DNA of 32,131 nucleotides from a virus, in the IMG/VR virus record IMGVR_UViG_3300033146_002715, positions 1 to 32,131 of that record. One strand, given 5' to 3'. The notes beneath the pieces were generated by a model, which had not been told where the DNA came from, made no database searches, and was given only the letters and a program-made list of their open reading frames with translations. This document shows positions 1 to 32,131 of this stretch, piece by piece; positions within the stretch are counted from its first letter, which is position 1; the number at the start of each line of letters is the position of its first letter. The translations under genes were made by a program, and so were the position numbers.

Positions 1-16
1 CTATTCTCTATTTAAT

Positions 17-44
17 ATAATACACTTTTTAGTGTGTATTTAAA
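17..44 (-). promoter_or_regulatory. leftward early-type promoter (TTTAAA-N16-TATTAT)
   Basis: Read on the minus strand, a -35-like TTTAAA preceded by AG lies exactly 16 bases before TATTAT. The same box pair, spacing and much of the spacer (an A-run then GTG) recur at 10758-10785 and 11270-11297, both just upstream of leftward genes. Here the promoter would fire out of the left edge of the window, so its gene is not visible. An overlapping short hairpin (ACACT-TTTT-AGTGT, 22-35) sits in the spacer. Confidence 0.6.
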
Positions 45-179
45 CTCTTTTTCTATTTATATTTATAAAATAAAATAATGTTTTTAAAATATAAATATAA
101 TAAATTATATAAATTATATAAATATAATAAAGTATAAAGTATAAATAATAATAAATAATAATAAATAATAATAAATAAC

Positions 180-194
180 GCAACTTTTTGTTGC
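180..194 (+). promoter_or_regulatory. small hairpin in the tail-tube mRNA leader
   Basis: A 5-bp perfect stem (GCAAC/GTTGC, loop of five T) ends three bases before the AAGGA ribosome site of the tail-tube gene. Upstream, 60-180 is almost pure A/T with AATAATAATAA runs and several TATAAAT-like boxes. I see no gene in 1-207. The hairpin could protect the 5' end of an abundant mRNA or tune ribosome access; both are inferences. Confidence 0.35.
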
Positions 195-207
195 AAGGAA
201 GCAAATT

Positions 208-609
208 ATGGCAGTTAATCAAGCGGCAGTTGGCACGGGTATATCAATTTCTTATGGTGGAACAGTAATAAATGATGTATATGAAATCGGTTTACCAGAT
301 ATAACAATTGAAAAGATAGATGCGACACATTATCTTTCAACAGAATACAGAGAATATATAACTGGTGATCTAAAAACTCCAAACGAAATGACAGTGACTT
401 GTGCATTCCATCCAGGTGATGATATTGAGATTGGTGGAGCAGCTGAAAGTTTAGTAATATCATTTCCAGCAGCTTCAACTGGAGCTCATTCAGCAGCTTC
501 ATGGTCAGTTCAAGCGATTGTAATTGGTAGAAATTATGAAGCACCTATTGAAGAATTAATGAAACAAACTATTACATTTCAATTTTCAGGTGAAATAACA
601 GTAGCATAA
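208..609 (+). CDS. major tail tube protein
   Basis: A 133-aa protein starting at ATG 208 with AAGGA about 9 bases upstream. It begins MAVNQAAVGTG and is mostly predicted beta strand with many Gly/Ala/Ser and no Cys, the look of siphovirus tail tube (TTP) subunits. It would polymerise as hexameric rings around the tape measure protein to form the tail tube. The call rests on size, composition and position: it is followed by the two-frame tail assembly chaperone and then the tape measure gene, the classic order. A 13-bp inverted repeat follows the gene, as expected after a highly expressed structural gene. An alternative would be another beta-rich virion protein of the same module. Confidence 0.75.
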   Translation: MAVNQAAVGTGISISYGGTVINDVYEIGLPDITIEKIDATHYLSTEYREYITGDLKTPNEMTVTCAFHPGDDIEIGGAAESLVISFPAASTGAHSAASWSVQAIVIGRNYEAPIEELMKQTITFQFSGEITVA

Positions 610-617
610 ATAAAACG

Positions 618-690
618 TTCTAACTTATTGATAATACACAAAGGTGCACATTTAATGCAGAACAAAAATCAAATTTACAATAAGTTAGAA
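618..690 (+). terminator. 13-bp perfect inverted repeat after the tail tube gene
   Basis: Bases 618-630 and 678-690 are perfect reverse complements (TTCTAACTTATTG and its complement) with a 47-base loop, followed by ATTTTAT. It lies wholly between the tail tube stop and the chaperone start. The loop contains a GTGCAC palindrome and no convincing coding sequence. It could be a partial terminator/attenuator lowering downstream expression, or a 3' mRNA-stabilising stem. The long loop and weak U-tract make it an atypical intrinsic terminator. Confidence 0.45.
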
Positions 691-752
691 ATTTTATAAA
701 TAATAATAAATATAACAAATAACAATAAATATAACAATAAAAGGAAAATAAT

Positions 753-1465
753 ATGTTGAATTTTAAAGAAATTATGGAAAGTAATGACTCAAAGATTGAG
801 AAAGTGTTTGTAGAAGAGTGGAAAGGTGAAGTTGGAATTAAAATTATGTCTGGAAAAGAACGTGATTCATTTGAAACCGCTATTTTGCAATCGACTGATA
901 ACAAAGGTAATATGAAAGATTCTAAAAATCTTAGAGCATCATTATTAGTTAAAACTATTTGTAATGAACAAGGTGATTTAGTATTCTCTTCACAACAAAT
1001 TAATGATTTAAATAAAAAATCAGCTAAAGTGTTAAATGAATTATTTGATAAAGCTATGGAAATTAATGGTTTAACTAATTCAACTAACGATAAATTAAAA
1101 AAAAATTAGTTAATAATCAACAAAGATTAAAGTGGTTCCATATTTCAGTTACATTAGGAATCACTATAAATGAAGCACAAGAAAAAATAGATTCATTAGA
1201 ATTTGCTGAGTATTGTGCATATTTTGAAATGTATCCACCAGCATCACAAAGGGCTGATATTAATTCAGCTTTAATTCGTCAAAGTGTATTTCAAGTAAAT
1301 GCTTCAAAAAAATCTGATATACCAAAATTAAAAGATTTAATGATAGATTACGAAAAAAATGCATTACCAGTTGATAATGAGCAATTAAATGCTGATTTAT
1401 ATACTAAATTAATGGAAGTTGCTAGTGTTAGAAATGCAACATTGAAGAAACAAAATAAGGTTTAA
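753..1465 (+). CDS. tail assembly chaperone, gpG / gpGT type, -1 ribosomal frameshift
   Basis: The first frame (753-1109, 118 aa, SD AAAAGGA) ends in a nine-A run (1097-1105) read TTA AAA AAA AAT TAG. Both A_AAA_AAA and A_AAA_AAT are canonical -1 slippery heptamers. The -1 frame is open through the run and continues to 1465. It carries EFAEYCAYFEMYPPASQRAD, which resembles the gpT domain of lambda-like chaperones (E..W.AY..LEP.G..RAD). Slippage at the run gives a fusion of about 237 aa. In the lambda system the short form and the fusion both bind the tape measure protein and recruit tail tube subunits, at a ratio set by the slip. The position, right between tail tube and tape measure, is the expected one. 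The ATG at 1229 lies inside the extension, has no clear SD and is unlikely to be a separate start. Confidence 0.82.
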
Positions 1466-1468
1466 AAT

Positions 1469-4015
1469 ATGGATAATATTGGAATGATGAACATAGGTGT
1501 TGGGTTAAACACTAAAAAGTTTGAAACTGGTATAAAAATGATTAACAATCAAGTTAGATCATTAAATGAAAGTTTTATGGATATTGCTGATTCATCTATG
1601 GAAATTGGACAAAAATTAGCTAAAAATGTAGTCTTACCATTAGCATTAATAGGTGGTGCAAGTACAAAAGTTGCAGCTGATTTTGAGACAATGAAAATAA
1701 GTTTAGAAGGATTAACAGGTTCAACTGAAAATGCTACTAAGTTATTCGAAACAATGAAACAGTTTAGTGCAACTACTCCATTCCAATTAAATGATATTGT
1801 AAAAGCTGGTCAAACTATGTTAGGAATGTCATATTCAACTGAAAATTTGCTTTTAAATCTAAGAATGTTAGGTGATGTTGCAGCTGGTGCAAATGTTCCA
1901 TTAACAGAGATTGCTAAGATTATGGGTAAGATTAGAGCTAAAGGTAAAGCTTCGATGGAAGAAATAAACCAATTAGTTGAAAGACAAATTCCATTAATGG
2001 ATGAATTAATAAAAACATATAAAGATGCACCTTCATTTTTCACAGCTTTAAGAAAAGGTAAAGTATCTTTTAATGATGTTAATACTGCTATTAAAAATAT
2101 GACAAGTGAGTCTGGAATGTTTTTCAATCAAACAATAAAACAATCTAAAACATTAAATGGTAAATTATCAACATTGTATGATAATATTAAAAATACTGTA
2201 GCATTATTAGGTGATCAATTAATGCCAATAATAAAACCAATTTTAGATACTGCAATATCAATTTTAGAATTAGTTCAAAAAATACCAACTAAACTTATAG
2301 CAGTTCTTGCAGTAGTTAGTTCAATAGGATTTGCATTTGCTGCAGTTGGCTCAGCTGTTTTAGTATTTGTTGGTATGTTGGGATTTATGTTTGGTGAGAG
2401 TTATAAAACTTATAAAATAATAACACAAATGATACCGATATTATTTACAGGTGCAGGTGCAATTAAACTTCAAGGTAAAGAATATAAATTAAATTACGAA
2501 ACTTTGTTGAAAATTAAAAAATTAAATCAACAAAATGCGTTAGCTGGAACAAAAGCTATATTAGTTGAAAAAATTAAACAACGTTACGAAAAAAGTAGAG
2601 TAAAAACACTTATGAGGTTTATTTCAACTGACGAAAAAAACATCAAAATACAAAAATTAAAATTAAAATATGACAAACAGATACGAAAAATCGAAGTTTT
2701 AAGTGAAGTTGGTAATAACAAACTATTAATGCTTCACAATGATATTGCGAAAAAGAATGTTAGTGCAATATCAGCAGCTGGTTCATTAAATAGGATTTTT
2801 GGTAAATTATTAATTAAAACTAAAGCGATTGGTGTTGCAATGATGGCTTGGAGTGGAATATCTGGACTTCCTGCTCAAATTAGCAAAATAACATTTAGTA
2901 TGAAAGGATTATCAGCTGCAATAGGCGCAGTTAGAATTGCTACAATGGGTTTATTAACAGTTTTTGCAAAAATAGCATTACCAATTATTGCAATTTATAC
3001 AATTGTTTCTAGTATTAATGGAGAATGGTTAAGTATGAATGAAATATTATGGATGATATTAACACCTATTGCACAAATAGTAAGCTTATTAGAATATATT
3101 GTGTATGGAATATTTGCAGTACTTTCTGGAGTAGTATCTGGTATAGTTTGGGCATTTTATGGATTGTTACAAGCTGTTGATGGAATTGCAATTGGAATTT
3201 TTAATATGATTGGTTATCTTAAAACTGTTGGTAACATTATAATAGCGACTGTTGGTCCAGCTTTTGATTGGTTATGGTCTAATTTAAAAATTATAGGAAA
3301 TAATATTGGAATAGCATTTGGTGCAATGGGTGGAGTGATTAAAAATGGTTTTATTGAATTTTTTAATTGGTTTGAAACGAAAATGGGATATTTAGTAGGA
3401 AAATTAGATTATGTTGTAGCAAGACTTAAAGCTGCATTTAGTGGTAATTTTTCTGGTAGTGGTATAACAGATTATACTGAAGAACTTGTTAAAACAATAA
3501 AAGAGAAACAAACTAAACCTGAAGATTTACAAACACCTGAATATCAATCACTTGCAAAAATAGCACCTGCTGATTATTCTGGATTTAAATCACATGAATG
3601 GGATTCAACTTCACCTTTAAAAGGGTTATTAGATGGAACAAAAGATGCTGCTAAAGGTATTTATAATAATGGTATAAAACAATTTGATGATATAACAAGA
3701 GGTGAAGGTATAGGTGCGGGTATACAAAAATTTGCAGATTCATTATTAGATACTGAAAAACCTAAAGATCCAATAGCTAAATCTAAAAATGATAAAAAAG
3801 ATAGTGAAGGTAAAGTTAAAAAAGAAACTAAATTTGGTGAAATGATGTTTACAGGAGCACTTTCAACTTACGAAAACGAATTGAAAATTAAAGGTGCAAC
3901 TGTTGATTCTAAAGTTGATACTGCAGCAATAAATACTGAAAAACATACTAAATCAATCGCTAAAAATATTAAAAAAATTAATAATAAAACAAAAGAAGTA
4001 AACTTAGGAAAATAA
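1469..4015 (+). CDS. tape measure protein
   Basis: An 848-aa protein that sets tail length and is ejected with the DNA. Residues about 60-230 match the N-terminal tape-measure domain (DFETMKISLEGLTGSTENAT, then a TPFQLNDIVKAGQ stretch and ANVPLTEIAKIMGKIRAKG). Three long hydrophobic blocks lie near residues 272-306, 480-515 and 525-568, typical of tape measures thought to form a membrane channel. The C-terminal quarter is Lys/Asp-rich and polar. At about 1.5 angstrom per residue the tail would be roughly 125 nm (inference). It starts three bases after the frameshifted chaperone and ends two bases before the next gene, so it is part of one tail operon. No lysozyme or peptidase domain is obvious. 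Confidence 0.9.
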   Translation: MDNIGMMNIGVGLNTKKFETGIKMINNQVRSLNESFMDIADSSMEIGQKLAKNVVLPLALIGGASTKVAADFETMKISLEGLTGSTENATKLFETMKQFSATTPFQLNDIVKAGQTMLGMSYSTENLLLNLRMLGDVAAGANVPLTEIAKIMGKIRAKGKASMEEINQLVERQIPLMDELIKTYKDAPSFFTALRKGKVSFNDVNTAIKNMTSESGMFFNQTIKQSKTLNGKLSTLYDNIKNTVALLGDQLMPIIKPILDTAISILELVQKIPTKLIAVLAVVSSIGFAFAAVGSAVLVFVGMLGFMFGESYKTYKIITQMIPILFTGAGAIKLQGKEYKLNYETLLKIKKLNQQNALAGTKAILVEKIKQRYEKSRVKTLMRFISTDEKNIKIQKLKLKYDKQIRKIEVLSEVGNNKLLMLHNDIAKKNVSAISAAGSLNRIFGKLLIKTKAIGVAMMAWSGISGLPAQISKITFSMKGLSAAIGAVRIATMGLLTVFAKIALPIIAIYTIVSSINGEWLSMNEILWMILTPIAQIVSLLEYIVYGIFAVLSGVVSGIVWAFYGLLQAVDGIAIGIFNMIGYLKTVGNIIIATVGPAFDWLWSNLKIIGNNIGIAFGAMGGVIKNGFIEFFNWFETKMGYLVGKLDYVVARLKAAFSGNFSGSGITDYTEELVKTIKEKQTKPEDLQTPEYQSLAKIAPADYSGFKSHEWDSTSPLKGLLDGTKDAAKGIYNNGIKQFDDITRGEGIGAGIQKFADSLLDTEKPKDPIAKSKNDKKDSEGKVKKETKFGEMMFTGALSTYENELKIKGATVDSKVDTAAINTEKHTKSIAKNIKKINNKTKEVNLGK

Positions 4016-4016
4016 T

Positions 4017-4997
4017 ATGGCTGTAACAATAAATGAATTAACTGAGGATAGATCAGGAAGTGTAAGTGTAAGTGATGGTATAATTGTAAAAACATTCGAA
4101 AGATATTTTATGGCAATTACAACCGATTTGGAAACTGAAACTGTAAAATCTATATTAGAGAATGATGATATACCTAAAATAGGTGATACACATCCAGATT
4201 TTGTAAGTAGCACAGAATATGAACCTAAATGTGTTAATATAGATATAGCAGTTAAAGATGATAAATTTAGATTAGTCCTTGTTATAACTTGTGAATATTC
4301 AAGTGAAAGTATGGGTGGATTCCCTTGGGACGAACCTGCAATAATATCATTTTCACACAAACCTTATGAAGTAGTAATTGATAAAGCTTATCGATTAGAA
4401 CCTGAAACAATTGAGAATGAAAGTTATGAGAAAGATAAAAGGGGTGAACCAACAGTTACAATTGAAAATAGTGCTAAAAAACCTTTTGCAAAACCTGAAA
4501 TGAGAGAAATTATGAATCTTGTTATTCATATCAATAAAAAATATAGACAAGATAAATTTGATATTGAAGATGTAAAAAGACTAAAAGATACTGTTAATGA
4601 TGGTCCAATTTCAATAGCTGGTGTTAAAATACCAGATTATAGAGGTAGATTAACTGCAATAGAACCAGACTTGAAAAGATTTGATCATATTGAAAATGGT
4701 GAAAATACTATTACATTATATTGGGATGTAAATATTTCAGTTGAAATACAAGAAACAAATTGGTCAATGAAACCATTAGATCAAGGTTATAAAGATATTA
4801 ATGACAAACCATATAAAAATGCTGGTGAAAATAGTGATACTTTATATAAATTAAATGAAGATGGTGAATTTAAATCTAAAGAAGATCAATCTAAACCAGC
4901 TGATGAATTGATATTTTATACATATTGGCCATTAGTATGGAAAGTGTTAGATTTACCAACAGAATTGCCATTAGCTAAAGAATTTCCAAAGGTTTAA
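4017..4997 (+). CDS. tail-tip/virion structural protein of unknown family
   Basis: A 326-aa acidic protein beginning MAVTINELTEDRSGS; its SD (AGGAAA) lies inside the tape measure C-terminus. No motif I can name. It has a beta-rich look, no signal peptide and no membrane segment. Position immediately after the tape measure suggests a distal-tail or baseplate component, where siphoviruses place the protein that caps the tube. One noticeable stretch is KIGDTHPDF near residue 55. The next gene follows after two bases. The tail-tip role comes from context only. Confidence 0.6.
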   Translation: MAVTINELTEDRSGSVSVSDGIIVKTFERYFMAITTDLETETVKSILENDDIPKIGDTHPDFVSSTEYEPKCVNIDIAVKDDKFRLVLVITCEYSSESMGGFPWDEPAIISFSHKPYEVVIDKAYRLEPETIENESYEKDKRGEPTVTIENSAKKPFAKPEMREIMNLVIHINKKYRQDKFDIEDVKRLKDTVNDGPISIAGVKIPDYRGRLTAIEPDLKRFDHIENGENTITLYWDVNISVEIQETNWSMKPLDQGYKDINDKPYKNAGENSDTLYKLNEDGEFKSKEDQSKPADELIFYTYWPLVWKVLDLPTELPLAKEFPKV

Positions 4998-4999
4998 TT

Positions 5000-5926
5000 A
5001 TGCCAACACTTTCAAATAAAGCAATAAATAGAATAACTAAAAGTGTTAAATATACTGAAAGTCGACGTGTAAACTTAGGTAATAGGGGTAGTTATGGAAA
5101 ACCTAATGCTATGTATGGTGATGATGAATATTTATACAAAATTTCAGATGAATCAACTGATGAAAAATGTCAGATTGGTTTTGAGATTGAACAATATGTG
5201 AAATGGGGAGATTATAGTATATACAAATTAAAACCTTTAAACGGAGAAGAACCTATTTATGAGGTTCCTGAAGGTGAAAGTGAAGATGATTATAAAGAGT
5301 ATTATAATGGTGATAAAAAAAATAAAACTAATACTGGTGATCCATTTATTGAATTTAAAAGTGAAGGTAAATATTATATTTATTTAGTTGCATATATAAC
5401 CTATGATAAAAATGATGGCAGAACTATTGAATATAAAGTTGAATCACATTTATATGAAGATACTGTAATAACTTCACATAGATTTGTTCGTATTGCAAGT
5501 GTTATAGTTAAAAATATAGATAATAAACTTAAAATAACAATTTTAGAGAATTTATATAGGGTTTTGTGGGGTTATTGGTCATATCCAAGATATTTATATT
5601 TAGATGATACTTCTACTGATAAAAAAAGTCAAATAACAATCATGGAATTACAAGTTAGATTAGGTGGAAATAGTGAAATATTAGAAGATGAAACTATTGA
5701 AATTAAATTAGAAAATCTACAATATTTATTAGTGGAAATGCAACTTGAATTAGGAGAATTTAAATTAGGAAAATCTACATTAGCAAATGAACTAAAAAAT
5801 AATTCAGGTGCAAATATATATGATTCTATATGTCAATTTGAAACAGAGAAAATAGATGATATATTGTATGTTAAAAAAATAAATGATATAAAACAAATCT
5901 CATATGATTCTGATTGGTGGAGTTAA
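5000..5926 (+). CDS. tail-tip/virion structural protein of unknown family
   Basis: A 308-aa protein, start ATG 5000 with AAAGG about nine bases upstream inside the previous gene's end. Rich in Glu, Asp, Lys and Tyr. The middle (about residues 120-200) alternates like beta strands. Near residues 180-195 is an aromatic cluster (YRVLWGYWSYPRYLYLDD), and the protein ends in SDWWS. I recognise no family. It is translationally coupled to both neighbours (the next ATG directly follows its stop), so the three products of 4017-7798 are probably made together and assemble into the tail tip. Confidence 0.55.
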   Translation: MPTLSNKAINRITKSVKYTESRRVNLGNRGSYGKPNAMYGDDEYLYKISDESTDEKCQIGFEIEQYVKWGDYSIYKLKPLNGEEPIYEVPEGESEDDYKEYYNGDKKNKTNTGDPFIEFKSEGKYYIYLVAYITYDKNDGRTIEYKVESHLYEDTVITSHRFVRIASVIVKNIDNKLKITILENLYRVLWGYWSYPRYLYLDDTSTDKKSQITIMELQVRLGGNSEILEDETIEIKLENLQYLLVEMQLELGEFKLGKSTLANELKNNSGANIYDSICQFETEKIDDILYVKKINDIKQISYDSDWWS

Positions 5927-7798
5927 ATGTCAATTTCACTTTTAGATTTAGAACATCTTTATTCATATGATTATTGTAAAGCATTATTAAAGCAAGATTG
6001 GAGTCAACCAAATGATATTCCGATTGGTGCAAAGATTATATCTCTATTATATTATAGATTATTAGTTCACGCTAAATTTGGTGATAGTACATATTCGCAT
6101 ATTCCAAAACCACCACCAGGTCATTTACCAACTTTACAGAGCCATATAGCTGAAATTCAATATAAAGATGCTTATGTGTTTGAGTATAAAGCTGATATAC
6201 CAATTAATACAGGATATATGTGTATTTCAACTAACACAACAGATTTTATGCAAGGTGAATTTACAACTATGATTAATGAATGTTATGATGAAGAGACTAA
6301 AAAGTATAGTGGAAAAGTGGTATTTAATCAACGTTGGCATATTGATAATAAATATGTTAATGTTAAATTAAAAGATGAAAATAATAAAGATTATATTAAA
6401 AATTTTAAAATAAAACCTGATAATTACACATCTAGTGCAGTTTATTATTTTTATAAAGACTTAGCTAAAATAAAAATAGGTGAAAAATTAGGATATACAT
6501 TAAATATATTAACTAAAAATTTATTTACTGTTGGATCAATACCAGCTGATATACGAGATTGTGAAATTTATAGAGAAACCAAAGGTAACGATGGTGGTCC
6601 TTCAAATCCACCTTTTGAAATTCCAGATTTAGATTGTAAAATACCAATAACATATTACGAAAGTCCACATTTTCCAGAAGAGAATGATAGAGGTTATAAA
6701 GATCATTATTTAATAGATGATGAATTAAAGTTTGATATTAAAGAGTTTTATGAAGATTATAATTTCAAACCTTATACACTATCATTTATTTTCGGAAATA
6801 TAAAAAAATATCATAAACTAAAAGAAGATGAAGAAAAACCTAATTTTGGGTGTGGATTAACTTATGTAAACTACAGATTTCTTCCTTTTCATATTTTTGG
6901 TGAGGTTAATAGAGGAGGAAGTGGTTATAGAATGAATGGTAATTATCTATATAAATATGAAGAGGATTATGAAGCTTATTATGACAGAATAACATATCAA
7001 GTTGGTATGAGTTGTTATAATAGAGAGCCAAGTGAAGAACCTTTTATTTCACATTGGTATCCATTTGAAGGTGAAGAATATGAAACTGAAATTACAAGTT
7101 GGGGTAATGAACAAAACACTACTATTTCTCAAAATAGACATGATTTTAGTGATTATGATCCAATACCAGGTGAGCATGATGAAAGTATTGAAGATAGTAT
7201 TGCACGTGAAAAACAAAATGTATTTTTAAGTGAACAATTACAAGCATTAAAAGATAATGGTGTTAAAGATAATGATATTATAATGGATTGGAAAGTTAGT
7301 AAAGGTGATCCAGTATTTGAACATTCTTTTCAAAATAAGTCTGGTGGTTTTTCAACAAATAGAACTAGCACAAAATGGCATACACCTGGTACAATAAAAG
7401 TTGAATATTGTGGTAATCCAATACCACCACTTGAAGATTTTAATGTGATATTAAATACTAAAACAATTAAATTAAAACCTATTGATGAAAAGTTTCCACA
7501 GTTAAGTTTATCAACAGGTGAAATAAAAGCTGGAAAAGATTATCAAGTTAAGCCAACTCCACAACCATTAGTAAAACCATCTATTGAATTATCATCGACT
7601 CATTATGAATTTAACCATCAAAATGAGGATTTATCTTGGACACGTTCTGGTGAACAAAAAAATTGTTATAAATTTAAGTTGTATAATGATGAAGATCCAC
7701 CTGAATTAATAAATCCAAGTGTATCAACTGGTGATAATGTTACAAATAAAATTATATTTTATTCAACTGGTGATCAAAGTTTACCGATTAAACTTTAA
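5927..7798 (+). CDS. large tail-tip/baseplate-like protein of unknown family
   Basis: A 623-aa protein whose ATG directly abuts the previous stop, with TGGAG as SD. Rich in Tyr, Asp, Glu and Pro. It has a Pro cluster near residues 61-68 (PKPPPGHLP) and a C-terminal third with short repeated-looking strands (SLSTGEIKAGKDYQ, then LSSTHYEF). No hydrolase or membrane motif is apparent. By size and place it could be the tail hub or a receptor-contact protein, but no family is recognisable. Its TAA shares bases with the stop of the convergent gene on the other strand, and there is no visible terminator. Confidence 0.55.
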   Translation: MSISLLDLEHLYSYDYCKALLKQDWSQPNDIPIGAKIISLLYYRLLVHAKFGDSTYSHIPKPPPGHLPTLQSHIAEIQYKDAYVFEYKADIPINTGYMCISTNTTDFMQGEFTTMINECYDEETKKYSGKVVFNQRWHIDNKYVNVKLKDENNKDYIKNFKIKPDNYTSSAVYYFYKDLAKIKIGEKLGYTLNILTKNLFTVGSIPADIRDCEIYRETKGNDGGPSNPPFEIPDLDCKIPITYYESPHFPEENDRGYKDHYLIDDELKFDIKEFYEDYNFKPYTLSFIFGNIKKYHKLKEDEEKPNFGCGLTYVNYRFLPFHIFGEVNRGGSGYRMNGNYLYKYEEDYEAYYDRITYQVGMSCYNREPSEEPFISHWYPFEGEEYETEITSWGNEQNTTISQNRHDFSDYDPIPGEHDESIEDSIAREKQNVFLSEQLQALKDNGVKDNDIIMDWKVSKGDPVFEHSFQNKSGGFSTNRTSTKWHTPGTIKVEYCGNPIPPLEDFNVILNTKTIKLKPIDEKFPQLSLSTGEIKAGKDYQVKPTPQPLVKPSIELSSTHYEFNHQNEDLSWTRSGEQKNCYKFKLYNDEDPPELINPSVSTGDNVTNKIIFYSTGDQSLPIKL

Positions 7799-7953
7799 AA
7801 AAATACAAATAATAAAGTTAATGAAATTAAAAATGTCAATACACCAATTACATAGGTTTTAATTGTATAAATTAAATTGTTATATTTAGCACTTAAAGCG
7901 TAATATTCTAATTCTATTTTTGATAAATCTAATTGTTCATTTTTATTTAACAT
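7795..7953 (-). CDS. 52-aa single-TM protein (possible lysis accessory)
   Basis: Start chosen at ATG 7953 (MLNKNEQLDL) because AAAGGTG lies seven bases upstream. An in-frame ATG at 7983 lacks this. The N-terminal 30 residues look like a charged amphipathic helix. A single hydrophobic segment (YVIGVLTFLISLTLLFVFF) forms the C-terminus. This N-helix/C-anchor plan is that of XhlA-like hemolysin/holin accessory proteins, but the resemblance is architectural only. It overlaps the end of the homing endonuclease gene by 11 bases and its TAA shares bases with the stop of the convergent tail gene. Confidence 0.55.
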   Translation of the reverse strand: MLNKNEQLDLSKIELEYYALSAKYNNLIYTIKTYVIGVLTFLISLTLLFVFF

Positions 7954-8539
7954 TTTTAGCACCTTTGTTATATTTTTTACCAAGGGATTTATGTATCCAT
8001 GTTCCTTGATTTAGTAGTTCGACAGGTTGTAATGATAATTCGCCTGTTTTAATATTTCGTAATATCATTTTTCCTTGATGAGCATTAGAAATTTTAATTT
8101 TAGTTGCTTTATCTCTAGGTTTATTTAATTTAGCTTTTGAAATTTTTTCACTTCTAATTTTATTTTTTTCGTTTGATAATATATTAGCAGTTGAAGAACC
8201 GTTAATTAAATTTAATACTAAATCTTCTTTTAAAATTTGATTTAAAATCAATTTTTCAAGTTCATTTGCTAATTTAACATTATTTGAACTAAACAAAATA
8301 TTTTTAGTTAAATTAGATTTACCGTGTTCTTTAATATAGTTTGTTAAGTTTTTACCACTACCGAAATAATTGTTCTTTTTGTAGTGTCGAACAGTTTGTT
8401 TTCCAACATAAATAAATTCGTTATTAATGTTTGTAACATAAGTTGTAAAATATAAATCTGATGTAGATTCTTTATTGTTTTGCTTAAAGTTTTTAGTGAT
8501 TGACTCGATTTCAGTTTTGATTTCGTTAAATGTTTTCAT
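7943..8539 (-). CDS. GIY-YIG homing endonuclease with NUMOD3-like repeats
   Basis: A 198-aa free-standing nuclease. A degenerate GIY-YIG core occupies about residues 30-110 (TTYVTN...EFIYVGK, NYFGSG, YIKEHGKSNLTK, a Glu in ANELEKLI). Two NUMOD3-like DNA-binding repeats follow (RSEKISKAKLNK near 129-140 and TKIKISNAHQGKM near 146-158), then a C-terminal segment typical of phage Seg/Hef-type enzymes. It would cleave a related phage lacking the gene and spread by repair. The first motif is YVT rather than GIY, but the YVG tyrosine and the Glu are present, so activity is plausible. SD AAAGGA; a TATAAATA-bearing 15-mer sits about 55 bp upstream. It is inserted antisense between the tail and terminase modules. 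Confidence 0.8.
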   Translation of the reverse strand: MKTFNEIKTEIESITKNFKQNNKESTSDLYFTTYVTNINNEFIYVGKQTVRHYKKNNYFGSGKNLTNYIKEHGKSNLTKNILFSSNNVKLANELEKLILNQILKEDLVLNLINGSSTANILSNEKNKIRSEKISKAKLNKPRDKATKIKISNAHQGKMILRNIKTGELSLQPVELLNQGTWIHKSLGKKYNKGAKNVK

Positions 8540-8643
8540 TTTATTATTTTTCCTTTGTTTGTTGTATATATTTATAATATACGTTATATATTTATATTTA
8601 TAAAATTAAAATAAACTTTTATCAAATATATATAAATAATTAT

Positions 8644-8709
8644 AGTCAGTGGAATGAGGTTTTTTTATATTTCATATAAAATTTTCCTTCCTCATTTCAT
8701 TGACTTTTT
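8644..8709. terminator. large hairpin between endonuclease and terminase genes
   Basis: Bases 8644-8659 pair with 8690-8705 over 16 positions (14 Watson-Crick plus two G-U as plus-strand RNA). A nested stem sits inside (TTTATAT/ATATAAA around a TTC loop), and TTTTT follows. It lies in the divergent gap between the leftward endonuclease and the rightward terminase operon. It is most like an intrinsic terminator for rightward readthrough. A packaging or recombination site next to the terminase gene is an alternative. Confidence 0.5.
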
Positions 8710-8752
8710 ATAAATAAAAATATAAATATAAATATAAAGGAAAATGTAAATT

Positions 8753-8884
8753 ATGAATGAAATGGTAGAAAAAAATAGAAAAAAGTTAAGAGATAGTATA
8801 TTAAAATGTAGAGATATGTTAAATCGAAGAAAAAAGATTAAAACAATGCAATATAATAACAAAAATAATATAGGCCCATTTTAA
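8753..8884 (+). CDS. 43-aa basic protein upstream of terminase
   Basis: ATG 8753 with AAAGGA about ten bases upstream and two overlapping TATAAATA boxes ending 18 bp before the start. The product begins MNEMVEKNRKKLRDS and is a Lys/Arg-rich, probably helical peptide. It ends one base before the terminase ATG, so the two are co-translated. It is far too short for a normal small terminase and shows no helix-turn-helix. It may be a DNA-binding accessory or just a leader peptide. Confidence 0.55.
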   Translation: MNEMVEKNRKKLRDSILKCRDMLNRRKKIKTMQYNNKNNIGPF

Positions 8885-8885
8885 A

Positions 8886-10322
8886 ATGAAACCAACAAGA
8901 ACTCAAATAGAAGCTGAATTGTGTAAAAGATCATACAAACGTTTTATATATACTTTTTGGGAAATTGCTGATAATTCTAAATATATACATGAGGAATATT
9001 TGGATGTAATGGCAGATCATATACAAGCATTAGTGCAAGGCGAAATTACACATAATAGATTAATGATAAATATCTCGCCTAGAAGTGGTAAAACGATGAT
9101 ATGTAATGTGTTATTAAATGCGTGGATGTGGTTACGTGAACCAAAAGAATCGGTTTTATCAGTTTCATATTCAGCTTCACTATCAATGGTTGATGCAGTT
9201 AAAACTCAACAATTATTATTGTCAGAAAAATATCAAGCATTTTGGACAGCGTTATATCCTAATATAAAACTCAGTAAAAAACAAAATTCTAAAGGAAATT
9301 TTCAAAATACGTATAAAGGTGGAAGAGTTTCAACAAGTATAAATGGAACTATTACAGGGTTAAAATCAGATCTAATAATTATTGATGATCCAATGAATGC
9401 TGGAGATGCAACTTCTATAGTTAAATTAGATGAGGTTAGAGAATTTTGGAAAAATAGAATTCAAACTCGTTTAGACAATCAAAAAACTGGAAGAATTTTA
9501 ATAGTTGCACAAAGATTATGTATGAAAGATTTATGTCAAATAATTTTAGAAGAAGAACATGAATTTTTTAATTGGATTGTTTTACCAATAATATCAGATG
9601 GTAAAAATCATTGTAAATCAGATTTAGGATATGAAGACAATAGATGTGAAGGTGAATTATTGATTCCAGAAAGATTTCCAAGTGATATTTTAGAAAAAAT
9701 GAAAAAAAGTATGGGAGATTATACATTTTCAAGTCAATTTCTACAACGACCATTTATAAAAAGTGGTGGATTATTTAAAAGAAATAATATATTATTTAAA
9801 AACGAAATAAATACAAATAACATTAAAACTAAAATAATATCTTGGGATTTAGCCTTTTCTGAGAATAGAAATTGTTATACTGTTGGTGCAGTAATGTGTC
9901 TAATGAAAGATGAAACAATTATAATTGAAAATATCATTAGATTCCAACATTCAACTGCAAAACGAGAAGCAATTATATTAGAAATTGCTCAAAAATATCC
10001 AAATGCTACTACAGTAATTGAAAGTCAACCGAGTTCAATGGGAAAAGATTTAGAATCAATGCAAAGTAGAAACTTAGCAGGGTTTAAATTAAAGTTTATT
10101 AAACCACAAACATCTAAAATTGAACGTGCAGAACCAATTGCATGTGGAATTGAGACTCATAATGTATTTTTATTAAAAGATACGAGTTGGAACGAAACAT
10201 TTATAAACGAATTTATATCATTTCCTTATGGAGAATACCTCGATATTGTAGATGCTACAAGTCAAGGTTATAATTTCTTATTTGCTAAAAAGAAAGTTTC
10301 AATTGTTGGAGTTTGGGGATAA
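8886..10322 (+). CDS. terL: terminase large subunit
   Basis: A 478-aa packaging motor ATPase/nuclease. Walker A is SPRSGKT (residues 64-70), Walker B with catalytic acidic pair is LIIIDDP (163-169), and a coupling-type motif VAQRL lies at 207-211. The C-terminal RNase H-like nuclease begins near residue 318 (IISWDLAFSE, first catalytic Asp), with a further acidic motif VIESQPS near 376. Length is normal for the Terminase_6 type. It cuts concatemeric DNA and drives it through the portal. Unusually, it stands apart from the portal and capsid genes, separated by the inverted replication block. The start ATG is one base after the preceding small gene. No small subunit is identified; the acidic protein at 17132 is one weak candidate. 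Confidence 0.93.
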   Translation: MKPTRTQIEAELCKRSYKRFIYTFWEIADNSKYIHEEYLDVMADHIQALVQGEITHNRLMINISPRSGKTMICNVLLNAWMWLREPKESVLSVSYSASLSMVDAVKTQQLLLSEKYQAFWTALYPNIKLSKKQNSKGNFQNTYKGGRVSTSINGTITGLKSDLIIIDDPMNAGDATSIVKLDEVREFWKNRIQTRLDNQKTGRILIVAQRLCMKDLCQIILEEEHEFFNWIVLPIISDGKNHCKSDLGYEDNRCEGELLIPERFPSDILEKMKKSMGDYTFSSQFLQRPFIKSGGLFKRNNILFKNEINTNNIKTKIISWDLAFSENRNCYTVGAVMCLMKDETIIIENIIRFQHSTAKREAIILEIAQKYPNATTVIESQPSSMGKDLESMQSRNLAGFKLKFIKPQTSKIERAEPIACGIETHNVFLLKDTSWNETFINEFISFPYGEYLDIVDATSQGYNFLFAKKKVSIVGVWG

Positions 10323-10349
10323 ATGTTACTCAAATTTACCATTTAATTC

Positions 10350-10521
10350 TCACAATTCTGCTAAAATCAATAATAAAACTTCATCTGTTGATTTAGCTCG
10401 ATTAAATTCAATTTGTTCTAATCGTTGTTTCTCTAAAAATTTTTTATTATAATTTTGTTCACATTCCATTTTTTGCAACATCTTTGTAAAAAGCTTGTTC
10501 TGAAAATTTGTTCATATTCAT
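10350..10521 (-). CDS. small early protein, apparently frameshifted
   Basis: The minus-strand ATG at 10521 follows the stop of the 63-aa gene by one base, but that frame closes at 10459 after 20 codons (MNMNKFSEQAFYKDVAKNGM). Just downstream a +1 frame (10350-10481, 43 aa; ATG 10481 or 10469) reads like its continuation: MECEQNYNKKFLEKQ and onward, ending ILAEL. One base fewer in the A6 run (T6 at 10469-10474 on the plus strand) would join them into one protein of about 58 aa. Both this and its neighbour begin with a KFS(D/E)Q motif and may be paralogues. Two overlapping mini-genes, a real frameshift, or an assembly error are all possible. Confidence 0.45.
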
Positions 10522-10522
10522 T

Positions 10523-10714
10523 TTATTTTAATCTTTTTAATTTTTTAACATCTTTAATTCGTCTGTTTAGAACTATGTTTGCAAGTTCTACTTTAGTTTT
10601 GTGTCTATTTTTTTCAATTAATCTATCCATTGATAATTGTCTTTTTTCTACGTTTTTAAACATTTTATCAAATGCACCTTCGATATCTTGGTCTGAAAAT
10701 TTAGTTAAATCCAT
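10523..10714 (-). CDS. 63-aa early protein, unknown
   Basis: Starts MDLTKFSDQDIEGAFDKMF with a strong AAGGAGA SD and lies about 36 bases behind the predicted start point of the 10758-10785 promoter. The product is highly charged, probably helical, and very basic at the C-terminus. It has no recognised domain. Its place as the first gene behind a strong early-type promoter, running away from the replication genes, suggests a small host-takeover or regulatory protein (inference). It is coupled to the small downstream gene, which shares its N-terminal KFS(D/E)Q motif. Confidence 0.65.
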   Translation of the reverse strand: MDLTKFSDQDIEGAFDKMFKNVEKRQLSMDRLIEKNRHKTKVELANIVLNRRIKDVKKLKRLK

Positions 10715-10757
10715 TTTTAATTTCTCCTTTTTTATTATAACTTAATTGTTATATTAT

Positions 10758-10785
10758 ATAATACACTTTTTGATGACAATTTAAA
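10758..10785 (-). promoter_or_regulatory. leftward early-type promoter
   Basis: Minus strand: AG-TTTAAA, 16 bases, then TATTATATAA. The best match of the three copies; the spacer also contains TTGTCA and an AAAAAGTG stretch shared with the left-edge copy. A TATAAATATA box sits just upstream. It drives the 63-aa gene at 10714, leaving a leader of about 36 bases with an AAGGAGA ribosome site. Confidence 0.65.
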
Positions 10786-10808
10786 CTACTTTTATAAATA
10801 TATAGTGA

Positions 10809-10898
10809 TTATTTCAATAGATTTGGTTTGATTTTCATAAGTTTTAATTTCAAATTGTTATTTAGATTTTCGATTACTAGTTTTTTTAATTCTTTCAT
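10809..10898 (-). CDS. possible 29-aa peptide
   Basis: ATG 10898 is preceded by AAAAAGGAAAAAAAA, the same kind of ribosome site as its neighbours, and by a TATAAATA-bearing 15-mer (10941-10955) about 45 bases upstream. The peptide MKELKKLVIENLNNN... is basic and amphipathic. The length and AT-rich composition leave open that it is chance, but the spacing of promoter-like element, SD and ATG supports a real small gene. Confidence 0.4.
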   Translation of the reverse strand: MKELKKLVIENLNNNLKLKLMKIKPNLLK

Positions 10899-10959
10899 TT
10901 TTTTTTCCTTTTTTTTATTGAGAGTTTATCTCTTTTATAATTATATTTATAAAATTTAA

Positions 10960-11244
10960 TTATAGTTTTTCAAATTCTTCTGTTGATTCTTTTTCTTCAA
11001 TCATTTTTTCTAATTTTTCAATAGTATTATTTAAATCTTCATAATTACCATAAAAATCATTAACTTCAGTTAATTCACTAACTAATTCTTGAAATATTGT
11101 TAAATCTTTATTTTCTAAAATATCTGCTACTACACTATTTTTACCTTGTATTAATTCACCCATAGTGTTTTTGAGTATAACATCCATTTCGTTAGTGAAT
11201 ATTTTAACTAGTTCATCAATTTCTTGTTTTTTAAAAATTTCCAT
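10960..11244 (-). CDS. 94-aa acidic coiled-coil-like early protein, unknown
   Basis: Start set at ATG 11244 (MEIFKKQEIDEL) because AAAAGGA lies directly upstream. The in-frame ATG at 11280 would lie beside the -10 box of the promoter at 11270-11297 and so could not be in its transcript. The 94-aa product is strongly helical with heptad-like leucines and a Glu-rich C-terminus (NTIEKLEKMIEEKEST). No domain recognised. First gene behind the second early-type promoter. Confidence 0.65.
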   Translation of the reverse strand: MEIFKKQEIDELVKIFTNEMDVILKNTMGELIQGKNSVVADILENKDLTIFQELVSELTEVNDFYGNYEDLNNTIEKLEKMIEEKESTEEFEKL

Positions 11245-11269
11245 TTTTTTTTCCTTTTGTTTATGTTGT

Positions 11270-11297
11270 ATAATAAACATTTTGATAGTATTTTAAA
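11270..11297 (-). promoter_or_regulatory. leftward early-type promoter
   Basis: Minus strand: AG-TTTAAA, 16 bases, TATTATAC. Its predicted transcript start lies about 18-20 bases before the ATG at 11244. The 15-mer containing TATAAATA (11308-11322) is about 11 bp further upstream, the same arrangement as at the left edge (57-71 beside 17-44). Confidence 0.62.
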
Positions 11298-11394
11298 CTG
11301 TTATTTGTTATATTTATAAAATTATTTCCTTTATTGTTGTTTTATATAACATAATCTACACTTTCATTTATAACCTCATAATTTCGAACTGATG

Positions 11395-11769
11395 TTAAAA
11401 CTGTTGTTCAACCTTTGAAAATAACTTATCACATTCATTAATTTTATTGTGTTTTGCTAATTTTTTTAAAAATGATGTAAATAATTTTGTTATAATCTCA
11501 TCATCAATATTATCATCAATATCATCTGTAATTATATATTTAATATTATCATCAATTATATCTTGAATTACAATTAAATAATCATCTAATTCTTCATTTA
11601 AATATAACGCCATTATAACTTCAATTGGTGTCATTTTTTCAGGTATTATTTCTAATAATATTTCTTCATCAAATATTTCTTCATTAAATATACAGTTCAA
11701 TTCGTTTAATACATTTGAATAAATTGTATTATTTATTTCTATTTCAGTTTTAGTTTTAGTTTTTGTCAT
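11395..11769 (-). CDS. 124-aa very acidic protein, unknown
   Basis: ATG 11769 with AAGGAAA SD. After a Thr/Lys repeat start (MTKTKTKTEIE) the protein is extremely rich in Asp, Glu and Ile (for example IITDDIDDNIDDEII). Such acidity recalls phage DNA-mimic proteins that inhibit host nucleases or nucleoid proteins, but composition is the only support. No domain recognised. It sits between the helicase gene and the promoter-led small early genes and is transcribed with them to the left. Confidence 0.6.
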   Translation of the reverse strand: MTKTKTKTEIEINNTIYSNVLNELNCIFNEEIFDEEILLEIIPEKMTPIEVIMALYLNEELDDYLIVIQDIIDDNIKYIITDDIDDNIDDEIITKLFTSFLKKLAKHNKINECDKLFSKVEQQF

Positions 11770-11823
11770 TTTTAATTTCCTTTTTTTTGTGTTTATAATA
11801 TTTATAAAATTTATAAAATTTAA

Positions 11824-13160
11824 TTATAGTTTTAGAAATTCTTCTTTAGCAGTCAATTCAAGTTTTTTATTTTTATTTTTATTACGAGTAATTTTTGCCT
11901 TTCTAGTAGGAGTATAATTATCATATCTGTTGCACCAAATCTTGATTTAATTACTTTACCAAACAATTTATCACCAACTTCCTCTTTCTTATATAAACTC
12001 ATAATAAAATCAGAATCAGAATTTATTTTATCACTTTCAGCAATATTTGATTGATCACCAGAAGAATTTTTCTCAACTGAACGATTAAATTGAACTGCAC
12101 TTATTACAGGTGATTTAAAAATATATGATAAAGCTCTCAGTTCTTTTGCAACATCACCTAATTTTTCAAATGTATTACTAGATTTTGTTGGATTGTTTGG
12201 TATTAATAATCCTAAATAATCCACTATAATTACATCAACATTAAAATTTTGATTATCTTGAATTTCATTTAAATAAAATTCTATATCTTTTGCACAAATT
12301 GTTGCAGGTGGAAACTCTTTTACTTTTAATTTTCCATGTTTTATATTTTCAATTTTATTTTTTATATGAGTAATATTATTTTTTAATTTATTAATATTAA
12401 AATTTGCAAAATTTGCGTGTAATCTTTGTGCATAAGCATCTTGAGACATTTCACAAGTTATAATAACAACATTAAGATTTTGTTTTACAAAATTAACAGC
12501 TAAATTTGTTAACATTATAGATTTTCCAACACCAGCCCTTGCAGCAAAATTTAAAAGACATTTACCATTTTTTGGAATACCACCTTCGAGTGCTACATCT
12601 AAATCTGTTAATAATGTAGGTATTTTTTCATTTGGCTCATTTAATTTTTCAAGTTGTATATCTAAATCTCCAAAATAATCTAAACCTAAATCTTTTTCAT
12701 TAATTGAAATTTTTCTACATTTTTCAAATGAGTTGAATATTTCAGACATTTTATCATCTCTTTCAGTTAATGTATTTAATGAAGACATTACAGTATCATG
12801 TATGGTACAACATTTTATGAAATGTTCAATATTGTTATTTACAAAGTCAATATCAGTATATTCATATTTTAAACTGAGTTTTAAAATAGATGATATTATT
12901 TTTAGTTCTACTTCTAGTTTAGATTGTGTTATATATTCTTTAATGATTGATACTAAAATATTTAGATGTGGGTGTTTACCATTTTCTTTATAATATTTAA
13001 TTAAAATATTAGTAATTAAATTATAATTACTATCCTCAATAAAGTTATTTTCATAATTTTCGCTTATAAATTTTAATGTTTTAGTATTTTTTAAACATTC
13101 TTTAACAATACATTTATATACATCTTTTTCATCCATTTCTAATTTTTTTGAATTATTCAT
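11824..13160 (-). CDS. replicative helicase, DnaB/T4 gp41-like, C-terminus in another frame
   Basis: A RecA-fold hexameric helicase that unwinds DNA at the phage fork. In the main frame (11853-13160, 435 aa): Walker A AARAGVGKS (206-214), Walker B DVIIVDYLG (309-317), motif H3 glutamine SAVQFNR (354-360) and the Arg-finger region KSRFG (405-409). The first 150 residues are the primase/loader-interacting N-domain. After KSRFGATD the frame turns into an implausible hydrophobic/basic tail. The -1 frame, open from about 11946 to the TAA at 11824, reads instead RYDNYTPTRKAKIT and on to KEEFLKL, which looks like the true C-terminus (about 35 aa). The shift lies between 11922 and 11946 and has no slippery run. 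It may be an indel or assembly error. The core motifs are intact. Confidence 0.85.
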
Positions 13161-13161
13161 A

Positions 13162-14168
13162 TTATTTCACCACAACTTTTGTTAATAAATTATTTAAATT
13201 TTGATTAATTAATAATCTAATTTCATCATTTTTTATAATGTCACCATATAAGCGAATAAAATACTTAGGTGTGTTATCATTAAAAAATTTTAGTTTTTTA
13301 GCACCATTTATTATATGTTCTCGTGCTTTTTCAAGTTTTGTTTTAGTTGTGGGTGTTTTTACAATATTTTCTTTACATGTAAAATCATTTATTATTTTTT
13401 CATATAGAAAACCTTTCCATCGTTGTTGTTTTTCTGAAAGTTTACGCTTTCTACCAATTTGTTTTAAAAATTTTATTTCATGTGGTTGAAATAAATATGA
13501 AAAATGTGTAATAGTATCTTTATTAAATGATTTATTATCATCTTTTAAAACATTTTTTATACTTGAAAATATTGTGGTTTTTGATAGTTCAGGAAGAATC
13601 CTATTAATACAACAATTACCAACTAATAATATTGGGTAAACCAGTTCATTATCAATTTTTATTGGGTTTTTATTGATAATATATATTAATTCATAAATTG
13701 GTTTATGTTTACAACTACAAACTTCACCTTCTTCAGTTGTAGTATTTAAGTATTTAATATAATGAACATTCCATTCTTTATTTTTAAGAATTGTTTTCAT
13801 ATTACAACCTTTTGAAAATCTAATAATATGTTCAATTAAATATGATTTATTTCTTTTATTCTGTCCACCAATTTGTAAATTATATACATCATCACGATTA
13901 ATAAATTCTAAATTAACTAATTCAATTTCTTTATTATTCATTTCATCAAAATTATCAAACACAAATAAAATATCTTTTTTAAAGTTTTCACTACCTTTTT
14001 CTTTAATTGCTTTTGTGATAAATACACCACTACCCATATAATCATCATTAATATTTGTAGTTTGATGTTGACCAATATAAATGAAATTGTTAGTTAAATC
14101 AGTTATTTTATAAATTGTATAATAAACTTGATTAATATATGAGTATTTTTTGAAGTCAAGTTTTTCAT
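13162..14168 (-). CDS. GIY-YIG endonuclease with Cys-rich domain, start in another frame
   Basis: The nuclease core reads YYTIYKI, FIYIGQHQT, DDYMGSG, KEKGSENFKKDIL, a catalytic-type Glu in NNKEIEL and a YNLQIGG end. About 50 residues later lies a probable metal-binding module, CSCKHKPI followed by VGNCCINR. The C-terminus is basic. The only ATG with a good site (14168, AGGAGTT, overlapping the polymerase stop as ATGA) reads 21 codons and stops. The core is in the -1 frame, which has no usable start. The first frame passes A_AAA_AAT (A6 run, 14146-14151); a -1 slip there yields about 335 aa with the complete core. An in-frame start at ATG 14037 would lose YIG. Mobile gene sitting precisely between polymerase and helicase. 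Confidence 0.7.
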
Positions 14169-15985
14169 TTTATAACTCCTTTTTTATATTTTTTATATTC
14201 AATTTTATTCAATTCTAGTTTACTACAATAACCTAAATCAGTTAAAGTTTTGTTCAAAATACGTTTGAAAATATCCATAGAATCATCATCTAAATAAATT
14301 GCATCATGAACTGTAAATATTATATTAGGTGTTTTGAAATTATGATCAGCTTTATATTTATGAATAGCTGGAATTAACTTTTTAAATATTATATCAGATT
14401 CACCCTTTTGTAATAATTTTGATGAATTTTTATATGAATTTTTTCCACTTTGAATGAATTTTAACCAAGTATAAATGAATGGAAATTTAGTTTTGAAGTA
14501 TATACAAATATCATTATTATTTTTCAATTGTCGTTTTATACTGTCCATAAAAAATGGTAACATCTTTAATTTAACGTCATTTCTAGTTAAATTTGTGTCA
14601 TTTCTAGTGTTGATAAATAATCTAGCATCTTCATAAATATCAGATTTAATGACACGTTTAAATTCTTTAAAGTTTTCATTTAAAGTTGATTTAATGCTTT
14701 TAACTTTATTTTTAAATTCAGTTAAATGAAAACTTTGTCGCTCATATAAATCTAATTGAGAGTTTTGTGTAATATCTTGGTTATCTTCTAAATCTATTAA
14801 ATTATTCAAATTTTCTTGTTTGGTATTAAAATAATTATCAAAATCAAATTCTGAATAATGTTTAAATGCTAAATTACCAGCAATTGCAGGTTGTGCAGCT
14901 TTTAAGTCAAATTCTGCAATTGAATGTTTTTTATATAATAAAGAACTTCTAAATAATTTACAAATTCTTGTTAGTTGACTATGTTTACGTCCGCTTTTAT
15001 CTGTTTTAATATGTATAATATTTTTATTGTAAACTATATCAATAAAATTTTCAATTTGACTTGGAATAGTTTTTAGTTTTTTTGTTAAATCTTCATTTTT
15101 ATATTTTAATTCATATCGTTTTGTCAATAATATTGTTAGGTATTTTGCATCATTAGGTAATATTGAATCTAACTTGTCAATTTTATAATAATCTTTATCT
15201 TTTTTTGCAGTTCGTTTTAAAAATGTATCAAAAAATTTAGCATAATTTGTAGTTATAGTATCAGTAGTTAAATAATCTTCATTCATATACCATTTTTCAC
15301 ATTGACCAGATATATGAGAATGTCTATTTTTTTTAGTGTTATTTGTAGATGTGTTTTCAACTATCTTATCAGTTAATGGAATATTAATAATAATGTTATT
15401 GTCTTCAAACCAAGTTTTATATTTACAATAATATTTAGATGATATTACAGAATTAAAATATGCTTGTCCAGTTGTAAATGGAATATTACCGACTTCAAAA
15501 TCATTTGATTTAAATTCACGTTTAGGTTTGTCTTTATTTTTTATATTTTCATTAAAAGATTTTACTTTTTTATTATAAAGATTATTTTTTTCACGTTGAG
15601 TTTTAATAAAATCAGATTTTGCTTTATTTTTAGATGCTGTTAAAAGTGTAGCAAACATTAAAAGTTTTCTTGTGTCTAAATCAGATGTAAGAATTTTATT
15701 AAAAATTTGTCTATTCATTTTTAATTCAACATGTTTGTCATAAATTATACAGTTATTTTCATAGTCTAAGTTTGATTTGAAGTTACGTTTGTCTAAACTA
15801 GTTTTAATGTTTTGAGTGTTGTGAACAATATTAATTAAATAATAATTTTCTAAATTGTTTATTGGTTCTGTGTGATTTATTAAATGTTTAGTTTTATTTA
15901 CTAAATCATATAAGTAGTTGATATTATTCATATCATCTAATGTGGCATCTTTTAAAAGATGTTTTAATGAAGATTCTACGTTCAT
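14165..15985 (-). CDS. divergent family-A-like DNA polymerase
   Basis: 606 aa, ATG 15985 with AAAAGGA. The C-terminal half keeps the pol I palm/fingers order. An SGRKHSQ block (331-337) resembles the TGR..S motif. Motif A is EFDLKAAQP (358-366, Asp360). A D-I-Y helix lies near 449, and motif B is R468-x3-K472 as in the O-helix, but the following Tyr/Phe positions are replaced. Then LLQKGESDIIFKKL (524-537) resembles the QG.AADI.K helix, and motif C is FTVHDAIYL (557-565, His560-Asp561). Motif A to C spacing is about 200 residues, close to pol I. The N-terminal 320 residues match no exonuclease I can see. Next to the helicase it is the likely replicase. A primase- or RNA-polymerase-like role cannot be excluded. 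Confidence 0.68.
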   Translation of the reverse strand: MNVESSLKHLLKDATLDDMNNINYLYDLVNKTKHLINHTEPINNLENYYLINIVHNTQNIKTSLDKRNFKSNLDYENNCIIYDKHVELKMNRQIFNKILTSDLDTRKLLMFATLLTASKNKAKSDFIKTQREKNNLYNKKVKSFNENIKNKDKPKREFKSNDFEVGNIPFTTGQAYFNSVISSKYYCKYKTWFEDNNIIINIPLTDKIVENTSTNNTKKNRHSHISGQCEKWYMNEDYLTTDTITTNYAKFFDTFLKRTAKKDKDYYKIDKLDSILPNDAKYLTILLTKRYELKYKNEDLTKKLKTIPSQIENFIDIVYNKNIIHIKTDKSGRKHSQLTRICKLFRSSLLYKKHSIAEFDLKAAQPAIAGNLAFKHYSEFDFDNYFNTKQENLNNLIDLEDNQDITQNSQLDLYERQSFHLTEFKNKVKSIKSTLNENFKEFKRVIKSDIYEDARLFINTRNDTNLTRNDVKLKMLPFFMDSIKRQLKNNNDICIYFKTKFPFIYTWLKFIQSGKNSYKNSSKLLQKGESDIIFKKLIPAIHKYKADHNFKTPNIIFTVHDAIYLDDDSMDIFKRILNKTLTDLGYCSKLELNKIEYKKYKKGVIK

Positions 15986-16090
15986 AATTAAATTCCTTTT
16001 TTAATTGATACTAATTGTGTACCAGTTTTTTATTTACATTCATAACAACATTATTGTGTTATATATTATTGGTTTTAAATTTCCTTAATT

Positions 16091-16222
16091 GAATGTGTAT
16101 ATTAAGAGATTCAGGGGTTTTTACACCCCATCATCAAACCAATGTAAACAAATTCAAACTTAAAAAGGAAGTTTCAGCTTCAGGTAATTAATCCGACACT
16201 GTTTGAAAGGTTTCCCTTTCTG
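16091..16222. other. G/C-richer, hairpin-dense non-coding segment (possible RNA element or origin)
   Basis: The 444-base gap 15986-16429 holds no gene. Part of it is strikingly less AT-rich than anything nearby and contains three perfect small stems: GGGGT/ACCCC at 16114-16129, AAACTT/AAGTTT at 16156-16174 and GAAAGG/CCTTTC at 16205-16220. On the minus strand it would be the long 5' leader of the polymerase mRNA. At DNA level it is the divergence point between replication genes and late genes. A cis-regulatory RNA or part of a replication origin are the main options. No known riboswitch or tRNA consensus was recognised. Confidence 0.4.
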
Positions 16223-16223
16223 A

Positions 16224-16238
16224 TTATATTTATAAAAT
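16224..16238. repeat. 15-mer TTATATTTATAAAAT, one of six intergenic copies
   Basis: Identical copies at 57-71, 8592-8606, 10941-10955, 11308-11322, 16224-16238 and 16345-16359, all between genes. The two near here continue with similar sequence (TAA then AAAACTT), and the copy at 8592 does too. Read on the minus strand it contains TATAAATA, the T4 late-promoter octamer. It may be a promoter, an UP-like element or an initiator-binding site. Confidence 0.5.
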
Positions 16239-16301
16239 TAATGAAAACTTTAAAAGTCATAATCAACTTTTTATATTAATATTTATAATAAACTTAAAAA
16301 G

Positions 16302-16329
16302 TTTAGAATAAATTGTTATGTAGTAATAT
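16302..16329 (+). promoter_or_regulatory. candidate rightward promoter (TTTAGA-N16-TAATAT)
   Basis: On the plus strand AG-TTTAGA is followed after 16 bases by TAATAT, mirroring the spacing of the leftward early promoters with one mismatch in each box. It lies about 100 bases before the 87-aa gene at 16430. A pair of TATAAATA boxes (16392-16399 and 16404-16411) lies closer to that gene, so either could be the functional start. Confidence 0.4.
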
Positions 16330-16429
16330 ACTAATTATTATTATTTATATTTATAAAATTAACTAAAACTTTTAAAAAATATAAAATAAAATATAAATAA
16401 AAATATAAATATAGTAGAGGTATTAAAAA

Positions 16430-16693
16430 ATGAATTCACCATTAGACTTTTATCATGAACAGATTTTATGTAACCATAGAATAAAATATTTAAAAGAAGA
16501 TTATGGAATAGATTTGTTGGATTTTTTTAATGAAGCGAAATGTAGTGAGATTACTAAAAAGTATGTATATTATATAAAGATGATAAATAAAAATAAAGTA
16601 GTGTATGGATTAAAATACTTACGTAATGTTAATAGTCTAGTTTATTTTAGCTTCAAAGTTGAAGAATTATTGTTTGACTTTAAACAAAAATGA
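16430..16693 (+). CDS. 87-aa unknown protein in the divergent region
   Basis: ATG 16430 with AGAGG about ten bases upstream and two TATAAATA boxes before it. The product (MNSPLDFYHEQILCNHRIKY...) is mixed helix/strand, basic and Tyr-rich, with two cysteines and no recognised domain. It is the only clear gene between the polymerase and the small acidic gene at 17132 and is immediately followed by the 97-bp tandem repeats. By position it could be a regulator or origin-binding protein; nothing in the sequence proves this. Confidence 0.6.
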   Translation: MNSPLDFYHEQILCNHRIKYLKEDYGIDLLDFFNEAKCSEITKKYVYYIKMINKNKVVYGLKYLRNVNSLVYFSFKVEELLFDFKQK

Positions 16694-16729
16694 CTGAATA
16701 ATGATCTGATCTGATTGATTGATCTAAAC

Positions 16730-16923
16730 TGAATACTGAATACTGAATACTGAACTGAATACTGAATATAAATACTGAATAGAGAGTATTATAATAATAA
16801 TAAATATATAGACAATTAAAAAAAAATGAATACTGAATACTGAATACTGAACTGAATACTGAATATAAATACTGAATAGAGAGTATTATAATAATAATAA
16901 ATATATAGACAATTAAAAAAAAA
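16730..16923. repeat. two perfect 97-bp tandem repeats with nested TGAATAC heptamers
   Basis: Copy 1 is 16730-16826 and copy 2 is 16827-16923; the next eight bases begin a third copy. Each unit opens with three TGAATAC heptamers, then degenerate versions, a small stem (AATACT...AGTATT), an ATAATAATAA run and A9. Upstream, GATCTGATCTGATTGATTGATC is a further set of short direct repeats. Heptamer iterons beside AT-rich DNA resemble an initiator-binding array. A recent slippage duplication is the simple alternative. Confidence 0.8.
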
Positions 16924-16973
16924 TGAATACTTATCAAAACTCAACAAGCAAAAAGACTAAGAGTATGCTAATC

Positions 16974-17132
16974 TATATAGTTAGAACTATTAGCCATTTT
17001 TACCAACAAAACAAACTCAAGAATAAATCTAATCTATCCTATTTAAATAAACAAGTATTAAACAATATAAACAATAACAAATAAAAAAATAACTATTAAC
17101 AGTATATAATCAATTATATAGTTAGAACTATT
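16974..17132. repeat. repeated 18-bp motif containing a palindrome
   Basis: TATATAGTTAGAACTATT occurs at 16974-16991 and 17115-17132. Its core ATAGTT-AG-AACTAT is a perfect dyad. The first copy is additionally flanked by GCTA/TAGC. A looser match, including A/C-rich AACAAACAAA sequence, continues after each copy. The second copy ends at the first base of the gene at 17132, so it would be well placed as an operator. Apart from these repeats I see no gene in 16694-17131. Confidence 0.55.
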
Positions 17133-17461
17133 TGCACTTGAGACAACAAACAAAATCAAAAATCAACCACCAATATACATATTATGAAATAAAAAATTTA
17201 ATAGAATCAGATGAAGATTTACACAAACAATTTTTAGCGTCAGTTGATTGTGAGGATGATAAACTTGAGCAAACTCTCATTTCACTTTCAGAAGATACTA
17301 GTGAAGATAATATTTTAATAGCAGTTGATTGCGCAAAATACTTGCTTAAGAATAGAAAATACGCTAAAAAAACTAATCCTACAATTGAAATTAAAACTAA
17401 TACAATTGATTTATCATCAATCTCAGATGAAGATTTAGAAGCATCACTTGGAGAATTATAA
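17132..17461 (+). CDS. about 109-aa acidic protein with unclear start (possible small terminase-like)
   Basis: The frame is open from 17126 and clearly protein-like (Asp/Glu-rich, helical, ending SSISDEDLEASLGEL), but it has no ATG and no Shine-Dalgarno. TTG 17132 and TTG 17138 are the only near candidates. The start may be leaderless, non-canonical or damaged. It is followed by a coupled zinc-ribbon gene and then the portal gene, the slot where many phages keep a small terminase. The acidic tail would fit a terminase-binding role, but no DNA-binding helix-turn-helix is visible. The palindromic 18-mer abuts the start. Confidence 0.5.
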   Translation: MHLRQQTKSKINHQYTYYEIKNLIESDEDLHKQFLASVDCEDDKLEQTLISLSEDTSEDNILIAVDCAKYLLKNRKYAKKTNPTIEIKTNTIDLSSISDEDLEASLGEL

Positions 17462-17462
17462 A

Positions 17463-17561
17463 ATGCAAACTGAAGAATGTTCAAATTGTGGAAATATTGT
17501 ACAAGTTATTGAAGGTCAATGTGTTAGATGTAATATTTGTGGTGCAAAAACTTGTGGATAA
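17463..17561 (+). CDS. 32-aa zinc-ribbon protein
   Basis: ATG 17463 with GGAG nine bases upstream inside the previous gene. The product has C-x2-C (CSNC), then EGQCVRCNICGAKTCG. The second half closely resembles the C-terminal zinc ribbon of B12-dependent (class II) ribonucleotide reductases (EGC..C..CG.S.C). It is a self-standing mini zinc finger able to bind one Zn. Function unknown; it could bind nucleic acid or partner the preceding protein. The stop is followed by about 300 non-coding bases before the portal gene. Confidence 0.65.
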   Translation: MQTEECSNCGNIVQVIEGQCVRCNICGAKTCG

Positions 17562-17857
17562 TTGAAAAGTGTTAAATACGGCTAATAAACAGCTAATAAA
17601 TGACTATTTTATAATGTATTATACACGAATAATTAAAAATACTTATAAGTTGTTTATGTAGTGTAAGTTATATATATTATTATATTTATAGCCTAAAGTG
17701 TTTATATACAATAACTTAAGGTATAAAATTTTAATATATTCACAATATTTTAACAAAAAATAAGGTTTAATTTGTATTATAAAAAACTTATTTAAAAAAA
17801 TATAAATATAATAAAAGTATATTAAAAGTATAAATATAAATAAATGGAGAAAATAAA
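17562..17857 (+). promoter_or_regulatory. gene-free portal leader with two TATAAATA boxes
   Basis: A 296-base A/T-rich gap. It opens with a direct repeat GCTAATAAA (17581-17589, 17592-17600) and ends with two TATAAATA octamers (17801-17808 and 17829-17836) before the SD TGGAGA of the portal gene. I see no gene. The boxes are candidate late promoters for the capsid operon. Confidence 0.45.
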
Positions 17858-19021
17858 TTGAATTTTAATTTTAGAGAAATGTTGTCACAAACACTTGGAA
17901 AATCATTTGGTGGCAAACGTGATATATATGAAGCTGCTGGTTTTATTAAGAATCCAACTTTTGATAACTACTATCAAAAATATAAAAGAGGTTTAGGTGG
18001 AACTATAATTGACATAATGCCAAAATTATGTTTTTCAAAATTCCCTGAAATCTATGTAAATGATACTTTAAATGAAACTGTTGATAACATTTTCAAAAAT
18101 AAATTAAACTTTAATCTATTAAAAGCTGATAAGTTGTCTGGAATAAATAATTTTGCTTGTATATTTTTAGGATTTAACGATGGTAATAATATTGATACAG
18201 AAGTTATAAATGCTTCAGAATTAATATATACATCAACTTATATGGAATCACAAATACAAATAAAAACTTATGAAACTAACACATCTTCATTAAGATTTGG
18301 ACAACCTTTAATATATTCATTAATCTCTGATAATAGAACATTTGATGTGCATTATACAAGAATATTGCATGTAGCTGAAAATCCAACTTTAACTTCATTT
18401 TTAGGTACACCTAGACTTGAAAGAGTATTAAATAATTTAGATAATATTGATAAGATTATTGGAGCTGCTGGTGAGTCTTATTTTAAGAATTTTTCAAGTG
18501 GAATGTCATTTAATATGGATCCAGAAGCTGAAATTACAGATACTATGATGGAAAAAATGACTGAAGAAATTGATTCGTTCGAAAACGGGTTATCAAGATT
18601 CTTAAAATTACGTGGAGTAGAACCTAAAAAATTAGATTCAGATTCAGTTGCGCCTACAGAATATATAAACACTGAGATTAAACTTATATCAGGAATTTTA
18701 GAGATACCAACGAGACTTTTAATTGGTAGTGAAAATAATAAAGTATCTTCAATTACAGATGATAAGAATATGGAAAATAAAGTTCAAAATAGACGTGATC
18801 AATATTTAACACCTTTTTTATATAAACCTATGTTACAGAGATTGATAGATGTAAATATTATTGAAGATAAAGAGTATGAAATAAACTGGAAGCAAACTAA
18901 TAATTTAAGTGAATCAGAGACTGTGAAAAATAATTTAATAAAAGCCACAATTTTAGAAAAGTTATCAAGGATTGATAATAAAATATTAACAGATGACGAA
19001 TTAAAATCTTTAATTATATAA
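17858..19021 (+). CDS. portal protein, DUF1073 type
   Basis: 387 aa, starting at TTG 17858 with GGAGA nine bases upstream; the nearest in-frame ATG would lose the start of the conserved N-terminus. The family pattern is evident: GGKRDIYEAAGF then DNYYQKYKRGLGGTIIDIMP near residues 18-51, HVAENPTLTSFLGTPRLERVL near 170-190, and a C-terminal clip/crown with ISGILEIPTRLLIGSENN. It forms the dodecameric ring at one capsid vertex through which the terminase pumps DNA and to which connectors bind. Slightly shorter than many DUF1073 portals (about 400-500 aa). First gene of the head operon. Confidence 0.88.
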   Translation: MNFNFREMLSQTLGKSFGGKRDIYEAAGFIKNPTFDNYYQKYKRGLGGTIIDIMPKLCFSKFPEIYVNDTLNETVDNIFKNKLNFNLLKADKLSGINNFACIFLGFNDGNNIDTEVINASELIYTSTYMESQIQIKTYETNTSSLRFGQPLIYSLISDNRTFDVHYTRILHVAENPTLTSFLGTPRLERVLNNLDNIDKIIGAAGESYFKNFSSGMSFNMDPEAEITDTMMEKMTEEIDSFENGLSRFLKLRGVEPKKLDSDSVAPTEYINTEIKLISGILEIPTRLLIGSENNKVSSITDDKNMENKVQNRRDQYLTPFLYKPMLQRLIDVNIIEDKEYEINWKQTNNLSESETVKNNLIKATILEKLSRIDNKILTDDELKSLII

Positions 19022-19048
19022 ATATAAATAAAAGTAGGAGTAATTAGT

Positions 19049-20107
19049 ATGAATTTTGTATTAAATAATGAATTAATGGAATATAAACAATTAAATGGTG
19101 TAGATTATTTAGTTGTAAAAACTATTGCACAAGAAGTAGGTGTTGCGAATGATATTTTATATTCATCTGATTTTTTAATTTCTTTAGTGAAACAAATGAA
19201 TTCAATACCTATTACAAATAATCATCCACATTTAAGTGTAGGTTCACCAGATGTTTTTGAAGAATTTTCAGTTGGAACTACATTTGATTCAATTTTTGAA
19301 GATAATAAATTAAAAACTTATATTTGGATTAATATTGAAAGGGATTTACAGTTAGAATCTAAAATTGTTGAAAGATTAGAGAATGGAATTGAAGTTGCAG
19401 TATCAACTGGATTGTTTTTTACAGCTAAAGATGAAACTGGAATTTTTAATGATAAAAAATATTATGGTGTAGCTGAAATACCAGGTCAATTAGATCATTT
19501 GGCAGTTTTGTCAGAAGGTGTTAATCCAGCCTGTGAAACAAGTTATATGAAACGTAATGAAGAAATTATAAATAAAAATAAAACAAAGGAGTCTAAATTT
19601 ATGAAAGACGAATTTAAAGAAAATGAAGAAGAAGTTGTTGAAAATAACGAAGTTGAAGAAGCTAAAGTTGAAGTTGAAGAAACTAAAGTCGAAGTTGAAG
19701 AAGCTAAAGTTGAAGAAACTAAAGTTGAAGTTGAAGAAGTTGAAGAAGTTGTTGAAAATAACGAAGTTGAAGAAGCTAAAGTTGTTGAAAATGAACAAAT
19801 TATTATGGGTGATGAAGAAGTTTATTCATATATTGAGAAAATAGGTAATATAGAAATTCAAAGAGTTTTAAAAGAATCTGTGAATCTTTATATCAACACT
19901 AAAAAAGAACAAATTAAAAAAATTATTGAAAATTCAGAGTATTCAGAAGAACTTTTAAAAGGAAAATCTGATGTTGAATTGAAAATTATTGAAAATATGC
20001 TGAAAGTTGATGAAGTTGAAGTTAAGCAAGATTTTAGTGGTTTAAATTTAAATAAAGATGAAGTTAAAGAAGTATCAAATGTTATGCCAAGTATTGATTG
20101 GTCATAA
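19049..20107 (+). CDS. DUF2213-type prohead protease with scaffold-like C-terminus
   Basis: 352 aa, SD TAGGAG. Residues 1-165 match the DUF2213 capsid-protease pattern: an ITNNHPHLSVG motif (His59), EVAVSTGLFF with Ser119, and QLDHLAVL with His150, a plausible Ser/His protease set. Residues about 185-255 are a Glu/Val/Lys repeat tract (VEEAKVEVEETKVEVEEAK and variants), followed by a helical, acidic C-terminal domain as in scaffolding proteins. The protein would direct procapsid assembly and then be removed by proteolysis. An internal ATG at 19601 with a consensus SD could make the scaffold separately. Two TATAAATA boxes (19017-19030) precede the gene, the first overlapping the portal stop. 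Confidence 0.82.
   Translation: MNFVLNNELMEYKQLNGVDYLVVKTIAQEVGVANDILYSSDFLISLVKQMNSIPITNNHPHLSVGSPDVFEEFSVGTTFDSIFEDNKLKTYIWINIERDLQLESKIVERLENGIEVAVSTGLFFTAKDETGIFNDKKYYGVAEIPGQLDHLAVLSEGVNPACETSYMKRNEEIINKNKTKESKFMKDEFKENEEEVVENNEVEEAKVEVEETKVEVEEAKVEETKVEVEEVEEVVENNEVEEAKVVENEQIIMGDEEVYSYIEKIGNIEIQRVLKESVNLYINTKKEQIKKIIENSEYSEELLKGKSDVELKIIENMLKVDEVEVKQDFSGLNLNKDEVKEVSNVMPSIDWS
19601..20107 (+). CDS. candidate nested scaffold protein (internal in-frame start)
   Basis: ATG 19601 is codon 185 of the DUF2213 gene and is preceded by AAAGGAG (19585-19591) at nine-base spacing, as good a ribosome site as any true start in the window. The 168-aa product (MKDEFKENEEEVVENN...) would be exactly the repeat tract plus helical C-domain, without the protease. 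This mirrors lambda C/Nu3, where the scaffold is translated from inside the protease gene. Inferred from sequence only. Confidence 0.6.
   Translation: MKDEFKENEEEVVENNEVEEAKVEVEETKVEVEEAKVEETKVEVEEVEEVVENNEVEEAKVVENEQIIMGDEEVYSYIEKIGNIEIQRVLKESVNLYINTKKEQIKKIIENSEYSEELLKGKSDVELKIIENMLKVDEVEVKQDFSGLNLNKDEVKEVSNVMPSIDWS
19631..19784 (+). repeat. coding repeats in the scaffold tract
   Basis: A 40-base block (GAAGTTGTTGAAAATAACGA and following) at 19631-19670 recurs exactly at 19745-19784, 114 bases (38 codons) later. Between them lie degenerate GAAGTTGAAGAA/GCTAAA units. Because the period is a multiple of three, slippage could lengthen or shorten the tract without breaking the frame. Confidence 0.75.
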
Positions 20108-20146
20108 ATTTAATTATATATATAAAATAAAATAGGAGTCAATAAA

Positions 20147-20551
20147 ATGGCACAAATGAAAGTAATGGTTAAGAGTAATGTAGGTGAAATTAGAAAAGAA
20201 GGTAAAGCTGTTGAAGCAATTCTTCCAGGACAATTTTTAGAGTTAACATCAGCTGGTGTAAAATTACAAAGTAATGCAGGTGATGATGCAGCATTATATA
20301 TAGCAGTAGAAAATTCCAATATGGGAAAAAAAATAACAGATGCATATGCAATTGCAGATCAAGTGCAATATAATGTTGCTACTAGAGGTCAAGTTGTTTA
20401 TGGACAAGCAACTGGAACATTTGCAATTGGAACATATTGTGAGTTAAATGCAGTAGGTGCAGTTATACCACTATCATCTGGAGTAAGTAAATTAATCGCA
20501 CTAGAAGCTCAAGCTAGTGGCACAAATTTTATCAACATGGAGGTAATTTAA
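20147..20551 (+). CDS. capsid decoration/stabilisation protein
   Basis: 134 aa, SD TAGGAG, between the protease and the major capsid protein as for DUF2190- or gpD-like proteins. The sequence is beta-rich with many Gly/Ala/Val (VEAILPGQFLELTSAGVKL; then GTFAIGTYCELNAVGAVIPL), consistent with a small beta-barrel head protein that binds the outside of the expanded shell. No catalytic motif, one Cys. The next ATG follows after one base, so decoration and capsid proteins are likely made at matched high levels. The assignment rests on position and fold-like pattern. Confidence 0.75.
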   Translation: MAQMKVMVKSNVGEIRKEGKAVEAILPGQFLELTSAGVKLQSNAGDDAALYIAVENSNMGKKITDAYAIADQVQYNVATRGQVVYGQATGTFAIGTYCELNAVGAVIPLSSGVSKLIALEAQASGTNFINMEVI

Positions 20552-20552
20552 T

Positions 20553-21503
20553 ATGAACAACAAAATAGACGAATTAATTTTAAATAAATTAGCAGAAGTA
20601 AATGGTGACGTTTCACAATTACGTAACAATGCAGCAATTAGTGAAGACGCTTGGGTTAAAATGGATACAAAATTCATTGAAGCAAATAGAGACGCATTAG
20701 TTGGTATTGCTGATTTGAAATCAAGAGGATTAGACTTTTCTTTAGGATCAAATGGATATGCAATTACAGAATTAAAGTATGAAGAAATGTCAGGTGAATT
20801 AGAAGCAAGTATTTCTATGGACGGTAAAGCTAAAGCAGATGATAACGATCCTGATTTTGTTATGAAAACATTACCTTTGCCTATTACATCAGTAGCATGG
20901 GAAATTGGATCACGACTATTAGCATCTTCTAAAAATTCTGGTATTCCTTTAGATACTATCAAAGCTACAATGGGTGCTGTTGCAATGGCAGAGAAATCTG
21001 AAGAAATTCTTTTTAAAGGTCTTTCAGAAAAATATTCTGGTAATGGAATAGTTGGTTACACAACTTCTCCAAATCGTGCTACAGGAAGTTTAACAGGTGA
21101 TTGGGCTAGTGCAACTCCAGCAAATATTTTAATCGATGTTTTAGCTATGGTTCAAGATTCTTTAGATATGAAAAATACTAAAGGACACATATTATACTTA
21201 CCATTATCTTATCAAACAGCAATGATGACTGATTATTCTGTTGAATCTGGTATTACAATTGAAGAAAGAATTAAAAAAATTCCACAAATCATAGATGTTA
21301 AATATTCTGCAAATGTTGTAGCAGAAGTTTTATTAGTTGCAATGGATGAAGCTCGTGTTAGAACTGTAACAGGTGCATTACCAACTATACTTTCATGGTC
21401 AGAAGGATCTAAAGTATCAAGTGAATTTTATGGTTTTGAAATTTTAGTTCCAAATATAAGAGATATTGCAGGACAAAGTGCAATAGTTCATTATTCTGAG
21501 TAA
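20553..21503 (+). CDS. major capsid protein (DUF2184/encapsulin-like)
   Basis: 316 aa, GGAGG seven bases upstream of ATG 20553. The conserved centre is clear: LPLPITSVAWEIGSRLLASS near residues 108-127, then a GIPLDT, AMAEKSEEILFKG, GNGIVGYTT and PNR series, ending in a SAIVHYSE-type C-terminus. This is the HK97-fold shell subunit of the DUF2184 class, with no long N-terminal delta domain, consistent with a separate scaffold. Codons are less biased to A/T than in neighbouring genes, as expected for the most abundant protein. A strong intrinsic terminator follows 21 bases after the stop. Confidence 0.88.
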   Translation: MNNKIDELILNKLAEVNGDVSQLRNNAAISEDAWVKMDTKFIEANRDALVGIADLKSRGLDFSLGSNGYAITELKYEEMSGELEASISMDGKAKADDNDPDFVMKTLPLPITSVAWEIGSRLLASSKNSGIPLDTIKATMGAVAMAEKSEEILFKGLSEKYSGNGIVGYTTSPNRATGSLTGDWASATPANILIDVLAMVQDSLDMKNTKGHILYLPLSYQTAMMTDYSVESGITIEERIKKIPQIIDVKYSANVVAEVLLVAMDEARVRTVTGALPTILSWSEGSKVSSEFYGFEILVPNIRDIAGQSAIVHYSE

Positions 21504-21524
21504 ACTAAACTAGAGTGAATAATT

Positions 21525-21558
21525 AAGCTTGGAATTAAAAACTCCAAGCTTTTTTTTT
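21525..21558 (+). terminator. intrinsic terminator after the capsid gene
   Basis: A perfect 9-bp stem AAGCTTGGA/TCCAAGCTT (21525-21533, 21543-21551) with a nine-base loop, running into eight Ts. It is the strongest rho-independent terminator in the window and separates the capsid genes from the connector genes. The next gene has its own TATAAATA box (21569-21576), which suggests a fresh transcript start. Confidence 0.9.
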
Positions 21559-21598
21559 ATAAAAATTATATAAATATAATAAAAAGGAAATCCAAACT

Positions 21599-21892
21599 AT
21601 GAATAAAACTGATATGAAATTAAAACTAAATGATTTAAATATTACATACAATAAATCAGATACTAAAAAACAACTTGAGGAAAAATTAAAAAATGTGGAT
21701 ATTATTTCTATCGATACTAATGATAATTGTGATGATAACGTGGTTGTTGATGATTTTAAAGTTGTAACTAAATTTAAACTTTTAGGTGGAACTCATAGAT
21801 TAAATAATAAAACTTATAAAAAAGATGATATCATACTTACAAATATTAATCTAACAGAAAAATTTAAAAATAAGTTTGTAGAGGTGAAATAA
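21599..21892 (+). CDS. HeH/SAP-like N-terminus protein of the connector region
   Basis: 97 aa, SD AAAAGGA. The first 30 residues (MKLKLNDLNITYNKSDTKKQ and following KLK) look like the HeH/SAP helix-extended-loop-helix often found in small proteins between capsid and connector genes. The C-terminal half (KFKLLGGTHRLNNKTYKKDD) is a short beta hairpin-like segment. It may bind DNA or head proteins. The stop abuts the next ATG directly. Function is inferred from position and the short N-terminal pattern. Confidence 0.6.
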   Translation: MNKTDMKLKLNDLNITYNKSDTKKQLEEKLKNVDIISIDTNDNCDDNVVVDDFKVVTKFKLLGGTHRLNNKTYKKDDIILTNINLTEKFKNKFVEVK

Positions 21893-22273
21893 ATGATTTA
21901 TATAACTGAAGAAATGGTCCTAACAATTTATGACAAACAAGATGAAAACCATAATGTACTTCCATTTATCATTACAGCAGAACAATTTACAAACAGAATA
22001 GAAGCTTATGTTCTTAGTCAAAATAAAATTTTAAATATAGCAAATTTAACTGAAGTTCAAAGATGGTTAGCAGCACATTTTATGACAGCACAAGAAAAAG
22101 TAACTAGAAGTGAAGGTGTTGGAAGTGTTAGTGAAAGTTATGATTTAAGCACAAAAATTGGATTGAATAATAGTCATTACGGACAAACTGCTATATTGCT
22201 TGATGAATCTGGATTTTTAAGAAGTTTAGATGAAGGCAAAACTAAAACTTCAATAATTTTAGAGAATTTATAA
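21893..22273 (+). CDS. head-tail connector (adaptor), DUF4054-like
   Basis: 126 aa, GAGGTG SD. Helical start, then TEVQRWLAAHFMTAQEKV, a GVGSVSESYDLSTKIGLNNS segment and HYGQTAILLDESG. This is the pattern of gp6/DUF4054-type adaptor proteins (LAAH, a variable loop, then YG...L). It would form the first ring under the portal. The stop overlaps the next ATG by one base (TAATG). Size and order in the module agree. Confidence 0.72.
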   Translation: MIYITEEMVLTIYDKQDENHNVLPFIITAEQFTNRIEAYVLSQNKILNIANLTEVQRWLAAHFMTAQEKVTRSEGVGSVSESYDLSTKIGLNNSHYGQTAILLDESGFLRSLDEGKTKTSIILENL

Positions 22274-22611
22274 TGTCATTATTGAAAAAAATACGTAAAC
22301 AACCTATTTTAATTTGGGAATCACTTTCAAAAGATAAATTTGGGAAAACACAATTTGCACTACCAATTGAATTTTTATCAAGAGTTGAATCACAAATTGA
22401 AGAAACTATTGATAATGATGGCAAAAAAGCTATAACTAAAAAGGTTTTATATCTTGAGAGAGACTTTAAACCAGGTTCTTATATTTCAGAAGATATTACT
22501 TTAATTAATGTAAAACATCCTGATACAAATCCAACTTGTAATAAAATAATAAAATCTACAATTCTACCTAAGATTCGATATAATGAAACTTTATTTCAAT
22601 CTTTTATATAA
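22273..22611 (+). CDS. head closure / neck protein candidate
   Basis: 112 aa, overlapping the preceding stop by one base. Basic start MSLLKKIRKQPILIWES, then a mostly beta sequence (KVLYLERDFKPGSYISEDITLINV). No family I can name with certainty. In siphovirus order the second connector after the adaptor is the head closure (stopper) protein, and the size fits. A TATAAATA box overlaps its stop and leads to the next gene. Confidence 0.55.
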   Translation: MSLLKKIRKQPILIWESLSKDKFGKTQFALPIEFLSRVESQIEETIDNDGKKAITKKVLYLERDFKPGSYISEDITLINVKHPDTNPTCNKIIKSTILPKIRYNETLFQSFI

Positions 22612-22640
22612 ATATACTAAAACAAGGAAATTAAAAACAA

Positions 22641-23111
22641 ATGAAAACTAAAAAAATATATTATGATGTAATTAATGAAAATCTATTAAATGAAACTGGA
22701 AAAGTTATTTCAGCAAATAACGTACCGAAAATATTTTATACGTCATTACAAATGATTAATATCCAACTTGTAACTGATACATCATTAACACCTTATACAG
22801 AATTAGATGTAACTAACATATTCACAGCTAATATAGATACTGATTTTGATCACACTACTTCACCATTATGCTCAAGTTTAAGTGGAGAATTTAATGTTGA
22901 TGGGGATTGGGGTGTAAGTGGAGATGTAGATTTATCTCAAGGTCAACTTTCATTTCCAATATATGCAGGTGAAACTCAATTTGCAACATCATTAGGAACA
23001 AAACAAGAAATTAATGCTAATTTAGAAATCAAATGTAATGATGCTACAACTGATAATCTAACTGAAATATTTGTATTACCAGTCAAATGTAAAAATATTA
23101 TAGTAGGTTAA
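22641..23111 (+). CDS. 156-aa virion protein, paralogue of the N-domain of the next gene
   Basis: SD AAGGA; TATAAATA 27 bp upstream. The protein is beta-rich and shares an obvious pattern with residues 1-160 of the next gene: (F/S)N(V/I)DGDW, G(Q)LSF, a Q-F pair, GTK, LEIK and a C-terminal C-K-N-(I/V). No known family recognised. It may be a stand-alone copy of the fibre attachment domain that caps or primes the fibre base. It is the first of five consecutive genes for surface proteins. Confidence 0.6.
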   Translation: MKTKKIYYDVINENLLNETGKVISANNVPKIFYTSLQMINIQLVTDTSLTPYTELDVTNIFTANIDTDFDHTTSPLCSSLSGEFNVDGDWGVSGDVDLSQGQLSFPIYAGETQFATSLGTKQEINANLEIKCNDATTDNLTEIFVLPVKCKNIIVG

Positions 23112-23113
23112 TT

Positions 23114-25222
23114 ATGAATTATCGTATACTCGAACTTTTTTATAATGTTGACTTAAAAACATTATATGATGCTGAGGGTTTTGTATTAAATGCTAACCAT
23201 ATACCATATATAACATTTACAGAACAAGTTTTAGTTCAACTTCAACTTGTTGTTAACGCTAATCTTGATGTATATACAAAATTACCAATTGATAGTGCAT
23301 ATTCATGTGTTATTGATGATGATTTTATACATAATGATGAACCATATTTAAAAACCATTAATGATAGTTTTAATATTGATGGTGATTGGAAAAACAATGG
23401 AAATGCTGATGTAACATTAGGACAATTAAGTTTTAGATTGGATGCAAATACTGAACAATTCCAAAATAACATTGGTACTAAAAGTCAAAAAACTAATACT
23501 AGTTTAGAAATAAAAAGTATTAATGATGAAGCAAAATTAAATTTTATTATATTTTTTGATTTTTATTGTAAGAATGTAATGGATTTGGACTCCTCAATAC
23601 CAATTCCAACTCCTGAAGGTGATTATTATACTAGAACTCAAAGTGACGCTAGATATGCTAAACATAGTATCGAAACTGATGTATTAACTTTAAGTGCAGA
23701 TTTAGAACTTGCATTAACAGGTTTTAATATAACTGATACAAAAACTGATGATTATACTGCTGAGATTGGTGATTCAATTAGAACTAATACTGAATTAAGT
23801 GGTTCATTTGATATTTTATTACCAGCAACACCTGATAATGGGGATGAAATAGCAGTTGTAGATGTAAATGGTAGTTGGTCAACAGAGAATTTAATTCTAT
23901 TAGGAAATGGTAAAAATATTAATAATGTTTCAGGAGATTTTGTTTGTAATGTAGATAAGTCATATTTAGAATTACAATTTATAACTGAAACTGATAATTG
24001 GATTGTTAAAGAGATTCCAGATTCAGCTGAATCACATTCTCATAGTAATCTAGCACTTTTAAATGAAATTGACCAAGATTTAAGTGTTTCTGGGGATGTT
24101 AATTTTAATAGTATTTCAACAACTGAAATGGGTGATGTCAAAGATTATATTGATAACTCAAGTGGTAGTGGTGTAAGTGATATAATTAGAATAACTAAAT
24201 ATTTATCATTAGGTTTGAATTATATACAACTAGAAAATTTAATAGATTCAAATAAACCAGTTGAAATGATATTACCAAATTCGCCAACCTTGATAAATGG
24301 ATATGGTTTTTATATTTCTGGTTCAAAATTATATTTAGACTCAGAGTTACCGTTTGAAGACAATTATCAAGCTATTATAATTTATGAGAAATTCTCTGAA
24401 GAAGGTTTTGATGATTATGTTGGGTTTACTTCCATACATCCAACTGAAATATTAGATAATATATTTTTAAGTTGTATTTCAGGTGAAGTTAATACATTAA
24501 AAGCATCTTGGGGTGATACTGAAATAACGGGTGTTAATATAACAGATGTTGAGTCTGAATTAACACATGAATATACTTCATTGTATAATAATAATATTAA
24601 AAGTGTTATACTTGGAACAGAAGACTCTTCAAATATTGAAAGTTTGATATTACACGACAATTCAATTTTATTTGCTAATGTTAGTAACTTCCCTGATTTA
24701 ATAATTTTTCATTGCTACAACAATTTATTGACAAGTATTGATATAACTGAAAATCTTAGTCTTGAAAGAATACAATTCACAAATAACCAATTAACTAGTA
24801 TAAATTTAATATACAACGCTGCACTAATTGAAGTTAATTTAAATTTAAATCAAATTGATTATATAACATTAGATAATAACCCAAATATTGAGAATTTAAA
24901 TTTATCATCTAACCTTTTAACTACATTAGATTTAGAAGCTAATCATCTTATTAAAACATTAAATGTAAACAACAATGAATTAGTATTATTGGAAATAGTT
25001 GGACTTACTTTAATTGAAAGTATAGAATTAAATAATAATAATATAGACGCAGGTGCAACTGATGGTAGTGATGATGGAACTTTAAATAATATATTAAAAA
25101 TATTAGATGATAATGGAGTAGAGAATGGTTATTGTGATATGTCAGACCAGTCACCTGATAACGCACCCGATACAACATTATTGTCAAACTTAACTGCTAA
25201 AGGTTGGACAATATTAACATAA
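23114..25222 (+). CDS. tail fibre/adhesin with C-terminal leucine-rich repeats
   Basis: 702 aa. Domain order: an attachment domain like the preceding protein (1-160), a linker with YYTRTQSDARYAKHS (about 173-187; the T-x-SDARYA motif is typical of phage fibres), a beta-rich middle, then about eight leucine-rich repeats of roughly 20-21 residues between 500 and 640 (N-x-L-T-S/T-I/L-x-L/I-x-x-N pattern, as in NNQLTSINLIYNAALIEVNL), ending in a short cap DQSPDNAPDTTLLSNL. LRRs are protein-binding solenoids and are uncommon as phage receptor-binding ends. Likely the host-contact domain. No signal peptide. The next gene starts 22 bases later. Confidence 0.7.
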   Translation: MNYRILELFYNVDLKTLYDAEGFVLNANHIPYITFTEQVLVQLQLVVNANLDVYTKLPIDSAYSCVIDDDFIHNDEPYLKTINDSFNIDGDWKNNGNADVTLGQLSFRLDANTEQFQNNIGTKSQKTNTSLEIKSINDEAKLNFIIFFDFYCKNVMDLDSSIPIPTPEGDYYTRTQSDARYAKHSIETDVLTLSADLELALTGFNITDTKTDDYTAEIGDSIRTNTELSGSFDILLPATPDNGDEIAVVDVNGSWSTENLILLGNGKNINNVSGDFVCNVDKSYLELQFITETDNWIVKEIPDSAESHSHSNLALLNEIDQDLSVSGDVNFNSISTTEMGDVKDYIDNSSGSGVSDIIRITKYLSLGLNYIQLENLIDSNKPVEMILPNSPTLINGYGFYISGSKLYLDSELPFEDNYQAIIIYEKFSEEGFDDYVGFTSIHPTEILDNIFLSCISGEVNTLKASWGDTEITGVNITDVESELTHEYTSLYNNNIKSVILGTEDSSNIESLILHDNSILFANVSNFPDLIIFHCYNNLLTSIDITENLSLERIQFTNNQLTSINLIYNAALIEVNLNLNQIDYITLDNNPNIENLNLSSNLLTTLDLEANHLIKTLNVNNNELVLLEIVGLTLIESIELNNNNIDAGATDGSDDGTLNNILKILDDNGVENGYCDMSDQSPDNAPDTTLLSNLTAKGWTILT

Positions 25223-25244
25223 AAGTTAAAAAAGGAAAATTAAT

Positions 25245-27590
25245 ATGAAACAAATACATACTATATATCTCCCAGATTTATTGAAAGTAACGGATTTATC
25301 AATAACAGATGCTACATTTGGAAGCTCAAATATAAATAATTTAGTTTTTGATGGTTTAGATTATAAGAATTTAAATCCTTATAAATGCATTTTCAATTCA
25401 CATTTTGAAACTTTTAATAATGTTGATGGAGCATATGTTATAAATCTTCCAACATCTTCTCCAATTGATTTAGTATTAAGTGTTGATATTTTTTCAGATA
25501 CTAATAAAACAACTTTTTATATACAAAATAGTTTTAATGGAACTGATTGGAATGATGAATTTTTATTTAAATCTGATAATATTAATTGTTTAGATGAGTT
25601 TACACCTGAATGTAAATGTGGAATAAATTCAAATGGTAACCCTTGTATCTTTATAGGTCACACTACTGATAATTATAATTATACTACAAGTGTTAAAATA
25701 AATTATATTATAACGACTGATAGTATAAATTTTGAAGGTTGGTCTATTATAAAAACTGATAGTTCATCTGGTTATACAAATTTCACACCTAGTTTTATGT
25801 ATAATACACATAATATAGTAGGTGATTTAAAAGGTAGTTTTCTAAAATGTTTTGATAAGTTTAAATTTGGTGGAGAAGATTTTGAACCTAACACTGATGA
25901 AGATTTTATAACTAAAGAATGGTGTGATGATAATTTAAGTATCGAAACTATTGGAGATGTTGTAAGTGTATCTGGAAGTGTAAATGATAATTTTGCAGTA
26001 TTCGATGGTGTAACTGGAAAAGTTATAAAAGATGCAGGTGTGAATGTAGCTGATAAATGTTTAAAAACTGATATAATAACCTTAAATAACAATGTGGAAT
26101 ATATACCTCTTAATGATTATAACCCAGCAACTAAGAAATATGTATTAGATTTATATTCTAATTCAAATCAAAGTGTTTGGTATGGTAAAGATTCTATTTG
26201 TTTAAGTGGTGAAATAACAACTATTGATAAAGTTTCATTTAATGAAGATTCTGGTTATGTAGCTAAATATACTATATCAGATGTTAACAATAAAGATAAT
26301 GCAAAGACTGGTATTTTAAAGTGTATTTTAACAAACAATGTAGAAGATGTATATCAACAACAAATGATAGAACATGACCCATCAGTTTCATTTGATAAAT
26401 ATGGATATACAGTTGATATAGCTGGTGATGTTTGTTGTGTAGGTGCTTTAAATTATGATGGATTTGGTTCTAATAAGGGTGGAGTTTTTTATTATAAAAG
26501 AGAAAATAATTTGTGGACGTTAAAACAAACGTTTGTTGATAACGATTTAAAAGGTGCTTTTGGTAAAGATTTAAGTCTAAATGAAAACGGTAATGTTTTA
26601 GTGGTTAGAACCTCAAATAGCTTCGTTATCTTTAATATGGTTAATGAATTATGGACAGAAGTATTCACAGATGATAAAACAACAGGTCAAGATGATACTA
26701 CTACTATAAATAATACAGGTAACATAATTGTAATAGGCTCTATTTCATCTGATGTGGTAAGCATTTATAGTGGAAATGGTTCTAATTGGTTTAATACACA
26801 AAATATAGAAATTGAAGATGAGAATTTCGGTATAAAAGTTAAATTGAGTGGTAATGGTAAAGTGTTAGTTGTAACTAGTTGTTATGATAATGAGATATAC
26901 TCAAATGTTAAAATATATAAGCTAATCAATGGTACATACCAATTCTATCAAGAACTATTAGATAATGTAGATGGTTCAAGGTTTGGTGAGGGTATTTCAA
27001 CTAATTATGATGGTTCAATTGTTTTTATAGGTGCTGATAAATCAGATGATATATCATTTGAAAATGGTATATGTTATGTTTATAATGATAATGGAAGTTC
27101 ATATACTTTAAAACAAACTATTAGATGTTCTTCACAAGATATTGAAATTAGATTTGGTAGGAGAATAGAACTCTCAGATGATGCAAGAATTGTATATATA
27201 AGTGCTTTTTTAGGGAATAACCCTACAAAATCTGGTAGAGTATTTGGATATTTATTACAAGATAATGGATATTATGCTGAGTTTTGTGAATTAATAAGTG
27301 ATCCTACTCAATCTGGTAGTAGATTTGGTGAGACTATATCTATATCAAATAGTGGGTTCGATTTAATAGTTGGCTCTCCAGAAAGAAATGAACCTGAAAC
27401 TAGATCAGGTGCAGCATTTATATTCACTACACCCATTTTTAATAATGAAATTATACATTTAGATACTGAAAACCAAACAGATGATATAACTTTTAGTTTT
27501 AATAGAGAAAATACTGGTATTATGAATTTAAAAGTTCACAATAACAATACAAATGATTGGATAATTAACCTTGAAAGGATAGTAATATAA
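25245..27590 (+). CDS. tail fibre protein with C-terminal FG-GAP-type beta-propeller
   Basis: 781 aa, SD AAAAGGA. It has a short N-terminal motif MKQIHTIYLPD shared in style with the following fibres. A linker module at about 250-300 (VFDGVTGKVIKDAGVN then DYNPATKKYV) is common in phage fibres. A propeller at about 376-726 is made of blades with GSRFGEGIS or GSRFGETIS openings and (V/I)FIGA or IVGSPE closings. Such FG-GAP repeats bind sugars, proteins and cations in adhesins and integrins. The C-terminal 50 residues are a small beta cap. It stops on the start of the next gene (TAATG). Confidence 0.7.
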   Translation: MKQIHTIYLPDLLKVTDLSITDATFGSSNINNLVFDGLDYKNLNPYKCIFNSHFETFNNVDGAYVINLPTSSPIDLVLSVDIFSDTNKTTFYIQNSFNGTDWNDEFLFKSDNINCLDEFTPECKCGINSNGNPCIFIGHTTDNYNYTTSVKINYIITTDSINFEGWSIIKTDSSSGYTNFTPSFMYNTHNIVGDLKGSFLKCFDKFKFGGEDFEPNTDEDFITKEWCDDNLSIETIGDVVSVSGSVNDNFAVFDGVTGKVIKDAGVNVADKCLKTDIITLNNNVEYIPLNDYNPATKKYVLDLYSNSNQSVWYGKDSICLSGEITTIDKVSFNEDSGYVAKYTISDVNNKDNAKTGILKCILTNNVEDVYQQQMIEHDPSVSFDKYGYTVDIAGDVCCVGALNYDGFGSNKGGVFYYKRENNLWTLKQTFVDNDLKGAFGKDLSLNENGNVLVVRTSNSFVIFNMVNELWTEVFTDDKTTGQDDTTTINNTGNIIVIGSISSDVVSIYSGNGSNWFNTQNIEIEDENFGIKVKLSGNGKVLVVTSCYDNEIYSNVKIYKLINGTYQFYQELLDNVDGSRFGEGISTNYDGSIVFIGADKSDDISFENGICYVYNDNGSSYTLKQTIRCSSQDIEIRFGRRIELSDDARIVYISAFLGNNPTKSGRVFGYLLQDNGYYAEFCELISDPTQSGSRFGETISISNSGFDLIVGSPERNEPETRSGAAFIFTTPIFNNEIIHLDTENQTDDITFSFNRENTGIMNLKVHNNNTNDWIINLERIVI

Positions 27591-29023
27591 TGATAAAACA
27601 ATTAGATAAAATTTATGTTGATGATAACATATCTGTAGTTGAGATTTCTGGTGATATTGATGTAACTAATAAATTTAGTTCAGATAGAATGAAAATTAAT
27701 GGTAGAATGTACAATACTAGATTAAACACACTTTATAATGTAAGCACTTTTAATCTAACTGACAATATTAATAATGGTTATACTAAAATTAAATTGCCAC
27801 ATAATGTTGGTGAGTTTAAACTAACTGTAAATATCCAATCTAAACAATTTATAATTTATGATATAGTAGCTGAAATGAATAATAGTTGGGTCAATGTTAA
27901 TGCAACTACAAACACACATAATTATTTAGGAAATTCAGATTTAGTTAGATTCTGTAGAATAAAAGATGAGTGTTTTATTTTAATAGGTGATTTTGGTGAT
28001 GTTATATCAAATACTTTAAATATAAATATTTCAGAATGTATTTTATTAAATAATACACCACACGAGGAATTTTTTGAGCCATTTGAGATAAGTGTAGAAA
28101 CGGAAGAGATAAAAGAAGATTTTTTAAATGGAGATATTACAAGCACACAAACTGATATATATGTAACTTCACAATTGTATAATGTGGATGATATATTATT
28201 TATTGATAATGAACAACTTAAGGTTATAAGTATTGACTCAGAAAATAATTTACATCTAACAATTGAAAGGGGTTTTGATAATACAACTAAAACTGAACAT
28301 ATTAATCTCACACGGTTAAGTAATAAATGTATAATAGAAGACTCAATATCAACAAATAATGCAATATACAACAAACTTAAAGTAGCAGTTTCAAATCAAA
28401 TAATTATAAATGGTGAAGCTGAATATAATGAATACTCAAGTTATTCTAATGATTATTTTATACCATTAAAATATATTTATGATCAATTAAATAGTGAAGG
28501 TAATGTTAAAAGTGTTGGTAGTTTTTTTGATGGAAATTATGTTGTTTTTGAAGGTGATACTGGAAATATTATAAAAGATAGTGGATTAAATCAATTTAAT
28601 TTAGCATCAGTTAATGAAGCTTTAAAGTTAGATAATAATACACCATATGAACCTATATTACCATATAATCCAGCAACTAAAAAATTCGTAGATGATAATT
28701 CAATATATACACTACAAGGTTTTTATACATCATCTACGCAGATATCAGTTGGAAATAATGAAACATTTAGTGTAAATGCAGTCCCTGGTGATTCTTGTAT
28801 ATGGAATTATAAGATTTTTAATGATGAAAAAATTAGAAAAGGTAGATTATTTGTTTATTTAAAAAATTCTAGCATAACTTTTAAAGATTTAGATGATATA
28901 AATTATATGGGAAGTGATTTGGCAATAGTTTCTTCAAGTTATGTAAATAACACTTTAAATATAAATATAATAAACAATAGCAATTCTATTATAACTATTC
29001 AACTTTGGAGACAAAATATATGA
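27590..29023 (+). CDS. tail fibre protein, linker paralogue
   Basis: 477 aa, GAAAGGA SD inside the preceding gene. Starts MIKQLDKIYVDDN, like its neighbours. The middle has an all-beta region with ITSTQTDIYVTSQLYNVDDI (about 183-202), reminiscent of short carbohydrate-module folds. The shared linker (VFEGDTGNIIKDSGLN, about 319-334; PYNPATKKFV, 358-367) is followed by only about 110 residues and no propeller. It may be the short or scaffold member of the fibre set. It overlaps the next gene by four bases (ATGA). Confidence 0.62.
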   Translation: MIKQLDKIYVDDNISVVEISGDIDVTNKFSSDRMKINGRMYNTRLNTLYNVSTFNLTDNINNGYTKIKLPHNVGEFKLTVNIQSKQFIIYDIVAEMNNSWVNVNATTNTHNYLGNSDLVRFCRIKDECFILIGDFGDVISNTLNINISECILLNNTPHEEFFEPFEISVETEEIKEDFLNGDITSTQTDIYVTSQLYNVDDILFIDNEQLKVISIDSENNLHLTIERGFDNTTKTEHINLTRLSNKCIIEDSISTNNAIYNKLKVAVSNQIIINGEAEYNEYSSYSNDYFIPLKYIYDQLNSEGNVKSVGSFFDGNYVVFEGDTGNIIKDSGLNQFNLASVNEALKLDNNTPYEPILPYNPATKKFVDDNSIYTLQGFYTSSTQISVGNNETFSVNAVPGDSCIWNYKIFNDEKIRKGRLFVYLKNSSITFKDLDDINYMGSDLAIVSSSYVNNTLNINIINNSNSIITIQLWRQNI

Positions 29024-31416
29024 TAAAACAATTTAATGAAAAATATATACCACAAAATATAGGTATAAAATCCACAGCTAATGCTTCACATGGAACATTT
29101 GAAAGTGTTAATGTTAGTGGTGATATAACAAATAGTAATATTGCAGTTAATGTTAGTGGTAACAATTATAACTTTTTTAATTTCACACCTGAGAAACTGA
29201 CTACTAAAAACGGTGCAATTCTTATTAAATTTTCATATATTACAAACACATTTTATTTAAATGCACAATTCGATTTATACATTCAAGACACTTTAATAAA
29301 TACTTTGTATATAAACACTTTTAATGAAAATGGATTTTGGCAAGAAAATAAATGTCTAATTTTCACAAATAATACAGATTATGCAAATTCATATACTAAA
29401 ATTATGACTTTAGGTGATTTTAACTCAACAGATGATACTAATAATATTGAAGATTTTTGTATAAAAATTGGAGATAATTCAGATTTTATTTCAGATGATA
29501 TTACAATCCACATTAAGAATTTAAATATACATATCGTTGGTGAAAATGATGATACTACATCTGATATAGATTTTAATATAAGTTTAATAACAAATGATGA
29601 TAATTATAGGTTTGAAAATTGGACTAAAACATTTGGTTTACACAAAATAGTTGATGGAAATATAATATGTACAGATGATTTAATAAGCTATAAAAATTCT
29701 AAATATGAAAGTTTAGAAGTTAAGGGAAATTCTTCACTATCTTTAGCAACTAAATATGATGTTGAAAATTTAAATGAGTTTAATGTTATTGGACCAGATT
29801 CAAGTGTTGATGAAAATATATGTGCTTTTGATGGTAATTCTGGAGATTTAATAAAAGATAGTGGTGTTAATCTAATTGAATACATCGATGTTGTAAATGT
29901 TCTAACTAAAGATAATAATACCACATTCACACCAGACAATGATTATGAACCTGCAACTAAAAAATATGCAATTGATAATCTACCAGTAGTTTCTGGAGAT
30001 TTGTTTTTTGAATCTGATATATATCACGTAGTTCAAGCTAATTCAACTGTAATTGTTGATTCAGTTGATGCTATAAATAATACTGCTTATATTTGGGAAT
30101 ATTTTATATCTAATAGAAAATCTAAGTTTGAGTTAAATACTTTAAACGTATTAGTGAAAAATATTGATACTTTTGGTGATGTTATACCTTTATATACACT
30201 ACCAACTGGATTTATAGCAGAACACATTTCAATATCAAAAGATGGCTCATTAATTGGTTTTGGTAAAGTGGGTTCATATAGAAATTCTGGTGATATAGCA
30301 TATTATTCACATGCTAAAATATATCAAGATGGTATATTAGTTGATAACGGTGGTAGTATTCAAGGTAGAACAGCAGTATCAGATGTAGCTAAAATGATTA
30401 CAACAGGTGTTCTTTATGGTGATTATGCAAGAGGATTACATATTATACAAACTTGTGACTTAAGTAATGATGGATTAGATTTAGTTGGAATGCAATATAA
30501 ATCTGCAGATGAAACAGTTACAACAGGTAGATATTACAGATATACTAGAGCTGATATTACAAGTGGTTGGACACAAGTTGATAGTTATACTGAAAGTACT
30601 GTTGAAGATAAAGTTATAAATTGTGCTATAGCAGGTGATGGTAAAAATATGTGTTATACTACAAGTTATCCTGGTATAGTAGGAAGTCCAGCATATGATG
30701 TACCCGAAGGACTCCCCCCATTACCTAGTGGTTCTCATGGTTATTTTCCTTTTAGTTCTCTTCTACTCATGATTCAGCTACAAATACCTTGGCACGCTGG
30801 TAAATATTATTTTTATAACGATAAAATTTCTCAAGGATGGGTATCAATGATACCTGCACACACAGTTCCTGCAGTTGCCGCAATTCCAGCTAGAAATTAT
30901 TTATACATTAAAGATGAGAATCATAATATTATTACAACTGTTTCAACACCACCTCACAGTAGAGATGATACTTTAATTGTTTCAGAAGACGGCACAAAGA
31001 TTTTTAAAGCATATGCAAATAATGATACTTGTGTTGTATATAACTCAAGTGGTGGCGTAATGAAGACTTTCACAGGAAGTAATAGAGGTTCAATGTCAAA
31101 TGATGGTAAAATATTTATTATCTGGAATAATGATACGTTAATGTATGACATTATGGATCAAACTTATAATATATATGCTAATATTTCAGATGTAGGTGAA
31201 CAACAAGTTGCTATAAGTGATTATGGTATAATAGCTTTTGCTAATGGTGTTGTTAAAAATATACCTAGAACTTATACAACAAATGAAGATGGTATTAAAA
31301 GTATATCAACTGAAATAAAAGCTGGATTAAACAGTATTAAAACTAAAGTAGAATTTAAGATTAAAAACAATGAATCAACAAATATATACTTTAAAGCAAA
31401 AAGGATTATACAATAA
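29020..31416 (+). CDS. tail fibre protein with propeller-like C-terminus
   Basis: 798 aa from ATG 29020, chosen because GGAG lies nine bases upstream and ATGA couples it to the previous stop; a TTG at 29005 would overlap that SD. N-terminus MIKQFNEKYIPQ matches its neighbours. The linker (FDGNSGDLIKDSGVN, about 270-284; DYEPATKKYA, 308-317) is shared. Residues about 390-740 are repeated short beta stretches resembling a propeller (AISDYGIIAFANG, MSNDGKIFIIW). An odd Pro/Ser/aromatic insert lies near 560-605 (VPEGLPPLPSGSHGYFPF). The C-terminal KIKNNESTNIYFKAKRIIQ resembles the ends of the other fibres. Probable receptor-binding fibre. Confidence 0.65.
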   Translation: MIKQFNEKYIPQNIGIKSTANASHGTFESVNVSGDITNSNIAVNVSGNNYNFFNFTPEKLTTKNGAILIKFSYITNTFYLNAQFDLYIQDTLINTLYINTFNENGFWQENKCLIFTNNTDYANSYTKIMTLGDFNSTDDTNNIEDFCIKIGDNSDFISDDITIHIKNLNIHIVGENDDTTSDIDFNISLITNDDNYRFENWTKTFGLHKIVDGNIICTDDLISYKNSKYESLEVKGNSSLSLATKYDVENLNEFNVIGPDSSVDENICAFDGNSGDLIKDSGVNLIEYIDVVNVLTKDNNTTFTPDNDYEPATKKYAIDNLPVVSGDLFFESDIYHVVQANSTVIVDSVDAINNTAYIWEYFISNRKSKFELNTLNVLVKNIDTFGDVIPLYTLPTGFIAEHISISKDGSLIGFGKVGSYRNSGDIAYYSHAKIYQDGILVDNGGSIQGRTAVSDVAKMITTGVLYGDYARGLHIIQTCDLSNDGLDLVGMQYKSADETVTTGRYYRYTRADITSGWTQVDSYTESTVEDKVINCAIAGDGKNMCYTTSYPGIVGSPAYDVPEGLPPLPSGSHGYFPFSSLLLMIQLQIPWHAGKYYFYNDKISQGWVSMIPAHTVPAVAAIPARNYLYIKDENHNIITTVSTPPHSRDDTLIVSEDGTKIFKAYANNDTCVVYNSSGGVMKTFTGSNRGSMSNDGKIFIIWNNDTLMYDIMDQTYNIYANISDVGEQQVAISDYGIIAFANGVVKNIPRTYTTNEDGIKSISTEIKAGLNSIKTKVEFKIKNNESTNIYFKAKRIIQ

Positions 31417-31583
31417 TGATAAATATAATTAAATATATAATATTGGCTTTTTTATTAATTACAGTAAGTTGTCAAAATTATTCAAAAACCGAATTTTATT
31501 CAAATGGTCAAATAAAAAGTGAAGAAACTAGAAATGGAGTACCAAATTGGTCTGAAAATAAAAATTTCAACCTTAAAAAATAA
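31416..31583 (+). CDS. 55-aa lipoprotein, possible superinfection-exclusion protein
   Basis: ATG 31416 overlaps the fibre stop (TAATG). The signal peptide is MINIIKYIILAFLLITVS followed by Cys19, a lipobox-like end (T-V-S-C; -3 Thr is not the consensus Leu). The short mature part contains FYSNGQIKSEETRNG, resembling one YwqK/MORN-type hairpin repeat. A tiny phage lipoprotein directly behind receptor-binding genes recalls T5 Llp, which blocks the receptor from inside the outer membrane. An Rz1-like spanin is another option, but there is no Rz partner and little Pro. Confidence 0.62.
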   Translation: MINIIKYIILAFLLITVSCQNYSKTEFYSNGQIKSEETRNGVPNWSENKNFNLKK

Positions 31584-31585
31584 TT

Positions 31586-31939
31586 ATGGAAAAATATATA
31601 CTAAAAGCACCTGATGAATATTATTTGTTATCTGAAGAAGATAAGAATGTTATTTGTAATGGTGTTGGAGCAGTTGGTGATTGGAAATCGAAATATATTC
31701 CCAAAACAATTTATGGATTAGATATAACAGAATGTGCTAATATACATGATTATATGTATTATATTGGTAAAACAATTTTAGATAAAACTAAAGCTGATGA
31801 TATATTTTTAGAAAATATGAATTTTTTAATTTCTGTTAATAATTGGTGGTTGATATTCTTACGTAAAAGACGTGCATATAAATACTATATTGCAGTTAGA
31901 TTTTTTGGCAAAGATGCTTTTTTTAATAAAAAACTATAA
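31586..31939 (+). CDS. phospholipase A2-like protein
   Basis: 117 aa, starting two bases after the lipoprotein stop without a clear SD (likely coupled). The central motif C50-A-N-I-H54-D55-Y-M-Y58 matches the catalytic C..HD..Y of secreted phospholipase A2. An earlier C24-N-G-V-G-A-V-G resembles its glycine-rich calcium loop. A Trp-rich hydrophobic patch (NNWWLIFL) and a basic C-terminal half (KRRAYKYYIAVRFFG) follow. Similar HDYMY proteins occur in other phages as I recall them, without known function. It might act on host membranes at entry or lysis. Only two cysteines, so not a disulfide-rich secreted enzyme. Confidence 0.58.
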   Translation: MEKYILKAPDEYYLLSEEDKNVICNGVGAVGDWKSKYIPKTIYGLDITECANIHDYMYYIGKTILDKTKADDIFLENMNFLISVNNWWLIFLRKRRAYKYYIAVRFFGKDAFFNKKL

Positions 31940-31960
31940 ATATAATAAAAGGGAAAATAA

Positions 31961-32131
31961 ATGAAAAATATAATACTTAATTCTAAAAGTCCAAATCTAA
32001 AACATCTATCCTTAACTTTTCAAGAAAACCTTGTAGCTGAAATTGCTGACCAAGAGACTGACTCTAGGTTTGGAAGAGCAATGTCAATGAATTCCGATGC
32101 AACTATAAAAGTTGTAGGCGCACCGAGGAAA
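31961..32131 (+). CDS. FG-GAP propeller protein, 5' part only
   Basis: ATG 31961 with AAAAGGG SD and TATAAATA 26 bp upstream. 57 codons are open to the window edge. Residues about 36-57 (DSRFGRAMSMNSDATIKVVG then APRK) repeat the propeller-blade pattern of the fibre at 25245-27590 (SRFGETIS... IVGSPE). Likely another surface adhesin or fibre, cut by the right edge. Confidence 0.6.
   Translation, partial: MKNIILNSKSPNLKHLSLTFQENLVAEIADQETDSRFGRAMSMNSDATIKVVGAPRK

Follow-up and report, generated by a model that had tools for sequence, protein, structure and literature searches.

A highly divergent family-A-like polymerase in a 32-kb tailed-phage contig and its relationship to divPolA2

Introduction

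The divergent PolA known as divPolA2 has no exonuclease, carries a novel N-terminal domain and is found in barbaviruses and others beside a family-B polymerase (PolB); a match between it and mitochondrial RNA polymerases has also been reported (Yutin et al. 2024, PMC11348598). Further short polymerases of this kind have been linked to the initiation of DNA chains. TV-Pols, whose genes lie beside those of helicases, have been predicted to be primase-polymerases (Iyer et al. 2008, PMC2579912). In SCCmec, the primase CcPol-MP has the core of a family-A polymerase and starts DNA chains helped by an OB-fold partner (PMC7581432, PMC10061031).

We describe here P0001, a protein encoded in a 32,131-base AT-rich viral record (the window, that is, the whole stretch of DNA analysed). 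A first reading of the raw sequence, hereafter the original prediction, had taken it for a family-A-like polymerase, and this proved to be real and nearly correct. New here are the size and boundaries of the family to which P0001 is assigned, the relation of that family to divPolA2, and the contrast between its accessory place in large phages and its apparent sole use in a small one.

Results and discussion

The P0001 gene and its motifs

The gene and its parts are as follows.

14165..15985, minus strand: P0001, divergent family-A-like polymerase, 606 aa (open reading frame, family HMM, modelled core)
15011..15985, minus strand: N-terminal region, residues 1-325, without a recognised domain (Pfam, PHROG; low-confidence model)
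14216..14998, minus strand: predicted palm and fingers core, residues 330-590 (pLDDT mostly 75-92; Foldseek)
14948..14992, minus strand: GRxHxxxT...R block preceding motif A, residues 332-346 (G332, R333, H335, T339 and R346 invariant)
14885..14914, minus strand: motif A, EFDLKAAQPA, residues 358-367, with catalytic D360 (E358, D360, Q365 and P366 invariant)
14543..14584, minus strand: motif B / O-helix, R468-x3-K472 ... M480-D481 (K472 invariant; helix 468-480 in the model)
14396..14413, minus strand: LQKGES motif, residues 525-530 (L525, E529 and S530 invariant, Q526 nearly so)
14300..14314, minus strand: motif C, TVHDA, residues 558-562, with catalytic D561 (T558, H560 and D561 invariant; turn between two strands in the model)

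The frame is open on the minus strand, and stops close the opposite plus strand at 14165-15985; no open frame was longer than 157 aa in any of 30 Markov copies (first-order) of the window, against the 606 aa of P0001. Motifs A (E358-FDLKAAQP), B (R468-NDV-K472) and C (T558-VHDA), with Asp360 and Asp561, had been read from the raw sequence in pol I order, and all were recovered in this 606-aa frame. The near-normal spacing that had also been claimed holds in part: motif A to C spans 201 residues versus 177 in E. coli PolI, and the A to B distance of 108 is due to an extra helical stretch of ~60 aa, absent from the relatives of P0001.

Alignment with homologues, which the original prediction had proposed as a check, left the catalytic residues unchanged in all 59 family sequences. 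The invariant columns (P0001 numbering) include R333, H335, T339, R346, E358, D360, Q365 and P366, and further K472, L525, E529, S530, T558, H560 and D561. R468 of motif B is not among them, being K in some relatives. The SQIE and YG signatures are indeed rewritten, as had been noticed: where PolI has SQIE, the family has NSQP and P0001 has AAQP, and the YG that follows motif B is replaced by FG in the family and by MD in P0001. Judged from the alignment, the steric-gate Glu position of DNA polymerases would be Gln in P0001, and the Tyr position of motif B would be Phe in the family and Met in P0001. Across ~75 homologues the key residues do not vary, or hardly do, and P0001 scores 44.6 bits against the family model where shuffled sequences do not (see below); on this comparison its catalytic motifs are evidently not chance matches.

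Predicted fold and the N-terminal region

The AlphaFold model of P0001 reaches good confidence in residues ~330-590 alone. In a Foldseek search with this core the top matches were family-A DNA polymerases (2bdp and 8ef9 among them; E ~0.02, probability reaching 1.00), Bst PolI and Pol theta included, over ~185 residues. A 403-aa marine-phage protein named 'putative DNA polymerase I' also matched (E 7e-8). The model obtained for a 397-aa relative is a good one (pLDDT 88.5, pTM 0.81); it matches the apicoplast polymerase of Plasmodium (E 8e-5), Taq and Bst PolI and, more weakly, yeast and human mitochondrial RNA polymerases (E ~1e-2). The search thus gave the palm/fingers match to family-A polymerases that had been anticipated. 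In the P0001 model, D360 is at a strand end, K472 at the O-helix position and VHDA in a strand-turn-strand, with D561 in the turn; judged from secondary structure, this predicted placement is that of a family-A palm, and a palm lacking the two aspartates together in one site, the outcome named beforehand as contrary to the prediction, was not seen.

Residues 1-325 had no match in a Pfam and PHROG scan, and the model of this region has pLDDT mostly <50 in residues 205-324 and low values elsewhere. Compared with the N-domain of the family, they gave a borderline score of 23.0 (null maximum 20.7). The original prediction saw no 3'-5' exonuclease in the long N-terminus, and the Pfam scan likewise detected none in P0001, a result to be read with the poor modelling of residues 1-325; in the 397-aa relative, the stretch ahead of the polymerase core leaves no room for an exonuclease. 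Our best explanation proposes that the N-terminal region of P0001 is its own, standing in place of the Klenow exonuclease/thumb.

A family of short polymerases related to divPolA2

P0001 itself matched nothing in Pfam or PHROGs. A tblastn search of 50,697 phage records produced hits at E 0.02 to uncultured 636-735 kb phages (residues 497-563), and a family built stepwise from the proteins of those phages led to ~400-aa relatives in huge phages. This 'NSQP' short family-A polymerase family, a working label defined in this analysis, comprises ~75 different proteins, and its loci in IMG/VR (viral contigs) number at least 142; seven genome loci also hold members, Planctomycetota and Bacteroidota among them, and a Hymenobacter plasmid protein is a homologue. 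The family HMM, built without P0001, scored P0001 at 44.6 bits, compared with at most 4.6 in 500 shuffles, and P0001 has the family signature in order: GRxH(T/S)xxT...R, ExDxxx(S/A)QP, the K of motif B, LQxxES and T(V/I)HD. We therefore regard P0001, on this signature and score, as a long-branch member of an unnamed family. Family members matched no convincing family in Pfam or PHROG, one of them matching phrog_15971 'DNA polymerase I' at E 0.002.

Other searches added little. Single-sequence searches of viral contigs with P0001, the terminase and the helicase found no relatives, so there is no close sister phage for comparison, and tblastn of P0001 against plasmids found none. A sequence-profile search of the PDB returned nothing real; a match there between P0001 and Ku by sequence (E 1.7) was rejected as chance. 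The idea that the Hymenobacter homologue might be the Rep of its plasmid was dropped, as a separate replication initiation protein is encoded on that plasmid.

The comparison with divPolA2 used a profile rebuilt from 12 phage proteins. The C-regions of the family and of divPolA2 matched at 97-98% in hhalign (97.9%, E 6e-13), where reversed-profile controls gave <1%, and P0001 alone scored 28.3 against the divPolA2 palm/fingers (null maximum 20.5); the HMMER comparison with P0001 alone was not significant. The N-terminal domains did not match (family versus divPolA2 0.7%, P0001 versus divPolA2 0.3%). A tree of the palm region placed divPolA2 as monophyletic at 100/100 and P0001 on the other side with the 'NSQP' family; the P0001 branch is long (2.27 changes per column), which calls for long-branch caution and leaves its exact position unsure. 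The profile matches and the split in the tree together place P0001 in a group that is sister to divPolA2, outside divPolA2 itself. The proposal that P0001 represents a distinct phage polymerase clade is accordingly borne out by fold search, alignment, profile comparison and tree, with the amendment that the family also occurs in Bacteroidota and Planctomycetota and is a relative of the published divPolA2.

Common to divPolA2 (AUR84708, barbaviruses, Vibrio phages, ICP1) and the family are a palm/fingers core without a 3'-5' exonuclease, a length of ~430 aa, the GR(x)H/Y block, a motif A of the form D-x-x-x-x-(H/E/Q)-P, LQxx(D/E)S and HDS. The phages that carry divPolA2 and those that carry the large-phage family members are also alike in having a regular PolB. 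Unlike divPolA2, P0001 is 606 aa long, reads AAQP and VHDA, has an unrelated N-terminal domain and comes from a small phage in which no other polymerase was found.

With canonical family-A polymerases (PF00476; E. coli PolI, T7 gp5) P0001 shares the predicted palm/fingers, the A-B-C order, the two Asp and the K of motif B. It differs in having no Pfam match (the PF00476 profile did not find it in the Pfam scan or in a genome search), in its replaced SQIE and YG, and in having no exonuclease found. In hhalign the family had no significant profile match to canonical PolA or T7 RNAP, and divPolA2 itself likewise has none to PolA. TV-Pol and the CcPol-MP / PolA-SSB primases resemble P0001 in their short family-A core, two aspartates, Arg before motif A (in a hairpin), RxxxK and helicase linkage; the linked helicase is D5-like or Cch in those systems and gp41/DnaB-like beside P0001. 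No SSB- or MP-like partner for P0001 was recognised by sequence, and a search with the family HMM gave no match in Ma-LMM01, a TV-Pol phage whose TV-Pol gene was not located.

Relatives in large phages

PolB was present in 15 of the 16 large-phage records with a relative, and the other had a PolC-type enzyme. In at least five of these phages there is also an ORF of primase size, ~330 aa, with a match to Toprim_2 that in four of them exceeds the curated cut-off. The relatives lie among structural, variable or miscellaneous genes, not in replication clusters, and no gp41-like helicase was seen near any of 198 sequences within the flanks examined. Because PolB is nearly always co-encoded, the family gene is accessory in large phages; the idea that it serves there as sole replicase or sole primase was rejected, given the PolB or PolC and the Toprim_2 ORFs. 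The PolB matches in these phages fall in separate partial ORFs of ~470-530 aa, which suggests that their family-B polymerases are split over two or more genes.

Conserved neighbours were seen among 87 large-phage loci: a ~179-aa protein (cluster c1, e.g. L075 7388-7924) follows the polymerase in 57, and a ~442-aa protein (cluster c3, e.g. L064 4538-5863) precedes it in 51. Representatives of both had no Pfam match. In LR756511, an uncultured 595-kb phage, the start of a 427-aa DNA_pol_A-domain protein (E 1e-19, L006 3666-4949) overlaps the stop of the family member by 4 bases (ATGA); two short family-A polymerases of different kinds here lie in tandem.

The 32-kb contig

The contig holds tailed-phage genes for major tail protein, tape measure, terminase, portal, major head protein and head decoration. 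Three further features surround P0001.

13162..14037, minus strand: homing-endonuclease-like gene, between polymerase and helicase (phrog_314, E 7e-12)
11853..13160, minus strand: gp41/DnaB-like replicative helicase (Pfam DnaB_C 1.7e-29; phrog_19 3.6e-56)
16726..16931, plus strand: iteron-like array of TACTGAA heptamers with two 97-bp direct repeats, 99% identical (repeat analysis)

P0001 is upstream of the homing-endonuclease-like gene and the helicase, all three on the minus strand, with the helicase one gene away. The pairing with a gp41-like helicase that had been proposed is right as to the enzyme, which has ~25% identity to T4-like primase-helicase subunits; as to the pairing, the neighbourhood is known from one contig, the homing-endonuclease gene intervenes, and the linkage recurs in none of the 198 sequences with relatives, within the flanks examined. 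A second homing-endonuclease-like gene (phrog_314) is found at 7943-8539 (minus strand), beside the terminase gene.

The array, 206 bp long, sits just upstream of P0001 in the noncoding gap between the replication and structural arms. TACTGAA occurs 19 times in the window (mean 7.5 in shuffles), 10 of these inside the array, which we take as a candidate replication origin. A tiny ORF of ~32 aa at 17464-17560 (plus strand) has two CxxC pairs and is zinc-ribbon-like (MQTEECSNCGN...CVRCNICGAKTCG).

PF00476, DNAG_N, Toprim_2 and Zn_ribbon_DnaG had no match anywhere in the contig, and a PHROG scan of its larger ORFs found no other polymerase or primase, so that P0001 is the only polymerase-like gene found in it. 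The contig is linear with no exact terminal repeat and may be incomplete, in which case it could lack a gene for a primase or polymerase; this weakens every argument from absence.

Possible roles of P0001

The active site looks intact, and template-directed synthesis by P0001 is thus very probable. We favour, at a probability of roughly 0.45, the reading that P0001 is an active non-proofreading polymerase and most likely the phage's primase-polymerase; this role is one that we infer, as are its activity, substrate, priming, use of the origin and cooperation with the helicase. P0001 would be a family-A palm/fingers polymerase with metal-binding D360 and D561 and without a proofreading exonuclease. 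The gp41-like helicase would expose single strands next to the iteron-type origin, where P0001 would then start DNA chains and extend them briefly, and the host replicase would take over the chains so begun. CcPol-MP and TV-Pols have been proposed to work in this manner (PMC7581432, PMC10061031, PMC2579912). The reading is drawn from the clustering with a helicase gene, the failure to find another primase and the CcPol-MP precedent. It is supported by the invariant catalytic residues, the family-A fold match, the weaker match to mitochondrial RNA polymerase, an enzyme that needs no primer to start chains, and the iteron-like array upstream. Against it stand the absence of a helicase beside the relatives, the lack of an identified MP/SSB-like partner and the low-confidence N-terminal model; moreover, the PolB and Toprim_2 ORFs that accompany the large-phage relatives mean that the function shared by the family need not be priming. 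It is somewhat unlikely that a gp41-like helicase and a self-priming family-A polymerase without an exonuclease, a primase-polymerase belonging to neither the DnaG nor the AEP class, are all that the 32-kb phage uses for its replication.

The same helicase cluster and the status of P0001 as the only polymerase-like gene found would also fit a main replicative DNA polymerase, primer-dependent and non-proofreading, whose N-terminal region replaces the thumb. We consider this unlikely, since P0001 has no exonuclease, recognisable thumb or processivity element, since large-phage relatives coexist with PolB or PolC, and since phages of ~32 kb often leave bulk synthesis to host Pol III. The large-phage members, with their structural or variable neighbourhoods and additional PolB, instead recall the situation of divPolA2, for which an accessory part in repair, gap filling, translesion synthesis or counter-defence has been suggested (PMC11348598); for P0001, which lies in a helicase cluster of a contig with no other polymerase found, such a part is decidedly unlikely. 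A single-subunit RNA polymerase like that of T7 or of mitochondria, transcribing late genes or making RNA primers, seems improbable: the family model matches mitochondrial RNA polymerases at E ~1e-2, as reported for divPolA2 (PMC11348598), and the apparent loss of the steric-gate Glu and of the motif B Tyr would suit such an enzyme, but the best structural matches are DNA polymerases (E 8e-5), T7 RNAP gave no significant profile match, and no promoter-recognition or specificity-loop region was recognised in P0001. Finally, the long branch and the MD that replaces the family FG might point to a degenerate, inactive polymerase serving as a scaffold; with all invariant active-site residues kept despite the divergence, and the 606-codon frame intact, this is very improbable.

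Significance

The family to which P0001 is assigned is a large one (at least 142 viral loci as well as Bacteroidota and Planctomycetota) without a Pfam or PHROG model, and distantly related to divPolA2. As the only polymerase-like gene found in its contig, P0001 may copy or prime phage DNA, and a small phage with P0001 as its only polymerase candidate makes the question of replicase, primase or RNA polymerase directly testable. If the primase-polymerase reading is true, the 'NSQP' family, widespread in giant phages, would be a further family-A branch able to start chains.
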